A stretch of 64,000 nucleotides of DNA from NCBI RefSeq assembly GCF_018389385.1, contig NZ_CP062698.1:561501-625500 (forward strand), read 5' to 3'. Below are positions 1 through 64,000 of the stretch, in pieces. Source of the DNA: Anthocerotibacter panamensis C109 (lineage in GTDB: Bacteria > Cyanobacteriota > Cyanobacteriia > Gloeobacterales > Anthocerotibacteraceae). Positions within the stretch are counted from its first letter, which is position 1. The number at the start of each line of letters is the position of its first letter. Both the position numbers and the translations under genes were made by a program. The notes under the pieces were generated by a model. It had not been told where the DNA came from. It searched no databases and worked only from the letters and a program-made list of their open reading frames with translations.

Positions 1-102
1 CGAAAAAACACCCGCGAGACCAAAGCAGACTACCGGTCGATGAACTACACCGCGATTGGGGGAGACAATGACCCAGAAACGACTGGCAGACCTGCTGTTT
101 GA
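1..102 (+). CDS. Possible 3' end of an upstream gene (partial)
   Basis: The first frame is open from the left edge to a TGA at 100-102 and gives 33 residues, including KADYRSMN, without a recognisable domain. It overlaps the next gene by about 35 bases. If the next gene is an McdB, a ParA-type McdA would be the expected upstream partner, and a short polar tail like this would be compatible. The stretch is too short to prove coding, and chance openness cannot be excluded. Confidence 0.25.
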   Translation, partial: RKNTRETKADYRSMNYTAIGGDNDPETTGRPAV

Positions 103-481
103 AGAACCACAGAAAACTACAGAGGTTGCGGCTGAACCCGTGCCCACCTCCCCCCGCAAGCGTCTACCAACTAAGGCCGACCTTGAGGCAACTATCACTG
201 AGTTGCAGCTAGCTCTTGCCCAACGGGAAGAGCAACTCCAGACCCTGGATGGGGTGCGCGAACAACAGGTGCAACACGCCAGCATCAGTAATTTGCAAGC
301 ACAACTAGAACAGGTCCAAAAAGAAGCCCTCCAACTCGCCCAGGCCAACACCCGGCTGACTCTAGAGCTGACCGCGCTCAAAAAAGAAAACGAAATGCTC
401 AAAAGCGGAGGACCGAAATCTATCCGCCCGCCTTTGCCCTTACCCCCAGCGATGCCCGCCGATCCGATCTGGTTGTTGTAG
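68..481 (+). CDS. McdB-like coiled-coil protein (carboxysome positioning candidate)
   Basis: The product is 137 residues. The ATG at 68 is preferred over an in-frame TTG at 56 because a GGGGGAG ribosome site lies just before it. The protein opens with MTQKRLADLLFEE, followed by a charged, proline-containing linker (about 20-50). A long glutamine- and leucine-rich heptad region (about 55-112) looks like a coiled coil. A proline-rich tail ends in PIWLL, so a tryptophan lies within the last four residues. McdB proteins, which work with the ParA-type ATPase McdA to space carboxysomes on the nucleoid, are known for a glutamine-rich central coiled coil and an invariant tryptophan near the C-terminus. 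The match is architectural only. The upstream partner lies outside the window. It could instead be an unrelated small coiled-coil protein. Confidence 0.5.
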   Translation: MTQKRLADLLFEEPQKTTEVAAEPVPTSPRKRLPTKADLEATITELQLALAQREEQLQTLDGVREQQVQHASISNLQAQLEQVQKEALQLAQANTRLTLELTALKKENEMLKSGGPKSIRPPLPLPPAMPADPIWLL

Positions 482-625
482 GCACCGTGGTACCGCTGTT
501 GCTTCTGGGAATCTTAGATTTTGACTCGTGCTGCCGCCGTTTTCCCTATATCTTTAGGTCAGGACACGCTTAAGCTGCAAGTCCCTGCTCGTGTACAACA
601 GGTTAGGGTGGATTTCGTAGTACCT

Positions 626-1456
626 ATGATCAAGTACAGGTGGTTTTGGTGGACAGCAGTCCTGGGGCTCCTGGAGCTGATTAATCTAGCACCTCCAGCT
701 CAAGCCTTTGTCGTCCGGGTCTTGGTTGAAGGCCCCCGACCCGCTTTAGACATCGCAGTCTCCGTACCCGCGACGTTGGTTCAGGATGATGGTAAGCTCA
801 TCGCCCTTGCGCCCCTGCGCTTCCATCGCATCACCCCCAACATGCATGGCACCCTCACCCTGAAGAATGATGGACGCGGCTACACCATGGTCGGGGGGCG
901 CTGGTACCCCGACACAGTCCGCTTTGAGCCGCTAGGCGGAGGGATAGCGGCGGTCAATTGGGTGGAGAGCGAGACCTATTTGCGTGGGGTTGTCCCCCGC
1001 GAGATGCCCGCCTCTTGGAATCTGAATGCCTTGATGGCTCAGGCTATCGCCGCTCGTACCTACGCCTATATCAGCCGCCTGGAACGCAAGTGGGGACCCC
1101 ACTACGATTTAGTGGACGATGAGCGCGATCAAGTCTATGGGGGCTTTGCCCAACTCGATGCCCGCTCCGGGCAAAGCCGCAATCTAGTTCATCCCCGGTC
1201 TGATCAAGCTGTAGTCAGCACCACAGGTGTGATTTTAGGTCGGGGGGATGTGCGTGGGTTTTATCGGGCACGGGCGGTTACCGCTTGGATCAGCGATGGC
1301 AAGGGCTACTTTCTCCCGCAAACGCGGGGGCGGGTAATGGACCAAAATGTAACCCAACACATGGCTGCGTCCGGTTGGAATTACAATCAAATTCTCGACT
1401 ATTGGTACAAAACTCCCCTCTACCGCTTGCAAGAACCCGCTCCTCGGTCTGGATAG
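626..1456 (+). CDS. SpoIID/LytB domain protein, secreted
   Basis: The product is 276 residues from the ATG at 626. An in-frame TTG at 521 would add 35 residues in front of the signal peptide, so it is disfavoured. The N-terminus (IKYRWFWW, then a hydrophobic stretch ending in PPAQA) is a signal peptide. The mature part carries the SpoIID/LytB pattern: a beta-rich lead, then VNWVESETYLRGVVPREMP, then ALMAQAIAARTYAYI. This matches the family signature around the conserved Y-L-x-G-V-x-x-E-M segment. Family members bind or cleave peptidoglycan glycan strands; in sporulating Firmicutes SpoIID is a lytic transglycosylase. Here a role in wall remodelling in the periplasm is inferred. The C-terminal part (ending WYKTPLYRLQ) is conserved in style but shorter than in many homologues. 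Confidence 0.75.
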   Translation: MIKYRWFWWTAVLGLLELINLAPPAQAFVVRVLVEGPRPALDIAVSVPATLVQDDGKLIALAPLRFHRITPNMHGTLTLKNDGRGYTMVGGRWYPDTVRFEPLGGGIAAVNWVESETYLRGVVPREMPASWNLNALMAQAIAARTYAYISRLERKWGPHYDLVDDERDQVYGGFAQLDARSGQSRNLVHPRSDQAVVSTTGVILGRGDVRGFYRARAVTAWISDGKGYFLPQTRGRVMDQNVTQHMAASGWNYNQILDYWYKTPLYRLQEPAPRSG

Positions 1457-1674
1457 CCCCTGACCTAGGCCAGTAATAGCACAGTTGAAGCGGCCTACTA
1501 TGAAGTCTGTACGTAGTTTTACGTAGAAAATCAGGCGTAGCCTACGCGGATACACGTATAAAAGAGAATGAAAAGCTGGAGGAAGTACGTACTCGTTAAG
1601 CAAAGATAGCGCGATAGGACACTTTGTTGCAGGGGTACTCTTGTAACGAATCTGTAACGCAGGAATTCCTCCCT

Positions 1675-4179
1675 ATGCGCCATATGAGGCTGCAGTTAAC
1701 TTCCCTGGGTTTGTTAAGTGCTCTATTCGCGGCCTTTGGACTGCCCGCTCAAGCCGGGATGACCATGACCCACAACCATTCGCCCCAACTGGCTGCGCGT
1801 AGTGTGACATCTACGGCTCAAAGTGCAGTGAGCGGGGTCCTACAGCGTTGGTCCGACCCCGCTACTTGGGGAGGAGTCTTGCCTCAGGCTGGGTCCGTCG
1901 TGACCATCCCGGCGGGTCAGACCGTATTACTAGATATTAGCCCTCCAGCCCTCAAGAGTCTTACCGTCCAGGGTCAGCTCACTTTTGATAAACGGGACCT
2001 GAACCTTACGTCTGACTGGATTATGGTGATGGGCAGCGGCAGTGAACTTCGCATCGGCACGGAGCAAGCCCCCTACCGCAACCGGGCCGTCATCACCCTG
2101 ACCGGCAACGACACAACGGTGAACGTGATGGGGATGGGGAACAAGTTCCTCGGAGCCATGGGCGGCGGATTAATTAATATCCATGGCGTGACGAAAACAA
2201 GTTGGGCACGCCTCAACAGTAATGCAGCCATCGGGTCCAGACAAATCTCTCTAGACCGCGGGGTCAACTGGCAGCCTGGAGATCGCATTGTGCTGGCATC
2301 GACTAACTTCAACCCGTATGAGGCTGAGGTCACGACCATTACCGGTATTAACAAAAGTAGAACCAACGCTACGCTCAACCTTGCCACTCCCCTCACCTAC
2401 CTCCATTGGGGTCAAAATCAAACCTATGGTGGCCGTACTTTAGATGAACGGGCCGAAGTAGGTTTGCTCAACCGCAATATCCTGATTCAGGGTGATTCGA
2501 CTTCCGTGGACAATGGCTTTGGCGGCCACCTTATGGTTATGGTGGGCAGTAAGGCTTACGTCGAAGGAGCCGAGTTCTTCCATATGGGACAGCAAGGCCG
2601 TGTGGGGCGTTATCCCTTTCACTGGCACCTGTTAGGAGATGGTGGAGCGGGTCAATATATCAAGAACTCCTCAATCCACGACACGTTTAACCGCTGTGTC
2701 ACCATCCATGGCACCAATAATGCGTTGGTTCAAGGTAACGTTGCCTACAGCGCTAACGGTCATTGCTATTTTCTAGAGGACGCCAACGAAACCGGCAATA
2801 CTTTTGACGGTAACTTGGGACTGTTGACCAAGCGTTCCGTCGCACCCATCATCGAGTCCGATCAGTTTGCTGCCACGTATTGGATCAGCAACCCCAACAA
2901 CAAATTCACGAACAACGTAGCCGCAGGTTCCGACGATCTGGGCTTCTGGTACGATCCTCCACTACACCCCACCGGTCTTTCCGCCAACCCCAATATTTTC
3001 CCGCGACAGGCTCCCTTTGGCGGGTTTGATGGTAACGTGGCGCACTCCACCCTAGGCGGGACTTTTTCAGCTATAGGCGTATGGGTGAGTAATGTTGAGG
3101 TGCCCGCTACCTTTACCAATATCACCAGTTACAAAAATGTGAACCGGGCAATCTACTTAGGCTGCTGCAATCACACTGCCATCAATTCGGTAACCGCAGA
3201 CTCTCCCACCAACTATTACGGTTGGAATGCAACCTATCAGGGCGGATTGGCTGTTGGCCTGAGTGCCAACCAGGACGACTTAAGCGTTTTCACGACGTTA
3301 TCTTACAATGGCGGCGTTATTCGGGGGGTCGAGGAGTACGACGGGTGGATCAGAACCGAAGATACTACTTTTGTCAACTTCACCGGGCCCGGTAGTTCAA
3401 CGGGGAATTATGCTCCTTGGGGCGGGGTTGCTACGACCAGTCAAGCGCACAGTCAGAGCAATCCAGGGACGTGGTTCAAAAACCTTAGGCTAATCAACTC
3501 AAGACCTGCTTACTATCCCGATATTACGAATCCAGCAACGCAAACTGCAACGTACCTGACCGAAGACCGGGATGGTAGCTTGAGTGGAACGGGTAATCCA
3601 GGGTTTGTGGTTTGGAATCGCAATATCTTGTTAGATGCTGGTTGCACACCTCTTCAGAGCAGTAACTTGTTGGCAAACATCAGTGCTTGCCCATACCGTT
3701 ACGGTTTTGTGTACTGGTATTTGGGCGAGGGCTCCACTGAACCTCCTTTGGGTACTATCCAGTTGAAGAGAGACGATGGGGTCAAAGGTTTGATTACCTC
3801 CAGTGATTTTGCTGGACCTCGTCTTAGCTTTAGCATGTTGATGGTTAACCGTGAGTATGAGATTACTTTTAGTGGCACGATCCCTTCAGTTGCCCAGCTC
3901 GCGCTAAACACCTCAGCCCCTACCGATTCCATCATCATGCACCTCAAGCCTGGAGTGCAATCCTATGGCTACATCGCAGGCCAGTATCCTGTTTATCTTA
4001 ACCCTTCCCCTAGCTTAAATGCGCTACGGAGTAGTCAGACCCGCACATGGTACCAAGACCCTGCGACCAAAGATGTGTGGATCAAGGTATTCAGTAGCAT
4101 GCCCGAAAATCCAGAGGGAATTTCTGATGCTAATGCCTCTGTTTATATATGCCGGAACCAGGGCTGTCTTCCGAACTGA
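1675..4179 (+). CDS. G8-domain / right-handed beta-helix secreted protein
   Basis: The product is 834 residues from the ATG at 1675, which follows an AGGA box. A second ATG nine bases later is equally compatible with the signal peptide, which ends near GLPAQA. After a short linker comes a G8 domain (roughly residues 60-140: WSDPATWGG, then VTIPAGQTVLLD, then LTVQGQLTF). Next is a long segment of parallel beta-helix character with IKNSSIHDTFNRC, VQGNVAYSANGHCYFLED and FDGNLGLL. This is the G8 plus beta-helix layout of the CEMIP/TMEM2 group and of many bacterial surface proteins, some of which act on polysaccharides. The exact substrate is unknown. The C-terminus is cysteine-containing (YICRNQGCLPN). 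It is followed by a G-run/C-run inverted repeat and the convergent acetyltransferase gene. Confidence 0.75.
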   Translation: MRHMRLQLTSLGLLSALFAAFGLPAQAGMTMTHNHSPQLAARSVTSTAQSAVSGVLQRWSDPATWGGVLPQAGSVVTIPAGQTVLLDISPPALKSLTVQGQLTFDKRDLNLTSDWIMVMGSGSELRIGTEQAPYRNRAVITLTGNDTTVNVMGMGNKFLGAMGGGLINIHGVTKTSWARLNSNAAIGSRQISLDRGVNWQPGDRIVLASTNFNPYEAEVTTITGINKSRTNATLNLATPLTYLHWGQNQTYGGRTLDERAEVGLLNRNILIQGDSTSVDNGFGGHLMVMVGSKAYVEGAEFFHMGQQGRVGRYPFHWHLLGDGGAGQYIKNSSIHDTFNRCVTIHGTNNALVQGNVAYSANGHCYFLEDANETGNTFDGNLGLLTKRSVAPIIESDQFAATYWISNPNNKFTNNVAAGSDDLGFWYDPPLHPTGLSANPNIFPRQAPFGGFDGNVAHSTLGGTFSAIGVWVSNVEVPATFTNITSYKNVNRAIYLGCCNHTAINSVTADSPTNYYGWNATYQGGLAVGLSANQDDLSVFTTLSYNGGVIRGVEEYDGWIRTEDTTFVNFTGPGSSTGNYAPWGGVATTSQAHSQSNPGTWFKNLRLINSRPAYYPDITNPATQTATYLTEDRDGSLSGTGNPGFVVWNRNILLDAGCTPLQSSNLLANISACPYRYGFVYWYLGEGSTEPPLGTIQLKRDDGVKGLITSSDFAGPRLSFSMLMVNREYEITFSGTIPSVAQLALNTSAPTDSIIMHLKPGVQSYGYIAGQYPVYLNPSPSLNALRSSQTRTWYQDPATKDVWIKVFSSMPENPEGISDANASVYICRNQGCLPN

Positions 4180-4189
4180 AGCGTAATGC

Positions 4190-4209
4190 GGGGGGGCGGT
4201 AAAACCCCC
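4190..4209. terminator. Weak G-run/C-run stem between convergent genes
   Basis: Seven G (4190-4196), an eight-base spacer and five C (4205-4209) could pair into a short stem. It lies between the stop of the G8 protein and the stop of the convergent acetyltransferase gene, where a two-way terminator would be expected. No clean T-tract follows on either strand. Confidence 0.25.
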
Positions 4210-4228
4210 TCTCGTTAACGTTCTGAGC

Positions 4229-4663
4229 CTAACGCACCAAAACCAGCGCAGTCGAGGAATTTTTCTGAAAACCAAGACGTTCGTAGAAGCCTTGCTGATG
4301 GGTGGTGAATAAATAAATCTTTTCGACCCCGCGCAACTGCGGATGATCGAGCAGGGTAGTGACCAAAAAACGCCCAATGCCCTTGCCCTGATAGCGGGGG
4401 TGGACCATCACATCCCAGAGCACAGCGCGGTAAACACTGTCAGAAGTCGCTCGCCCAAAGGCAACCAGGAAATCTCCATCCCATAGGTGTAAGACGGGGT
4501 CGCTCGCCTGTACCATCTGCTCTAGCCCCTCTAGGGCACGACCCCCAGCCCAGGGGGCGGTCAGTTCCATCAGTTTTTGTAACTGGAGCAAGTCCAGTTC
4601 AGCCTTGCAGGTGCTGACGCGCAGGGTCGGTAGCAAGGCAATAAGGGGTTTGGCTGGCTCCAT
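4229..4663 (-). CDS. GNAT acetyltransferase, Ycf52-like
   Basis: The product is 144 residues, a normal length for a single GNAT domain. The acetyl-CoA binding motif A is visible as VMVHPRYQGKGIGRFLV (about residues 85-101), preceded by the beta-4 segment containing AVLWD. A typical C-terminal motif reads FTTHQQGFYERLGF. The N-terminal part holds LQLQKLMELTAPWAGG, as in the cyanobacterial and plastid Ycf52/NSI-like group, whose plant members acetylate lysines or serotonin-type amines in chloroplasts. The substrate here is unknown. The gene begins nine bases after the cphA stop, so the two are probably cotranscribed. Confidence 0.75.
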   Translation of the reverse strand: MEPAKPLIALLPTLRVSTCKAELDLLQLQKLMELTAPWAGGRALEGLEQMVQASDPVLHLWDGDFLVAFGRATSDSVYRAVLWDVMVHPRYQGKGIGRFLVTTLLDHPQLRGVEKIYLFTTHQQGFYERLGFQKNSSTALVLVR

Positions 4664-4672
4664 AGCTGACCT

Positions 4673-7354
4673 CTAGGACAGGACCACTGATTCTTCAGGT
4701 ACGATGCGTCGAACAGCCCGCAGTTCCGTTTGGGTGGGGAAGGGGTTGATCTTCTCCTTAAAATTGCTGACCATGGCGATGCTACGCGAGACATCCGCCG
4801 GGAGAATAACGAGCAAGTCCCCTTTGTTAGCGTGGGCCAACCCGTACTCAATGGCTTCCACCTCCGAGCAGATGACGGTATAAGGAAATGCTGCGTTTTG
4901 AGCCAGCAGCCCATCCTTGATGATGGTGGGAACTTCTGCTGGCTCGCGTCCCCGCAGATCGTCGTCGTCCCTGAGGATGGCTGAAGTAAACATCCTCGCC
5001 CCCAAATAGCCCAGCTTGAAGAGGTCTTCATCCCGCCGGTCCCCCGGTCCGCCGAAGATGCCAATCTTATTGCCGGGGCCAAAACGCTCCAGAACTTGAC
5101 CCAGTGCCTCAAACCCAGCGCTGTTGTGAGCATAGTCGATGAGGACCCGAAAATCCCCTACTTCAAAGAAATTGAGGCGGCCCGGAGTCTGCCCCACCGA
5201 GGGGATAAAACTGCCCAATCCACCCCGGATATCGTCCATTTTGACCCCGGTCAGATAACAGGCCAAGGTTGCAGGAAGGATGTTTTGGATCATAAAAGGG
5301 GCTTTGCCCTCAAGCGTGAGAGGAATATTGCTTGCTTTCTCCACCCGCAGGGTCCAGCTTCCTTTGCGAATCGAGATGTAGCCATCCTCATAGACCGCAG
5401 CAACCCCACCATCTTCCAGATGTTCGGCCACCACGGGGTTGTCAGGGTTCATGGTGAAGTAGGCGACTTTAGCCTTGACGTGGGCGGACATAGCAGCCAC
5501 GAGGGGATCATCAGCGTTGAGGATGGCGTGGCCTCCCACCTGCACAGCTTCAGCGACGACAGATTTGACCTTAGCGAGGTCTTCTAGGGTTTCAATATCC
5601 CGGATACCCAGATGGTCGGAGGTGACATTGAGGACTATACCAATGTCGCACTCCAGAAAGCCCAATCCTTCGCGCAGGATACCGCCTCGGGCGGTCTCAA
5701 ATACTGCAAATTCAACCGTTGGGTCCTTGAGGATGAGATGGGCAGAATACGGCCCGGTCATGTCGCCCTTGACCACCAATTGGTTCTGGATATAGACGCC
5801 ATCAGTGGTGGTGAAGCCTACGCGCATCCCGGTGCCCTTAATAATATGGGCGACCAGCCGTGTGGTAGTGGTTTTGCCATTGGTGCCGGTGACTGCGATG
5901 ATCGGGATCCGGTAGCGTGCACCGGGCGGGAAGAGCATGTCGATCAGGGGTTCTGCCACATTACGAGCCATCCCCGAGCTAGGAGCCAAATGCATCCGGA
6001 AGCCCGGTGCGGCATTGACCTCAACAATCCCGCCGCCCGTCTCACTGACAGACAAAGAAATATCGGGGCAAATCATATCGATCCCCGCCACATCTAAGCC
6101 AATGATCTGGGCGGCCCGCTCGCACATAAAGGCGTTGTCGGGGTGAATAATATTGGTGCAGTCGATGGCTGTACCGCCGGTACTGAGGTTGGCTGTGGAT
6201 TTGAGTTCGCAAACCTCCCCCGGAGGCAATACCGAATCAAGCGTCAGCCCCTTACGCCGCAATAGGCGCGTCGTCATATCATCGACGACGATAGCCGTCA
6301 GTTCTTTTTCGTGACCAAAGCCCCGCCTCGGGTCCTGATTGATCTGGTCAATGAGCTGACGAATCGTGCCATGACCGTCTCCGATGACATGGGCAGGAAC
6401 ACGCTGGGCCACAGCCACCAGTCGATTGTTGATGACGAGGATGCGGTAGTCTTTCCCCGCCAAGAATTTCTCCACCAGCACTACTTTCGAAAACTCTTTG
6501 GCAGCGTCATACGCAGCTTCGGCGGTCGGCCAGTCGGTGATGTTGATGGTGATGCCCTTGCCGTGGTTGGCATCCAGGGGCTTGACGACCACCGGGTAGC
6601 CCCCGATATCGGCAATAGCTTCCTCTAGTTCAGCTAGACGACGGACTTTTAGCCCCCGCGGAACAGGGATGCCCATCTGATGGAGCAGGCTCTTGGTGAC
6701 GGTTTTATCGGAGGCGATCTCCGTGGCGATAATGCTGGTGTTGGCGGTAGTTGTGGCTTGGACGCGTTTTTGATAAATGCCATAGCCCAACTGGACCAAA
6801 GAAGCCTCCGAAAGCCTGAGGTGGGGAATCCCCCGCGAAAGAGCCTCATCGACAATTGCCCCTGTCGAAGGGCCAAAGCGGACTTCCTCACGGATCTCGC
6901 GCATGTCCTGGATGTCGCGCTCCAAGTCGTAGGACTCCCCAGCCAAAAGGGTATGCACCAGACGCACCGCCGCCCGAGCGGCGTAGCGACCTACCTCTTC
7001 TTCGATATAGGAGAAGACGACGTTATAGACCCCCGCAGTGCGCGTAGAACGGGTCCGACCAAAGCCTACATTCATGCCTGCCAAGCATTGCAACTCCAGT
7101 GCCACATGCTCCACTACATGGCCCATCCAAATGCCTTCTTTGAGGCGCTTCAGAAACCCACCCGGATGGCTCTCCGAACAGAAATGGCTATAGAGCGAGG
7201 GCATGAGGCGCTCTAAGTCGTCTACAAACTCCGGGAGTTCGTTTGTGGGCTTCTCCTCGAGGTCTTCTAGATCCAGTTGCATCACAATCAAGTTATGACG
7301 CCGGATGCTCCAGTAGTTAGGGCCCTTGAGGGCGCGGACACTCAAAATGCGCAT
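4673..7354 (-). CDS. cphA: Cyanophycin synthetase
   Basis: The product is 893 residues, close to the usual size of CphA. It polymerises aspartate and arginine into cyanophycin, the cytoplasmic nitrogen reserve, using ATP. The N-terminal domain has ESHPGGFLKRL (about 61-71). A central ATP-grasp domain shows VVVKPLDANHGKGITINI (about 255-272). The Mur-ligase-like C-terminal domain opens with the P-loop GTNGKTTTTRL (about 490-500) and contains FGGPGDRRDEDL. All three modules appear intact. No cyanophycinase gene (cphB) lies next to it. The downstream neighbour is the acetyltransferase gene. Confidence 0.96.
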   Translation of the reverse strand: MRILSVRALKGPNYWSIRRHNLIVMQLDLEDLEEKPTNELPEFVDDLERLMPSLYSHFCSESHPGGFLKRLKEGIWMGHVVEHVALELQCLAGMNVGFGRTRSTRTAGVYNVVFSYIEEEVGRYAARAAVRLVHTLLAGESYDLERDIQDMREIREEVRFGPSTGAIVDEALSRGIPHLRLSEASLVQLGYGIYQKRVQATTTANTSIIATEIASDKTVTKSLLHQMGIPVPRGLKVRRLAELEEAIADIGGYPVVVKPLDANHGKGITINITDWPTAEAAYDAAKEFSKVVLVEKFLAGKDYRILVINNRLVAVAQRVPAHVIGDGHGTIRQLIDQINQDPRRGFGHEKELTAIVVDDMTTRLLRRKGLTLDSVLPPGEVCELKSTANLSTGGTAIDCTNIIHPDNAFMCERAAQIIGLDVAGIDMICPDISLSVSETGGGIVEVNAAPGFRMHLAPSSGMARNVAEPLIDMLFPPGARYRIPIIAVTGTNGKTTTTRLVAHIIKGTGMRVGFTTTDGVYIQNQLVVKGDMTGPYSAHLILKDPTVEFAVFETARGGILREGLGFLECDIGIVLNVTSDHLGIRDIETLEDLAKVKSVVAEAVQVGGHAILNADDPLVAAMSAHVKAKVAYFTMNPDNPVVAEHLEDGGVAAVYEDGYISIRKGSWTLRVEKASNIPLTLEGKAPFMIQNILPATLACYLTGVKMDDIRGGLGSFIPSVGQTPGRLNFFEVGDFRVLIDYAHNSAGFEALGQVLERFGPGNKIGIFGGPGDRRDEDLFKLGYLGARMFTSAILRDDDDLRGREPAEVPTIIKDGLLAQNAAFPYTVICSEVEAIEYGLAHANKGDLLVILPADVSRSIAMVSNFKEKINPFPTQTELRAVRRIVPEESVVLS

Positions 7355-7526
7355 GGGCAGGATGGAATGGGTGTGGAGTAATCGGAGCCCTTGGCGATTG
7401 CCCCATACTCACTAAGTTTTCTAAAGCTACCACTTTTACAGGGATGAGCGGTAGCCCTGCGACCAGATTTTCGGGGTGGAGCTTCGCTAGGAGCCAAAGA
7501 TGCTGGAATTAGCACAAAAGGGCGGA

Positions 7527-7551
7527 TTGACATCAACTGACTCTGTATAAT
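7527..7551 (+). promoter_or_regulatory. Candidate promoter of psaM
   Basis: TTGACA at 7527-7532 and a perfect TATAAT at 7546-7551 lie just upstream of psaM. Their spacing is only 13 bases, shorter than the normal 16-18, so the -35 match may be fortuitous and the -10 box may act with another element. The leader to the ATG would be about 16 bases. Confidence 0.4.
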
Positions 7552-7573
7552 GAGAGGGAATTTCAGGTGTGTC

Positions 7574-7672
7574 ATGCTGATCAACAATTTCGAGGTTGCA
7601 GGTGCGTTTGTAGCGGCGCTCATCGCCGGATTTTTTGCTTTGATGCTCTCGACGACGCTAGGTAAATCCTAA
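7574..7672 (+). CDS. psaM: Photosystem I subunit XII (PsaM) candidate, 32 residues
   Basis: The frame encodes 32 residues with one hydrophobic segment (AFVAALIAGFFALML). The C-terminal half lines up without gaps with the usual PsaM pattern (V-x-x-A-x-V-x-A-L, then A-x-x-LST-x-L-x-K); here it reads EVAGAFVAALIAG, then ALMLSTTLGKS. PsaM is a single-span subunit at the monomer interface of trimeric photosystem I. The gene has its own near-consensus -10 element just upstream and a short AGGTG in front of the ATG. It was recognised by eye alone; PetM, PsbX and Psb30 patterns fit less well. Its N-terminus (MLINNFEV) departs from the common MALTDTQ. Confidence 0.7.
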   Translation: MLINNFEVAGAFVAALIAGFFALMLSTTLGKS

Positions 7673-7746
7673 CGGGTCACCGCAACGGCTATGACCACGC
7701 TCATCTGTCCTAATTACCATCTTGCGCTCTCGGGAGCCCGGTTCTC

Positions 7747-8076
7747 TTGGGAGCGTTTACCCTAGAGGCTGTTGTGTCCTTGGTGAGACCGCGTCGGGCT
7801 GTATTTTTTAATGGCCTTGTCGTTCTAATTTTGGCCCTCCTGTGCGGGGTGGTCTACAACAATATTCTCCATCTCTATACCTACCACCTCCAACAGCAGA
7901 CCCGTAGCGCCCAGGTTTCGCAGGAGCTAGGACGGACTCAAGCAGGTTACAAGCGAGCCAACCGGCGTTTTGAGCGGTCCTTTGATGCGGCGCAGGCTCC
8001 TGCGCTCCTCAAGGAGAAGTATGGTCTGGTCAACCCCCGTGACTTACAGATCAAGTGGGAAAAGAATCCGTCCTGA
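7747..8076 (+). CDS. Small single-span membrane protein, FtsL/DivIC-like layout
   Basis: The product is up to 109 residues. The TTG start at 7747 is uncertain; GTG codons at 7774 and 7783 are alternatives that keep the whole membrane segment. It has a basic N-terminus (VRPRR), one transmembrane helix (FFNGLVVLILALLCGVV), then a polar helical region rich in Q and R that could be a coiled coil, and a conserved-looking end (KYGLVNPRDLQIKW). A short cytoplasmic tail, one span and an extracytoplasmic coiled coil resemble the division proteins FtsL, FtsB and DivIC. No family was recognised with certainty. It lies 75 bases after psaM on the same strand. Confidence 0.6.
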   Translation: MGAFTLEAVVSLVRPRRAVFFNGLVVLILALLCGVVYNNILHLYTYHLQQQTRSAQVSQELGRTQAGYKRANRRFERSFDAAQAPALLKEKYGLVNPRDLQIKWEKNPS

Positions 8077-8169
8077 ATGGGCGATCTGGTCAACCGCCTT
8101 TGCAGGGTCTAGCACAGCTCACAATGCCCCCAGCCTTACCCATTGAGAGAAAAACTAGGGGCACCGAAT

Positions 8170-9684
8170 TTACGCTCCTGCCGCCTCTTTAGCCGCGTAC
8201 ATGACCTCCAGCGTGATCTTGCTGAACTTCTGTTCGCGGGCGAACTTTTCGGTGTTGCGCTTGACTTTAGAGCGGACGAAACCGGGGACTTTTCCTAACT
8301 CCTTCGTCGAAGCCATATCCCACTCCAGGTCCGTGTCGGCGGTGAGTGCTTTGGTGATCACTTCCTTAGTATCGTGACCGCTGAAGACCTCCAGCATATG
8401 GTCCTCCATGCCCAGGGTGAAGGAGTTGTACACCAAGTCCGCAATATGATTCGTGCCCTCGTAGCCCAGAAAAGGACGATAGCCGACCGGAAAATTTTGG
8501 ATGTGGATCGGAGACGAGATGACGCCGCAGGGAATATTGAGGCGCTTGCCGATGTGCCGCTCCATCTGCGTGCCAAAAATAGCGGCGGGTTCGGCTTTGG
8601 CGATCATGTTTCCAATCAAGGCATGGTCATCAGTGGCGACAACCTGTTCGCAGTACTCGCTCACTTCCTTCTTCAGCCATTCCTCGTCGTACTTGCAAAA
8701 CGTCCCACAGAAGACTACCGTGACATTCATTTCGCGTGCGAGGATCTTGGTCATAGCGGCGGCGTGGGTGGTGTCCCCGAAGACGACGACACGCTTACCC
8801 TGGAGATTTTGACAGTCAATGGAGCGCGAGAACCAAGCCATCTGCGAAACTTCAAAGGTCTGGTGCTTGATGTAGGGCTCGTAGTCTACGGTATGCCCCT
8901 GCTCGGACAGGATTTGCTGGATACGACGCACAAACCGAGCCGTCTCGACTACCCCCATCGGCGTGATGTCGATGTAGGGCTGACCACAGCGCTCTTGGAG
9001 GTACTGCGCCGCCAAGGGACCAATTTCGCGGTAGGGGGCGACGTTAAACCAAGCTTTGCTCAGGTTCTTCAGTTCGGCGATGGAGCAGCCCTTGGGCGCG
9101 ACGACATTGACGGCGATACCTAAGTCTTCAAAGAGCTTGCGCAACTCTTTAATGTCGTGGTCGTTGTGAAACCCAAGCGTTGTACTGCCTAGGATGTTGA
9201 CGGAGGGTTGGGCTGTGCGTTCGGGCAAGGTCTCCATTTTGTCCAGGTAAAAACTGATGACCTGAGCTAAAGTCCGGTCTGCCGCCTGAAGTTCGTTGAC
9301 CCGGTAGTGGTTCACGTCAGCTAGCATCACAGCGGCATCGCTGCTGAGTTGAGCACGGGCGACAAAGTTGGTGAGGTCCTCTTGGAGAATGCTGGAGGTG
9401 CAGGTGGGCGTGAGGATGATGAGATCCGGGGTGTCCTCTTTGTCCTTGCGCACGATGTTATCCACCACTTTGTCTTGGGAACCGCGCCCCAACACCTTGC
9501 GGTCCACTACTGAGGTGGTCACGGGGGTAAACTCCCGCTCGCGCTCTAGCATGGAGCGCATGACATTGAAATAGTCATCCCCAAGGGGCGCGTGCATAAT
9601 AGCCTGGACATTCTTGAAAGAACTGGCGATGCGCAGGGTGCCGATGTGGGCGGGACCAGCATACATCCAGTAGGCAAGTTTCAT
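8170..9684 (-). CDS. chlB: Light-independent protochlorophyllide reductase subunit B
   Basis: The product is 504 residues, the usual length. ChlB pairs with ChlN to form the catalytic NB component of the dark-operative protochlorophyllide reductase, which receives electrons from ChlL and makes chlorophyllide without light. The N-terminus [20 protein letters not shown] is diagnostic. The aspartate at residue 36 (in [10 protein letters not shown]) that acts as an unusual ligand of the NB iron-sulfur cluster in this family is present. The middle contains [15 protein letters not shown]. The C-terminal domain contains [17 protein letters not shown]. chlL and chlN are not in the window, so the locus is split. 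A structured leader lies upstream. Confidence 0.96.
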
Positions 9685-9730
9685 AGTTCAAGGACTCCTG
9701 GGTTCGGGCTCGTTGGGTTTGCTTGCAGTC

Positions 9731-9771
9731 ACTGGGAAACTGTCTCCCAGTATGCCGGAGTTCGCTCCGGC
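9731..9771 (-). promoter_or_regulatory. Two tandem perfect hairpins in the chlB leader
   Basis: Two adjacent inverted repeats precede chlB. One has arms at 9731-9737 and 9745-9751 (ACTGGGA with TCCCAGT). The other has arms at 9754-9760 and 9765-9771 (GCCGGAG with CTCCGGC) around TTCG. On the minus strand they would lie between a TATAAT box (9788-9793) and the start codon at 9684, within the first 50 transcribed bases. They may stabilise the mRNA or control it. No T-tract marks a terminator. Confidence 0.5.
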
Positions 9772-9787
9772 GTGGCGTCTGGAACTT

Positions 9788-9793
9788 ATTATA
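9788..9793 (-). promoter_or_regulatory. Candidate -10 box of chlB
   Basis: The minus strand reads TATAAT here, about 100 bases before the chlB ATG. No convincing TTGACA-like box lies 16-18 bases upstream, so an activator-dependent promoter is possible. Confidence 0.35.
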
Positions 9794-9866
9794 GGAGGGC
9801 TCTTTGGCAGGGAGCGCGGCGCAGGGCCAACGTTACATTAATTTACAAGATAAGGACGGCGTTTGC

Positions 9867-10769
9867 TCAGGCTGTTGTGGGGTTGGGATGAGCTACCCTC
9901 CGAGTCAAGGCGAGCAAGTCCTCGGGATTGAGGAAAGGGAGTCGCAGCCGGTCCCATTCCTCTAAAGCTGCTACCCTGCGCTCGGCGACCAACTGCGCTA
10001 GCCTACTTTCCTGGTGGTCGGGGAACTCTCGAGTCAGTACGTTGGATAGTACTTGTGCATCCTGGATCGTGCCCAAAACGTCCTGGAGCTTTTTAACGGT
10101 CTCCAGCCAGCGGCTGAAGTCTTCTCCATAAAAAGGCGTGAGAAATTCAGCCTGATAGCGAGCGTGCTTGAGTTCTTTGCGCAGGTCGTGGAGGACATGA
10201 TCTTCCTCCGTTGCTCCCGTCAAAAACCAACCCGGATGCAGTACCAGACGCGCCAAGAGGGGGCTGAGCAGGTAGGGGACCAAAGGGAAGAGGGTGCGCG
10301 TGGCAAGGGGTGTATAGACTGGTTGCGCGAGCCAGGTTTCACAGGCTTTTTTTAGTTTGCGGTAGCGGGAGCCTGCTAGGACTGCTGATGTCCGGCTCAA
10401 TCCCTTGCGCCGGTATTTCTGTAGGACAGTTCCCAGTTGGTGGATCTGAGGCTGGTCTTCGGCTTCCAGTTGAGGTCGATAGTACCCCTCCAGACCATCC
10501 ATTTGCACATCCAGATCGCGTAGCTCACCGAGAATCTGAGCGATATCACGGACGCGCTTCCCGCTGAGCGCCGGAGGTAAGATCACTACAGGGGCAAAGA
10601 CCTGGAGGGCTGTGCGCAAGCGGCGACAGCTCACCCGCATTTTGTGCAGCGGCTCGGGGTCCTCATCGGCTAGGACAGCAGCTTCTTGGTGGACCAGGTG
10701 CTCATACTGCGTCTGGAGAATCCCATGGGCATAGGTCCCAAAGCTGATTTCATGGAGTCCTTCAGTCAC
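9867..10769 (-). CDS. CHAD domain protein
   Basis: The product is 300 residues. CHAD domains are all-helical, carry conserved histidines and basic residues, and bind inorganic polyphosphate. The defining start is present as EPLHKMRVSCRRLRTAL (about residues 39-55), and a second half-domain begins near LHDLRKELKHARYQAEF (about 193-209). Between them is ELRDLDVQMDGL. There is no CYTH domain fused to it, so it is a stand-alone CHAD protein. It points away from rpmF, and its own 3' end faces the chlB leader. Confidence 0.85.
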   Translation of the reverse strand: MTEGLHEISFGTYAHGILQTQYEHLVHQEAAVLADEDPEPLHKMRVSCRRLRTALQVFAPVVILPPALSGKRVRDIAQILGELRDLDVQMDGLEGYYRPQLEAEDQPQIHQLGTVLQKYRRKGLSRTSAVLAGSRYRKLKKACETWLAQPVYTPLATRTLFPLVPYLLSPLLARLVLHPGWFLTGATEEDHVLHDLRKELKHARYQAEFLTPFYGEDFSRWLETVKKLQDVLGTIQDAQVLSNVLTREFPDHQESRLAQLVAERRVAALEEWDRLRLPFLNPEDLLALTRRVAHPNPTTA

Positions 10770-10821
10770 GGTGAAATACCTGTGGACGATCCCTGGGATA
10801 CCACTTTAGCCGAAGTCCGTA

Positions 10822-10852
10822 AAATAATCCCGCCCCCTTGTCAGGAGCGGGC
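10822..10852 (-). terminator. Probable terminator of rpmF
   Basis: On the minus strand a CCCGC arm (10851-10847) pairs with GCGGG (10833-10829), and the sequence then runs into ATTATTTTA. It starts 16 bases after the rpmF stop, as expected for an intrinsic terminator. Confidence 0.45.
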
Positions 10853-10867
10853 TGTAGTCGCAGGGTC

Positions 10868-11053
10868 TTATCCTTCGCCTTCGGTCTCTTCTTCCGCTAC
10901 TTCCTTCGTCGGATAGTAGAAGTTGCCGCGTTCGGTCAGAATGGATTTGCCCAGAGCCAGGGCTTTTTCGGCCCGCACGGTCGCCTTGCGCACCCAGTGG
11001 GCGCGGCGCTGGTCGCGCTTGGTATTGGAAGTCTTCTTCTTTGGTTGGGCCAT
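10868..11053 (-). CDS. rpmF: 50S ribosomal protein L32
   Basis: The product is 61 residues from the ATG at 11053. An in-frame upstream start would add MSTT but does not match the family. The sequence begins MAQPKKKTSNTKRDQRRAHW, the standard cyanobacterial and plastid L32 opening, and ends in an acidic tail (EVAEEETEGEG) that is longer than in many bacteria. The gene is divergent from miaA, leaving about 35 bases between the two start codons, so their promoters must overlap. Confidence 0.93.
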   Translation of the reverse strand: MAQPKKKTSNTKRDQRRAHWVRKATVRAEKALALGKSILTERGNFYYPTKEVAEEETEGEG

Positions 11054-11088
11054 CGTCGTGCTCAAACTGCAAACTTTCTCAAGATATC

Positions 11089-12036
11089 ATGGAGCGTGTG
11101 GTTACGTCACTGCCCCTTCTCGTCCTTGCCGGTCCCACGGGTACCGGAAAAACCGCCCTAGCGGTCCAACTGGCCCAAAAACTGGAGACTACGGTGATTT
11201 CGGCGGATTCGCGCCAAGTCTACCGGGATTTTGACCTCGGCACCGCCAAGCCGACCCTGGAAGAACAGGGCGGGGTGCCCCACGAACTCTTGGACGTGGC
11301 CGATCCCCGCGAGACCTACACTGTGGCTCAGTACCAACAGGCAGCTCGAGAACACATTGCCCGCCTGCATCGCCAAGGTAAGATCCCTATCCTCTGTGGC
11401 GGGACCGGACTTTATATCCAGGCGGTGACCGAGGGGCTCCACCTCCCTCCCGTCCCTCCTGACCCCCAACTGCGGGCACAGCTAAATCTGCTGACCGATG
11501 CCCAACTCCACGCCCAACTCCAGACCCAAGCTCCCCAGGCGGCTGAGCGCATCCATGGACGCGACCGGGTGCGGATGCTGCGGGCCTTAGAAATCCTACA
11601 TACCCTGGGCTATTTGCCCGAACGCACCCAGGACAGCCCGCCCTATCCGGTCTTGCGGGTGGGCCTCGACTGCCCGGATCTAGCGCGCTACACCCGACAG
11701 TTGACCACTCGGACCGAAGCGATGCTCGCTCGGGGCTGGCTGGAGGAAATTCAACAGCTCCAGGCGATCTACAGCCGAGATTTACCCCTGCTCAAGACTC
11801 TGGGTTATGCGCAGATGGCCCGCCACCTGACTGGGGAGTATACGCGGGAGGAAGCGGTCGCCGAGACGGTCCTGCGTACCCGCCAGTATGCCAAACGCCA
11901 GCGCACCTGGTTCCGGCGTTATCGGGATATGGTCTGGTTTGACCCGATAGGGCTCCCGTCCCTAGTGAACCAGATCCTGACCTTGCTCGCCGCCCAGACC
12001 CAGCCCATGACCCAAGGAAATACGCTGGAAAACTGA
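11089..12036 (+). CDS. miaA: tRNA dimethylallyltransferase
   Basis: The product is 315 residues from the ATG at 11089. MiaA transfers the dimethylallyl group to A37 of tRNAs reading codons that start with U. The P-loop GPTGTGKTALAVQLA lies near the N-terminus, followed by ISADSRQVYRDFDLGTAKPT, the family signature that holds the catalytic and tRNA-contacting residues, then GGTGLYIQAV. Near the C-terminus RTRQYAKRQRTWFR is the usual substrate-binding segment. An in-frame start at 11041 would run through the rpmF promoter region and is not favoured. Confidence 0.94.
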   Translation: MERVVTSLPLLVLAGPTGTGKTALAVQLAQKLETTVISADSRQVYRDFDLGTAKPTLEEQGGVPHELLDVADPRETYTVAQYQQAAREHIARLHRQGKIPILCGGTGLYIQAVTEGLHLPPVPPDPQLRAQLNLLTDAQLHAQLQTQAPQAAERIHGRDRVRMLRALEILHTLGYLPERTQDSPPYPVLRVGLDCPDLARYTRQLTTRTEAMLARGWLEEIQQLQAIYSRDLPLLKTLGYAQMARHLTGEYTREEAVAETVLRTRQYAKRQRTWFRRYRDMVWFDPIGLPSLVNQILTLLAAQTQPMTQGNTLEN

Positions 12037-12082
12037 TGGCAGCGGTCTGGCACCTTTCTAGGAACCTGGCGTCATCCAAGAC

Positions 12083-13570
12083 ATGCGCCGCCGTACTGCC
12101 CTCGAACTGGCCCTTGCCAGCGCCCTGTTACCCGCTTGGGGTGCTCCGCTGTCAGAAGACGCCCCTTTGCCTGAGGCTGTAGACCTGAAGTTTGCGCGGG
12201 TCGGCAGGGGGACTAAAGTAGCCCAAGACTTCCTTGGCTTGAGCTTCGAGTATTCGGACCTGGTCGCCTACCTGGGCCGTAAAAATCAGGAGTTCAACCC
12301 CGGTCTAGTTCAACTTTTAAAAAATTTAGGCCCAGGAACCCTACGCGTCGGGGGCGCGAGCACAGACGGGACCTGCTGGGGCTTGGTTCCTGGTCCGGGG
12401 GGGCGTCCGGGGTGCTTTTTTACCCTAGTCCCCTTCTTGGTGCGCAAACTGGGAGCGTTGGCCCAACAGACAGGTTGGCGGCTCATTGCGGGGATAAATC
12501 TGGCCCAAAACGACCCTGAAGTCGCTCAAGAACTGGTGCAGGGCTTCCTCGCGGGGATTCCCCGCGCCCAGATCCTGGCCTTTGAATTAGGAAACGAACC
12601 GGACCTCTACGCCCGCCGTCCCTTCTACGCCCTCAAAGACCCAGTGACAGGCGTGCGCACAAGTATTCTTACGCGTCCCCAAGACTATAGTTTTAAGGCG
12701 TATGTGCATGAGTTTGCCGAAATTCAGACAGCTCTGGCGCGTCAAGACCCCCATCTCCCGCTAGCCGGTCCTGCCTTTACCTCCCGCCCTTGGGAAGACC
12801 AACTCCCGGATTTTTTGACAGCCCTCGCTCCAAAACTGGTACTCGTCACCGACCATCAATACGCCCTTTCGCGCTGCGCAGGCGGCATTCCAGGCAGTTT
12901 TACGTTCCCGACGCTAGATAATCTTTTGAGCGAAAAGGTTATCGAATTCTGGGTCGGACGGGCTGCTACTCTAGTCCAACAAGCGCAAGCACAGGGGCTA
13001 AAACTACAAGTGACCGAGTTCAACTCCGTCTCCTGCGGCGGGCAGGCGGGGGTCAGCGACGGGTTAGCGAGCGCCCTTTGGGTCATCGACCACCTCCTTG
13101 CGCTTGCCCAAGTTGGGGTGCGCGGGGTCAATATCCATACCGTGAGCACTTCTCCCTACGCCCCCTTTAAAGCCTCTCTAGATGGGGCAACACCCCAGAT
13201 CATGCCCCTCTATGCGGGTTTACTCTTCTGTGCGCTAGCACTCAAGGGCGGACGGATTCAGGCAGTCCCCACCCCCTCTTCTCGAATCAAAGCCTACGCC
13301 ATCTATGACCCAGTAGCTCCTCTACGGGTAGTCGTGCTCAATAAAGACCTCCAGCATGAAGTCCAGGTCACGCTCCCCAGATTCACCCGGTCCTGTAGGC
13401 TTCTGCGTTTACGGGGCGATGCCCCGGACCGTGCAGGGGTCACCTTAGGCGGTCAGAGCTTGCAGGCTGAAGTATTCGAGCCGACTGAAGAGACCCTCCA
13501 GCCTGTCCAAGGGAAATACCGCTTCCCCGTGCCCGCCCTCAGCGCCGTGTTGGTCGATCTCCATACCTGA
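12083..13570 (+). CDS. Secreted glycosidase, GH79-like (beta-glucuronidase/heparanase clan)
   Basis: The product is 495 residues. The N-terminus MRRRTALELALASALLPAWG is a signal peptide with an arginine-rich start. The core reads as a clan GH-A barrel: TLRVGG (about 86-91), a putative acid/base glutamate in FELGNEP (E172), and a putative nucleophile in VTEFNSVSCGG (E312). The C-terminal part (about 400-495, with VVVLNKDLQHEVQVTLP) looks like the small beta domain that accompanies GH79 barrels. GH79 enzymes cleave glucuronides or heparan-type chains; the natural substrate here is unknown. It follows miaA after 46 bases on the same strand. The catalytic assignment is by motif and spacing only. 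Confidence 0.65.
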   Translation: MRRRTALELALASALLPAWGAPLSEDAPLPEAVDLKFARVGRGTKVAQDFLGLSFEYSDLVAYLGRKNQEFNPGLVQLLKNLGPGTLRVGGASTDGTCWGLVPGPGGRPGCFFTLVPFLVRKLGALAQQTGWRLIAGINLAQNDPEVAQELVQGFLAGIPRAQILAFELGNEPDLYARRPFYALKDPVTGVRTSILTRPQDYSFKAYVHEFAEIQTALARQDPHLPLAGPAFTSRPWEDQLPDFLTALAPKLVLVTDHQYALSRCAGGIPGSFTFPTLDNLLSEKVIEFWVGRAATLVQQAQAQGLKLQVTEFNSVSCGGQAGVSDGLASALWVIDHLLALAQVGVRGVNIHTVSTSPYAPFKASLDGATPQIMPLYAGLLFCALALKGGRIQAVPTPSSRIKAYAIYDPVAPLRVVVLNKDLQHEVQVTLPRFTRSCRLLRLRGDAPDRAGVTLGGQSLQAEVFEPTEETLQPVQGKYRFPVPALSAVLVDLHT

Positions 13571-13573
13571 CCT

Positions 13574-14380
13574 TCAGCCTTGCGGGTTGACCACGACTGC
13601 CACACCGGGGCGCATCATCCGGCGGGTAATCAGGGCTATCAGCTCACGGGGGAAGAGCCGGGGTACAATCCCGGACAGCAGAAAGTTAGTCAATTTGGGA
13701 ATCACGTAGCTACGCCCTTGTTCAAAGGCTCTGAGTCCGACAGCAACTACTTCCTCCGGGGTACTCATCTCCCCCACGGGAGGCTCTTGAGCGATCTCAT
13801 GAAAAGGTGTGGCGGTCATCCCCGGACAGAGGGCTAACACCCGTACACCCCGGTCGCGGTACTCCGCCCAGAGTGCCTCGCTGAAGGAGAGGACGAAGGC
13901 TTTGGTCGCTCCATATACAGCCATATAAGGTACCGGCTGATGCCCCGCAATCGAGGCTACATTGATGACCCCGCCCGTCCCCCGTTGCTCCATTGCCGGG
14001 ATAAAGGCATGAGTCAGATCAACGAGCGCGGCCACGTTGAGCATGATTTGCGCGTGGTCCCGTTGGGGGTCAAGGGTTTCGAAGGGGCCATAGGTGCCAA
14101 AGCCCGCATTATTGATGAGGAGGTCCACAGCCCATCCCCGGCGGCAAACTTCGGTATAGATCTCCTTAGCTGCACCCGCACGGCTCAAATCGGCCGAAAT
14201 AGCTTCAGCGCGAATCCCGTGCTTGCCCACCAGTTCTGCTGCGAGGGTCTGAAGTTTATCCTCCGACCGGGCGACCAAGATGAGATGCATCCCCCGTTGC
14301 GCCAGAGCTTGCGCAAACACTGCTCCAATCCCCGTGGAAGCTCCGGTGATAAGGGCCGTCTTGCCCCGATAGGTGACCAT
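13574..14380 (-). CDS. Short-chain dehydrogenase/reductase
   Basis: The product is 268 residues, a classical SDR. The NAD(P)-binding TGASTGIGAVFA motif is at residues 13-24, NNAGFGTYG lies near residue 90, a serine in VASIAGHQ and the YGATKAF motif supply the catalytic Ser-Tyr-Lys set, and CPGMTATPF follows. The arginine in LVARSEDKL suggests NADP preference. The substrate cannot be told from the sequence. It is divergent from a PadR regulator across a 111-base gap containing a strong palindrome, so it is probably the regulated target. Its stop lies three bases from the stop of the convergent glycosidase gene. Confidence 0.88.
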   Translation of the reverse strand: MVTYRGKTALITGASTGIGAVFAQALAQRGMHLILVARSEDKLQTLAAELVGKHGIRAEAISADLSRAGAAKEIYTEVCRRGWAVDLLINNAGFGTYGPFETLDPQRDHAQIMLNVAALVDLTHAFIPAMEQRGTGGVINVASIAGHQPVPYMAVYGATKAFVLSFSEALWAEYRDRGVRVLALCPGMTATPFHEIAQEPPVGEMSTPEEVVAVGLRAFEQGRSYVIPKLTNFLLSGIVPRLFPRELIALITRRMMRPGVAVVVNPQG

Positions 14381-14412
14381 GCTTGTCTCCTCAAGTGATG
14401 TAGCTTCGCTGC

Positions 14413-14440
14413 ACGATTTATCTTATATAGGACAAATCGT
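14413..14440. promoter_or_regulatory. Palindromic operator between SDR and PadR genes
   Basis: A 28-base inverted repeat has ten-base arms, ACGATTTATC (14413-14422) and GACAAATCGT (14431-14440), that pair at nine of ten positions around TTATATAG. It lies in the divergent promoter region, upstream of a TATAAT (14456-14461) for the PadR gene. This is the expected form of a PadR-family binding site and suggests autoregulation together with control of the SDR gene. Confidence 0.6.
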
Positions 14441-14491
14441 ATATTAGCCCAAGCCTATAATAATTGAGAAGAGCCTGTCAAGAGCGCTGCC

Positions 14492-15046
14492 ATGTCCTTG
14501 CCCCATGCCCTCCTCGGATTCCTGCGCGAAGAGCCGCTTACAGGATATGACCTCAAAACCCAGTGTTTCGATAAGTCGGTTGCCCATTTTTGGCCCGCCG
14601 ACCAGGCTCAGATCTACCGTACGCTCGAAAAAATGGTGGCACAGGGTTGGGTCTCCAGCCACCTTGAGGTGCAGCACAACCGCCCCAACCGCAAGGTCTA
14701 CACCCTGACCCCTGCCGGGGAGACAGCCTTATACCGTTGGCTCGTCCAGCCTCAGGGACTGCCTACCCACCGCGATCCCTTGCTGATCCAGGTCTTCTTC
14801 GCAGACCAACTCTCCGACCCCGAACTGCTAAACTTGCTCACCCGGCAACTGACAGCGCACCAAGAGCTTTTGGACTATTACCAAGACATGCCCAACCATC
14901 TACCCCTACCGCCTTTGGATGACCCGACCGCAAGCCGGGAAGAGCGGATGCACCGCCTCGTCCTAGAGATGGCCATGGGTAAAGAGCAGTCCTATATCCG
15001 CTGGTTGCAGCAAGCCATCGCCCTCATTCAGACAGCAAGTGTCTAG
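14492..15046 (+). CDS. PadR family transcriptional regulator
   Basis: The product is 184 residues. The N-terminal winged helix is typical: MSLPHALLGFLREEPLTGYD, then FWPADQAQIYRTLEKMVAQGW, then YTLTPAGETAL. The C-terminal half (about 100-180) is a helical dimerisation domain of the long PadR class (SYIRWLQQAIALI at the end). PadR proteins are repressors that usually release DNA on binding a small aromatic or toxic ligand and often sit beside the gene they control. Here the divergent SDR gene and the palindrome between them support that. The putA gene follows 14 bases downstream, so readthrough into it is possible. Confidence 0.9.
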   Translation: MSLPHALLGFLREEPLTGYDLKTQCFDKSVAHFWPADQAQIYRTLEKMVAQGWVSSHLEVQHNRPNRKVYTLTPAGETALYRWLVQPQGLPTHRDPLLIQVFFADQLSDPELLNLLTRQLTAHQELLDYYQDMPNHLPLPPLDDPTASREERMHRLVLEMAMGKEQSYIRWLQQAIALIQTASV

Positions 15047-15060
15047 AAGCACTTCTGCAA

Positions 15061-18000
15061 ATGTGGCAGCAGGCAGCATCTAGCAATGGCAATATGGAGC
15101 TAGAGCCCTTTGTAAACCCCATGACCCTTACTCCGGCCCGTCCCGACCTCCTTGAAGCGCAGATCCTCCATCTCGGCACCCAAATCCTCAAGGGGAGTAC
15201 GGGGAGTAAGGGGTTGTCCGCCCTGCTCCAGAAAAGTTGGTGGGACGATAAGCTCATGGATTGGGCGATGGCTGATGAAGTGCTGCGTGTGGAGCTGTTT
15301 CGGTTGGTGGACTGTTTGCCCGCCCTCAAGAGCAAGCCTGAAATCGCCCGTCATATGCAGGAATATCTCGGTCAGCGGGGCTTGCACCTGCCCGAGCTGC
15401 TCCAAAAATCCATCAACTACACCAAACCCGACTCCCTGCCTGCTCAGACCGCTGCTACCGCCATGACCCTCGGAGCGGAACAATTGGCGAAGCGCTTTAT
15501 CTGTGGTGCCAATGTCGAAGAAGCCCTCAAAGCCCTCCAGCAGTTGCGCAAGAAAAAACTGGCCTTCTCTGTGGACCTGTTGGGTGAAGCGGTCACCTCC
15601 GAGCACGAAGCCCTCCAGTACCTCCAGCGCTACTTGGATCTGATGCCTCGTCTGGCGAGTGTCGTTCAGTCCTGGAGCCCGATTCCGCTCATCGACCAAG
15701 CGACCTCGGAGGAGTTGGCCCGCGTCAGTATTTCAGTCAAAGTGAGCGCCTTATTTTCGCAGTTTGACCCCTTCAACCCGGACGGGACGCAACAAGTGGT
15801 CCAGGAACGCCTGGTTCAACTCTTGCGCCAAGCACAACAGACCGGGGCCTTTGTCCACATCGATATGGAGCAGTACGCCTACAAAGATCTGACCTACCAG
15901 ATTGTTCAGGATCTACTGATGCAGCCCGAATGGCGGGGTGTAAGCCGTGTTGGGATGACCATCCAGGCTTATCTCAAGGACAGCTATCAAGACGCCCAGC
16001 AGATCCTCGCTTGGGCCAAAACCCGAGGCACCCCGGTCACGGTGCGTCTGGTCAAAGGAGCCTACTGGGACCAGGAAGTGATCCGCGCCAGCCAGGAGCA
16101 TTGGGAGATCCCCGTCTACACCGATAAAGCCCAGACTGACCACAACTTCGAGGCAATCACCGCCCTCCTCCTCCAAAATCACGCGCTTGTCCATACAGCC
16201 ATTGCCAGCCATAACGTCCGCTCGCTCGCCCATGCCCTCGTCCTCGCCGACCACTATCAGGTCCCCGCGCGCGCCCTCGAAATTCAGATGCTCTATGGTA
16301 TGGCTGACCGCTACGCTCAGGCGCTAGCGGGCCTAGAACGGCGCGTGCGCGTCTACAGCCCCTACGGCGAACTACTGCCCGGTATGGCCTATCTCATCCG
16401 CCGTCTGTTGGAGAACACCGCCAACACTTCTTTTTTGCGCCAGAGTCTAAATGATGGGCTCGATCCTCAGGAATTACTCACCGCCCCGCGCCCACGCCCC
16501 ACGCAGACGCCTGTCGCAACGCTCGGATTCATCAACAGCCCCAACCAAGACTTCTCGCGCACCGAAGTCCGTCTCCAACTCCAGACCGCCCTGCAAAAAG
16601 TTCAGGGACAACTCGGGCAGACCTACCCCGCCCGAGTCGGCACCCAAATCCTGGCTGACCTCCCTGCTGTGCCCTCCGTCAATCCCGCTGACCCCGCGCA
16701 AACCATCGGATTTATCGGCTATGGTTCCCCTGAAGCTGCACAAAAAGCCATGACCCTCGCCCGCCAAACTTTTCTTTCCTGGCGCAGGACGCCTGTAGAG
16801 GAGCGGGCACAGGTCTTGGAACGGGTCGCCCGACAGCTCGAGGAACGGCGCTTTGAAATCACAGCTTGGCTGACGTACGAAGTGGCAAAGCCCGCACGGG
16901 AAGCGGATGCTGAGGTCTCAGAGGCAATTGACTTCTGTTGCTACTATGCCCAGCAGATGCGCCGTCTCGACCAGGGTCAGCACCGGGATGTGGCTGGAGA
17001 GACCAATTTTTATCACTACTGGCCTCGCGGCGTGTCTGTCATCATCGGCCCTTGGAACTTTCCGCTGGCGATTCCTCTAGGTATGACCGCAGCCGCCCTT
17101 GTCACCGGCAATACAGCTATTCTCAAGCCCTCAGAGCAGTCTTCGGTCATCGGGGCGCTTATCGTCGAACTGTTTGACCGGGCGGGGCTTCCCACAGGAG
17201 CCCTTACCTATCTACCCGGAAAGGGTGAAAGCGTCGGAGCCTATCTAGTCCGCCATCCTCAGACCGCGTTAGTCGCCTTCACCGGCTCTAGGGCGGTGGG
17301 CTGTCAGATCTATCAGGAATGCGCCGTCCTCCGTCCCGGTCAGACCCAAATGAAGCGCGTCATCGCGGAAATGGGCGGCAAGAACGCCATTATTGTCGAT
17401 GAAAGCGCTGACCTTGACCAAGCCATACTTGGGGTCATCCAATCCGCCTTTGGCTATAGCGGTCAGAAATGCTCAGCCTGCTCGCGGGTAATTGTCCTTG
17501 CCCCTATCTACGACCTTTTTTTGGAGCGCCTCACCGAAGCCGCCCGCTCACTCACGGTCGGCCCTGCCACTGATCCAAGCACCCGCGTCGTCCCTGTCAT
17601 CGACCAAGACGCCCAAGAGCGCACGCTCCAATACATCGCCAGCGCCTCCAGCCAAGGGCGGGTGGTCCTCCAGCAAAGCGCACCTAGCCCCGGCTACTAC
17701 GTGGGACCAACAATTGTGGCGGACGTTGCCCCCGATGCCCCCCTTGCCCAAGAGGAAATTTTCGGCCCAGTCCTCGCTGTCCTCAAGGCCCAAAGTTTCA
17801 CCGCAGCCCTCGACATCGCCAACGGCACTCCCTACGCCCTGACCGGCGGACTCTATTCGCGCACGCCCTCCCATATCCAGCTCGCTCGTCAGGAATTCGA
17901 GGTGGGCAACCTCTATATCAACCGGAGCACCACCGGAGCCATCGTCGAGCGCCAGCCCTTCGGCGGCTTCAAGCTCAGCGGTTTGGGCACCAAAGCCGGG

Positions 18001-18096
18001 GGACCAGACTACTTGCTCCAATTCCTGGACCCGCGTACCATTACCGAAAATGTCCAGCGTCAGGGGTTTGCACCGTTGGCGGGGTTCGAGTTTTGA
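15061..18096 (+). CDS. putA: Bifunctional proline dehydrogenase / glutamate-semialdehyde dehydrogenase
   Basis: The product is 1011 residues from the ATG at 15061; ATGs at 15094 and 15121 are possible later starts. PutA oxidises proline to pyrroline-5-carboxylate with FAD, then to glutamate with NAD. The N-terminal half has the PRODH barrel segments ISVKVSALFSQFDPFNP, VHIDMEQYAYKDLT and VRLVKGAYWDQE. The aldehyde dehydrogenase half shows GPWNFPLAIPLGM, FTGSRAVG, AEMGGKNAIIVDESADLDQA and the catalytic cysteine region GYSGQKCSACSR. There is no ribbon-helix-helix DNA-binding domain at the N-terminus, so it is the short, non-regulatory form. Part of its 3' region is duplicated as a decayed 36-base fragment near 21107. 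Confidence 0.95.
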   Translation: MWQQAASSNGNMELEPFVNPMTLTPARPDLLEAQILHLGTQILKGSTGSKGLSALLQKSWWDDKLMDWAMADEVLRVELFRLVDCLPALKSKPEIARHMQEYLGQRGLHLPELLQKSINYTKPDSLPAQTAATAMTLGAEQLAKRFICGANVEEALKALQQLRKKKLAFSVDLLGEAVTSEHEALQYLQRYLDLMPRLASVVQSWSPIPLIDQATSEELARVSISVKVSALFSQFDPFNPDGTQQVVQERLVQLLRQAQQTGAFVHIDMEQYAYKDLTYQIVQDLLMQPEWRGVSRVGMTIQAYLKDSYQDAQQILAWAKTRGTPVTVRLVKGAYWDQEVIRASQEHWEIPVYTDKAQTDHNFEAITALLLQNHALVHTAIASHNVRSLAHALVLADHYQVPARALEIQMLYGMADRYAQALAGLERRVRVYSPYGELLPGMAYLIRRLLENTANTSFLRQSLNDGLDPQELLTAPRPRPTQTPVATLGFINSPNQDFSRTEVRLQLQTALQKVQGQLGQTYPARVGTQILADLPAVPSVNPADPAQTIGFIGYGSPEAAQKAMTLARQTFLSWRRTPVEERAQVLERVARQLEERRFEITAWLTYEVAKPAREADAEVSEAIDFCCYYAQQMRRLDQGQHRDVAGETNFYHYWPRGVSVIIGPWNFPLAIPLGMTAAALVTGNTAILKPSEQSSVIGALIVELFDRAGLPTGALTYLPGKGESVGAYLVRHPQTALVAFTGSRAVGCQIYQECAVLRPGQTQMKRVIAEMGGKNAIIVDESADLDQAILGVIQSAFGYSGQKCSACSRVIVLAPIYDLFLERLTEAARSLTVGPATDPSTRVVPVIDQDAQERTLQYIASASSQGRVVLQQSAPSPGYYVGPTIVADVAPDAPLAQEEIFGPVLAVLKAQSFTAALDIANGTPYALTGGLYSRTPSHIQLARQEFEVGNLYINRSTTGAIVERQPFGGFKLSGLGTKAGGPDYLLQFLDPRTITENVQRQGFAPLAGFEF

Positions 18097-18319
18097 GTTT
18101 TCCTATGAAGAGATTATAAAGTTCATCCTTTGTGCATTAATTGCAGATAGGATATATCTCAATCGAGTAAAAAAAAGGAGATAGATAAAAACTTCTACGG
18201 CTTGAGCTTTTTAGATGCCTTCGGTGAAGAGCCACGGCGAGCTTAAACTTTGGTCGCATGTTTAGATAGATGATCCATGGTTAAAAAAACAATAATAACT
18301 TTCTTTAGAGGAAATAGGA

Positions 18320-19422
18320 ATGAGCAACACTTTCTTTGATGAATCAACTGAGCAGTCCCAAATCAAAACAGCTATTGTATCAAAGTATTTTTGGGTATGG
18401 GCTAAAGTCATACTCAAGGCTACCGGAAAGCCCTCAAAAATTGCTTACATTGACCTTTTTGCTGGACCTGGACGATATAAAGATGGCACAATGTCAACAC
18501 CTCTGCGAATTCTTATCTCAGCGATTAGAGAAGAAAAAATACGAGATGCGCTAATTACAGTTTTTAATGATAAAGATGAAAATAATTCACAAACCTTAGA
18601 GCGAGAAATACAAAATCTTCCAGGTATTACAACACTGAAATATAAGCCACAAATATACACAGGCGAAGTGGGAACTGAAATTGTAAAGCTTTTTGAAAGT
18701 AGAAGTATTGGTCCTACTTTATTTTTTGTAGATCCTTGGGGCTATAAGGGTCTTTCTTTAAAACTTATAAACTCTGTTTTGAAGGATTGGGGCTGTGATT
18801 GTATTTTCTTTTTTAATTACAATCGCATAAACATGGGTCTTAGCAATAAAGCTGTGCATCCTCATATGAATGCTTTATTTGGTGAGGGACGAGCAGAACA
18901 ACTTCACCAAATTTTAAAATCGATGCCTCCCTATGAGCATGAGCTAACAATTGTTGAAGAAATCTCTCAAACATTACGGACAGGAATAACTCCTAGATAC
19001 GTCCTCCCATTTTGTTTTAAAAATGACAAAGGTACTAGAACGAGCCATCACCTTATCTTTGTATCTAAGCACTTTAAAGGCTATGAAATCATGAAAGGTA
19101 TTATGGCTAAAGAAAGTTCTAGCTTTGATCAAGGAGTCCCAACCTTTATTTACAGTCCAGCAACAGAGAGGCAGCCCTTACTTTTTGAGTTAGTACGTCC
19201 ATTAGGTGATCTTGAAGAGATTCTGCTTCAGGATTACGCTGGGAAAACGATTACAATGCGTAAAATTTATGAGAATCATAGTGTTGGAAAAAGATATATA
19301 GAAAAAACTACAAAGATGTTTTACAAAAGTTAGAAAATGAAGGTAAAATCCAAGCTAGTAAGCATAAGAAAAACACTTTCGCAGGTACAGTAGAAGTAAC
19401 CTTCCCGCCAAGGACACCATGA
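18320..19422 (+). CDS. tcmP: TcmP-like three-Cys-motif partner protein, with apparent -1 frameshift
   Basis: The frame opened by the ATG at 18320 stops early at 19333. Shifting back one base in the six-A run at 19302-19307 extends it to a TGA at 19420-19422, adding [15 protein letters not shown] and a basic tail that fits a C-terminal winged helix. The joined product would be about 367 residues. The N-terminal part is Rossmann-like: [13 protein letters not shown] near residue 45, then [14 protein letters not shown]. These features match TcmP proteins, which are encoded beside three-Cys-motif proteins. Their biochemical role is not established to my knowledge. The gene is AT-rich compared with putA. 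The shift could be a mutation, a sequencing error in a homopolymer, or slippage on A-AAA-AAC. Confidence 0.7.
19302..19308 (+). other. A6C slippery-type run at the tcmP frameshift
   Basis: Six A followed by C (AAAAAAC) lie exactly where the two reading frames of tcmP must be joined. A tRNA reading AAA here can re-pair with AAA after moving back one base, so ribosomal or polymerase slippage is physically possible. A simple loss of one A gives the same picture. Confidence 0.5.
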
Positions 19423-19423
19423 C

Positions 19424-20152
19424 ATGGCCGAAAAATCCAGCATTGAGTGGACGGATGCGACATGGAACCCAGTTACGGGTTGCACAAAGGTCAGTCCTGG
19501 CTGCGCGAACTGCTATGCAGATCGTATGGCAAAACGCCTCCAACTCATGGGTAATGCCTCCTATACCCATGGTTTTGAGCTAACTCTCCAAGAAAAAGCC
19601 CTCGAACTACCCCTCAAGTGGAAGAAACCCCAAACCATTTTTGTAAATTCCATGAGCGACCTATTTCATGAAAAGGTCGAACTTGCATATATACAACGCG
19701 TTTTTGAAGTGATGAATCACGCTAACTGGCACACTTACCAAGTCCTCACCAAACGTTCAGAGCGACTACTTGCCCTAAGCTCTGACCTGAACTGGATGCC
19801 CCATATCTGGATGGGAGTGAGCGTCGAAACCAGCCGCTACACCTATCGGATTGACCACCTGCGCCAGACCGGAGCGCACATAAAATTCCTCTCCCTCGAA
19901 CCGCTTCTTGGCCCCCTACCTAACCTGGACTTGACCGATATTAATTGGGCTATCGTGGGAGGAGAATCTGGCCCAGGGGCTAGACCAATGGAAGAAGCCT
20001 GGGTCATAGACATTCAGAAGCAATGCGAAGCCGTTGCTGTAGATTTTTTCTTCAAACAGTGGGGAGGAGTGAACAAGAAGAAAACCGGGCGGGAATTAAT
20101 GGGCCAAACCTGGAATGAAAGACCTAGCACCACACAACTCGCCATACTTTGA
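19424..20152 (+). CDS. Phage Gp37/Gp68 family, three-Cys-motif protein (DUF5131)
   Basis: The product is 242 residues. The N-terminus reads [20 protein letters not shown], then [15 protein letters not shown], placing three cysteines at 20, 27 and 30. The family also shows [43 protein letters not shown] and [12 protein letters not shown], which recall a radical-SAM-like barrel with an iron-sulfur-binding start, although the C-x6-C-x2-C spacing is not the classical CxxxCxxC. Its ATG follows the shifted-frame stop of tcmP by one base, which argues that the longer tcmP is the ancestral form and that the two act together. The function is unknown; phage relatives exist. Confidence 0.8.
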
Positions 20153-20350
20153 AAACTCTTAATTCATGGCTCTGCAAGAAAGCCGCTATCTCAACCGCTC
20201 TTCCCATCAGGTCCACCAAGCATAAGGACAAGCACACCCCATCGATAGGTTCCCGTGACCGAAAGCCATAATAGCCAATAAGGGTCTGTTACAGCAGGCC
20301 AACAGCTGCCACGGTAATTGCTAACCTTGGTTTGATAGGAGAATCAAGCC

Positions 20351-21013
20351 ATGACCACTCTCACTGCGCAACCATCCAGCACCGAGGCCCCTGGCTCAAG
20401 GGTAATCCTGGAGGGCATCTCTTGGCGGACATACCTGACTCTCCTAGAAGAACTCGGCGACCATCGCGCCTCCCGACTGGTCTATGACAACGGCATCCTG
20501 GAAATCACTATGCCCACAGGACTCCACGAGATCATTGCCCGCCTCCTTGACCATATGATTACTGCGCTCGCCGATGAGCTAGACGTTATTATCCAGTTTT
20601 ACGGCTGCACTACCCTCAATCGAGAAGACCTCGCCAAGGGCGTAGAGCCCGACTGCTGCTACTACATCCAAAACCTCCGTGGTCCCGGCAGCCGCAGCCT
20701 GGATCTGCTCACTGACCCCCCGCCTGACCTAGCTGTAGAAGTGGACTTTACCAGTTCCTCAAGTCACAAGATGAGTGTTTACCTCAGCCTGGGCGTTCCT
20801 GAAGTCTGGCAATACACACAACAGCGGGGCGTGGTCATTTTTCAACTGAAGGAGAAGGGCTATGTCGCGTGCGAATATAGTCCCAGCTTCCCTCTTGTTT
20901 CTGGCGTAGTGTTGACAGAATTTCTGAATCGGGTTGTCACTGAGCAGGGAGATAACCTGATTATCCGGGCATTCCGTCAATGGGTGCGAGAACAACATTC
21001 ACCCCAGAAGTAA
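20351..21013 (+). CDS. Uma2 family protein (DUF820, PD-(D/E)XK nuclease fold)
   Basis: The product is 220 residues. The family, abundant in cyanobacteria, has a restriction-nuclease-like fold. Here LVYDNGILEITMPTGLHEII forms the N-terminal part, GVEPDCCYYI the middle, and DLAVEVDFTSSSSHKMSVYLSLGVPEVWQY the active-site strand with D-x-x-V-E-V-D and the later serine and lysine. Its start is supported by a GGAG-containing box just upstream. Cellular function is not established; it may be a nuclease linked to mobile DNA. It stands alone, 198 bases after DUF5131, in a gap that shows nothing else recognisable. Confidence 0.85.
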   Translation: MTTLTAQPSSTEAPGSRVILEGISWRTYLTLLEELGDHRASRLVYDNGILEITMPTGLHEIIARLLDHMITALADELDVIIQFYGCTTLNREDLAKGVEPDCCYYIQNLRGPGSRSLDLLTDPPPDLAVEVDFTSSSSHKMSVYLSLGVPEVWQYTQQRGVVIFQLKEKGYVACEYSPSFPLVSGVVLTEFLNRVVTEQGDNLIIRAFRQWVREQHSPQK

Positions 21014-21106
21014 TACCATTTTCCTGGAGGTATGCACGACTTGAACCGCTGAAACCCTCGTGGAGACTGGATCTATTTCGTGCGCTATGAACAATATTCG
21101 GGAGTT

Positions 21107-21142
21107 CCACATCCAGCTCGCTTGTCAGGAATTCGAGGTCGG
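21107..21142 (+). pseudogene. Fossil fragment of the putA 3' region
   Basis: These 36 bases match 17871-17906 inside putA at 33 positions and keep the putA frame (HIQLACQEFEVG against HIQLARQEFEVG). Nothing upstream or downstream is clearly alignable. It lies in the gap between the Uma2 gene and the ATPase pair, which otherwise shows no gene. It may mark the far side of an insertion that partly duplicated the end of putA. Confidence 0.6.
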
Positions 21143-21278
21143 CTCAACTTACCGACTGGAATACTTCCCAACGCTATGCAAACCGTAGTAACTTCGATCA
21201 GTCTCGCGTCGATCAGCATCATCTAGGCGCTGGTCGTGTGCAATCATTGATTCAGCGGGCTAAGGGGGACGGCTTGTT

Positions 21279-22610
21279 ATGACAGTACCTAATACGACAT
21301 TCGATGGCATCCTGCCGACGCTCACCGCAATTTTCGAGCGTCATAGGGAAGCATCAAAAAAACTAGGACGAATCCTGATCAACCGTGATCTGAACGGACG
21401 TATCCGCCTGATCCTCGACGAAAAATATGAGCATGACCAATCGGGTGGTCAGGAAGCCAAAACACTCGCCCAGGAAATTGCCCTTAAGCTTGGCCCTCAT
21501 GCATTTCCTGCTGAACAAAGCCTGCTGTTCGAACCGGATTTCGATCAAGTCTTCGAGCGTGAAATTACATTTCCGTTGGAGGAATTCGATCATATTTTTG
21601 TCGTTGACCGATTGGCTACTGAGTCGAATTGGTCCACAATCGAACCGCTCTCGGAAAATTGCCCAAGGATTGTTTTTTACTCGATCAAAGGTGGTGTCGG
21701 ACGTTCGACAGCATTGGCTATATCAGCTTGGGCTATGGCTGAGCAGGGCAAAAAGGTTCTTGTGCTTGACTTAGACCTCGAATCTCCGGGTTTGTCTTCT
21801 GCCTTGCTGCCTGAAGACCGCCGTCCGACATATGGCATCACTGACTGGCTTGTAGAAGACTTGGTAGATAACGGGGATGTTATATTTCAGGACATGGTCG
21901 CCACCAGTAATTTATCTCGGCAGGGTGAGATCTGGGTTGTACCAGCATACGGTACCGATCCGGGTGAATACATTTCTAAACTGAGCCGTGTATGGATGCC
22001 TAAGTTTAAGAACGATGGTGCTAAAGAACCCTGGTTTAAGCGCTTAGCACGACTGATAGGATCCCTTGAGCTACGTTTGAAGCCGGATGTTGTACTCATC
22101 GACAGCCGCGCCGGGATTGACGAGATTGCTTCGACTATTGTCACCGACCTTGGTGCTTCCCTGATTTTGATGTTTGCCATCAATGGTTCTCAGACTTGGA
22201 GTGGTTACCATATTCTTTTTGAACATTGGCGTAAGACCGGAGGTGTGCGCAATCTCCGTAAACAATTGCAGATCGTCGCTGCGATGGTTCCAGAAGTGGG
22301 TGCCACCGGCTATTTCACCTCCTTAGGTGAAAACGCATGGAATCTCTTCACAGACAAACTTTACGATGAGATAAAACCAGAGATGGATGCCCCTGAAGAG
22401 GAATTCCTGAATACTGAAGAACCGTGGAATTTCGATCTAAACGATAGCGAAGCCCCGCATTTTCCGTGGTCGGTTCGCTGGCACCGTGGCTTTGCGGCGC
22501 TAAAAAACCTCTACGACGGGATGGAACTGGATGAAAAAACGATCACTGCTGTTTTCGGTGATCTGATCCTGGGAGTGGGTAAGTTGGTGGACTCTTCACA
22601 GGAAATGTGA
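21279..22610 (+). CDS. ParA/MinD-like ATPase with extended N-terminus (KGGVGRS)
   Basis: The product is 443 residues. An N-terminal region of about 125 residues (GILPTLTAIFERHREASKK, then LILDEKYEHDQ) matches no family I recognise. A deviant Walker A motif of the ParA/MinD type then follows: YSIKGGVGRSTALAISAW (about 135-151), with the signature first lysine kept but the second lysine replaced by arginine. VLVLDLDLESPGLSSALL and DVVLIDSRAGIDEIAS complete the nucleotide site. The C-terminal 120 residues are acidic (EEEFLNTEEPWNFDLNDSEA). Only one base separates its stop from the start of the next ATPase gene, so they form a unit. Both are richer in AT than the flanking core genes. Confidence 0.8.
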   Translation: MTVPNTTFDGILPTLTAIFERHREASKKLGRILINRDLNGRIRLILDEKYEHDQSGGQEAKTLAQEIALKLGPHAFPAEQSLLFEPDFDQVFEREITFPLEEFDHIFVVDRLATESNWSTIEPLSENCPRIVFYSIKGGVGRSTALAISAWAMAEQGKKVLVLDLDLESPGLSSALLPEDRRPTYGITDWLVEDLVDNGDVIFQDMVATSNLSRQGEIWVVPAYGTDPGEYISKLSRVWMPKFKNDGAKEPWFKRLARLIGSLELRLKPDVVLIDSRAGIDEIASTIVTDLGASLILMFAINGSQTWSGYHILFEHWRKTGGVRNLRKQLQIVAAMVPEVGATGYFTSLGENAWNLFTDKLYDEIKPEMDAPEEEFLNTEEPWNFDLNDSEAPHFPWSVRWHRGFAALKNLYDGMELDEKTITAVFGDLILGVGKLVDSSQEM

Positions 22611-22611
22611 A

Positions 22612-24054
22612 ATGAACGTAAATGACATTCGCCGCGCCATCCTCGATACCTTACCGTCAGAAACCTCTCTGAGCGGAGCCCCGCCAAAACAAGAATCAAT
22701 TTATCTGCCCGTTGCTCACACCAAAGCACTCGCATTAGAAAACAGTTTAGTAGTTGGGGCGCGTGGTGTTGGCAAGAGTTTTTGGTGGTCTGCTCTCCAA
22801 GATGAAAAAATTCGTCGCACTTTGGAACCTTACCAACGGGATTTATCAAAATTATTCCTAGTTAGTGCCGGTCATGGCGAAAAACCAAATATCCAATCGT
22901 ATCCTGATATGCAAACGTTGGATAAGTTGCTCGAAACGGAGCATGATCCGCTCCAAGTATGGCGAGCTGTCACAGTCCGCTGGCTGGGTAGTTTGGTACA
23001 GGAGTCGTTCCCTACTGATTCTTGGGAAACCACTGTACATTGGGTCAAGGACAATCCTGAACATTTTGCGAAAATAGTTGAGCGTTCGAATACTCTCTTG
23101 AAAGATAAGGGACAGCACGCTTTACTTTTATTTGATGCCTTAGATCGAACCAGCCACGATTGGCGTACGATGGATCGAATAGTGCGTGATCTGTTGCACT
23201 TTTTACTCTATCTCAAGCCGTTTGATCACATCCATGCAAAAGTTTTCTTGCGTGAAGACCAATTTGAAGGACGCAAAGTGCGAGATTTCCCTGATGCTTC
23301 AAAGCTGCTGGCAACGCGTGTTGAGTTAACCTGGGGGAGCATAGACCTTCATGGTTTGCTCTGGCAGCATCTGATCAATGGTCAAGGCAGAGATGGAGAA
23401 ATTTTACGCACAATATTTCAAGAGGGTTCCGGTCTTAAAATCACTCAAGATGATGGTGTATTCAAACTCCCCGAGGCAATGCGTCGTGATGAGAAAATTC
23501 AGCGCAGCGTATTTATTAAGCTAGCCGGAGAACGGATGGGAAAAGACCCCCGACGCGGCGTGCCTTACACTTGGGTCATCAGTCACCTAGCGGATGGTTA
23601 CAGACGGGTATCCCCACGCTCTTTCATTGCCGCCATTCGCAACGCAGCGGAGGATAGTCTTATGCGTTATACAGATTATGAATTTCCTTTACATCACGAA
23701 AGTATCAAACGCGGCGTGCAGAAGGCCTCCGCGATTCGGATCAATGAAGTTCAAGAAGATTATCCTTGGATCGAGCGTTTGATGAACCCGTTGAAAGGCG
23801 TAACGGTACCGTGCGAGTTCTCGATAATTGAGCAAAGGTGGAGGGATGATCAAGCGCTTGATAAAAGTAAGTATACCGAAGACCGGCTTCCCCCTGAGCG
23901 TCTTCAAGATGGACCTCAAGGTGTGAGACAAGACCTCGAATCCCTGGGTATTTTTGAGCGTGTGAAAGATGACCGAGTCAATATGCCAGATCTATATCGG
24001 GTTGGGTTCAGGCTTGGGCGTCGCGGGGGTGTTAAGCCAGTGCCCAAAGGGTGA
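22612..24054 (+). CDS. P-loop ATPase, partner of the ParA-like protein
   Basis: The product is 480 residues. The Walker A motif is LVVGARGVGKSFWW (about 47-60), and a Walker B-like strand is ALLLFDALDR (about 170-179) followed by a long helical region. A segment HAKVFLREDQFEG sits where STAND/AAA-type ATPases carry a sensor arginine. The C-terminal 100 residues (VPCEFSIIEQRWRDD, later LESLGIFERVKDDRVNMPDLYRVG) look like a winged helix. No named family was recognised. The one-base spacing with the upstream ParA-like gene and the accessory setting suggest a two-component NTPase system, perhaps a defence or plasmid-type module. That is inference. Confidence 0.75.
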   Translation: MNVNDIRRAILDTLPSETSLSGAPPKQESIYLPVAHTKALALENSLVVGARGVGKSFWWSALQDEKIRRTLEPYQRDLSKLFLVSAGHGEKPNIQSYPDMQTLDKLLETEHDPLQVWRAVTVRWLGSLVQESFPTDSWETTVHWVKDNPEHFAKIVERSNTLLKDKGQHALLLFDALDRTSHDWRTMDRIVRDLLHFLLYLKPFDHIHAKVFLREDQFEGRKVRDFPDASKLLATRVELTWGSIDLHGLLWQHLINGQGRDGEILRTIFQEGSGLKITQDDGVFKLPEAMRRDEKIQRSVFIKLAGERMGKDPRRGVPYTWVISHLADGYRRVSPRSFIAAIRNAAEDSLMRYTDYEFPLHHESIKRGVQKASAIRINEVQEDYPWIERLMNPLKGVTVPCEFSIIEQRWRDDQALDKSKYTEDRLPPERLQDGPQGVRQDLESLGIFERVKDDRVNMPDLYRVGFRLGRRGGVKPVPKG

Positions 24055-24155
24055 TCATGGTGCGAAGATACGCCCATTCAAATCTGAAGTGCACTAAGCT
24101 CTGACTGACCCAAGGAGGTTAGACTTGTGCCAAATGCTTCCTGGATAGCGTTGGC

Positions 24156-24707
24156 TTAGGGCGCAAGGGGAGTCTTCGTGACCCCAGCCTCAGCCAAATG
24201 ACAGGCAGGACAACATTTCCAGCGCTTGAAGCTGGCAGGGTGGGCTTTGAGCGTGCAGCCCGGACAGGAGGGCCATTGGGCTTGCCGCCAGTGGACCACT
24301 TGAATGACTTGGGCAAGGCGTTCCTGAGGATCGTCGGTGGCGGGCCAGTGAAAGGGCATGGCTTCGACTTTAGCAGCGACGGAGGCTGTGATCGGGGTCG
24401 GGGGGGGCGTGTGCCAACCCGTGGGGGCGAAGCGGATGTCTTTGAGGCGCAGATCAGGCAAGTGGGCGAGGAGCCTATCCTTGAGGGCTTGACGTTGGAG
24501 GGTCAACTGTTGCGCCCAAACCGGGCTGGAGGTGGCAACCCACAACTGTCCATCGCTGAGGCGTTGGGGGCGGGCGTGGGGTGTGACCAGAGGACCCGCG
24601 ACCTGACTCCAGATCTCCAAGATCGCCAGGAATTGTTGGGTTTTGCGCCAATCCTGGGTCTGTTGCAGCTTTTGAAGGACGTTGTTCACAGATTCAGGAC
24701 GTGCCAT
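24156..24707 (-). CDS. DUF721 protein with C-terminal zinc ribbon
   Basis: The product is 183 residues from the ATG at 24707, one base after the galE stop. A longer frame exists upstream but lies inside galE. The DUF721 domain (a DciA-like KH fold) is seen as VNNVLQKLQQTQDW, then WSQVAGPLVTPHARPQRL, then LWVATSSPVWAQQLTLQRQAL, and DIRFAPTGW. DciA proteins load the replicative helicase, but cyanobacterial DUF721 proteins are of uncertain role. The C-terminal tail contains CPGC and CCPAC pairs that look like a zinc ribbon, which is not part of classical DciA. It is cotranscribed with galE. Confidence 0.8.
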   Translation of the reverse strand: MARPESVNNVLQKLQQTQDWRKTQQFLAILEIWSQVAGPLVTPHARPQRLSDGQLWVATSSPVWAQQLTLQRQALKDRLLAHLPDLRLKDIRFAPTGWHTPPPTPITASVAAKVEAMPFHWPATDDPQERLAQVIQVVHWRQAQWPSCPGCTLKAHPASFKRWKCCPACHLAEAGVTKTPLAP

Positions 24708-24708
24708 C

Positions 24709-25683
24709 TCAGCCGAACCTCTGCTGGTGCCAGTCCCAAGCTGTTTGGAGGACCACTTCCAGTTGTGCGTATTGAGGCGTCCAGTGCAAAAGATCGCGGA
24801 CGCGCTGGCTGCTGCCCACCAAGATGGCTGGGTCACCGGGGCGGCGTTCTCCCAATTGGACAGAGATCGGACGTCCGGTGACTTTCTGGGCTGCGGCAAT
24901 CACCTCTTGGACCGAGAAACCATTGCCGTTACCGAGGTTTAAGCATTGGCTCGCTCCTCCGTCCAGCAAGTATTGCAGCCCCAAAACGTGGGCTTGAGCT
25001 AGGTCGTTCACGTGAATATAGTCGCGGATGCAGGTACCATCCAGGGTGTCGTAGTCCGTACCGAAGACTGTGATATGGGGACGGCGGCCCAAAGCGACAT
25101 CAAGAACCAGGGGGATGAGGTGGGTCTCCGGGTTGTGGTCCTCCCCAATCCCACCCGCCGGGTCCGCCCCTGCCGCATTGAAGTAGCGCAGGGCGATGAA
25201 ATTGAGGCCCAAAGCTTGGTGGGTGTCCTGGAGGATCCGCTCCACCATCAACTTACTGCTCCCGTAGGGGTTGATCGGATTTTGGGGGTGGTCCTCGGGG
25301 ATAGGGAGCGTCTGCGGCTCTCCATAGGTGGCGCAAGTCGAGGAGAAAATAATATTTTTCACCCCTGCCTCGGTCATCGCCTCCAGCAGATTGATCGTCG
25401 AGGAGACATTGTTGCGGTAGTACTTAAGGGGCTGTTGGACCGATTCGCCGACATAGGCATAGGCTGCGAAGTGGATCACCCCAGCAAACGCATGACGGCT
25501 GAAAAGGTCTGTGAGTAACGCGCGGTCTGCCAGATCTCCTACCACCAATTCCGTGCTGGGCACAAATTCCGGGTGACCGTAAACCAAGTTATCGAAGACG
25601 ATAGTCTCAAAGCCTGCTCGCTTGAGGGCTCGGACGGTGTGAGCGCCGATGTAGCCCGCTCCCCCGGTAACCAGGACTTTCAT
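24709..25683 (-). CDS. galE: UDP-glucose 4-epimerase
   Basis: The product is 324 residues, the family length. GalE interconverts UDP-glucose and UDP-galactose with tightly bound NAD, feeding surface polysaccharide and galactolipid synthesis. It starts with MKVLVTGGAGYIGAHTVRAL (the GxxGxxG site), carries the catalytic serine in IIFSSTCATYG and the YxxxK motif in INPYGSSKLM, and contains FIALRYFNAAGADP, diagnostic for GalE. Its start overlaps the end of the upstream Ycf49-like gene by four bases, and its stop is one base from the DUF721 start, so the three genes form a minus-strand operon. Confidence 0.95.
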   Translation of the reverse strand: MKVLVTGGAGYIGAHTVRALKRAGFETIVFDNLVYGHPEFVPSTELVVGDLADRALLTDLFSRHAFAGVIHFAAYAYVGESVQQPLKYYRNNVSSTINLLEAMTEAGVKNIIFSSTCATYGEPQTLPIPEDHPQNPINPYGSSKLMVERILQDTHQALGLNFIALRYFNAAGADPAGGIGEDHNPETHLIPLVLDVALGRRPHITVFGTDYDTLDGTCIRDYIHVNDLAQAHVLGLQYLLDGGASQCLNLGNGNGFSVQEVIAAAQKVTGRPISVQLGERRPGDPAILVGSSQRVRDLLHWTPQYAQLEVVLQTAWDWHQQRFG

Positions 25684-25979
25684 GAGCGGCGGGCCTCCCG
25701 ATAAAGGGTGTAGCCTGCCATCATCAGGGTGATGTTACCCAAGAGGGTCGTCCCCGCCTGGACATTCCCCAACCACTGGAGGGCAGGGTCATTGTCGAAG
25801 TAATGCCAGGTCACGACCGCCATCGCCCCAATCAAGGCCGGGAGCATCGCCCAAGCCAGATTTTGCCAGACCGGATTCCCTGTGCGCTCGCCATAGCGCC
25901 AGATGAGCGCAATCGCCAAAATCCATTCCAGGATGCTGGAAATATGGATGATCCAGGTAGGTAACGAGAGCGCGTGCAT
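25680..25979 (-). CDS. Ycf49-like membrane protein (DUF2499)
   Basis: The product is 99 residues from the ATG at 25979, giving MHALSLPTWIIHISSILEW, the usual start of this family. Three to four hydrophobic helices follow (ILAIALIWRY, LAWAMLPALIGAMAVVTWHYF, TTLLGNITLMMAGY). DUF2499 proteins are small membrane proteins conserved in cyanobacteria and plastids (Ycf49). Their function is not known. The gene heads the galE operon and overlaps galE by four bases. An in-frame start 48 bases upstream would add a cysteine-rich extension unlike the family. Confidence 0.85.
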   Translation of the reverse strand: MHALSLPTWIIHISSILEWILAIALIWRYGERTGNPVWQNLAWAMLPALIGAMAVVTWHYFDNDPALQWLGNVQAGTTLLGNITLMMAGYTLYREARRS

Positions 25980-26046
25980 GCAGTTTTTCCTCTGAAGCGG
26001 TGAGCAGCCACAAGTACGCGGGGGCACGGTTTGAGCCTAAAGGAGC

Positions 26047-26838
26047 TTAACGGCGCAGAGCCACCGGAGCATCCAGCCGAATGTTAAGCGGTTGGTCCGG
26101 TCGGAGCACCACCACGCGCGGAGCCGTGACGTTCCCGATAATCGTGCTCGCGGCGGCACCGCCCAATAGCCCGCCCAGACTCACCCCTCCAGTCAGGAGG
26201 CCCAACAAGGCTCCCGCCCCTGCACCAATGGCGGCGTCCCCGGCAATGGCTCCGGCGCTGTACTCTCGGGGGTCTTTTTCATCGGGCAAGAGATCAGAAC
26301 TGGCCTGAATCGAATAGTATTGCCCCCGAACAACCACCGCATCTGCCATAAATTTCAACCCGCCTCGAGTCGGCACAAAGCGGCCCCGGACCTCTGATCC
26401 GCGAGGAATACCAATTTGGTTATTGGAGTCATAGATGTCGTTGCTGATGAAGAGGGAAGCTGACCGGGAATCGCCTGGGTCTAAAAACACTTCCCCTTGC
26501 GAAGCGAAGCTAGCAGGGAGATACGTATCAGCGGCAATCCGCGAAACGCCGACATCGAAATTACGGGTATTGGGATTGGAATCAAAAGTACGGGTGTTGG
26601 GCGGGGTATCAAAAGTACGGATATTGGAATTGTAGTTAGGGTCTGCGTTACTGTCATAACCGGCATCGTCACGCGGAGCATCCGGTAGAGGTTCCAGGAC
26701 CGGCAGATTTTGTTTGGTTTTGCTCGGGGCCTTAAGCGGGGCCTTAAGCGGAGTTTTGCTGGACTGCTGGGCCATGAGCGGCGTCTGGGCAACTAGAGCA
26801 AAACTCAGGACACCAAGCATAAGCGCATGCTTTTTCAT
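26047..26838 (-). CDS. Secreted or periplasmic protein with a C-terminal glycine-rich segment
   Basis: The product is 263 residues with a signal peptide (KKHALMLGVLSFALVAQTPLMA). After a lysine-proline linker come three near-copies of a short unit (NIRTFD, NTRTFD, NTRNFD) around residues 70-95. A beta-rich domain (about 105-185: GVSRIAADTYLPASF, IGIPRGSEVRGRFVPTRGG) resembles the TrbI/VirB10-like fold found in several cyanobacterial exported proteins. A glycine- and alanine-rich hydrophobic stretch with GAGAGALLGLL, and a basic end, follow. No function is known. It is separate from the galE operon by about 70 bases. Confidence 0.65.
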   Translation of the reverse strand: MKKHALMLGVLSFALVAQTPLMAQQSSKTPLKAPLKAPSKTKQNLPVLEPLPDAPRDDAGYDSNADPNYNSNIRTFDTPPNTRTFDSNPNTRNFDVGVSRIAADTYLPASFASQGEVFLDPGDSRSASLFISNDIYDSNNQIGIPRGSEVRGRFVPTRGGLKFMADAVVVRGQYYSIQASSDLLPDEKDPREYSAGAIAGDAAIGAGAGALLGLLTGGVSLGGLLGGAAASTIIGNVTAPRVVVLRPDQPLNIRLDAPVALRR

Positions 26839-27145
26839 TAGGGAGCCCTCACGGCGAATACATCCCCAATTGTAAGTCTTTGCTCGGTGAATCGGGTGGA
26901 TTACTTACTGCTGGCGTGGTTTGGTGCGCATGGCTAGGCTTGAACACTGGGGGGACGAAAAAGATCTCACAGTATTGGATGCAAGCCCCGAGGCCCCGCA
27001 GAGTATGGGGCACCATGCCCTCAAATCACTACAACGTACTCCAGAAGCTAGGCGGACGGGAAAGGGGACCACCAGCTAGAGTCCTGTTGATTAAGTAACA
27101 TTAAGGGTCTTGCTGGATATCCCAACTGACACGTAAAATTGGTAC
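26839..27145. other. Intergenic region without a recognised gene
   Basis: Between the divergent starts of the signal-peptide protein and raf1 there are about 440 bases. The first 300 show no frame with a familiar product and no tRNA. The remainder holds a short promoter-terminator unit described separately. Confidence 0.5.
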
Positions 27146-27207
27146 ACTTTAACCAAGGGGAACCCGTAATCTCCTCGCCGGGCTGAAAGGGGTTCCCCCC
27201 TTTTTTT
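27146..27207 (+). ncRNA. Candidate small RNA or leader with strong intrinsic terminator
   Basis: A possible promoter (TTGCTG at 27110-27115 and TAAAAT at 27134-27139, 18 apart) is followed by about 50 bases and then a terminator. GGGGAACC (27158-27165) pairs with GGTTCCCC (27191-27198), followed by a run of seven T. The loop contains ATCTCCTCGCC, an anti-Shine-Dalgarno-like CUCCUC. A 55-60 base RNA of this form resembles the Yfr1 class in size and in its CUCCUC motif, but the stems differ. It could equally be a terminated raf1 leader. Confidence 0.45.
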
Positions 27208-27278
27208 GCGGATTCCCTTTGTCTAAAATCATGGTTGCAGGCGAATGCCTGTCCTCCATCCCACCTGCAGTACTTATC

Positions 27279-28340
27279 ATGCCCGAATCACCTCAAGAAT
27301 TTAACCCCGACGACGTTCAGAAATGGTTGGATTTACTCAGCCGCAAGCAAGGCACATGGGTTGATTGGGGGCAAGCTTGCCAGAACCTGCAAAAAGCTAA
27401 CTATACACCCCAGGCTATTTTTGAAGCGACGGGCTTTCAGCCGGTTCAACAAAATCAGATCATCGTTGCCGCTCAGGTCTACGCAGGGCTGGTGCGGTCT
27501 GGTGCCACTCCAGAGGTACTGGAGCACTTCACCCAACGCAGCAGCGATAGCCTCTACGAGCTGCGTATCCTCACACAGGAGGACCGGATCGCGGTGGCTC
27601 AACTGCTCGTGGACAAAAAGCTTACCGCTGAGAACGCCCACGAAATCGCCCGCGCTGTCAAAGAATTTTTGCTACACAAGACTCCCCCCGAAGGCTTCAC
27701 ACGCCATCCCGGTGATGCGGTTGCCTACCAGTGCTGGCGGGCTACCCGCGAACAGACTAACCTCCAGGAGCGCTCCCGCCTCATCGCTCGGGGGCTGACC
27801 TATGCCCACAGTGCCACAGCCCGTCAAAAGATTGAAAAACTCCTGACTGATTTCACGGTGATCCAGACCCAGCGCTCGCCCAGGCTGCCCCTCTACCGCC
27901 TGGAGTCCGTGGACGATCAACCTCGGGTGGTCCCCGTGGTTGGGACGCTACCCCTGCCGCTGTCCGACTTTAAAGCGGTTCCCCCCTTGACAGGGAGTGG
28001 TCCTTTTCATCAAGTCACCTATACTGCCCCCTGTAGTTGGGTACCTGTCCCCGGTTGGCAAGTCGTCCGTGCTGCTTCTGATGTTGTGGCACTCTTAGCC
28101 CAGAGCACAGACCTAAACCTTCCGGGTAATGCCGAGACCGTGCTGCTTCTGGCAGACCGAGACGAGCGCACCTGGGATATAGATGGCTTCTTCCTCGTAG
28201 AAGGGGAGCAGGGGCTCACGGTGCAATGCTTCCCCGAAGACCCTGGGATGAGACTTTGGGGCCGGGTTTTGGTGGTAATGCGCCCGCCCAAGATCTTCGA
28301 CGAGGACTATACTAAAGACCCCTGGCAGATCGACGAATGA
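27279..28340 (+). CDS. raf1: Rubisco accumulation factor 1
   Basis: The product is 353 residues from the ATG at 27279; a TTG at 27219 and an ATG at 27231 would lengthen it. Raf1 is a dimeric chaperone that helps assemble the RbcL octamer of form I Rubisco. The N-terminal helical domain reads VQKWLDLLSRKQGTWVDWGQ, then FEATGFQPVQQNQIIVAAQVY and LYELRILTQEDRIAVAQLL. GDAVAYQCWRATREQTN links to the C-terminal beta domain (RLPLYRLESVDDQPRVVPV, later VLLLADRDERTWD). All segments are intact. The upstream terminator suggests a controlled or separate leader transcript. Confidence 0.92.
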   Translation: MPESPQEFNPDDVQKWLDLLSRKQGTWVDWGQACQNLQKANYTPQAIFEATGFQPVQQNQIIVAAQVYAGLVRSGATPEVLEHFTQRSSDSLYELRILTQEDRIAVAQLLVDKKLTAENAHEIARAVKEFLLHKTPPEGFTRHPGDAVAYQCWRATREQTNLQERSRLIARGLTYAHSATARQKIEKLLTDFTVIQTQRSPRLPLYRLESVDDQPRVVPVVGTLPLPLSDFKAVPPLTGSGPFHQVTYTAPCSWVPVPGWQVVRAASDVVALLAQSTDLNLPGNAETVLLLADRDERTWDIDGFFLVEGEQGLTVQCFPEDPGMRLWGRVLVVMRPPKIFDEDYTKDPWQIDE

Positions 28341-28521
28341 GGATCAAACCTATTGGGATGGTCTGTAGGTGATCCTGCCCAACCTCACCGAACCGCTCTT
28401 GATCGAGTCAGCCGTGTGGCACGAAATTGGGTGCTATGGAGCGAGGATTCTCAAGCTTGTGCAACCGCCCTTGCGCGAGGAGTACCCCGATTAAATGCTG
28501 CGGTTGTGATATTAAGTGTCT

Positions 28522-28884
28522 ATGATCGAAGAGTCGCCTTTACTGGGTAGCCCTATGGCCTCACCAATACCCCGCACCTTCCTTGAAGAAGTCAATGTCG
28601 CCGGTCATCAGCTTGTCGATAAGAGCAAAGAACTGATCGCCAAAGGGAATGTCCGCCGTTTCATCCTCAAGGACAGCACCGGTACGCGGACGCTGCTAGA
28701 GGTTCCCTTGACCTTAGGCGTGGCAGCGGGAGCCGGATTGACCCTGTTCGCACCCTTTCTGGTGACCATTGGCGCTTTGGCAGCTCTGCTCACTCAGGCT
28801 AAGGTCATCATCGAGCGCTACGAGAACCCGGAAGACGCAGAACAGGAGAGCCAGACTTCGCTGTTAGAGCGTGGTGACGACTAA
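28522..28884 (+). CDS. DUF4342 domain protein
   Basis: The product is 120 residues from the ATG at 28522 (a GTG six bases earlier is possible). The domain covers about residues 18-95: FLEEVNVAGHQLVDKSKELI, then GNVRRFILKDSTG and LLEVPLTLGVAAGAGLTLFAP, with a hydrophobic segment through AALLTQAKVIIERYE. The family is widespread, probably membrane-associated, and without assigned function. The tail is acidic. It lies about 180 bases after raf1 in a spacer that shows nothing recognisable. Confidence 0.75.
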   Translation: MIEESPLLGSPMASPIPRTFLEEVNVAGHQLVDKSKELIAKGNVRRFILKDSTGTRTLLEVPLTLGVAAGAGLTLFAPFLVTIGALAALLTQAKVIIERYENPEDAEQESQTSLLERGDD

Positions 28885-28922
28885 TATGACTTCGTGTCCT
28901 CGAGGCAGCAGCGCCGGTGATT

Positions 28923-29987
28923 TCACGCCAAATATTGTTGGACCCACAGGCCCAAGAGCGGCTGGCAAAACTGATAACTGAGCGTAACTTTGTCCTCGCC
29001 TATCGTATCAGGACCGAAGAGCAAGTCTTTCTTGACCAAGGCGGTGAGGGCTCCTTGGAGGGAGCCTCCCCGCGGCAAACCATGTTCCTGGGTGTAATCG
29101 TTACTTTGGGGGTGGGAAGTCGGGTCAAGGGCCAGAGTCTCCAGGACACGACACTGGATAGCAGGCAGTTGCATTAAAAGGGTTTCAAAAGTGGGGGAGA
29201 GTTGCTCCAGCAAGATAGCCTGTGCCTGCTCTACATCGGTTTCTTCGACAAGACGGTGGGTCGGTAGGTGGCGGGCGAGGGCATGAGCAGTACTTACATG
29301 GCCCTGAACCAGCCCCAGAACTGCCTCCAAGGACCGCTCCTCCAAGGTGAATTGTTGGCTAAACCAATTGCGGATCAGCATAGCGGTGAGGGGGAGCAGT
29401 TTCAAGACTTCAAAGTCAGAAGCAGGCGTGTTGTCTCCTAGTTCCGGGGCGTTACCCAAGCCATAGCCCAGTACATAGTTGGCGTCGGGTAGCCGGTCTA
29501 AGCGCTCCCGCAGGTGGGACTGCCATGTCTCATCCCGGTCCCAACTACCCAGGTGCATAAAGTTATTCAAGAAAACCACGACCCGCTTTTGTTTGCGCTC
29601 TGCGATGAGCTGAGGTAGTTCCAGGAGCCGCGCGAAATCCCGGTCCAGCGTCTTAGCTGAGGTGCACAGCAGCGTCAACTGGCGGGTGCGCGGGTCAATC
29701 TGGACGCGGTGGTGGCTCAGGTGCTTACTCACCCACTCCAGCCCTTCTTCGTAGTTGCCAAACCCGCTGAGGAAGCTCTGTGCCAGCAGGGTGATAAAGC
29801 GGAATTTATCGGTAGTCCTGAGGCAATCGAGGTACAGCACCGTACCCTGAATGTCCTGTACTGCGCCTTCGATGAAGCTCCGGCGACCACTCCCAGGCAC
29901 TCCCAGCAAGAGGAGGTTTCCATCCTTGCTGAGGTATTTGGCGGCGTATTCCCGCAACGCCGGTCGTTCCAGCCGACTGTCTCGCAT
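28923..29987 (-). CDS. ATPase-like protein with degenerate P-loop
   Basis: The product is 354 residues. The fold looks like an AAA/STAND ATPase: LLLLGVPGSGRRSFIEGA (residues 25-42) sits at the Walker A position but has arginines where lysine and serine/threonine belong, and the Walker B-like strand VVVFLNNFMHLG lacks the usual acidic pair. A helical second half (ERSLEAVLGLVQGHVSTAHALARHLP) and a possible winged helix (LQGALTALVKKDLLFG) follow. It may therefore bind nucleotide weakly or not at all. The neighbouring genes give no clue. The name ATPase rests on fold-like patterns, not on an intact site. Confidence 0.6.
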   Translation of the reverse strand: MRDSRLERPALREYAAKYLSKDGNLLLLGVPGSGRRSFIEGAVQDIQGTVLYLDCLRTTDKFRFITLLAQSFLSGFGNYEEGLEWVSKHLSHHRVQIDPRTRQLTLLCTSAKTLDRDFARLLELPQLIAERKQKRVVVFLNNFMHLGSWDRDETWQSHLRERLDRLPDANYVLGYGLGNAPELGDNTPASDFEVLKLLPLTAMLIRNWFSQQFTLEERSLEAVLGLVQGHVSTAHALARHLPTHRLVEETDVEQAQAILLEQLSPTFETLLMQLPAIQCRVLETLALDPTSHPQSNDYTQEHGLPRGGSLQGALTALVKKDLLFGPDTIGEDKVTLSYQFCQPLLGLWVQQYLA

Positions 29988-30083
29988 TCTTGGTGTCTTA
30001 GGTTACGTGATTATAATACAGTGAGGCTGACCGGCCCCACCGTCTCCAGGGGTATCTCCTCTCCGCTAACCCCTGTCCGCTGT

Positions 30084-30800
30084 CTATCCCCAGAGCCAGA
30101 GAAAACCTGCCCCTAAGACGGCACCAAGGGCTGTATTGAGGACATTGACTCCTTCATTACTCAGATAACCTTGACTCTGAATTGTAGCGCCCAACAGGCT
30201 CTCTACGGTAGTGGCTAAGAAGGCGGCAAGTACAGCCCAAGGGAGTGCCCCCCAGGGAATGAGCCCGACACTCGCTCCCAGACTGCTCAGTGCAATAGCG
30301 GCTGCCATGCCGGCTAAGGTCCCCTCGAGACTCACTGCGCCCTCGGTACCGGGGGGGACAGGGCGGAAGGTCGTGATGAGGTAGGTAGTCCGACCGTAAG
30401 TCTTGCCAATCTCACTGGAGGTAGTGTCAGCCAATTTGGTGGCGAGGCTCGCTACGTAGGCCATCAGCCAGAGGGGGTGGGGTACGATAAGTTGGCCTAA
30501 GGCCGTGACTGCTGCGGTGGCAGCCGATCCCCAGACATTGGCGGGTCCTCTGGCCCCACCGCGCTTTTCGGCGATTCCTCGGGCTTGTTTTTGGGCAAAA
30601 CCGATGCGCGTCGCTGCGGTGCCCACCACAAAGTAAACAAAAATGATGGCGTAGCCTGCCCAACCCAAGGCCCCAAGGATGAGTACTCCGAGCGCCCAAC
30701 TGTGCAGGATGCCTTGGGGGGTGAGGACTTTGACCCGGCTGGTAGAGGCCGGAACGGCAAGGATGGAATTGACCAAAAGGGCGACGAGCCAAGGGTTCAT
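30084..30800 (-). CDS. DUF92/TIGR00297 membrane protein, phytyl-phosphate kinase (VTE6)-like
   Basis: The product is 238 residues from the ATG at 30800. About six hydrophobic helices are visible (WLVALLVNSILAV, ALGVLILGALGWAGYAIIFVYFVVG, ALPWAVLAAFLATTVESLLG). Conserved motifs are GPANVWGSAATAAV, SLATKLADTTSSEIGKTYGRTTYLITTFRPV and GTEGAVSLEGTLAG, with acidic residues likely to hold CTP or metal. In plants and Synechocystis, members of this family phosphorylate phytyl-phosphate, recycling phytol from chlorophyll into tocopherol and phylloquinone. The same role is inferred here. It is divergent from ilvC across a gap containing an inverted repeat. Confidence 0.8.
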   Translation of the reverse strand: MNPWLVALLVNSILAVPASTSRVKVLTPQGILHSWALGVLILGALGWAGYAIIFVYFVVGTAATRIGFAQKQARGIAEKRGGARGPANVWGSAATAAVTALGQLIVPHPLWLMAYVASLATKLADTTSSEIGKTYGRTTYLITTFRPVPPGTEGAVSLEGTLAGMAAAIALSSLGASVGLIPWGALPWAVLAAFLATTVESLLGATIQSQGYLSNEGVNVLNTALGAVLGAGFLWLWG

Positions 30801-30854
30801 CGAGGGCAGAAGAGCGATTATTCCTACTGTATCGCCTCTGTTCCTAGAAAAATC

Positions 30855-30899
30855 CAGGAGCAACTTCACCACAGACAATAGGTGATGAAAAAGCTCCTG
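30855..30899. promoter_or_regulatory. Nested inverted repeat upstream of ilvC
   Basis: Outer arms CAGGAGC (30855-30861) and GCTCCTG (30893-30899) enclose inner arms TCACC (30866-30870) and GGTGA (30881-30885). The structure lies between the divergent VTE6-like and ilvC starts, about 100 bases before ilvC. It could be an operator or a leader hairpin. No T-tract follows. Confidence 0.4.
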
Positions 30900-30999
30900 T
30901 GTTCTACGCCTGCTGCAAAAAGTATTTTAAAGTACAAATGAGGTGAAAGAGCCCAGAAGCGATAGAATCGATAGACTAAGAACTGAGGGGAAAAACGCC

Positions 31000-31995
31000 A
31001 TGGCGCGGATGTATTACGACGAGGACGCCCGACTGGAATTTATTCAACAAAAGACTGTAGCCATCATTGGCTATGGCTCTCAGGGCCACGCCCACGCCCT
31101 AAACCTCCTCAACTCCGGCATCAACGTCCTGGTGGGTCTCTATGCAGGCAGTCCCTCATGGTCCAAAGCTGAGCGCGATGGTCTCCAGGTCTACACTACG
31201 GCTGAAGCCACCCAAAAAGCCGACCTCGTCATGATCCTCCTGCCCGACGAGCGCCAAAAAGCCATTTATCTCCAAGACATCGCGCCTCATCTCACCCCCG
31301 GTAAGACCCTCGCTTTCGCCCATGGTTTTAATATTCACTTCTCGCAAATTGTCCCGCCGTCTGGCGTAGACGTGATCATGGTCGCCCCCAAAGGACCGGG
31401 GCATCTGGTCCGCCGCCAATATCAAGAAGGTAAAGGCGTCCCCGCCCTTTTTGCAGTCGAACAAAATGCCAGCGGTCAGGCCCGTGAAGTGGCGATGGCT
31501 TACGCCAAGGGCATCGGCGGCACCCGCGCCGGGATCTTGGAGACGAGCTTCCGCGAGGAGACTGAGACTGACCTCTTCGGCGAACAGGTGGTCCTCTGCG
31601 GGGGATTGACCGCGCTGATCAAAGGTGGTTTTGAGACTTTGGTGGAAGCGGGTTATCAGCCGGAATTGGCCTATTTCGAATGCCTCCATGAGGTTAAGCT
31701 CATCGTGGACCTCATTATTGAGGGCGGCTTGGAGAATATGCGCAAATCGATTTCCAATACGGCTGAATTTGGCGACTATACCCGAGGGCCGCGCATCGTC
31801 ACCGACGAGACCCGCCGCGAGATGAAAAAAATCCTCAAAGAGATCCAACAGGGCGTCTTCGCCCGCGAGTGGGTACTGGAGAATCAGGCTGGGGCTCCTG
31901 CTTTCCTCGCCACCCGCCGCCGCGAGACCGAACACCCCGTCGAAGAAGTGGGCAAGGAACTACGCTCCATGATGAGCTGGTTGCACAAGGAGTAG
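31000..31995 (+). CDS. ilvC: Ketol-acid reductoisomerase
   Basis: The product is 331 residues, a class I enzyme. IlvC isomerises and reduces acetolactate and acetohydroxybutyrate with NADPH and magnesium, for valine, leucine and isoleucine. The ATG at 31000 follows GAGGGG at a good distance and gives [14 protein letters not shown]; a TTG or GTG upstream would add 19 residues unlike the family. Visible motifs are [50 protein letters not shown] and [15 protein letters not shown] with the magnesium-binding acids. argJ follows 37 bases downstream. Confidence 0.96.
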
Positions 31996-32032
31996 TATCC
32001 TGGCTAGCGGTGGACTTTCTGGCGAGTGAACC

Positions 32033-33271
32033 GTGGACGAAGCTACCTATCCATCTCAACCCTGGCGGGTCATTTCCGGGGGGGTGACCGCACCCAAGGG
32101 CTGGCTTGCCGGGGGCATCGCCTCGGGCATCAAACCCTCCGGCAAACCTGACCTGACTTTGATCCTCTCAGACATGCCCGCAGTAGCAGCGGGTGTTTTC
32201 ACCACCAACCTCGTCCGTGCCGCCTGCGTGGACTACAACCGCAACCTCATGGCACAAGGTGGCGAGGTCCGGGCTATCGTCGTCAATGCGGGCAATGCCA
32301 ATGCCGCCACCGGGCAGGCAGGGGTCGCAGCAGTCCACACCACAGCCCAAATTTTTGCAGACCTGCTTGGCACGGCCCCCGACACAATTTTGACCGCTTC
32401 CACGGGGGTCATCGGGGTATTGCTGCCGGTGGAGAAGATTGCTCAAGCTGCTATGCAACTGGTCGCCGGGGTTTCACCCACCGGCTCATCCCAGGCTGCT
32501 CAGGCCATCCTGACTACCGACCTGGTGGAGAAAACGATGGCGCTGGAGGCCGAAATCGAGGGCGTTACGGTTCGGATGGGTGCGATAGCCAAGGGCTCGG
32601 GGATGATTCACCCCAATATGGCGACGCTCTTGGCCTTTATCACCTGTGACGCCGCCGTGGACCGGGACTTATGGCGCAAACTCCTCCAGCAAGCCAACGC
32701 CTGCTCCTTTAACCAGATCACTGTGGACGGAGACACGAGCACCAATGACATGCTCCTCGCCTTGAGCAATGGAGCTGCTGGAAACCCGACTATCCACGAC
32801 CCCGCTAGCCCCGCCGCCCAAGTCCTCGGGGGGATGCTCACCGCCATCTGTATAGACCTGGCGAAAAAAGTAGCCCGCGACGGCGAAGGGGCGACCAAAC
32901 TGGTTGAAATTCTGGTGGACGGGGCTGCCACCGAAGCTGATGCCCGTCAGGTAGCCCGCACCGTGGCCGGGTCCAGCCTTTTTAAAGCCGCCCTCTTTGG
33001 CTGCGACCCAAATTGGGGCCGAATTGCTGCCGCCGCTGGGCGGGCGGGAGTCGCCTTTGACGCTAACCAACTCGCCATCTGGTTGGGCGATATCCAACTC
33101 ATGGAGCATGGGGAACCCCTCCGTTTTGACCGCCCCGCTGCGGTCCAATACTTAAAGCAAGACCCTGTATCCGTTCGTATCGGTCTCGGGCAGGGTACTG
33201 GGCAAGGACGCGCTTGGGGCTGCGACCTCACCTACGACTATGTGCGCATCAATGGCGAATACACAACCTGA
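32033..33271 (+). CDS. argJ: Bifunctional ornithine acetyltransferase / N-acetylglutamate synthase
   Basis: The product is 412 residues with a GTG start at 32033. ArgJ recycles the acetyl group from acetylornithine to glutamate, and many forms also use acetyl-CoA, giving the cyclic arginine pathway. It is made as a precursor that cleaves itself before a threonine in the motif HPNMATLLAF, present here after KGSGMI near residue 185. GGVTAPKGWLAGGIASGIK, VVNAGNANAATG, ILTASTGVIG and DGDTSTNDMLLAL are all as expected. Together with cphA (arginine storage) the locus is rich in nitrogen metabolism genes, though the two are not adjacent. Confidence 0.95.
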   Translation: MDEATYPSQPWRVISGGVTAPKGWLAGGIASGIKPSGKPDLTLILSDMPAVAAGVFTTNLVRAACVDYNRNLMAQGGEVRAIVVNAGNANAATGQAGVAAVHTTAQIFADLLGTAPDTILTASTGVIGVLLPVEKIAQAAMQLVAGVSPTGSSQAAQAILTTDLVEKTMALEAEIEGVTVRMGAIAKGSGMIHPNMATLLAFITCDAAVDRDLWRKLLQQANACSFNQITVDGDTSTNDMLLALSNGAAGNPTIHDPASPAAQVLGGMLTAICIDLAKKVARDGEGATKLVEILVDGAATEADARQVARTVAGSSLFKAALFGCDPNWGRIAAAAGRAGVAFDANQLAIWLGDIQLMEHGEPLRFDRPAAVQYLKQDPVSVRIGLGQGTGQGRAWGCDLTYDYVRINGEYTT

Positions 33272-33381
33272 CCGTTCACGCTGACCACCGGGTGACCGAG
33301 CTGGAGATAAGCTAGGGCGGTAGCTCGTGGGTCTTAAGCCCCCCGAGGTTTGCTACTCTGGTTGAACCCCCAGGAGGAGTC

Positions 33382-36132
33382 ATGATACCCGAACACGAGG
33401 CCGCCCAGTTACATCTCAGGACGGGCCAACTCCTCCAACAACAAGGTCAGATCCAAGAAGCCTTAATCAGTTATCAGCGGGCTTTGGTAAGCGATCCAGA
33501 CGCAGTCGATGCCTATCTGGCTCTGGCACAACTGCTCCAAACCCAAGGCCGTCTGGATGAGGCCCTCCAAGCTTTCGGGCGGGTGCACAAACTCCAACCC
33601 GCCGCCCTCAGTGCCGAAAACTACTTTCAATTGGGGCAGGCACTCTTGGACCAAGGCAGGCTCCCCCTCGCCCTCGAACAGTTTCATCAGGCGCTGACCC
33701 TGCGTCCTACCTGGGCCGAAGTCCACACCACTCTCGGCGTACTCCTGACCCGCCTGGGTCAGTTCAAAGAGGCTACCCAGCACCATGAGCAGGCCATCGC
33801 TTTCCAGCCCGACCTCGCGAGCGCCTACTGGAATCTGGCTCTGACCCTCCAGGAGCAGGCCAAAGCCCTACAGCAACAGGCCCTTGACCTCCAGCCGGGA
33901 CGCCTGCCCGTCGAGGAACACTTCGAACAAGCACTCAAATTCACCCAACAGGGCCAGATTGATTTGGCGATAAGAGCCTACCGCAGGGCCTTGAGCCTCC
34001 GGCCTAGCTGGGCGGAGGCCCACTGCAACCTAGGCAACCTCCTCAGCATGCAGGGACTCTTGGGCGAGGCTATCCCTTGCTTGCGCAGGGCCATGGCCCT
34101 CAAACCCACCCTCATCGAAGCCTACTCCAATCTGGGAAACGCCCTGTCACGCTTAGGGCAGGGGGAAGAAGCCCTGCAATACCACCATCAGGCGATTCGT
34201 CTCAAAGGAGACTGGGCCGAATTGCACTACAACCTGGGTGACGCTCTACTCCAACAGCAGCGTTTTGACGAAGCCCTACCCTGTTTCCAACGAGCCCTCC
34301 AGTTAAAACCCCTGCTTGCCGAAGCGCACCGGGGCCTCGGTCACGTCTGGGCGGGCCAAGGACAATGGGAGCGGGCCATCGCCTCCCACCAGCAAGCCCT
34401 CAGCCTCAAGCCGGATTGGGTAGACGGCTACCGCAGCCTGGGCAAAGCTCTGGCTGCCGCAGGACGGGTGGAGGAGGCGATCCAGAGCTATCAAAAAGCC
34501 ACCGCCCTCCAGCCCCAATCGGTACAAGCTTACTGGGAACTGGCCTTCGAACTCTGGCAGCACAACCGGATTGACGAAGCGATCCGCGCCTATGAGCAAG
34601 CCTTGGCCCTGCGCCCCGACCTCACCGACCTCCATCAAAACCTCTGCGTTCTGCTGCGCACCCAGGGCCGTTTTGCTGCGGCCCGCCAAGCCGCCGACCG
34701 CTATTGGGAAGTGGGCCACCAGCATGAGGTCATCCGTACCGGCATTACGCGGGTCAAAGGGTACCTGGAGTCGGGACTGCACACGCTAGCCCTTGACTAT
34801 TTTCAGGCCCTAGAGCCCCAAATCTATGCCAACCCAGCCCAACTCACCCCAGCTCAGATACAACTGCTCTACGAAGACCTGCTCTTTAGCCTGCCCTATC
34901 TACGCGACGATCTCGAGGCCAATACCCAATTGTGCCGTCTGGTAGGCGCATTATACCGAGAGCGCTGTCTACGGTCCGCAGATGCGCCTGCGCCCCGTCC
35001 GGTAGCCGGCGAGCTGCGTATCGGGGTCCTCTCCAAGCACTTTCGCAGGCATTCCGTGGGCTGGTGCAGCTACGCTATCCTCCAGGAACTTAGCCGCCTC
35101 ACCCCCCATCTCTATCTTTACTACACGGGCCGAATCGCCCCAGACGACTATACTGAGCGCTTTAAGGCCCTCACGCCCCATGCCTTTGAGCACTATCCCA
35201 ACCGCCCTATCCAGGCGTCAATTTTGTACGAACAGTTGCAGGTAGACCAATTGGATGTGCTGATTGATTTAGACTCGGTCATGAACCCGGTCCATAGCGC
35301 CCTCTTCGCCCAGCATCCCGCTCCCATCTGCCTCTCCTGGTTGGGCTGCGAAGCTCCCTATATTTCCGCTGCCAACTATTATTTAGGCGACCAGCACAGC
35401 CATCCCACCGGAGTTGATGCCCACTACTGCGAACAACTGCTGCGCATGCCTCATTCCGGGTGTGCCGTCGCTGGTTTTGCGCGCCAACCCCTTGACCAGG
35501 AAGCCATCCGTCTATCCCTCCAGCTTCAACCAGAGCAGGTGGTTTACCTCTGCGTGGCGACGGGCCACAAGCTCAATCTAGACTTGATGACCTCCCAAAT
35601 GCGGATTTTGCAACAGGTCCCCGACAGCGTCTTGCTCCACAAGGGTTTTGGAGATACGCAGGCCATTCAGGAAGGCTACCGGGCTGCCTGCACTGCTCAG
35701 GGGGTAGATTTTCAGCGTCTCAGATTTCTCCAGCGCAATCCCATGGAAGAAGAGCACCGGGCTATCTACCAACTAGCCGACGTTTTACTGGATACCTATC
35801 CCTACAACGGCGGGACCCACAACCTAGAGAGCCTGTGGTTTGAGGTTCCTCTAGTAACTCGCGTCGGCGAACAGGGCCCCTCCCGCTTGGGCTACTCTTT
35901 TCTCCAGACCTTGGGCATAGCCGAGGGCGTGGCTTGGACTTGGGAAGAATACGTCACTTGGGGCGTGCAGTTAGGACAAGATCCGGCCCTACGCCAAGCG
36001 ATCCGCCAACAGCTCCAGCAGAGCAAGCAGCCCGATACCCTCTCTCCCCTGTGGGACCCCCGCCGATTCGCCCAAGACCTGTATAGGATGCTGACAGCCT
36101 TGCTCCAGCAGAAATGCGGTCAGGAGGAGTAA
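33382..36132 (+). CDS. TPR protein with GT41-like (O-GlcNAc transferase type) C-terminal domain
   Basis: The product is 916 residues and follows a strong AGGAGG box. Residues 1-460 are about a dozen tetratricopeptide repeats (for example AEAHCNLGNLLSMQGLLGEA). Residues 500-916 form a glycosyltransferase of the OGT/SPINDLY type: LRIGVLSKHFRRHSVGWCS, LDVLIDLDSVMNPVHSALF, CLSWLGCEAPYISA, VVYLCVATGHKLNLDL, RLRFLQRNPMEEEHRAIYQLADVLLDTYPYNGGTHNLESLWFEVPLVTRVG. These proteins transfer sugars to protein or glycan acceptors. The acceptor here is not known. The stop overlaps the end of the convergent transporter gene by 13 bases. Confidence 0.85.
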   Translation: MIPEHEAAQLHLRTGQLLQQQGQIQEALISYQRALVSDPDAVDAYLALAQLLQTQGRLDEALQAFGRVHKLQPAALSAENYFQLGQALLDQGRLPLALEQFHQALTLRPTWAEVHTTLGVLLTRLGQFKEATQHHEQAIAFQPDLASAYWNLALTLQEQAKALQQQALDLQPGRLPVEEHFEQALKFTQQGQIDLAIRAYRRALSLRPSWAEAHCNLGNLLSMQGLLGEAIPCLRRAMALKPTLIEAYSNLGNALSRLGQGEEALQYHHQAIRLKGDWAELHYNLGDALLQQQRFDEALPCFQRALQLKPLLAEAHRGLGHVWAGQGQWERAIASHQQALSLKPDWVDGYRSLGKALAAAGRVEEAIQSYQKATALQPQSVQAYWELAFELWQHNRIDEAIRAYEQALALRPDLTDLHQNLCVLLRTQGRFAAARQAADRYWEVGHQHEVIRTGITRVKGYLESGLHTLALDYFQALEPQIYANPAQLTPAQIQLLYEDLLFSLPYLRDDLEANTQLCRLVGALYRERCLRSADAPAPRPVAGELRIGVLSKHFRRHSVGWCSYAILQELSRLTPHLYLYYTGRIAPDDYTERFKALTPHAFEHYPNRPIQASILYEQLQVDQLDVLIDLDSVMNPVHSALFAQHPAPICLSWLGCEAPYISAANYYLGDQHSHPTGVDAHYCEQLLRMPHSGCAVAGFARQPLDQEAIRLSLQLQPEQVVYLCVATGHKLNLDLMTSQMRILQQVPDSVLLHKGFGDTQAIQEGYRAACTAQGVDFQRLRFLQRNPMEEEHRAIYQLADVLLDTYPYNGGTHNLESLWFEVPLVTRVGEQGPSRLGYSFLQTLGIAEGVAWTWEEYVTWGVQLGQDPALRQAIRQQLQQSKQPDTLSPLWDPRRFAQDLYRMLTALLQQKCGQEE

Positions 36133-37025
36133 CGCTTCAGACGCGATATAGGCGTAGTCAGCAGGAGTCCGACGACGACCACCAACGCCGCCAAAATCCG
36201 GTTGAGGTCCAGAGCCTCCCCTTTAAGCCAACTAGCCAGCATCAGGGTAAGCACGGGAATCAGGTAAGCAGGCAGGGTAGCCGCACTCAAACTCATCCGG
36301 CTGAGCGCGTAGAAATAAGCGGTGTAAGCGGCTGCCGAAGCGAGCACTGCCAGATAGATCAAGGAGAACCAACCTACCTTGGAGAGCTGCAACGAGACAG
36401 GATGCCACAGCCACTCCAGTATTGCCAATGGGAGCAGAAAAATAGCCCCATAGGTGAAGCCATAGCCCACCAAAATCAGGGGCGGGAGCCGTCCTGAGAG
36501 GTCTTTGCCAACCAGACCAGAAGCCACGGCACAGAGCATTGCCAGCACCATCAGCAGGTCGCCCCAACGATTGGAGAGCCCCAAGGCTCCGCCCGCAACC
36601 ACCAGCCATAAAGTCCCAGCGGTTGCCACCAGCGTCCCGAGCCATTGCAGTCCAGTCATGCGCTCCTTGAGAAACCAACGAGCGGCGATGAGGGTCCCAG
36701 CAGGAATGAGGCCAATAATGACACTAGCGTTGCCCGAAGAGGTCAACTGTAGCGCTGTATTCTCAAAGGTATAGCAGAGGGTAACCGCCAGAAAACCGTA
36801 GCCCGCAAGCCGGACAGCGTCTGCCCGGTCGGGTACGACCCATTTCCTGGCCTGAATATAGGCGAGCGCGAGCAAGAGCAGGGACGCGATAGCAAAACGG
36901 AGGAAGGCTGCGCTGAGAGGAGGAATTTCCGCCACCACCTGCCGGGTCGCGAGGAAGGACCCACCCCAAATTCCAATTGCCAGCCACAAGGCTAGCCAAC
37001 CGCTCAGGTTCATTTCTTTGGTCAA
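36120..37025 (-). CDS. EamA/DMT family transporter
   Basis: The product is 301 residues with ten hydrophobic helices and the internal duplication of the EamA family (for example LALWLAIGIWGGSFLATRQVV, later LSLIYLAVLASAAAYTAYFYAL). The TTG at 37025 has a GAGGAG box in front and is preferred, but the ATG at 37013 is also possible. DMT transporters export small molecules such as amino acids or amines; the substrate is not predictable. Its 3' end overlaps the end of the TPR/GT41 gene on the other strand by 13 bases. The decarboxylase gene lies upstream on the same strand. Confidence 0.85.
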   Translation of the reverse strand: MTKEMNLSGWLALWLAIGIWGGSFLATRQVVAEIPPLSAAFLRFAIASLLLLALAYIQARKWVVPDRADAVRLAGYGFLAVTLCYTFENTALQLTSSGNASVIIGLIPAGTLIAARWFLKERMTGLQWLGTLVATAGTLWLVVAGGALGLSNRWGDLLMVLAMLCAVASGLVGKDLSGRLPPLILVGYGFTYGAIFLLPLAILEWLWHPVSLQLSKVGWFSLIYLAVLASAAAYTAYFYALSRMSLSAATLPAYLIPVLTLMLASWLKGEALDLNRILAALVVVVGLLLTTPISRLKRYSS

Positions 37026-37075
37026 GGGTCTCCTCTGCCACCGCTTCTATTATCCGTGCTGCTGCTATCCCCCAA

Positions 37076-38527
37076 CTATGCCACAACCGCCAGCCATCCC
37101 GGTTGCTGCCAACCGCTGATCCACGCGCCATAGCTTTCCAGGGTTGTGAGGTAGTCCACCAGTTCTGCTGTGACCACTTCGGCGGGCAGGACTAGAGGAA
37201 TTCCTGGCGGATAGAGCACTAAAGTTTGAGCACTCACCCGCCCAATACTGTCTGGTAAGGGAACGAGCTTTTGGGGGCCGAAAAATACCGCGCGTAGGTC
37301 CAGACACTCCCCAGGCAGGGGCGGAGCGGGCCAAAGGGGGAGAGACAAAGGGGGTAGTTCGCGCAAACCCTGCTCTAGGGCAGGAACCAGTCGGGTCAGC
37401 AGTTGGGCTGCATGGGCTGGGGTGATGAGAAGAACCAGATGGTTGAGTCCGGCTAGTTCGATGTGGATGTCCCGAGCTTCCAAGAAGGCTGCGAGCGCAA
37501 AACCATTGACAGGGACTCGTAGGGTGAGCCGGGTTGGGTCGAGGGTGTGGTCTGGAGGAGCCTCTAGTACCATGCATCCTAAGGCTTCGCGCAACTGGCC
37601 CGCCCAGATCAGTGCCTCTTCCCACCGGCGCAGACCATGTTGGTGCAGATAGTCTGCTGCTGCTATCAAAGAGGCCAACAGCAGATAACTGGGGCTGGTA
37701 CTCTGCACCAGGGTGAGCATCCGGTGGACCCGTGTGGCCTCAAGCCGGGGACCACGCAGGTGGAGCATGGCACTTTGCGTCAGAGAACCGGCAGTCTTAT
37801 GGGTGGACTGCACTACCCCATCGCACCCCGCCGCCACCGCGCACAGGGGCAGCTTGGGATGAAACGCTAAATGCGCTCCATGGGCACTGTCTACCAAAAC
37901 GGGTAGGTCATAGCGATGAATGAGTGCCACCAGTTCCGTCAGAGGAGCGCAGCAGCCGTAGTAGGTCGGATAGACCAAGAGCACCGCCCGGACCTCAGGA
38001 TGGCGCTCGAGCTGAGCTGCCACTTGGGCCACAGTCACCCCATGGGCGATGCCCAATTCCTCGTCCCATACCGGCTCCAGCCAGACGGGCTTAAAGCCCC
38101 CCAGGATCAAAGCCCCGATGACAGCGCGGTGCACATTGCGCGGGAGGAGCACGGACGCTCCAGGGTTGAGCGCTGCTAGCAGTAGCGCTTGGAGCCCTCC
38201 AGTTGCTCCATTGACTAAAAATTCAGTATGGTCAGCCCCCCAAATGTGAGCTGCCCGCATCTGAGCTTGGGCCAGAGCCGCTTCAGGGTCTTGGAGGCTA
38301 TCGAGCCCTGCCAGCTCCGTCAGGTCACAGGCTAGCGCCGGACCCAGCAATTGCTGAAGTACAGGGGCCACAAAACGCCCTTGGCTATGTCCAGGGGTGC
38401 ACAGCAGAAGCGGCTCTCGGCCACCATAGGCTCTAAGTTGGTCCAGGAGGTCCAACTCGCTAGGGTTTTGAGCTTTGGGTAAGGGCGGAGCGGGGATTAG
38501 GCCCGCTCCATCTAGTTCTTTAGTCAT
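37076..38527 (-). CDS. Orn/Lys/Arg decarboxylase-like PLP enzyme
   Basis: The product is 483 residues from the ATG at 38527, which overlaps the recA stop by eight bases. It has the fold I PLP arrangement: [49 protein letters not shown], and [18 protein letters not shown], where the lysine of THKT should bind the cofactor. The shorter cyanobacterial members of the Orn/Lys/Arg decarboxylase group match this size. Substrate specificity is not certain: arginine, lysine or ornithine are possible. It is translationally coupled to recA and followed after 50 bases by the transporter gene. Confidence 0.88.
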
Positions 38528-39647
38528 CCATGCTGAAATCCGGTTCGAGGTCTGTGTCCTCTTCCAGGTCATCCGGTCCCGGTTTGACCGCCATGGAGGG
38601 CACTTCGGTCCCTGCGGCGAGTTTGGCTCGGACCAAGCGGTCTAGTTCTGCGACGACCGCAGGTTTCTCAGAAAGCGCGGTGAGGAGGTTTTCTCGACCT
38701 TGATAGCGTTCTCCTTGGCAGACATACCAAGCTCCTTTGCGCTCGATGATATCGGTCTCGACCGCGAGGTCCAGGACACAGCCCACGGAGGAGATCCCTT
38801 TGCCGAAGATAATGTCGAACTCGGCTTTACGGAAGGGCGGGGCTACTTTATTTTTGACCACTTTGACGCGCACACGGTTGCCATACTCTTCCTGACCGCG
38901 CTTGAGGCTCTCCAACCGGCGGATATCCAGACGCAAGGAGGCGTAAAACTTGAGCGCCTGACCGCCCGTAGTCGTCTCGGGGTTGCCGTACATGACCCCG
39001 ATTTTCTGGCGCAGTTGGTTGAGGAAGATGACAATACAGTTGGTTCGGCTCACATTGGCGGTGATTTTGCGCAGAGCCTGACTCATCAGACGTGCCTGCA
39101 AACCAACATGGCTATCGCCCATCTCGCCTTCGATCTCCGCACGCGGGACGAGCGCTGCAACAGAATCAATCACGATGATCTCGACGGCAGCGGAGCGCAC
39201 CAGCTGGTCTACGATCTCTAGGGCGGACTCACCGGTATCGGGTTGGGCAATGAGCAGATTGTCGGTGTCCACCCCTAGAGCCGCAGCATAGACGGGATCG
39301 AGGGCATGTTCGGCGTCTACAAAAGCAGCAATCCCGCCTCGTTTTTGGACTTCAGCGACCACATGGAGGGCGAGGGTGGTCTTACCGGAGGACTCTGGGC
39401 CATAAATTTCGATGACCCGTCCGCGAGGGATACCGCCTCCGAGGGCGACATCCAGGTTGAGGGCTCCGCTAGGAACGGTTTCGACGCGCATCTGGGTGTT
39501 CTCCCCCAGCCGCATAATCGACCCTTCGCCAAAAGTCTTTTTAATTTGCCCCAACACCGCCTGGAGCGCTTTTTGCTTCTCGTTCTGCTTGTCTTCTAGT
39601 GCTGCTGCCGCTTTCGCCCCAGCTCCATTGCTGCTGCCGCGTGCCAT
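38520..39647 (-). CDS. recA: Recombinase RecA
   Basis: The product is 375 residues. RecA forms filaments on single-stranded DNA, drives strand exchange and stimulates LexA-type cleavage. The P-loop is [17 protein letters not shown] (about 83-99). [54 protein letters not shown] and [22 protein letters not shown] are all intact. The N-terminus has a longer alanine/lysine lead than usual ([17 protein letters not shown]), and the C-terminal tail is acidic ([17 protein letters not shown]). Its 3' end overlaps the decarboxylase start. Confidence 0.96.
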
Positions 39648-39739
39648 ATTTAGTCGTCCTTGAGTCCGTCAATCGATTGTAACCCACCACCCCTGGGATT
39701 TGCCCTTGAGCCTAGAGCGCAGGAGAGCCAGTGTCACCT

Positions 39740-39985
39740 ATGGAGAACATCCCCTGCAAAGCAGGTCTAGCCGATACGCTAGCCCCTCAACTGCGCCCGG
39801 AGTACCGGGTTGCTACGGAGAAACGGGTTTATCAAACGAGCGGGGAAGATATTTTTGCCCTGATGTGACCTTCGTGGGTCAGCGCCGCTCAGCCTGTCCT
39901 CTGTTAGGGGGATGGGGAGCCCGAGCCAACAGCCCTGGCTTTGGCTCCCCAAACTTGCTTGTGCCCGTTAGGGTAAGGGCTAGGG
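39740..39985 (+). pseudogene. DUF4058 gene remnant, frameshifted
   Basis: The frame from the ATG at 39740 gives LAPQLRPEYRVATEKRVY, then QTSGEDIF, the recognisable middle of the cyanobacterial DUF4058 family, before stopping at 39868. In another frame PDVTFVGQRR continues the family pattern, and NLLVPVRV follows later. The usual beginning with a PFPGMNPYLE motif is missing. So the gene has lost its start and has a frameshift near 39855. It runs straight into the remains of an Uma2 gene. Confidence 0.55.
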
Positions 39986-40488
39986 CAGCTCAAAGTGGCA
40001 GATCATCCTCCTGCTGACCAGTCTGGAATGGTGGTGGCGGGGTCGCTTCACGGACCCGGCAGACCAGCGCAAGGACTACTTTGCCGGAGGAAACCTCACT
40101 ATCTACTACAGCACCCGTGAGCGCCGCTCTGAAGATTTCAGGGGACCGGATTTCTTCGTGGTCCTCGATACCGAGTACAAAGAGCGCAAAAGCTGGATGG
40201 TGTGGGAAGAGAATGGCAAGTACCCCAACCTGATTTTAGAAATTCTCTCGGAGAGCACTGCCAAGGTTGACCGGGGCCTGAAAAAGCAGCTCTACCAAAA
40301 TGTCTTCCGCACCCGAATATTTTTGGTTTGACCCCTTCACGCTGGAGTTCAAAGGGTTTCGGTTGCAGGATGGGGACGCGTATGGGGAGATTGCCCCGAC
40401 GGAACAGGAGCGGCAACGGGCGGAGTTAGCCGAGCAACGGGCGGAAACCCTCGCTCAACGCCTGCGCGAACTGGGCCTTGAACCATAG
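39984..40488 (+). pseudogene. Uma2 family pseudogene
   Basis: From an upstream stop at 39981 the frame encodes WQIILLLTSLEWWWRGRF, YFAGGNLTIYYS, FRGPDFFVVLDT and LILEILSESTAKVDRGLKKQ, the Uma2 (DUF820) body, and stops at 40331. The C-terminal part YFWFDPFTLEFKGFRLQ with the usual coiled tail continues in another frame to 40488. About two bases appear to be missing near 40305. The N-terminal third and a start codon are absent. A second, apparently intact Uma2 gene is at 20351. Confidence 0.75.
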
Positions 40489-40551
40489 ACACTGCTGGGA
40501 CAATGGGCGTGAGGGGTCAGCTTGTCCACCCAAACACGCTAAGATCAACCC

Positions 40552-42849
40552 GTGCATTCCCGGACGACCGTGCCCATCACCGCAGACCAGATCAAGGCCC
40601 AGCGCCTCACCCCGAGCGAATTTGAGCGTATCTGTGACCTCCTAGGCCGCGAACCGAATATCAACGAGTTGGGTATGTTCGGCGTGATGTGGTCCGAGCA
40701 CTGCTGCTATAAAAATTCCAAGCCCCTCCTGCGCAACTTCCCGACTACCGGACCTCACGTACTCGTCGGACCGGGCGAAAATGCTGGGGTGGTGGATATC
40801 GGCGGCGGGCTGAGGGTCGCCTTCAAAATCGAGTCCCACAACCATCCCTCCGCCGTCGAACCCTATCAAGGAGCCGCTACCGGCGTTGGCGGTATCTTGC
40901 GCGATATCTTTACGATGGGCGCACGACCCATTGCCCTACTCAATTCCCTGCGCTTTGGTCCTCCCGATACAAGCCGAAATCGTCTGCTCATCAGCGGTGT
41001 CGTGGCAGGCATCAGCGGCTACGGCAACTCCGTCGGCGTGCCCACCGTGGGTGGCGAAGTCTATTTCGACCCCGCCTACAACGGCAATCCGCTTGTCAAT
41101 GCCATGGCGATTGGTCTGATGGAACTGCCCGAGATCATGAAATCCGGGGCTAAGGGTATCGGCAACCCCGTCCTCTACGTCGGCTCGACCACCGGGCGCG
41201 ATGGCATGGGTGGGGCTAGTTTTGCGAGCGCCGAGTTGAGCGACCAATCTGAAAAAGACCGCCCCGCTGTGCAGGTAGGCGACCCCTTCTTAGAGAAACT
41301 GCTCATCGAAGCCTGCCTCGAAGCCTTCAAAACCGGAGCTGTCGTCGCTGCTCAAGATATGGGTGCTGCGGGTCTGACCTGCTCTACCTGCGAAATGGCA
41401 GCCAAGGGCGGTGTGGGGGTCTCCCTTGACCTCGACCTCGTGCCTGTGCGCGAGCAGGGCATGAGCCCCTACGAATTTTTACTCTCCGAGTCTCAAGAAC
41501 GGATGCTCCTCATTGGCGAGAAGGGCCGTGAGGGTGAATTGATTGAGATTTTTGGGCGTTGGGGGCTCCATGCCGTCGTCGTGGGCGAAGTTTTGCCCGA
41601 CCCGGTAGTGAATATTTACCAAAAAGGTGCATTGGTCGCTCAGGTGAATGCTCCTGCGCTCACCGACGAAGCCCCCGTCTATCACCGGGCTATCCTCCAA
41701 GAGCCCCCCGCCTATATTGTCGCTGCCCACGCTTGGCAGCCCGGTCCTGAACACACGACGATTGCAGACGGGAATGCGGTCTTGCTAAAACTCCTAGCGA
41801 GCCCTTCTATCGCCTCCAAGCGTTGGATCTACCGCCAGTACGACTATCTGATCCAAAACAACTCCCTCATCGTGCCAGGAGCCGGGGATGCAGCCGTGCT
41901 CCGGGTACGCACCCAGGAATTCGGGGTCGGGGAAGTACCGGAATCGCCCCACAGTGAGCGGGGGCTTGCCGCCACGGTGGATTGTAATAGCCGCTGGGTT
42001 TACCTGGACCCCTACGAAGGCGCTAAAGCCGCTGTCGCCGAAGCTGCCCGCAACCTCACCTGCGTCGGAGCCCTACCCCTCGCCGTGACCGACAACCTCA
42101 ACTTTGGGAGTCCTGAACGGCCTGAGATCTTCTGGCAGATGGCTGAGAGTTGCCGGGGGATCAGCGATGCTTGCCGCGCCTTGGGTACCCCGGTGACGGG
42201 TGGGAACGTTTCGCTCTATAACGAGATCCAGGACCAGGAAGGGAGCCGCGCGATCTATCCGACGCCGACGATTGGTATGGTCGGTCTGGTGGAAGATCTT
42301 CGTAAAACGTGTACGTTAGGCTTTAAGGGCCATGGGGACACCATCTTGCTGTTGGGTCCGCTGGCGGGTGGGCTGGCGGCTTCCGAGTATCTAGCGGTGG
42401 TCCATGGTCTGGTGACCGGAAAACCCGAGCCCGTAGACCTCGACCTGGAAGTGTGCGTCCAACAATGCTGCTATCAGATGATTCAAGCGGGCTGGGTCCG
42501 TTCAGCGCATGACTGTAGCGAGGGTGGGCTGGCGGTGGCTCTGGCTGAGTCCTGTTTCCCGCAGGGATGGGGGGCTGAGATTGTGCTGCCTACGGGGGCC
42601 GATGCACAGATACTCTTTGGGGAAGCGGCTTCGAGAATTGTGGTCAGTGTTGCCGCCGAGCACCTAGATGAAGTCCTGACTGTCCTGGCATCATCACTTC
42701 CTGGAGGTGCATTCACCCTGCTAGGGACCGTCACAGGCGACCGGCTGACCCTGCGTACCGAGGAATTGACCCTGATTTCCCTGCCTGTTGCAGAACTAGA
42801 GGATAGCTGGTCCCACGCCCTAGAGCGGCAGTTACAGCAGGTTAAATGA
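40552..42849 (+). CDS. purL: Phosphoribosylformylglycinamidine synthase subunit PurL
   Basis: The product is 765 residues with a GTG start at 40552, the length of the small PurL that works with PurQ and PurS. It makes FGAM from FGAR with ATP in purine synthesis. [19 protein letters not shown] (the active-site histidine region), [53 protein letters not shown] and [14 protein letters not shown] are all conserved. purQ and purS are not nearby. birA follows 46 bases downstream. Confidence 0.96.
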
Positions 42850-42895
42850 GAGAAAACTTCCGCTACTGTGGAATCGCCCTCTATCGTTCCTGCTT

Positions 42896-43636
42896 GTGTC
42901 CACGCACCGCAAACCCCAAACCCTTGGTTACCCTCTTTTCACCTATCCCGTCCTCGACTCCACCAATACCCGTGCCCTGGAGTTGCTCAGTTCTGGGGCT
43001 CCTGAGGGAACGACGGTACTTGCCCACACCCAAACAGCGGGCAGAGGACAGCGCGGTCATACCTGGGATTCAAGCGATGGGGGTGTTTATCTCTCTGTTC
43101 TCCTCAGACCCGCCCTACAGACTCAATATCTGCTGCAAATAACCCTGTGGAGCGCTTGGGGCGTCGCGTGGGCCTTGCGCCGTCAGGGAATTCCTGTGCA
43201 GTTGAAATGGCCCAATGATCTGGTAGTAGGCGGGCGAAAACTCGGGGGAATGCTCACCGAAACCCGGATTCAGGGCAGTACGCTATTAGGGGCGGTGGTG
43301 GGTGTGGGGGTCAACGGCAGTAATCAGGTTCCGGCGACAGCCATCACTTTGACCGAGTTGGGAGACTTTGATTACACCGAGACCTGCGCCACTGTGCTTC
43401 TGGGATTGGAAGTAGGCTATAGACTGTGGCAGCGTCGGGGTTTTGAGCGCATCCGCAACCACTACTTACGCTGGTGGATTAACCAGAGACAAAACGTTGC
43501 TGAGGGAACAGTAACCAGTATTGATGCCTTAGGACGCGTGGAGATCCTCAACCCGAGCGGGGAGCCTGTTTTTTATTATCCTGGTCAGGTGCAGTTGGGC
43601 TACCCCTTCACAGAGAATCCGCACGCTGGAGCTTGA
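42896..43636 (+). CDS. birA: Biotin-[acetyl-CoA-carboxylase] ligase
   Basis: The product is 246 residues with a GTG start at 42896. The enzyme activates biotin as biotinyl-AMP and attaches it to the biotin carrier protein of acetyl-CoA carboxylase. DSTNTRALELL, the biotin and AMP site QTAGRGQRGHTWDS, VQLKWPNDLVVGGRKLGGML and GVGVNGSN are present. There is no N-terminal helix-turn-helix, so it is a group I ligase without repressor function. Its 3' end overlaps that of the convergent UbiB-like gene by 29 bases. Confidence 0.92.
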   Translation: MSTHRKPQTLGYPLFTYPVLDSTNTRALELLSSGAPEGTTVLAHTQTAGRGQRGHTWDSSDGGVYLSVLLRPALQTQYLLQITLWSAWGVAWALRRQGIPVQLKWPNDLVVGGRKLGGMLTETRIQGSTLLGAVVGVGVNGSNQVPATAITLTELGDFDYTETCATVLLGLEVGYRLWQRRGFERIRNHYLRWWINQRQNVAEGTVTSIDALGRVEILNPSGEPVFYYPGQVQLGYPFTENPHAGA

Positions 43637-45305
43637 GCAAGATCCGGCCTAGGGCAAGAGCGAAGACCCCGGTCAAGACTAGACCCAAAGCGGATTCGAT
43701 GCGGTAGTGACTGGCGTAGAGAACGACTGTAGAAATCAGCGCTGCCCCTGCCAGAACCGCGTAGACCAAACCAACGACCGCTGCGTTGAGACGGCGCAAG
43801 AGGCGGTCAGACTCCGTGGCTTTGACGCGCACTTTGAGATCGCCATTGTCAAGCCGGTCCAGGGTTTGTTCGATACGGCGGGGCAAATTGACCGCCAGAT
43901 TACTCACCTGCTGCGCTTGCTGCCCCAGTTGGCTCAATAGAGCCCGCGGGGAGGAAATATGGTTTGTGGTTTCGTTAGCCATTTGTATTGCGAAGGGTTG
44001 AGCAACTTCCATGAAATTAAATGATGGATCTAGACCTTTGCCTAAGCCCTCCAGAGTAGAAAGCGCCCGGAGCACAAAAGTAAAGGTTGCCGGAAAACGG
44101 AAGGGTTGGTCGTAAGCCATCTCGTAGATGTCATCTGCAAGATGGGCAAAAGAAACGTTGCTGACATCCTCAAAAGGCCGCTCCGTGAAGTTATTGAGCA
44201 TGAACGACACCGAGCGACGGATTGGCACGCGGTCAGCATTGGGCTTGATCGCCCCCAACTCAGTCAAGGAATCGATGACCTTGTCTACGTCCCTTTGGGC
44301 CACTCCCAAGAACGTGTCCATGAGTTTATTTTTGGTGTCCGGCTTGATCTGACCCATCATCCCGAAGTCGTAAAAAATCACCACGCCATCATGACGGACT
44401 GCTAGGTTGCCGGGATGGGGATCGGCATGGAAGAAGCCATCTTCCAAAAGCTGTTGCAGGTACGAGGATGCGCCGATACGGGCGAGGGCTTTGCGGTCGA
44501 GTCCGGCGGCTTCCAGAGCTTCATAATTGCTAATCTTGATACCTGGAGCGTATTCCAGTGTTAGGACTCGCGGGGAGGAATAGCGCCAGAAAACTTTAGG
44601 AACATGGATGTCCGGGTTATCCCGGAAGTTGCGCCGAAAAGTGTCTGCATTGCGCCCCTCGTTGAGGTAATCAATTTCCTGGTAGAGAATCTTGCAGCAT
44701 TCGTCGTAGATGGGCAGCCACTCGCGCCCCTTGCCGTAGCTCGGGTGGTTCTGCAAGTACCCCGCCACATCGCGCAGGATCTTCAAATCGATCTCAAATA
44801 GTTTCAGCAGACCCGGACGTTGGACCTTGATGACTACTTTTTCACCGGAAGGCAGTTCTGCTCGGTGGACCTGACCCAGGGACGCCGCTGCAATCGGAAT
44901 CGGCTCGAAATAGACAAAAAGTTCGTGAATGGGCTTGCCCAGCTCAGCCTCAATCGTCTTAACGGCTTGGGCATAGGGAAAAGCCGGAACTTCATCCTGG
45001 AGTTTCGAGAGTTCCTCGACATATTCTCGCGGGAAAAGATCAGCCCGAGTCGAAAAAAGCTGACCCACTTTGATAAACGTAGGCCCTAGCTCCAGGATGG
45101 TATCGCGGATCCAGACTGCCCGTTTGATTCGCCTTTGGGTCCGATTTTGGTCGGTGAATCCCTCGCGATAGCTCCAGGCTTTGGTATCCAGCCAGCGATA
45201 AAAAAGGAACTTCAGGACAAAAAACCAAATATCAATAAGTCTTCGCAAGCTGGAGTAGTTTTCTTGATTCCAGCGGTAGGAAGAAGAAGCAACTGGGGGA
45301 GCCAC
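43608..45305 (-). CDS. ABC1/UbiB family atypical kinase
   Basis: The product is 565 residues. The ABC1/UbiB hallmarks are present: the KxGQ motif in LGPTFIKVGQLFSTR, the alanine-rich loop AAASLGQVHRAEL, VIKVQRPG, GFFHADPHPGNLAV and YDFGMMGQIK. Two hydrophobic helices at the C-terminus (AAVVGLVYAVLAGAALISTVVLY, then LGLVLTGVFALALGRIL) anchor it. Members in cyanobacteria and plastids affect prenylquinone and tocopherol metabolism and membrane stress. The 3' end overlaps birA. The next gene upstream is a DUF6825-like gene, 14 bases away. Confidence 0.92.
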   Translation of the reverse strand: MAPPVASSSYRWNQENYSSLRRLIDIWFFVLKFLFYRWLDTKAWSYREGFTDQNRTQRRIKRAVWIRDTILELGPTFIKVGQLFSTRADLFPREYVEELSKLQDEVPAFPYAQAVKTIEAELGKPIHELFVYFEPIPIAAASLGQVHRAELPSGEKVVIKVQRPGLLKLFEIDLKILRDVAGYLQNHPSYGKGREWLPIYDECCKILYQEIDYLNEGRNADTFRRNFRDNPDIHVPKVFWRYSSPRVLTLEYAPGIKISNYEALEAAGLDRKALARIGASSYLQQLLEDGFFHADPHPGNLAVRHDGVVIFYDFGMMGQIKPDTKNKLMDTFLGVAQRDVDKVIDSLTELGAIKPNADRVPIRRSVSFMLNNFTERPFEDVSNVSFAHLADDIYEMAYDQPFRFPATFTFVLRALSTLEGLGKGLDPSFNFMEVAQPFAIQMANETTNHISSPRALLSQLGQQAQQVSNLAVNLPRRIEQTLDRLDNGDLKVRVKATESDRLLRRLNAAVVGLVYAVLAGAALISTVVLYASHYRIESALGLVLTGVFALALGRILLKLQRADSL

Positions 45306-45319
45306 CGTGCCCTCCCCGG

Positions 45320-45676
45320 CTAGGTGTTAGCGCGGTACCGTTGCAACTCAGAACGCAACTGGGCTACCTCAGCACGCAGGGTGTCGACCACTTCCTGGAG
45401 GTCGGTTTCCCGTGCAGTGGTCTGCCGGTTCCCGCTCATTGTTGCGTCTACTTGGGCTGTGCGGACCGCATCTGATAGATCTTCGCCTGCTCGACGCTCC
45501 TGTTGGGCTGCCCGCTCCAGGATGGCTTCGGTAAAGACTCTCAGCTTCTCGCGCTGCTCCGACTCAAATTTGCCCGCTTCACTGAGCGCGTCAGTGAGAC
45601 CATCTTCGAGTTTTTCGAACAGCAGATCTGCTGCTGCACGCCCAATAAAAAATGCTCGCACCAATGGGTCAGTCAC
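45320..45676 (-). CDS. Small coiled-coil protein, DUF6825-like
   Basis: The product is 118 residues from a GTG at 45676, which has AGGAG eight bases before it; an upstream start lacks a comparable site. The N-terminus VTDPLVRAFFIGRAAADLLFEKLE matches a small family conserved in cyanobacteria and plants. A helical, charged middle (SEAGKFESEQREKLRVFTEAILERA) and a C-terminal heptad stretch (LQEVVDTLRAEVAQLRSELQRY) suggest a coiled coil. Function is unknown. It lies between psbK and the UbiB-like gene on the same strand. Confidence 0.7.
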   Translation of the reverse strand: MTDPLVRAFFIGRAAADLLFEKLEDGLTDALSEAGKFESEQREKLRVFTEAILERAAQQERRAGEDLSDAVRTAQVDATMSGNRQTTARETDLQEVVDTLRAEVAQLRSELQRYRANT

Positions 45677-45723
45677 AATTGCTTCTCCTGCCACATGCAC
45701 CAGGGACTACAGAATCCCTCGTT

Positions 45724-45864
45724 CTATTTAAAGCCAACCGCCGCCTGCCAGACAAAGGCCAGGAGGAAGAACAGAATAGGGATAATGGGCAACAAATCGA
45801 TTAAGGGGGCGGCCCATTCCCAACCGGCGGGTAAAGAGTTGGCCAGTAAGAGGATTGAAGTCAT
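45724..45864 (-). CDS. psbK: Photosystem II reaction centre protein K
   Basis: The product is 46 residues. After a short cleavable lead ([20 protein letters not shown]) the mature part [20 protein letters not shown], then AAVGFK, is the unmistakable PsbK span with its two prolines and the AFVWQAA(V)GF end. PsbK is a single-span subunit beside CP43 that stabilises plastoquinone binding and dimers. The gene is upstream of the DUF6825-like gene on the minus strand. About 330 bases separate it from the divergent UPF0367 gene; that gap shows a possible TTGACG at 45965 but no other feature. Confidence 0.92.
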
Positions 45865-46192
45865 GGTCGAAGATCCCTAACGGCTGATTCCAATTATGTT
45901 AACACTAGCATGGATTAGAAGATTTATAACAAAGTGTAAAGAAGGTGCTTGCCCCAAGACCGGGTTGACGTACGTACCTTTGCGCAGGTCGATAATTCAG
46001 TATATTACCGGAGTACACAGACCCAAAAGTGGGCTATGATCGTTTTAGATGTCCGACAGCAGGGGGGAATCAAGTTCGCTGACGGACTTTCCTTAATCTA
46101 ACAATTGCATAGGTTACTTATTCCCAGAGCAGATACTGTATTCGGATTGGTTTCTGTGGGATGCTAAGGTTGAGACCCATTGTGAGCCCGAG

Positions 46193-46462
46193 ATGTACAT
46201 CATCGAAGTCACCCTTAAGGCCAATCCCTTGTCCCTTTCTGTCCAGCGTAAAGAAAAAGATGATGCCCTTGAACTCTATGGTTCTATCTTAGCGGCGATA
46301 AAGTCCAGCGAACCCGAGATCCTGCAACTGACCTGCGAACGTCAGCCCGAGAAAATGCTTGCTGTCATCACCAGTGAGATCATGGCGGTCCAGGTCTCCG
46401 AAAAATCCTCCAGCGCAAGCAATTTAGGTGCGCGAGCCGGATTTCTCTCCGCCCGCGAGTGA
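46193..46462 (+). CDS. UPF0367 family protein
   Basis: The product is 89 residues. The sequence MYIIEVTLKANPLSLSVQRK, the segment LYGSILAAIKSSEPEILQLTCE, and AVITSEIMAVQVSEK are typical of a small soluble family found in cyanobacteria and algal plastids, of unknown role. The length is normal. nadA follows 89 bases downstream. Confidence 0.85.
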   Translation: MYIIEVTLKANPLSLSVQRKEKDDALELYGSILAAIKSSEPEILQLTCERQPEKMLAVITSEIMAVQVSEKSSSASNLGARAGFLSARE

Positions 46463-46551
46463 CTTGTTGCGGCTGGTAGAGAACCGCTCGCGTTCATAGG
46501 GGCTAGGTGCTGCATGTTAAAATAAGAAACCTGAGTGCTTAACGAGAACTT

Positions 46552-47511
46552 ATGGTGACCCCCACTTTAACGCCAGTTGCTACACACCTCGACTTGTTTG
46601 CCCAAATTGAGGACCTAAAGCGACGCCTGAATGCGGTTATCCTGGCGCACTACTACCAGGAGCCGGATATTCAGGATATTGCCGACTTTGTGGGCGATTC
46701 GCTGGCCCTCTCCCGGCAGGCTGCTCAGACCGAGGCTGACGTGATTGTCTTTGCCGGGGTCCATTTTATGGCAGAGACCGCCAAGATCCTCAATCCCACG
46801 AAGCAAGTTTTGCTGCCTGACCTCCAAGCTGGGTGCTCTTTGGCCGAGCAATGCCCCGCAGAGCGTTTTGCCCAGTTTTGTGCCCAATACTCGGATCATT
46901 TAGTTATCACCTACATTAATAGCACCGCCGAGGTCAAAGCCCTCAGCGATATCATCTGCACTTCATCCAATGCGGTCGCCATCGTCAACCAGCTTCCTGC
47001 TGACCAGCCCATCATTTTTGGTCCCGATAAGAACCTTGGGCGCTACGTCAACCGGATGACTGGACGCAACATGGTCCTGTGGCCGGGTGCCTGCATTGTC
47101 CATGAGATCTTTTCGGAGAAGAAGTTGATTCAGTTGCTGAATCGCTATCCCACTGCTAAAGTCATCGCCCATCCAGAGTGCGAAGAGGCCGTTTTACGCC
47201 ACGCAGACCACATTGGTTCTACGGCTTCGCTTTTGAGCTACGTCCAAAAAAGCCCAGAGACGACGTTTATTGTGGTCACCGAGAGTGGTATTCTCCACCA
47301 GATGACCCGCGCCTGTCCCGAGAAGACGTTTATCCCTGCTCCACCCAACGGCAACTGCGCCTGCAACGAATGCCCCTACATGCGCCTCAACACGCTGGAG
47401 AAGGTCAACCTCGCGATGGTCAACCGGAGCCCGGAGATCACCCTGGATGAGGAGATCCGCGTGCGCGCGCTCCAGCCGATTCAGCGGATGCTGGATATGA
47501 GTCCTGCCTGA
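46552..47511 (+). CDS. nadA: Quinolinate synthase
   Basis: The product is 319 residues. NadA condenses iminoaspartate with dihydroxyacetone phosphate to quinolinate in NAD synthesis, using a [4Fe-4S] cluster held by three cysteines. [86 protein letters not shown] and [14 protein letters not shown] are present, so candidate ligand cysteines lie in the ICTS, HPEC and NECPYM segments. nadB and nadC are not in the window. Confidence 0.96.
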
Positions 47512-47540
47512 TCCTATGGCTCTCGTCGGAACCTTTCGTG

Positions 47541-47643
47541 CCTTGAGCGGTCAAGGGGCTACCAGGCAGCAACAGGGATAGAGACCGCCCGCTGCCGCCT
47601 AGACCTATGCGGAAAATTAGGCCCCTCTGCCCCGTAAACGGGG
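47541..47643 (+). repeat. Two small perfect hairpins after nadA
   Basis: CCTTGA and TCAAGG (47541-47556, GCGG loop) and CCCCGT and ACGGGG (47630-47643, AA loop) are perfect short inverted repeats downstream of the nadA stop. Neither is followed by a T-run, so a role as terminator is uncertain. No gene is seen in this spacer. Confidence 0.3.
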
Positions 47644-47690
47644 AGCGAAACCTAATCACTTCTTACCTCCTCCTTGTAACAAGGGAAAAG

Positions 47691-48005
47691 TTGACATCCT
47701 CCCCGGCCTAAAGGCTATGCCTCCAGGCGGGCTATGGGATTCCCTAGATTGCTCTAGAGCGTTTCTGCTTCACAGGGAGTACCCTCAGCAGACTTCTTGA
47801 CCGAGTGCCTAAGAACACGCCGTTAGCGGCGTGGCTTAAGCTGCAAAGAAAGCAAATTCAATGGTCTTTCTCTTTCCACAGTATGTCGCACGAAGCTGAG
47901 CATTGTGGTTGGCGAGGTGCCAATAGTGGCTTTCGTGGCGTTTGCGCATGGCCAGCCGGAGTATATCAAAAAGCTGCCCTAGAAGGGCAGGGCTTTAGAC
48001 CCATT
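47691..48005 (+). mobile_element. IS200/IS605-like relic without transposase
   Basis: The stretch starts TTGACATCCTCCCCGGCCTA, the typical end sequence of IS200/IS605-family elements. It ends in a perfect hairpin of CTGCCCT (47974-47980) and AGGGCAG (47984-47990) followed by GGCTTTAG. Another hairpin, CACGCCG/CGGCGTG, lies at 47816-47833. No TnpA or TnpB frame is present within about 315 bases, so it is a decayed copy or a small non-autonomous derivative. It lies between nadA and rplK. Confidence 0.45.
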
Positions 48006-48022
48006 ACCCCTGTAAGCGGTTG

Positions 48023-48448
48023 CTAATCAGTGATGGTGATGCCCATATTACGGGCGGTGCCCTCAATGATCTTCATGCCCGCTTCAATATCGACGGCATT
48101 GAGGTCAGCCATCTTGGTTGTTGTGATCTCCCGTAACTGGTCGCGGGTGATCGAACCGACTTTTTGGGTCTTGGGCTTAGCGGAGCCGCGGGGGATGCCC
48201 GCAGCCTTGCACAGCAGGACCGAAGCCGGAGGAGTCTTGAGCACAATGGAGAAACTGCGGTCGTCAAAAATCGTGATTTCGACAGGGATCACCATGCCCA
48301 CCTGATCGGCAGTCTTGGCGTTGTACTCCTTGCAGAACATCATGATATTGACCCCATGCTGACCCAGCGCGGGGCCGACGGGAGGAGCGGGGTTGGCCTT
48401 ACCCGCGTTGAGGGCGAGTTTGACTTTGGCGGTTACCTTGCGGGCCAT
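48023..48448 (-). CDS. rplK: 50S ribosomal protein L11
   Basis: The product is 141 residues. [63 protein letters not shown] and [15 protein letters not shown] are the standard L11 segments. L11 forms the stalk base that binds elongation factors. rplA, its usual companion, is not found on either side: here it stands alone between the IS-like relic and ndhH. Confidence 0.95.
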
Positions 48449-48557
48449 TGCCTTACCTAGAATCTTTCACAGTCGACAACTATAGCATCACTTGGGGCTC
48501 AATTGGGGGAGAAGCAGCGTTGAACCCAAACTATGATCAGGAGAATCCTCCCACCAG

Positions 48558-49745
48558 CTAGCGGTCAACCTCGCCCATAATGACGTCCACTGAACCCAAG
48601 ATCGCCATGATGTCTGCGATCTTGTTACCCTGGAGGATCTGCGCTAAGAGGCCCAGATTGACGAAGCCAGGAGCGTGGATCTTCCAGCGCCAGGGATTGG
48701 TGGTGCCGTCGCCAATGAGGTAGATGCCCAATTCGCCTTTAGAAGCCTCAACGCGGGTGTAGACCTCGCCTGCAGGGAGCTTGAAGTTGGGGGCAGATTT
48801 CTTGCCGATGAACTGGTAGTCAAAACTGTTCCACTCGCTTTTGGGACCGCCCATAATGCGCTGAGCTTCCAGGTTCTCATAGGGGCCACCGGGGAGTTGG
48901 TCCAGGCATTGTTTGACGATCTTGTTCGACTCGCGCATCTCTTTGATACGGACCAGATAGCGAGCAAAAACATCGCCTCCGGTTTCCCAGGCCACTTCAA
49001 AGTCCACTTCATCATAGATTTCGTAGTGATCGGCCTTGCGCAGGTCAAAATTGACGCCTGAGGCCCGGAGCATCGGCCCGGTCATACCCCAGTTGATGGC
49101 CTCCTCGCGCGAGACCACCCCCAACCCCTCAACCCGTTTGCGGAAGATAGGATTGTTGGTGATGAGTCTTTCGTACTCGTCAATTTTTTCGTCGAAGTAC
49201 CCGCAGAAGTCACGGCACTTATCCACCCAACCATAGGTCAGGTCTGCTGCCACGCCACCGATGCGGAAATAGTTGTGCATCATCCGCATCCCGGTCGCCG
49301 CCTCGAACAGGTCGTAGATCAGTTCACGCTCGCGGAAGATATAAAACAAGGGCGTGTTGGCTCCGAGGTCAACCATGAAGGGACCGAGCCACAATAGGTG
49401 TGAGGCGATGCGCGAAAGCTCCATCATAATGACGCGGATATACTGGGCGCGGCGGGGTACCTGCACGCTAGCCAGCTTTTCGGGAGCCATAACGGTCGTC
49501 GCCTCGGTGAACATCGTCGCCGCATAGTCCCACCGGGTCACATAGGGCAGGAATTGGACGATGGTGCGGTTCTCCGCTATCTTCTCCATCCCCCGGTGCA
49601 GGTAGCCCAAGACCGGCTCGCAATCTTCAACGTTCTCCCCATTGAGGGTGACAATGAGCCTGAGCACCCCGTGCGTTGAAGGATGATGTGGCCCCATATT
49701 GAGGACCATGCGGTCGGCACGAGTTTCAATCACGGACATGGGCAA
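48558..49745 (-). CDS. ndhH: NAD(P)H-quinone oxidoreductase subunit H
   Basis: The product is 395 residues, the normal size of NdhH, the 49-kDa-type subunit of the cyanobacterial NDH-1 complex in respiration and cyclic electron flow. [17 protein letters not shown] near the start, [40 protein letters not shown] (read in two parts), [14 protein letters not shown] and [13 protein letters not shown] are characteristic. The start is either the ATG at 49745 or the one six bases later. The gene is monocistronic here. Confidence 0.95.
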
Positions 49746-50041
49746 AACCTGACATCGCTCTACCTATAATAGGCGAGATTTCACCCTTCAGGAGGAGGGC
49801 ATCCGGCGTATAGTAAAAACTTGATGCTCTATTTCAAAAGCACCTATAGCTGCTGGAACAAAGCTCAGTTTCAAAAAACTTGCCCTGGGGTCGGGGTCCA
49901 CTAACTTAAGGAGTTCCAGACCAAAGAATCTAGGAACCGTAGACTTGAAGAGTTTCCTAGGGCTGACATCTGCTATTATGGCACCCAGTCTATACAAACT
50001 CAACTTCCATGCATCAGTCAAAAACGAGATTGTGATAAATC

Positions 50042-50851
50042 ATGACAGACTCCCCCAATCCCAAATTAGCTAATGACGAAGCCTTATGGATTCAGCTTTC
50101 TACAGCCTTTTCTATAGAACGGCTCAAGCCTTACTTAAAAGCAGCTCAATTTGATAAGCAAAGAGCTCTCAAGTTGTATGAACTAAACACTACTCTTTCA
50201 CAAGAACTTTATCCTTTACTCTCTGTACTAGAAATAGTTTTGCGAAATCGCATCAACAATGTCATGGTAAAGTATTTTGGAGACCTATGGTTCGAGAGAT
50301 ACGAGGGAAGATGGTTCAACGGAGAAAGTTTACCTATAGAGCCCAAAGTTAACCATCAGTGGGATGAGGTTCAAAAAGCTAAGAAAGATTTACAAGGAGC
50401 TGGAAAAAAAATCACGGCAGATAGATTGACAGCAGAGTTAAGCTTTGGTTTTTGGACAGGAATGCTCGGGGATAAATATGAAAGAATTTTATGGCATAAA
50501 TATGCTGATGAAGTTTTTCAAGATAAGCCAAAAAATCTAAAGGTTAATGACCGTATTAAAGGGAACGAAAACGTTTTAAGAAATAAGTTTTACTTTGAAT
50601 TGGTGCGCTGGGATCTAGGTCTATCAAGACTCCTTCGAAATCGTGTATCTCATCATGAGCCAATCTTACCAATTATTTATAACAAAAGCTTGCGGTGGGA
50701 ATACGAGCGGACAAAATGGCTACTTAGTTGGTTAAGCCAAGATGCTCTAGAGTGGCTAGAAACCTGTGACTGCTTTGGAGAAGTTTTAGAGCGTATTGAT
50801 AAAACATTTCGCGCACCTGCTGTGATGGTAAAGCCTCTAAATGTCCCATGA
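50042..50851 (+). CDS. Abi-like abortive infection protein with HEPN-type motif
   Basis: The product is 269 residues, clearly AT-richer than ndhH and yqgF on either side. The architecture fits the Abi_2-like family: SIERLKPYLKAAQFDKQ near the start, LEIVLRNRINNVM in the middle, and a late RNRVSHHEPI (199-208) in which R-x4-H is the HEPN ribonuclease pattern. Relatives stop phage growth by cutting RNA when triggered. The gene carries no obvious antitoxin partner; its 3' end overlaps the start of yqgF by 11 bases. About 290 bases upstream hold no convincing gene. A role in phage defence is inferred from family resemblance. Confidence 0.7.
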   Translation: MTDSPNPKLANDEALWIQLSTAFSIERLKPYLKAAQFDKQRALKLYELNTTLSQELYPLLSVLEIVLRNRINNVMVKYFGDLWFERYEGRWFNGESLPIEPKVNHQWDEVQKAKKDLQGAGKKITADRLTAELSFGFWTGMLGDKYERILWHKYADEVFQDKPKNLKVNDRIKGNENVLRNKFYFELVRWDLGLSRLLRNRVSHHEPILPIIYNKSLRWEYERTKWLLSWLSQDALEWLETCDCFGEVLERIDKTFRAPAVMVKPLNVP

Positions 50852-51242
50852 ATCGGCAAAGACCTACCTGGGCTTTGATCCCGGCACGCAAAAGTGTGGC
50901 CTCGCCATTGTAAGTGAGGAGAAAAGCGTTTTGTGGCGCTCGGTGGTCAGTGTGGCTGAGGCGCTGGCTAAAGTTCAGCAACTCGTAGACACCTATGGTC
51001 CTGTTGCCATCGTTTTGGGGAATCAGACCGGGAGCCTGGACTGGCTGGTTCGCTTGCAAGACCTAGGACTCCCGATCAATCGCATAGACGAGCGCTATAG
51101 CTCCCAGCAAGCCCGTCTGCGCTATTGGGATCACTACCCAGCGGGCTGGCAGGGGCTTCTGCCCCGTGGATTACGGGTGCCCCCAACAGCCTACGATGAC
51201 TTGGTGGCGGTGATTTTGGTGGAGCGCTATCTGGATCTATGA
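50841..51242 (+). CDS. YqgF-like pre-16S rRNA processing nuclease, cyanobacterial short form
   Basis: The product is 133 residues. The RNase H-like fold is shown by YLGFDPGTQKCGLAIVS, VAIVLGNQTGS, INRIDERYSSQQARLRYW and TAYDDLVAVILVERYL. The acidic residues in these segments form the likely metal site. YqgF matures the 5' end of 16S rRNA or resolves DNA junctions in different bacteria. The DERYSS motif matches the YqgF family. It overlaps the end of the Abi-like gene by 11 bases, so translation is probably coupled. Confidence 0.8.
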   Translation: MSHESAKTYLGFDPGTQKCGLAIVSEEKSVLWRSVVSVAEALAKVQQLVDTYGPVAIVLGNQTGSLDWLVRLQDLGLPINRIDERYSSQQARLRYWDHYPAGWQGLLPRGLRVPPTAYDDLVAVILVERYLDL

Positions 51243-51262
51243 CGTTGTCCTGACCGCCAACT

Positions 51263-53062
51263 TTAAGGAGGAGAGGTTTCTTGGACCCAGCGCCCATCCG
51301 GGAGCATACTCAGCCGCTCCTCCAGGCTGCCCGGTTTGCCGATGACCGTCCCGTTCCAGAAGAGTTCTAGGACTTCTACCTCGCGTATCCCTTGGGGCAA
51401 AGGCTCCAAAGGGTCCATGTCCCGGATGGTCTCGGCGGCCAATTCTGCGACCGCAGGCGGGGTGGTGCTGTTCTCCTGGAGGACTTCGGCCTCGCGGACG
51501 TGTCCATCCTGAGCAATTACATAGCGGACCACTGTATATTCATCCGGGGCGACCTGCGAGAAATAGAGGTCATGAAACTGGCGAATTTTCCAGGAGAGGT
51601 AGTCGCTGTAAGAGCGGGGCAACCCCTTGGCTTGCTGGGCTTTGACTGATTTTTTGGGCTGGGGGACTGGGGTTTTACCCTGCTTGTTGTCTGGGGTTTT
51701 AGGGACGTTTTGGGCGATTTGCTCGCGGCGGTTACTCTTTTGCTTGCCTTCGGTTTTGCCTTCAGGCTGTTCCTTATGGCCGTTGAGCGTGGTCGGGGTC
51801 TGCACAAGGTCAAATTCGAGCGGCTGTCCTCCGCCACCACTGCTGCCGCCACTGAGAAACAGCGGGACCAGGGCAAATAGGAGAACCAGAAGCAGGTGCC
51901 CGCTATAGGCGAGGGAAACCGACTGCACAAACTTGACCCGGAAGGGAGGAGCGAGCAGATATTCAAAGCGGCGGCTGTAGGCAGTACGGTAGGCGTCAAA
52001 GGCTCCAAAGAGACAAAAGCTGACCAGCAGCCCACTCAGGACCCAGAGTATTGGGGTGTTGGCGAGTTGGTTGATAAACTCAATCGGTTTTTCGCCCAGG
52101 GTAAGCCCCCAGTCGAGGAGTTGGAAGATCGATTCCAGGGGATAGTTGATGAGTAGCCACACGGCTAGCAGGCTGGTCAGGTTGACCGCTGCTACGCCCA
52201 TCAGGCTCAGGCCCTTTTGCCACTCCCCGTTGTAGAACTGACCGACTCCGGGGATCAGTCCCAAGATTCCAGCGACGCGCGGGTCGCGCGGCGGGGCCAC
52301 CGGTGGGATAAACAGCGTCGGCTCCTCCGGTCCGGTGCCGCCCCAAGTGATGGAGTAGCGCTTGGCTTGACGGATGAGCCGCCAACTGACCGAGGCCAAA
52401 ACCGCTAAGCAGATCCACAGCAGCAGTTCTGCCAGGGGATTGTTTTGGAAGGCGAGGAAGTCGTAGAATCCGTGGCCCACTACCGCCCAGCCGAGCCCGC
52501 TCAAGAGTAGCCCCCAGCGGACGCGACCATCGGCTAGCTCCTTCACCCTGGCCTGACCGATGTAGTAGCCCAGGACCACCCCGAGCATCCCGTGGAGCGG
52601 GACCGCCGTGAAGGCGCGGACAAGCGCGACCTCGAAGCCCGATGGCCCTTGGTCTGCCGAGGCCGCCAGGACATAGGAGATATTCTCCGTAGCCCCGAAG
52701 CCCAGTCCCACGGTCGCCGCCAGCAAGATACCGTCATAGGGCTCGGTAAAGAGCTTTAAGCGCCAGAGTAAAGCCCTGAGGGCGATAAACTTGGCCCCTT
52801 CTTCCGCCAGACCCACTGCGAACAGGGTGAACGCGGCAAGCCCACCCAGACTAGCCACACTCCAGGGCGTGACGGCAAGGGCTGATTCGACTGCCAGGGC
52901 CAAATACGCGGACCCCACACCTGCCAGTAGCGCCCACAGCACCAGCCAGGGCGGGCGCGGCATAACAAAAGTGTTGAAATCCCTTCTTGAATAGGCCACC
53001 AGCACCAGCAGGATCAGTGCGGGAGCGATGGCTGACAGAACTAGGAAGAGGGTAGTCGTCAT
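51263..53062 (-). CDS. PrsW-type intramembrane protease fused to TM2-like and TonB-like domains
   Basis: The product is 599 residues. Residues 1-235 carry the PrsW signature: LAEEGAKF (86-92), GATENISYV (123-131), HGMLGVVLGYY (157-167) and GHGFYDFLAF (196-205), with several transmembrane helices. PrsW proteases cleave membrane-bound anti-sigma factors. Residues 258-355 (RDPRVAGILGLIPGVGQFYNGEW, then more helices) recall a TM2 domain. After another helix (LLLVLLFALVPLFLSGG) and a long lysine/proline/glutamine linker (430-485), residues 500-575 (YTVVRYVIAQDGHVREAEVL, ELAAETIRDMDPLEPLP) have a TonB C-terminal-like pattern. It is a single continuous frame. The combined role is unknown. Confidence 0.75.
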   Translation of the reverse strand: MTTTLFLVLSAIAPALILLVLVAYSRRDFNTFVMPRPPWLVLWALLAGVGSAYLALAVESALAVTPWSVASLGGLAAFTLFAVGLAEEGAKFIALRALLWRLKLFTEPYDGILLAATVGLGFGATENISYVLAASADQGPSGFEVALVRAFTAVPLHGMLGVVLGYYIGQARVKELADGRVRWGLLLSGLGWAVVGHGFYDFLAFQNNPLAELLLWICLAVLASVSWRLIRQAKRYSITWGGTGPEEPTLFIPPVAPPRDPRVAGILGLIPGVGQFYNGEWQKGLSLMGVAAVNLTSLLAVWLLINYPLESIFQLLDWGLTLGEKPIEFINQLANTPILWVLSGLLVSFCLFGAFDAYRTAYSRRFEYLLAPPFRVKFVQSVSLAYSGHLLLVLLFALVPLFLSGGSSGGGGQPLEFDLVQTPTTLNGHKEQPEGKTEGKQKSNRREQIAQNVPKTPDNKQGKTPVPQPKKSVKAQQAKGLPRSYSDYLSWKIRQFHDLYFSQVAPDEYTVVRYVIAQDGHVREAEVLQENSTTPPAVAELAAETIRDMDPLEPLPQGIREVEVLELFWNGTVIGKPGSLEERLSMLPDGRWVQETSPP

Positions 53063-53127
53063 AGAAGTGCGCTAGGTGGTAAGGGGGCGGTTCTTCCCCC
53101 GGTTGCACCAGGGCTAGCCGTGAGCAC

Positions 53128-53544
53128 TCAGGCTCCCAGCTCCGCCAATACTGTCACATTGTAGGCGATGCGGACAAGGGCTGCTTTCTCCCCATTCACC
53201 CCCATTTTGACTACTACCACGATATTGCCCGTCTCGTCATCCCAATCAGCGTCGATGGAGTCGATGGCCCAACCGGAATAGCTGGTGTTGCCCGGATTAT
53301 AGATGGCTGCGAGACCCGCTGTGGCAATCGACTTGTGTACTTGTTTACGGCTAAAGACCCGCTGGATCTGTCCAGGCATCTCGGGCGGGACAAAGGTCAG
53401 GGTATCGGCTTTCCATCCGAACTCCGGTCCTTCGCTCAGGAACACCGCAGTTCCCATATAGATAAAGAGTCGGTCGGCCCCATTGGGTCCACTGATCTGT
53501 GCTTCGATGCTTTGGGGGTTTTCAATTTTGACCAACTCTGCCAT
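53128..53544 (-). CDS. Unrecognised soluble protein
   Basis: The product is 138 residues with no signal peptide or membrane segment. The sequence mixes beta-like stretches (DRLFIYMGTAVFLSEG, ADTLTFVPPEMP, SGWAIDSIDADWDDETGNIVVVVKMGV). It is acidic and moderately hydrophobic. No family was identified. It lies between the PrsW fusion and the lipoprotein gene on the same strand, with 60-65 base gaps. Confidence 0.55.
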   Translation of the reverse strand: MAELVKIENPQSIEAQISGPNGADRLFIYMGTAVFLSEGPEFGWKADTLTFVPPEMPGQIQRVFSRKQVHKSIATAGLAAIYNPGNTSYSGWAIDSIDADWDDETGNIVVVVKMGVNGEKAALVRIAYNVTVLAELGA

Positions 53545-53605
53545 GGTTGCCTGTCCTCTGAGGGTAATTTAAAAAACTTCCCAGTCCCATTGCTTTCTGT
53601 CAAGC

Positions 53606-54283
53606 CTAATCGACCAACAAAGCTTTGAGACGGGACAATTCTGCCCCAGACAGGTTCCGTCCAGTGTAGGGAAAACGACAATCCAAATAGTCATCTACGC
53701 TTCCTGAGTTTCCAAAACAGGAAGTCGAGCGGGCTATCCGGTCAGTTTTGAGTTGGACCTTGAGGGTGACTTTGTCTTTGGCATGCTCAATGACCTTGAC
53801 GGCTTCTTCTGACAGCTCGATCTCCAGACGCGGCGGGGTGGAACGCTTCAAGTTTTGCACGGAAATAAAGGAGCCATTGGGGAAGTCGATCGGGCGTCCA
53901 TTGGGGAGGTCTTCCCCGTCCACTTCCAAAAAGGCTGTGGGTTTGTTGTCGCTGAAGGTGTGCGTCTCGTCGATAGGGCCAGCGAGGGTCACCGTGAGCA
54001 GGTAGGTTTTGACTTGGTTGGCAGGGTTGAACTGCTTTGACCAAACCATGCCCAAGCGGGTTGTGTAGGTCCGGTCGTCCCCTTTGACCTCCAGTTCCCC
54101 TAACCGGTTGCCATCGGGGTCGATGTAGGGGCTACCACTGGAGACTAGCAGGAAGTTTTTGGCCCCAGAGGTTGGCTCCAGGGTGAGGGCTTTGAGGTTG
54201 GGGTCTGGGGGCACAGCCGGTGGCGGGGAGGCCGGTGTACAGCCGACGAGTAAAAAGCCACAAACAGATAAGGCATGTCGCAT
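53606..54283 (-). CDS. Predicted lipoprotein of unknown function
   Basis: The product is 225 residues from the ATG at 54283. A lipobox is visible: SVCGFLLVGCTPASPP, with the cysteine as the acylated residue. A proline-rich linker (PPPAVPPDP) follows. The mature part is beta-rich (NFLLVSSGSPYIDPDG, RTYTTRLGMVWSKQF, LTVTLAGPIDE) without a known domain. Two cysteines lie near the C-terminus (TSCFGNSGSVDDYLDCRF). It probably sits on a membrane surface. The divergent amidotransferase gene starts about 150 bases away. Confidence 0.65.
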   Translation of the reverse strand: MRHALSVCGFLLVGCTPASPPPAVPPDPNLKALTLEPTSGAKNFLLVSSGSPYIDPDGNRLGELEVKGDDRTYTTRLGMVWSKQFNPANQVKTYLLTVTLAGPIDETHTFSDNKPTAFLEVDGEDLPNGRPIDFPNGSFISVQNLKRSTPPRLEIELSEEAVKVIEHAKDKVTLKVQLKTDRIARSTSCFGNSGSVDDYLDCRFPYTGRNLSGAELSRLKALLVD

Positions 54284-54430
54284 CAGAAAAACTGGGGTCC
54301 TCAACAGCACGCTACCGTCCCTCCGGGGATCGCTCTTCTCTATTGTCTCAGGTCTGCCCCTGCTCTGAACACCGGAGGAATATGCTGTGTTTTATGCTTT
54401 GTTGAAGACTATCTACGCAAAAATAGAACC

Positions 54431-55186
54431 ATGACGAAACTGCGCTCCGCCCTCAAAATTTTATTGTTGCAGGTCCGTCAGGACGAGGCGACGCGCCTGG
54501 AAGAATTGGATGGATTTGTTCGCTATAGTCAGCTTGCCCCGGAGCAATTCTGGTCGCTGAATGCCTGCGATCGCCCCAAGTTTCCGCCGACCTGCATTAC
54601 GGGCTACGATGCACTTTTTATCGGGGGTTCCAGTGACGCTTCGGTGCTGTTACCGGACAAATATCCCTTTGTGGAAGAGGCCAAGGCATTGTTGCGCTAT
54701 TGTCTGGAGCAGGAGATCCCGGTCTTTGCTTCCTGTTTCGGTTTCCAATTGGCTGTAGAAGCTCTGGGGGGCAAGGTTATTCTCGACCCAACCCGTATGG
54801 AGATTGGCACATTCCCAATCACGTTGACCGCAGCGGCCCAAAGCGACTTGCTCCTGCATGATAGCCCCCCTTGGTTTTGGTCAGTCTGTGGTCATAAAGA
54901 GCGAGCAGTGGTCCTCCCCGCTTGCTGTGAGCCGCTCGCCACTACGGAGTTGTGCCCCTACCATGCCTTTCGGGTGGTCGGTAAACCCTTTTATGGGTTT
55001 CAGTTTCATCCCGAGATGGACAAGGCGGATCTGACCGCCCGTATCGCTCGCTATCGCACCCGTTATCTAGACGAAGAAGTGGTTTTAGAAGCCCTCCTTG
55101 CTGATCTCCACGATACGGCTACGGCTAATATGCTCATTCACAAATTTATTGACCGGATCATTTTGTGCCAAGACGCTCAAGCTTGA
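54431..55186 (+). CDS. Class I glutamine amidotransferase-like protein
   Basis: The product is 251 residues from the ATG at 54431, preferred over a longer frame from 54275 that overlaps the lipoprotein signal region. It shows GYDALFIGGSSDAS, the nucleophile elbow VFASCFGFQLAVEALGG, WSVCGHKERAVVLP and GFQFHPEMDKADL, so the Cys-His-Glu set of class I GATases appears complete. It is a stand-alone domain like the GuaA-like glutamine amidotransferases that act on free glutamyl compounds; the acceptor is not known. The only HIP1 palindrome noticed by eye in the window lies near its start. Confidence 0.85.
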   Translation: MTKLRSALKILLLQVRQDEATRLEELDGFVRYSQLAPEQFWSLNACDRPKFPPTCITGYDALFIGGSSDASVLLPDKYPFVEEAKALLRYCLEQEIPVFASCFGFQLAVEALGGKVILDPTRMEIGTFPITLTAAAQSDLLLHDSPPWFWSVCGHKERAVVLPACCEPLATTELCPYHAFRVVGKPFYGFQFHPEMDKADLTARIARYRTRYLDEEVVLEALLADLHDTATANMLIHKFIDRIILCQDAQA

Positions 55187-55291
55187 TCCTGTTTCCCACG
55201 CGATGTTTGTATATCCCTCCAGACAGAGGTTCCCCACGCTGAGATACCCCTAAAACAGACTCAAACAGGCTCCAATCCGAGGAGACTTTCT

Positions 55292-55900
55292 ATGCCCAAA
55301 CTGTCTTCTATAGTGGCTGGTTTCCTGGTGGCAGGACTATTCCTGACGTTGGGTCATGCAGCCTTAGCCAAGGACCGCTCCCCCCGGACTACTGTTGTGC
55401 GCACCGCTCCTCAGGATAGTGCATTTCTCCGTCAGGTGGCCCAAAGTGACAGCGTTGCGATCAAGTTTAGTCAACTGGCTCTGGAAAAAGCGACGACCCC
55501 TGCGGTCAAGCAGTACGCCCAAAAAATAGTCGAAGATCACACACAATCCAACCAAAAACTTAAACAACTCGCGCTTGAACGGGAAATTCCTCTGCCCTCA
55601 GACACCCTCCAGCCAAACAAGCAAGCTCAATACAACACCTTGAGTAAGATCCCAGGGATCGAGTTTGACGGAGCCTATCTGCGCCAACAGGTGCAGGAGC
55701 ACACCAGCACCGTTGCGTTGTACGAGAAGCAGCTCCAAGAAGGGAAAGCACCCTTAGTCAAGCGTTTTGCGGCGAGAACCCTACCCATGATCCTGACGCA
55801 CCAACAAGAGGCAAGAGCTTTGGCAAACCAACTTGGTGCGCTAAAACCCGCCAGGAAACCGCGAAAAGAGGCTCCACACAAGCCCACCTCGGGCTCATAG
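55292..55900 (+). CDS. DUF4142 secreted helical protein
   Basis: The product is 202 residues with a signal peptide (SIVAGFLVAGLFLTLGHAALA). The DUF4142 four-helix bundle is seen as DSAFLRQVAQSDSVAIKFSQLAL, IVEDHTQSNQKLKQLALEREI, FDGAYLRQQVQEHTSTVALY and ARTLPMILTHQQEARAL, with family histidines. The ferritin-like fold is known from structural relatives; the function is unknown, with possible metal handling or outer stress. A GAGGAG box precedes the ATG. It is convergent with the penicillin-binding protein gene. Confidence 0.85.
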   Translation: MPKLSSIVAGFLVAGLFLTLGHAALAKDRSPRTTVVRTAPQDSAFLRQVAQSDSVAIKFSQLALEKATTPAVKQYAQKIVEDHTQSNQKLKQLALEREIPLPSDTLQPNKQAQYNTLSKIPGIEFDGAYLRQQVQEHTSTVALYEKQLQEGKAPLVKRFAARTLPMILTHQQEARALANQLGALKPARKPRKEAPHKPTSGS

Positions 55901-55923
55901 CAGCCATTGCTAGAGCAATATTC

Positions 55924-58071
55924 TCAGGGTATGAACTCTTCTTTAGGCGGGGGAGCAGCTTTCAGGTTTTGGGCGGGGAGTTGGGAGCGGCGTTGGGGGC
56001 GGACGGCATCGACGGGAGTTGTGCGCGGTGTTGGTTCAGGGCGTGATGCTGGTGCCGGAACCACCCGAGTAGACCTGACTGCTGTAGGAGTAACAGCGGC
56101 AGTCGGTTGTGGGGAGCCCGGTTTTGCCGGTGGAACAGGAGGAGGAACGGGAGCGGCTGCATTGCCAAACGTGGGGAAGTTGAGTGCGGGCTGACCTTTG
56201 AGGGCTTGGTCCATGTAGGTTTTCCAGAGGGGGGCGACAAACGTCCCGCCTGCTGTACCGCTGGTAAGTGGCGTGTTTTTATCATTGCCGATCCACATCA
56301 CCGTCACCATCTGCGGCACATAGCCCACAAACCAAGCATCTTTGAAGTCGCTGGTCGTTCCGGTTTTACCCGCCACGGGGCGTTTGTCCGCCAATTGGGC
56401 ACGCGTTGCGGTACCGCTGGTCACCACACTTTGGAGGCAGTCGTTGATCATGTCCACGGCTTTGGGGTTGAGCAATAACTGGCGGTCTGGGGTGCCTTTG
56501 TAAAGGATATTGTCCTCGCGGTCAGTCACCTGAAGGAGTACTGTCGGCTTGACCCCAAAACCACCATTGGCAAAGCTCGCATAGGCTCCCGCCAAGGCGA
56601 GCGGTGTGACCTCCTTGGAGCCCAGTGCGACAGCGAGATTGGGCTGCCAGCCATTGGTGCGAATGCCCAAAGTCTGCGCAGTCTCGATGACGTGGCGGAC
56701 GCCAATGCTATTGGCGATCTTGACGGTGGGCACGTTGCGCGATTGCTGGAGCGCCTTGCGGATGCTCATCGCCCCATAAAAACGGTTGTCGTAGTTGTGC
56801 GGGGAGTATTTCTGGATCGTGCCGTAGGTGACGGGCGAATCGATCACTATGGAGTCGGGAGTAAGTTTTCCCTGAGCGAAGGCAGTGTAGTAGACGAAGG
56901 GTTTAAAGGCTGATCCCGGTTGACGGTAAGCCTGCGTGACCCGGTTGAACTTGCTCTCTTTGAAGTTTACTCCGCCTACCATGGCCTTGATAAAGCCGGT
57001 GCGGGGGTCGAGGCTGACCACTGCCATTTCGGAGGCGCGGCGGTTCTGTTTCTTGAGTTGGGCGATATCTGCCTGAACAGAGCGTTCGGCTAGCTTTTGC
57101 AGGTCGAGATCGAGGGTAGTCTGGACCTGAAGCCCGCCTTTGCGCACAGCGTCCTCTCCGAAGCGCTCCTCCAATTCGCGTAGAACAAAAGTACTGACAT
57201 AGGGTAGACCCAGCCGGAAGGAACGGACCTTCCCGAAGGTGAGTTTTTCGCGCTTGGCGGCATCAGCATCGGCAGGGCTGACCAGTTTGAGTTCCACCAT
57301 TCGGTCTAGGACTATCCGCTGCCGCTCTCGGGCGTGCTCCATGCTGTGGAAGGGTGAATAGTATTCTGGTGCCCGCAACAGACCAGCCATCATGGCCCCT
57401 TCAGCTAAGTCCAGGTCGCTTGCGTGTTTATTGAAGTAGGTTTGGGCGGCGGTTTCTGCCCCGTAGTTGTTGTGACCCCAGTAGACTTGATTGAGGTACA
57501 TCTCCAGAATTTTGTCTTTGTCGTAGTTGCGCTCTAGCTGTAGGGCGAGGGCTGCTTCCGCGATTTTGCGGTTGAGGGTTTTCTTGGGGGTAAAAAAGAG
57601 GTTTTTGACCAACTGCTGGGTCAAGGTCGATCCCCCCTGGGCGGCGCGTCCTTCCTGGAGGTTGGTGAGTGCTGCACGAATAATGGTGTCAATACGGATA
57701 CCGTTGTGGCTGTAAAATTGGTCATCCTCAATGGCGAGAATGGCATTGATCAAGTTAGAAGAAACTTCTTGCAAAGGGACCACAGAGCGGTTCGCTTCGC
57801 CGTGGATATTGGCGATGAGCCTGCCCTTCACGTCATAGATCCGGGTGCTCTCGCTGGGACTGTAGCGGTCTAGGGCGCGGACATCGGGTAGATTACGCAG
57901 ACTGAGCACTAGACCTGCCGTAAAGCCTACGACCCCCAGGGCTGAAATGATTAAAAGCCCTCCCACCAACTTCAGTGGAAGAGGGAGGCGCGAAGCGGGC
58001 TTCTGACGCCTGCGACGGGCTGCGGTGGGGTTACTACTCACTTCTGAAGACACAGGGCCGTCTTTTTGCAT
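55924..58071 (-). CDS. Class A penicillin-binding protein (PBP1A-type)
   Basis: The product is 715 residues. A single N-terminal membrane anchor (LPLKLVGGLLIISALGVVGFTAGLVL) is followed by a glycosyltransferase family 51 domain: EDDQFYSHNGIRIDTIIRAA, AQGGSTLTQQLVKNLFF, NKIILEMYLNQVYWG-like KILEMYLNQVYWGHN. The transpeptidase domain has SXXK in GSAFKPFVYY, SRN in LQQSRNVPTVKIA and the KTG motif in PVAGKTGTTSDFKDAWFVGY. Together it polymerises and crosslinks peptidoglycan in the periplasm. The C-terminal 60 residues are proline/alanine/arginine-rich and probably disordered. It is complete and intact. Confidence 0.95.
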   Translation of the reverse strand: MQKDGPVSSEVSSNPTAARRRRQKPASRLPLPLKLVGGLLIISALGVVGFTAGLVLSLRNLPDVRALDRYSPSESTRIYDVKGRLIANIHGEANRSVVPLQEVSSNLINAILAIEDDQFYSHNGIRIDTIIRAALTNLQEGRAAQGGSTLTQQLVKNLFFTPKKTLNRKIAEAALALQLERNYDKDKILEMYLNQVYWGHNNYGAETAAQTYFNKHASDLDLAEGAMMAGLLRAPEYYSPFHSMEHARERQRIVLDRMVELKLVSPADADAAKREKLTFGKVRSFRLGLPYVSTFVLRELEERFGEDAVRKGGLQVQTTLDLDLQKLAERSVQADIAQLKKQNRRASEMAVVSLDPRTGFIKAMVGGVNFKESKFNRVTQAYRQPGSAFKPFVYYTAFAQGKLTPDSIVIDSPVTYGTIQKYSPHNYDNRFYGAMSIRKALQQSRNVPTVKIANSIGVRHVIETAQTLGIRTNGWQPNLAVALGSKEVTPLALAGAYASFANGGFGVKPTVLLQVTDREDNILYKGTPDRQLLLNPKAVDMINDCLQSVVTSGTATRAQLADKRPVAGKTGTTSDFKDAWFVGYVPQMVTVMWIGNDKNTPLTSGTAGGTFVAPLWKTYMDQALKGQPALNFPTFGNAAAPVPPPVPPAKPGSPQPTAAVTPTAVRSTRVVPAPASRPEPTPRTTPVDAVRPQRRSQLPAQNLKAAPPPKEEFIP

Positions 58072-58322
58072 AATGGCTAATTATACTGCTTTGGCAAGAG
58101 GGGTGATGTGACCGCCCTGGGGCAGAACTGGTAGTCAGGAGGCTGACCAGTAAAGGCGGATAGCTCAATTGAAGAACGGCCTCGGAGTGCAACTGCTGTC
58201 GCTAAAACCGACTGTAAAGTGTTAACTGTCGATGGTGAGCAATACATCCTACTTTGCGCTACATGTGATGCGGACCATGGCTGAGCGCCTACGCCGTATG
58301 GATGCTCTTGTCTAGTACAAGT

Positions 58323-59912
58323 TTAAAAGGAAGTAGGTAATTGTACCCACAACCAGCCTGAGCGCGTACCATCTGGAAAGATCGTGCCACGCACTTTAGT
58401 CCCGCACCACTGCGTGCCCTCCACTACCGATCCGGTCAGGTTAGCGCCCGTGAAGTTGGCCCCACTGAGGTTGGCCCCGCTGAGGTTGGCCCGACGCAGT
58501 TTGCTCCAGAGGAGGTTAGCCCCGCTTAAGTCGCTCATGGAGAGGTCCGCACCGTCCAGTTTAGCCAAACTCAAGTTGGCTTGAGCGCAGTTAGCCCCGC
58601 TGAGGGTGCTGCCGCTGAGGTTGGCCTCCAGGAGACTAGCGCGACTCAGGTCCGCCTGAGACAGGTCTGCCTCAATTAAAATAGCGGAACTCAGTTTGGC
58701 TGAGCCCAGTTTTGCCCCTGCGAGTCTGGCTTGCAGGAGCCGGGAAAAGAGCAGATCGGCTCCACCTAGGTTGGCTGCGCTCAGGTCTGCCCCGGTCAGA
58801 TCGGCATAGCTGAGATTGGCCCCCGTCAGGTCGGCTTCGCTGAGTTGGCAGCCGACTAGTTTTGCATAGCTGAGATTGGCTCCGGTCAGGACCGCTCCGC
58901 TTAAGTTACCCCCGATGAGGCGGACATTGGTGAGGTTGGCCCCGCTCAGGTCGGCTCCTCTCAGGTCAATAGCGCTCAAATCCACGCCCCACCAGCTCAA
59001 GGTCACTCCCCTGAGGTCGCAACCGGAGAAGTCCCTGACCCCCTTGCGGTAACTGCGGCGCAAGCCTGCTACCCCGCCGATGTCCCTGAGCTTGCGGGTA
59101 TCACGGGCAATGGTCGATTCGAGGGCAGCCAGCGCAGCGTGGGCGCTGGGGAAGCGCCGCTCGAAGGCTGGTTCGGTCATCTGCTCGAGCCAAGAGCGAA
59201 AGTTGGGACTCAGCGTGACTCGGTCGCGAAAGTGCAAGCGCAAATCGCGCTGGGGCAGATCCGCTGGAGCCACTCCCGTCAACAAGTGCACCAGCGTTGC
59301 TCCCAGAGCGTAGAGGTCTGATTGCGGAACCGCCCGCCCACCGAACTGCTCCAAAGGAACATAGCCGTAGGTTCCGACTACGGTGAAGGTCCCTCCTTCC
59401 ACTGCCGTCCGGTCCTGTACAGCCCCAAAATCCACGAGATAGACGCGCTTATCCAGACCCAAGATCAGGTTGCTGGGCTTGATGTCGCGGTGGAGAACCG
59501 GCGGATTGAGTTCGTGCAAATACATGAGAATCTTGAGTACGCTTGCTGCTACTTTGCGGGCTTGCTCCTCCGGGAAGCGCTGGCCCTGAACCAGCAAATC
59601 CTTAAAGGACTGACCGGGAATATAGTCCTGCACCAACCCGAACCACAGACCCTGACCGTCCATGGCAAAATAATCGCGGGAGCGGGGAATGCGTGGATGC
59701 TCTAGCTGGCGCAGGACTTGGGCTTCGCGCTCGAAGAGTTTGAGGTGGTCCCACTGATTGTTACCATTGAGGACGAGCAGTTTGATGATGACCGCTTCGC
59801 CGCTCTGCGCGTCCTCTGCCAGCCAAGTCTGCCGGATCGGATTGTCGCTAAACTGGATTTTGAGCCGGTAGCGCTCCTGTAAAACTGACCCCGCACTGAG
59901 CGTGTTGAGCAT
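58323..59912 (-). CDS. Ser/Thr protein kinase with pentapeptide repeats
   Basis: The product is 529 residues from the ATG at 59912; a TTG 15 bases upstream is less likely. Residues 1-265 are a Hanks-type kinase: VIIKLLVLNGN with the ATP lysine, VLHRDIKPSNLIL, the DFG in YLVDFGAVQD, and YVPLEQFGGRAVPQSDLYALG. The C-terminal part (about 315-505) is a run of A(D/N)LS-type pentapeptide repeats (LRGADLSGANLTNVRLIGG and so on) forming a right-handed quadrilateral helix, often seen in cyanobacterial kinases, possibly for substrate or membrane docking. The target is unknown. Confidence 0.93.
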   Translation of the reverse strand: MLNTLSAGSVLQERYRLKIQFSDNPIRQTWLAEDAQSGEAVIIKLLVLNGNNQWDHLKLFEREAQVLRQLEHPRIPRSRDYFAMDGQGLWFGLVQDYIPGQSFKDLLVQGQRFPEEQARKVAASVLKILMYLHELNPPVLHRDIKPSNLILGLDKRVYLVDFGAVQDRTAVEGGTFTVVGTYGYVPLEQFGGRAVPQSDLYALGATLVHLLTGVAPADLPQRDLRLHFRDRVTLSPNFRSWLEQMTEPAFERRFPSAHAALAALESTIARDTRKLRDIGGVAGLRRSYRKGVRDFSGCDLRGVTLSWWGVDLSAIDLRGADLSGANLTNVRLIGGNLSGAVLTGANLSYAKLVGCQLSEADLTGANLSYADLTGADLSAANLGGADLLFSRLLQARLAGAKLGSAKLSSAILIEADLSQADLSRASLLEANLSGSTLSGANCAQANLSLAKLDGADLSMSDLSGANLLWSKLRRANLSGANLSGANFTGANLTGSVVEGTQWCGTKVRGTIFPDGTRSGWLWVQLPTSF

Positions 59913-60006
59913 GGCACCCCGCCCCAATCACAGCGGGCCTCTGCCGCAATCGCCCGCCTTTTCCTCTACCATAGTAGATCTGAAGATTTTCACCACACCA
60001 ATCACC

Positions 60007-61806
60007 ATGACTGTTCTCAGTGATCTGATCCAGCAGGAACTTCACCACGCCTTATCTCTGGCCTTTGACCAAGGAGCCTTGGGGAGCTTGGAGCGTGTGC
60101 CTGCTCGGGCTGAAGTCACCATGGAGAAACCCAAGAACCCGGACCACGGCGACTACGCGACCCCGGTCGCCCTGTCGCTCGCCAAACCCGCCAAGCTTGC
60201 GCCGCGTACCCTTGCGCAGACCCTTGCCCGTCACATTGCGACCCCGGACTTTACGGTGGAGATTGCCGGTCCTGGTTTCGTCAACATCCGTCTGAGCGAT
60301 GCGCTGTTGGCCCGTTCCCTGACAGAAATCCTGGCGCAGGGGGAGGACTTTGGTCGGACTACGCCGGAGGTGGTCGAGCAAATTTTGATTGAATTCGTCT
60401 CGGCTAATCCCACGGGTCCGCTGCATGCGGGTCATGGTCGTTGGGCTGCTTTGGGCTCGGCAATTGCCAATTTACTCAAGTTCGCAGGCCATGGCGTGAA
60501 GACCGAGTTTTATATCAACGATGCCGGAAATCAGATGGACTTGCTCGGGCAGTCGCTCTATGCGCGCTACCTCCAAGCGTTGGGCGAAGTGGCGGAGATT
60601 CCCGAACAGGGCTATCAGGGTCAGTTTGTCATCGGTATGGCGCAGGAACTCTTGGAGGAAGTGGGACCCGCGCAGCGCGATGCGGACCTGTCTTGGTTTC
60701 GTAACTGGGCCTACCAGCATATTCTCGATCAGCAAAAAGAAACCCTGAAAGCTTTTCGCACGGAGTTCGACCACTGGTTTAGTGAACGGACGCTCCATGC
60801 ATCGGCCATTGAACAGGGGCTTGAAGCCCTCGACCAAGCGGGCTATCTCTATCAGGTCAACCGCTCGAATGGGGAGGCTGCCAACGCTGACGAGGCTCCC
60901 CCCGAACTTCAAGCCACAGTCTCTAATGCAGGCGGAACGGCTACTTTCTTTAGAACCATCCCCTTTGGTGATGACAAAGACCGGGTCGTCGTGCGCTCGG
61001 ATGGGCGCTATACCTATATGGCAGCGGACATCGCCTACCACAAAAACAAGCTAGAGCGTGGTTTCACCCGACTCATCAATATTCTGGGCGCAGACCACCA
61101 TGGCTATGTGGCCCGCCTCAAAGCGATTGTCCAGGCGTTTGGGTATTCCGCCGATACGCTGGAGATCATCATCGGTCAATTGGTCCGCCTCCAACGGCTC
61201 AATCCGACCACCGGCAAAAAAGAGGAAGTGCGCATGTCCAAGCGCACTGGACAGGGGGTGACCGTGGACGACCTCCTGTATGGCTTTGAAAGTCCTGAGG
61301 ACGCCATTGGCCCGGATGCAGCCCGCTGGTATCTCCTGAGCCAATCCCCCGATTCTCAGGTGGTTTTTGATCTGGATCTGGCGGTGCAACAGACCAAAGA
61401 CAACATGGTTTTTTATGCTCAGTACGCCCATGCCCGGACCTGCTCGATGGAGCGAAAAGCCCAAGATGCGGGCCTGACCCCACCGCCTAGCTTTACCTTT
61501 CTCAACGCGGAGGGGGAGTTGCTCTTTACGGAACCGGAGGAGCGCACGCTGGTCATGACGCTGCTGGCGGCCCCGGAGCAATACCGCCTCGCCGCTCAAG
61601 AACGCGCCCCCCACCGCATCGTGCGCTATGTCGAAGAGGTCGCCAACCACTTTCACAAGTTCTATGACACCTGCCGGGTCTTGGGCTCGGTGATGCAGCA
61701 GACCCCCGACCTCGCCTATGCCCGTTGGGGCCTCTTTCGGGCGACCCAACAGGTCTTGCGCAACAGCCTGACCCTCTTGGGGATCAGTAGCCCGACGGCG
61801 ATGTAG
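60007..61806 (+). CDS. argS: Arginyl-tRNA synthetase
   Basis: The product is 599 residues from the ATG at 60007; an upstream in-frame start at 59902 would overlap the kinase start. ArgRS attaches arginine to its tRNAs. Additional-domain residues lie at the start (LIQQELHHALSLAF), then the HIGH-like PTGPLHAGHGRWAAL, YINDAGNQMDLLG, and the KMSK-like RMSKRTGQGVTVDDLL. The C-terminal anticodon-binding domain ends PHRIVRYVEEVANHFHKFYD and ATQQVLRNSLTLLGI. It is intact and starts about 95 bases from the divergent kinase start. Confidence 0.97.
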   Translation: MTVLSDLIQQELHHALSLAFDQGALGSLERVPARAEVTMEKPKNPDHGDYATPVALSLAKPAKLAPRTLAQTLARHIATPDFTVEIAGPGFVNIRLSDALLARSLTEILAQGEDFGRTTPEVVEQILIEFVSANPTGPLHAGHGRWAALGSAIANLLKFAGHGVKTEFYINDAGNQMDLLGQSLYARYLQALGEVAEIPEQGYQGQFVIGMAQELLEEVGPAQRDADLSWFRNWAYQHILDQQKETLKAFRTEFDHWFSERTLHASAIEQGLEALDQAGYLYQVNRSNGEAANADEAPPELQATVSNAGGTATFFRTIPFGDDKDRVVVRSDGRYTYMAADIAYHKNKLERGFTRLINILGADHHGYVARLKAIVQAFGYSADTLEIIIGQLVRLQRLNPTTGKKEEVRMSKRTGQGVTVDDLLYGFESPEDAIGPDAARWYLLSQSPDSQVVFDLDLAVQQTKDNMVFYAQYAHARTCSMERKAQDAGLTPPPSFTFLNAEGELLFTEPEERTLVMTLLAAPEQYRLAAQERAPHRIVRYVEEVANHFHKFYDTCRVLGSVMQQTPDLAYARWGLFRATQQVLRNSLTLLGISSPTAM

Positions 61807-62006
61807 CGTTCTTGCCGAAGATGCCAGAAGACCGCATCGCCAACACCTGCTTTTCTCGAATACCATAGGCTAAACACTGCGGCGGGCAAGCCTAGGAAGG
61901 GACCGCGCCTCTACGGGAGTAGCCCTATTTCCACCTCCATTCCCCCAGGGATTCCCAGGGGCAGGTAATATCAGTAACAAGGCTTGACATATATTAGGGG
62001 CGACGC

Positions 62007-62050
62007 GTGAGTTTTGACTTTGATCTGCTGATTGTCGGGGCGGGCGTAGG
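62007..62050 (+). pseudogene. 5' stump of a flavoprotein gene, lpdA-like
   Basis: A GTG at 62007 starts the frame SFDFDLLIVGAGVG, a match to the N-terminus of cyanobacterial dihydrolipoamide dehydrogenase (D-F-D-x-D-L-x-I-x-GAGVGG). The frame then departs (RGERQKWDAP) and soon stops. The next DNA resembles an IS200/IS605 end. So the gene appears cut after about 15 codons. The rest is not seen downstream in the window. Confidence 0.5.
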
Positions 62051-62122
62051 GCGCGGTGAAAGACAAAAGTGGGATGCCCCCGCTCGCGTTCTATGCGAAG
62101 CATGAATGTCGGGAGTATGTCA
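62051..62122 (-). mobile_element. IS200/IS605-like end sequence
   Basis: On the minus strand this reads TGACATACTCCCGACATTCA and later GGGGGCATCCC, the pattern of IS200/IS605 ends and similar to the relic at 47691. It begins at the stop codon of the secreted repeat protein and ends against the lpdA stump. No transposase is present in the window nearby. Confidence 0.4.
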
Positions 62123-62926
62123 CGGCTGCGTTTCACTTTTCCCAAGGACAGAAGGTCCATCAAGCTCCCCGCCTTTACGGAAGTAGAAAAACATCGACCT
62201 TTCTTTGCAGAAGTCCGTGTCCATCCAGGGGGTGGTTTTGCCGGATTTATAAAATGCTTTGAGCTGATAGATACACTTGCTAGGATCAATCATTTGGAAT
62301 ATGACGTTATTCTTTTCTTTGGGATTCAGCGCATTACCCTTGTATTCATTGCCTGTTGCATTTGTCTTGAAAAAAAAGGTATTGTACAACCAGGAATCAT
62401 TGCTATTCAGGGCTTTTGGGTTCTCGCCTTTACGCAAAACCTGTATAGATTTTACCGATTCATTCGAGCGGTTTTCAAATATTAAACCAACTGACTCACC
62501 AACAACTCCATTACCAAACACAAGACCGTTTTCTTGCACATTTATTAAGACCGTTTCACATAAATTGATGTCGGTGAAAGGCCCGAAAGATTTATCATCG
62601 GCAAACTGTACACCGAATTCATAAATACACATGGAAGTATCTGGTATGCGATAAGAAAAATTCCCCTGCTCTTTATTCATCTGATTATCAACATACTTAC
62701 CTTGACGCTCTTTGAAAACCCATACTCCAAAATTAGGAGAAGTCTTTAGGTCTTCACCTTTACGAAGGATTCGAATCAGCTTGAACGGCCTACCCGAATT
62801 ATTAAACACCTCAAAGGAAACATCATGTTCTTCGGCAGCAACCCTAAGTGAGCTGATGCTCAGGCATAGAGCTGAAGCAACAGCAAGGCGAGTTGCATTT
62901 AATACGTACTTTTTAGACATGCTCAT
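62120..62926 (-). CDS. Secreted protein made of two tandem repeats
   Basis: The product is 268 residues with a signal peptide (ATRLAVASALCLSISSLRVAA). Two homologous units follow: residues 36-128 (VFNNSGRPFKLIRILRKGED, then MCIYEFGVQFADDKSFGPFT, NLCE) and 146-243 (FENRSNESVKSIQVLRKGEN, then KCIYQLKAFYKSGKTTPWMD, FCKE). Each has two cysteines about 22 apart (C100/C123 and C218/C240), suggesting one disulfide per unit. The family is unrecognised. The gene is AT-rich and abuts an IS605-like end, so transfer or recent insertion is likely. Its stop TGA is the first triplet of that end. Confidence 0.7.
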   Translation of the reverse strand: MSMSKKYVLNATRLAVASALCLSISSLRVAAEEHDVSFEVFNNSGRPFKLIRILRKGEDLKTSPNFGVWVFKERQGKYVDNQMNKEQGNFSYRIPDTSMCIYEFGVQFADDKSFGPFTDINLCETVLINVQENGLVFGNGVVGESVGLIFENRSNESVKSIQVLRKGENPKALNSNDSWLYNTFFFKTNATGNEYKGNALNPKEKNNVIFQMIDPSKCIYQLKAFYKSGKTTPWMDTDFCKERSMFFYFRKGGELDGPSVLGKSETQP

Positions 62927-63030
62927 CTCCAGAAAAAATTTACAGACATCTACTATCTAAGCACATGCCGCCTAATTTATATAAAAATTTTTCTTATATA
63001 ACCCATGCGCTCAAAATCATGAGGTGGTCA

Positions 63031-63408
63031 TTATGAGTTCTCGTGCGGACGGGGGTGGTTGTTTGTGAATTCTGGGAAGGCTGTGATTAGTCTGGGTTGG
63101 GTTTCACCTTCCCGTAGCTCCCATACTGTTCGGATGCAGGGATTTAATCGGTCAGGGGTTGGGCAGTGGCATTCTATGGTGTAGCGTGTGCCATATTCTG
63201 TCTCTTTAACTTTCTTTACTGGGTTGTTAGTTCCTTGAAAAATTAGGGCTTCGGAAAAGTATTGCCAATTTTCTCGGTCAAAGCCTCGATTCAGAAAGAA
63301 TTTTGCTTTTGAAGCACCGCTAGAATGCTTAAGGTCTAGAAGATATGCCAGGATCTTTCTCTCTTCAACGTAGGCGTTTGAGCTATTTGGGAGGTGTTTA
63401 GGGATCAT
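63031..63408 (-). CDS. DUF6883-like protein
   Basis: The product is 125 residues. KHLPNSSNAYVEERKILAYL, then LDLKHSSGASKAKFFLNRGF and WQYFSEALIF match the DUF6883 pattern. A second half with YGTRYTIECHCPTPDRLNPC and IRTVWELREG completes it. The family is of unknown role and is often seen beside DUF4926 proteins (recollection, not checked). The start ATG overlaps the stop of the upstream hsdR-like gene by four bases, so translation is coupled. Confidence 0.65.
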   Translation of the reverse strand: MIPKHLPNSSNAYVEERKILAYLLDLKHSSGASKAKFFLNRGFDRENWQYFSEALIFQGTNNPVKKVKETEYGTRYTIECHCPTPDRLNPCIRTVWELREGETQPRLITAFPEFTNNHPRPHENS

Positions 63409-64000
63409 GAGGGGATTTCCATTTGTTCGGGTTTTAGGGTGACTACTTCTGGTCCGCTAGGCAGATCAATGAACTCGACGGCATAGGCTTCTCCGCCACG
63501 ATAAACACTTACGATTGTCCCGATTAAGCCTTTAGGAAGATGAAACCCTTCTGATTCTAAATCATATGCCACCCGAATAATTTGGTGTTCGGGGAATGGT
63601 TCAGGCTGGCTGTTTGCTGCGATGGGTTTCATGGCAGTTGGCTTTGCCATCGTTTCTGCATACCATTTAAACATCTCGGAAAAGAAGAATTGACCGAAGC
63701 CCGGATCGGTCTCTGTCTTTGCCATGAAGCTTAAAAATTCGTCTACATTGTCCAGAAAAGCTTGTTTGATGCTATCTTGCAACTTCTGACGCTGTAGGAA
63801 CTCGATGCTATTGGTTTTGAAAGCGGCCCGTAGTGCCTCATCGTCTTCAAGTTTTTGTTTGATGGCATTCATCACCCGGTCGGCTTCCTCGAAAGGGACA
63901 CCAAAATCCTCGTTCAGCTTTTGGATGATGACTTTAAGTTTTTCTTTTTCGGCTTCTGGGTTGCCCCGGTGCCCGTCGTCTGCGGTTAGCGCCAAGGAAG
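63405..64000 (-). CDS. 3' end of a type I restriction R-subunit-like gene with DUF4926-like tail (partial)
   Basis: The frame is open to the right edge of the window, so the start lies outside. The visible 198 residues begin within SLALTADDGHRGNPEAEKEK. A helical region (LNEDFGVPFEEADRVMNAIK, EFLSFMAKTETDPGFGQFFF, FKWYAETM) resembles the C-terminus of HsdR proteins. The last 60 residues (HLPKGLIGTIVSVYRGGEAYAVEF, EVVTLKPEQM) look like a DUF4926 domain joined after a short linker. The remaining hsd genes would have to lie beyond the edge. Confidence 0.55.
   Translation of the reverse strand, partial: SLALTADDGHRGNPEAEKEKLKVIIQKLNEDFGVPFEEADRVMNAIKQKLEDDEALRAAFKTNSIEFLQRQKLQDSIKQAFLDNVDEFLSFMAKTETDPGFGQFFFSEMFKWYAETMAKPTAMKPIAANSQPEPFPEHQIIRVAYDLESEGFHLPKGLIGTIVSVYRGGEAYAVEFIDLPSGPEVVTLKPEQMEIPS

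Follow-up and report, generated by a model that had tools for sequence, protein, structure and literature searches.

The closest published idea that we found for the genes described here comes from PMC3710099, where a HEPN protein of the MAE_18760 family and a ParA/Soj-like ATPase were predicted to form a toxin-antitoxin dyad, with the HEPN protein as toxin and the ATPase as antitoxin. According to the same work, many HEPN families share an Ex3[KR] motif, and AbiV and AF0298 retain the basic residue and carry a substitute histidine N-terminal to it. HEPN genes have also been described around BREX systems. In passages of a BREX survey (PMC12839542), standalone HEPN genes are auxiliary effectors in BREX loci, and the three-gene module discussed below is not mentioned in those passages.

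The nearest catalogued system is PDC-M28, the phage defence candidate M28 of PADLOC, which belongs to a set attributed, where PMC12988326 cites it, to a 2024 preprint by Payne et al. (10.1101/2024.01.29.577857). A literature search returned no paper naming PDC-M28, no experimental test of any module member or of a defence role, and nothing under Menshen with NsnB, which had been considered as a name for an equivalent system. The window analysed here, a 64,000-nucleotide stretch of the Anthocerotibacter panamensis C109 genome, carries two genes, B and C, that match PDC-M28 proteins over their full length and in the same order, and in relatives the gene upstream of them matches PDC-M28A. Unlike the catalogued system, the window has only a 3′ remnant of gene A, and no BREX genes lie near the locus. 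The module is known as a PADLOC candidate but uncharacterised, and what the window carries is a degraded representative.

Two ATPase genes in a small acquired island

The initial annotation described two genes one base apart, and both open reading frames are indeed intact: gene B (PDC-M28B; 21279..22610, plus strand, 443 aa) stops a single base before the ATG of gene C (PDC-M28C; 22612..24054, plus strand, 480 aa). A Shine-Dalgarno-like GGGGGA precedes B, and a promoter and terminator scan at the locus gave matches at chance level only. The pair lies in a low-GC stretch (38–52% GC, against 56–61% in the flanks) between putA and DciA/galE that also contains TcmP, DUF5131 and Uma2 genes, and this stretch is a small acquired island, as the initial annotation had supposed. 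The closest relatives of B are found in other phyla, at about 50–58% identity, and those from its own class are far less similar, which supports horizontal acquisition. When four relatives were searched for a clean empty site, none was found, the putA and DciA homologues being far apart or on separate contigs. The further claim that no replication, partition or carboxysome gene is nearby holds for partition sites and carboxysome genes, none of which was seen around B and C, but the gene directly 3′ of C (24156-24899, minus strand), which belongs to the core-genome flank, encodes the replication factor DciA.

Other genes of the island may be noted in passing. The TcmP (three-Cys-motif partner) and DUF5131 genes at 18320-20152 match PADLOC PDC-M30A/B and M41, and on these matches they form a second candidate defence pair. 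A Uma2-type putative endonuclease gene (20351-21013) sits directly 5′ of the A remnant and may have come in when A was truncated. As parts of the module, TcmP, DUF5131 and Uma2 were rejected, because no other locus with the module contains them.

The product of B joins an N-terminal region (about residues 1-125) to a ParA/MinD-like ATPase. It belongs with the PDC-M28 B proteins (PDLC04559/04560), matching PDLC04559 with an E value of 1.1e-174 over residues 6-440, and it also exceeds the cut-off of NCBIfam NF047398, 'KGGVGR-motif variant AAA ATPase' (AAA_KGGVGR; 1.9e-59), a family name to which no function is assigned. The P-loop, K137-GGVG-R142-S, is encoded by codons 137-143 (21687-21707). 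It departs from the deviant Walker A motif of ParA/MinD proteins, KGGxGK[ST], in that the signature lysine K137 is retained and the second lysine is arginine, just as the initial annotation had read it. Both K137 and R142 are invariant in all 59 aligned B members. R142 is therefore a mark of the family and not a peculiarity of the window protein, and the idea of a unique mutation was rejected. By its sequence, B is related to ParA/MinD and yet belongs to a distinct KGGVGR subfamily. The N-terminal region, which had been called unrecognised, has no match in Pfam and is conserved across the family, with R36 and W118 invariant. At all 32 positions where at least 95% of relatives share a residue, the window protein has it as well. 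No phage record matched B, and a profile comparison of B with C found no homology between them.

The product of C likewise belongs to PDC-M28, matching PDLC04561 at 3e-193 over residues 3-477. The P-loop assigned to the second gene is real (Walker A, G49-x-RGxGK55, 22756-22779), and it is accompanied by a Walker B sequence, FDALDR (residues 174-179, 23116-23148), and by further conserved residues at R214/D216 and SPR 334-336. In general databases C is much less conspicuous: ATPase_Sll1717 of NCBIfam, again a family name with no assigned function, is matched weakly (63.5 bits against a cut-off of 75), Pfam yields only a sub-threshold AAA_16 match, and a sequence search of solved structures gave chance matches only. 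An AlphaFold2 model of C (mean pLDDT 95) was more informative, with the best Foldseek matches to ORC2/Cdc6 (1w5t, 7e-6) and BrxC (9zdx, 1.5e-5), both at probability 1.00 and with TM scores of 0.32–0.39. ORC/Cdc6-type AAA+ ATPases have an ATPase domain followed by a winged helix. Judging from the modelled fold and the Walker A and B motifs, C resembles an ORC/Cdc6-like STAND AAA+ ATPase, and the C-terminal winged helix suggested in the initial annotation is probably present. C, too, carries the family residue at each of the 54 positions on which at least 95% of relatives agree.

A third gene, its distribution and its place in BREX type 2 operons

The initial annotation recommended a search for conserved co-occurrence and for a possible third gene, and both exist. 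B and C are strictly found together and, in many cyanobacteria, are fused into a protein of about 890 aa (L002-L005, L017-L035). In plasmid relatives, a small ORF of 134–181 aa that matches PDC-M28A precedes B and C. A scan found 80 loci on genome contigs and another five on viral contigs, and gene A lies directly upstream in 78 of the 86 loci that encode separate B and C. Four of the eight loci with no called upstream A begin at a contig end. The other four comprise a split A (L084), a deletion (L087), an ORF-calling artefact in a locus where A is present (L114) and one locus without A (L118). Even among distant cyanobacterial B-C pairs, whose C is about 28% identical, nine loci have A upstream, and an A-like ORF precedes the fused B-C gene of L133; few of the fused loci had upstream sequence long enough to check. 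The junctions are mostly 4-bp ATGA overlaps (48 between A and B, 39 between B and C), so the three genes are probably translationally coupled.

Loci with A-B-C occur in many phyla, on plasmids and on viral contigs, and C is carried by 21 plasmid records. Five IMG/VR viral contigs (L122-L126) have complete A-B-C, possibly as prophage or satellite cargo. In three methanotroph loci (L094, L099, L105), A-B-C has similar flanking genes, which in L105 are those for an MnmA-type tRNA methyltransferase and adenylosuccinate lyase; these loci perhaps share one common insertion site.

In one sublineage, the module is embedded in BREX type 2 operons (pglX, pglY/brxC, pglZ, brxD), where it occupies a fixed place between pglX and pglY in the order pglX-A-B-C-pglY-pglZ. 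Eleven distinct loci have this arrangement (L037/L120, L041, L102, L109, L110, L111, L113, L114, L115, L117 and L119), three of them ending at contig ends, so that the position of pglY was read where the contig allows. The fold modelled for C also resembles that of BrxC. In contrast, the window genome has no brxC/pglY homologue. Elsewhere, the raw listing of module neighbours includes BrxL, GajB, AriA, DarG, methyltransferases and genes that match PADLOC models. The initial annotation had held that neighbouring partition or secretion loci would speak against a defence role; no such tie was seen, and BREX-2 and other defence contexts were frequent.

Gene A and its remnant in the window

What gene A encodes was approached through its intact relatives. 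An AlphaFold2 model was built from 65 sequences (mean pLDDT 95), plasmid-record rows being left out of the alignments for both structural models. Compared with the PDB by Foldseek, it matched HEPN structures first: the six leading matches include four structures named HEPN (probability 0.82–1.00), the top match has an E value of 0.05 and a probability of 1.00, and Csm6 and AbiV stand lower in the list. On this modelled evidence, A has the HEPN helical fold. Sequence comparison is fainter. Among 69 A proteins, 20 match HEPN_AbiV (PF18728) of Pfam at E ≤ 0.1, the best at 2.7e-5, and most A proteins fall below the Pfam cut-off; none of the 69 matches HEPN_MAE_18760 at the same threshold, and a sequence search of solved structures with A returned nothing.

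The conserved residues of A are E45/K49 (81 of 81), H72 (72 of 81), R111 (80 of 81, in each case as R111-Y112) and W106. They include Ex3[KR], a retained basic residue and a histidine N-terminal to it, which is the HEPN_AbiV pattern set out in PMC3710099 and which favours reading A as an AbiV-type HEPN protein. The canonical Rx4-6H of HEPN RNases is mostly missing: a histidine at that spacing occurs in only 11 of 80 A proteins and is absent at the conserved arginine in 69 of 80. Given this missing spacing and the weak sequence match, A could instead be a non-catalytic HEPN protein.

As in the dyad of PMC3710099, the HEPN gene of the module adjoins a gene for a ParA-like ATPase; the module differs in that A matches HEPN_AbiV in Pfam and in that there is a third gene, C. 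AbiV, a lactococcal HEPN abortive-infection protein (PDB 9bj5-9bj7), shares with A the HEPN fold, the Ex3K, the retained basic residue and the histidine moved N-terminal to it, at low overall similarity. We know of no report that AbiV works with two ATPases such as B and C.

In the window, gene A is a pseudogene that the initial annotation overlooked. Its last 49 or so codons remain (21133..21282, plus strand; hmmsearch E 7e-13), covering positions 107-155 of the 158 in the profile, and no other match occurs in the six frames of the window. The remnant retains the conserved W...RY, is 50–55% identical to the C-termini of intact A proteins, and ends in a TGA that overlaps the start of B (ATGA), the junction also seen where A is intact. 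No in-frame ATG, GTG or TTG is available from 21091 until a GTG at 21238. Throughout the genome, the PADLOC A models (PDLC04557/04558) match only here, at positions 87-137 of 138, so that the genome has no second copy of A. Because only a 3′ remnant of A is left, and this has no start codon, the locus is a degraded derivative of PDC-M28 and not a complete member.

Directly abutting the remnant is a 37-bp segment (21107..21143, plus strand), which blastn against the window and its own genome traced, at 92% identity, to the 3′ portion of putA (17871-17907), which lies 3.2 kb upstream. This segment is a scar of the rearrangement that took the rest of A. The intergenic stretch at 21014-21147 is a patchwork, in which 50 bp (21035-21084) are 80% similar to another site in the genome (G000:C1:2681439) and are followed by the putA copy, as if ectopic DNA had filled a deletion junction.

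A broken or missing A beside intact B and C was also found in L054, L084 and L118, and these cases together with the window, four in all, two of them possibly assembly errors, make up the pattern of A being lost first. A broken B beside an intact A was not seen across the loci; the comparison concerns A and B, as C was the search query. In another decayed copy, L138 (7328-8639), B is deleted and an N-terminal piece of A adjoins a C-terminal piece of C.

A proposed decayed immune module and its rivals

Several lines of evidence were counted towards the explanation that we prefer, at a probability of roughly 0.6: the PADLOC matches, the upstream A in 78 of 86 loci, its HEPN-like character, the BREX-2 embedding, and a broken A beside intact B and C. 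The locus would be a decayed three-gene PDC-M28 module in which an AbiV-like HEPN effector was held and triggered by B and C, and which was inactivated here by the loss of A. Gene A, from its fold and conserved residues an AbiV/HEPN-T-like effector of the RNase type, would be made first and kept inactive by B and C. C would bind nucleic acid or sense its disturbance, and B, whose P-loop is altered, would relay between C and A as a nucleotide-dependent switch. Infection, or the blocking of a partner such as BREX-2, would then set A free from the ATPases, and growth would stop as A cuts RNA. With the effector missing from the window, B and C would be orphan regulators there. Gene content and order, the overlaps, the fold classes, the embedding in BREX-2 operons and the loss of A from the window were observed, and we infer the RNase activity of A, the identity of the sensor and the abortive outcome. 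Against this explanation, B and C retain all of their strongly conserved residues and may function without A.

A more specific form of the same explanation is offered tentatively. It envisages a three-part immune switch. An AbiV-type HEPN RNase would be restrained jointly by two ATPases, one a ParA-like protein of the KGGVGR type and the other an AAA+ sensor resembling ORC and BrxC. Recruited into BREX-2 operons, the module would provide a backup effector that fires when BREX is inhibited; in this genome, loss of the effector would have left B and C as an orphan pair.

A second, rather unlikely possibility is that A-B-C is a toxin-antitoxin or stabilisation module of plasmids and islands, with A as toxin and B and C as antitoxin, so that loss of the toxin here left harmless antitoxin genes. 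The dyad proposed in PMC3710099, the 21 plasmid records with C and the fact that the broken gene is A all fit this idea, but two large ATPases would be a heavy antitoxin, and the repeated embedding between BREX-2 core genes points to immunity, even if the two roles are not exclusive.

Improbable, in turn, is a two-gene defence or regulatory role of B and C alone in this genome, with the loss of A tolerated or adaptive. The intact ORFs, the full agreement of B and C with their relatives at 32 and 54 strongly conserved positions and the GGGGGA before B would agree with it. However, A accompanies B and C nearly everywhere, even where they are fused (L133), the effector-like fold is in A, and a recent loss of A accounts equally well for intact B and C. 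The conservation of both proteins implies either that the loss was recent or that B and C are still under selection. Finally, a DNA partition or positioning pair of ParA and a partner, suggested by the ParA/MinD relationship of B, is scarcely credible and was rejected, given the arginine of KGGVGR (59 of 59), the lack of any parB/parS seen with B and C, the context of chromosomal islands and BREX operons, and the HEPN-like third gene.

The initial annotation had proposed a sensor and effector pair in phage or plasmid defence. A defence role is plausible for the family, in view of the PADLOC candidate and the defence neighbours, but the two-gene scheme was incomplete, as the likely effector is the HEPN-fold A. 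Since A is a pseudogene here, the window copy probably defends no longer and is likelier to be a relic than a functioning system. For this genome, the result is a caution against scoring a B-C pair as an active defence system. For the family, an anonymous ATPase pair is now placed in a widespread, catalogued module whose missing effector can be named, and PDC-M28 gains a testable mechanism, an AbiV-like HEPN protein controlled by two unlike ATPases, for which the fixed position in BREX-2 operons suggests the role of a backup effector.
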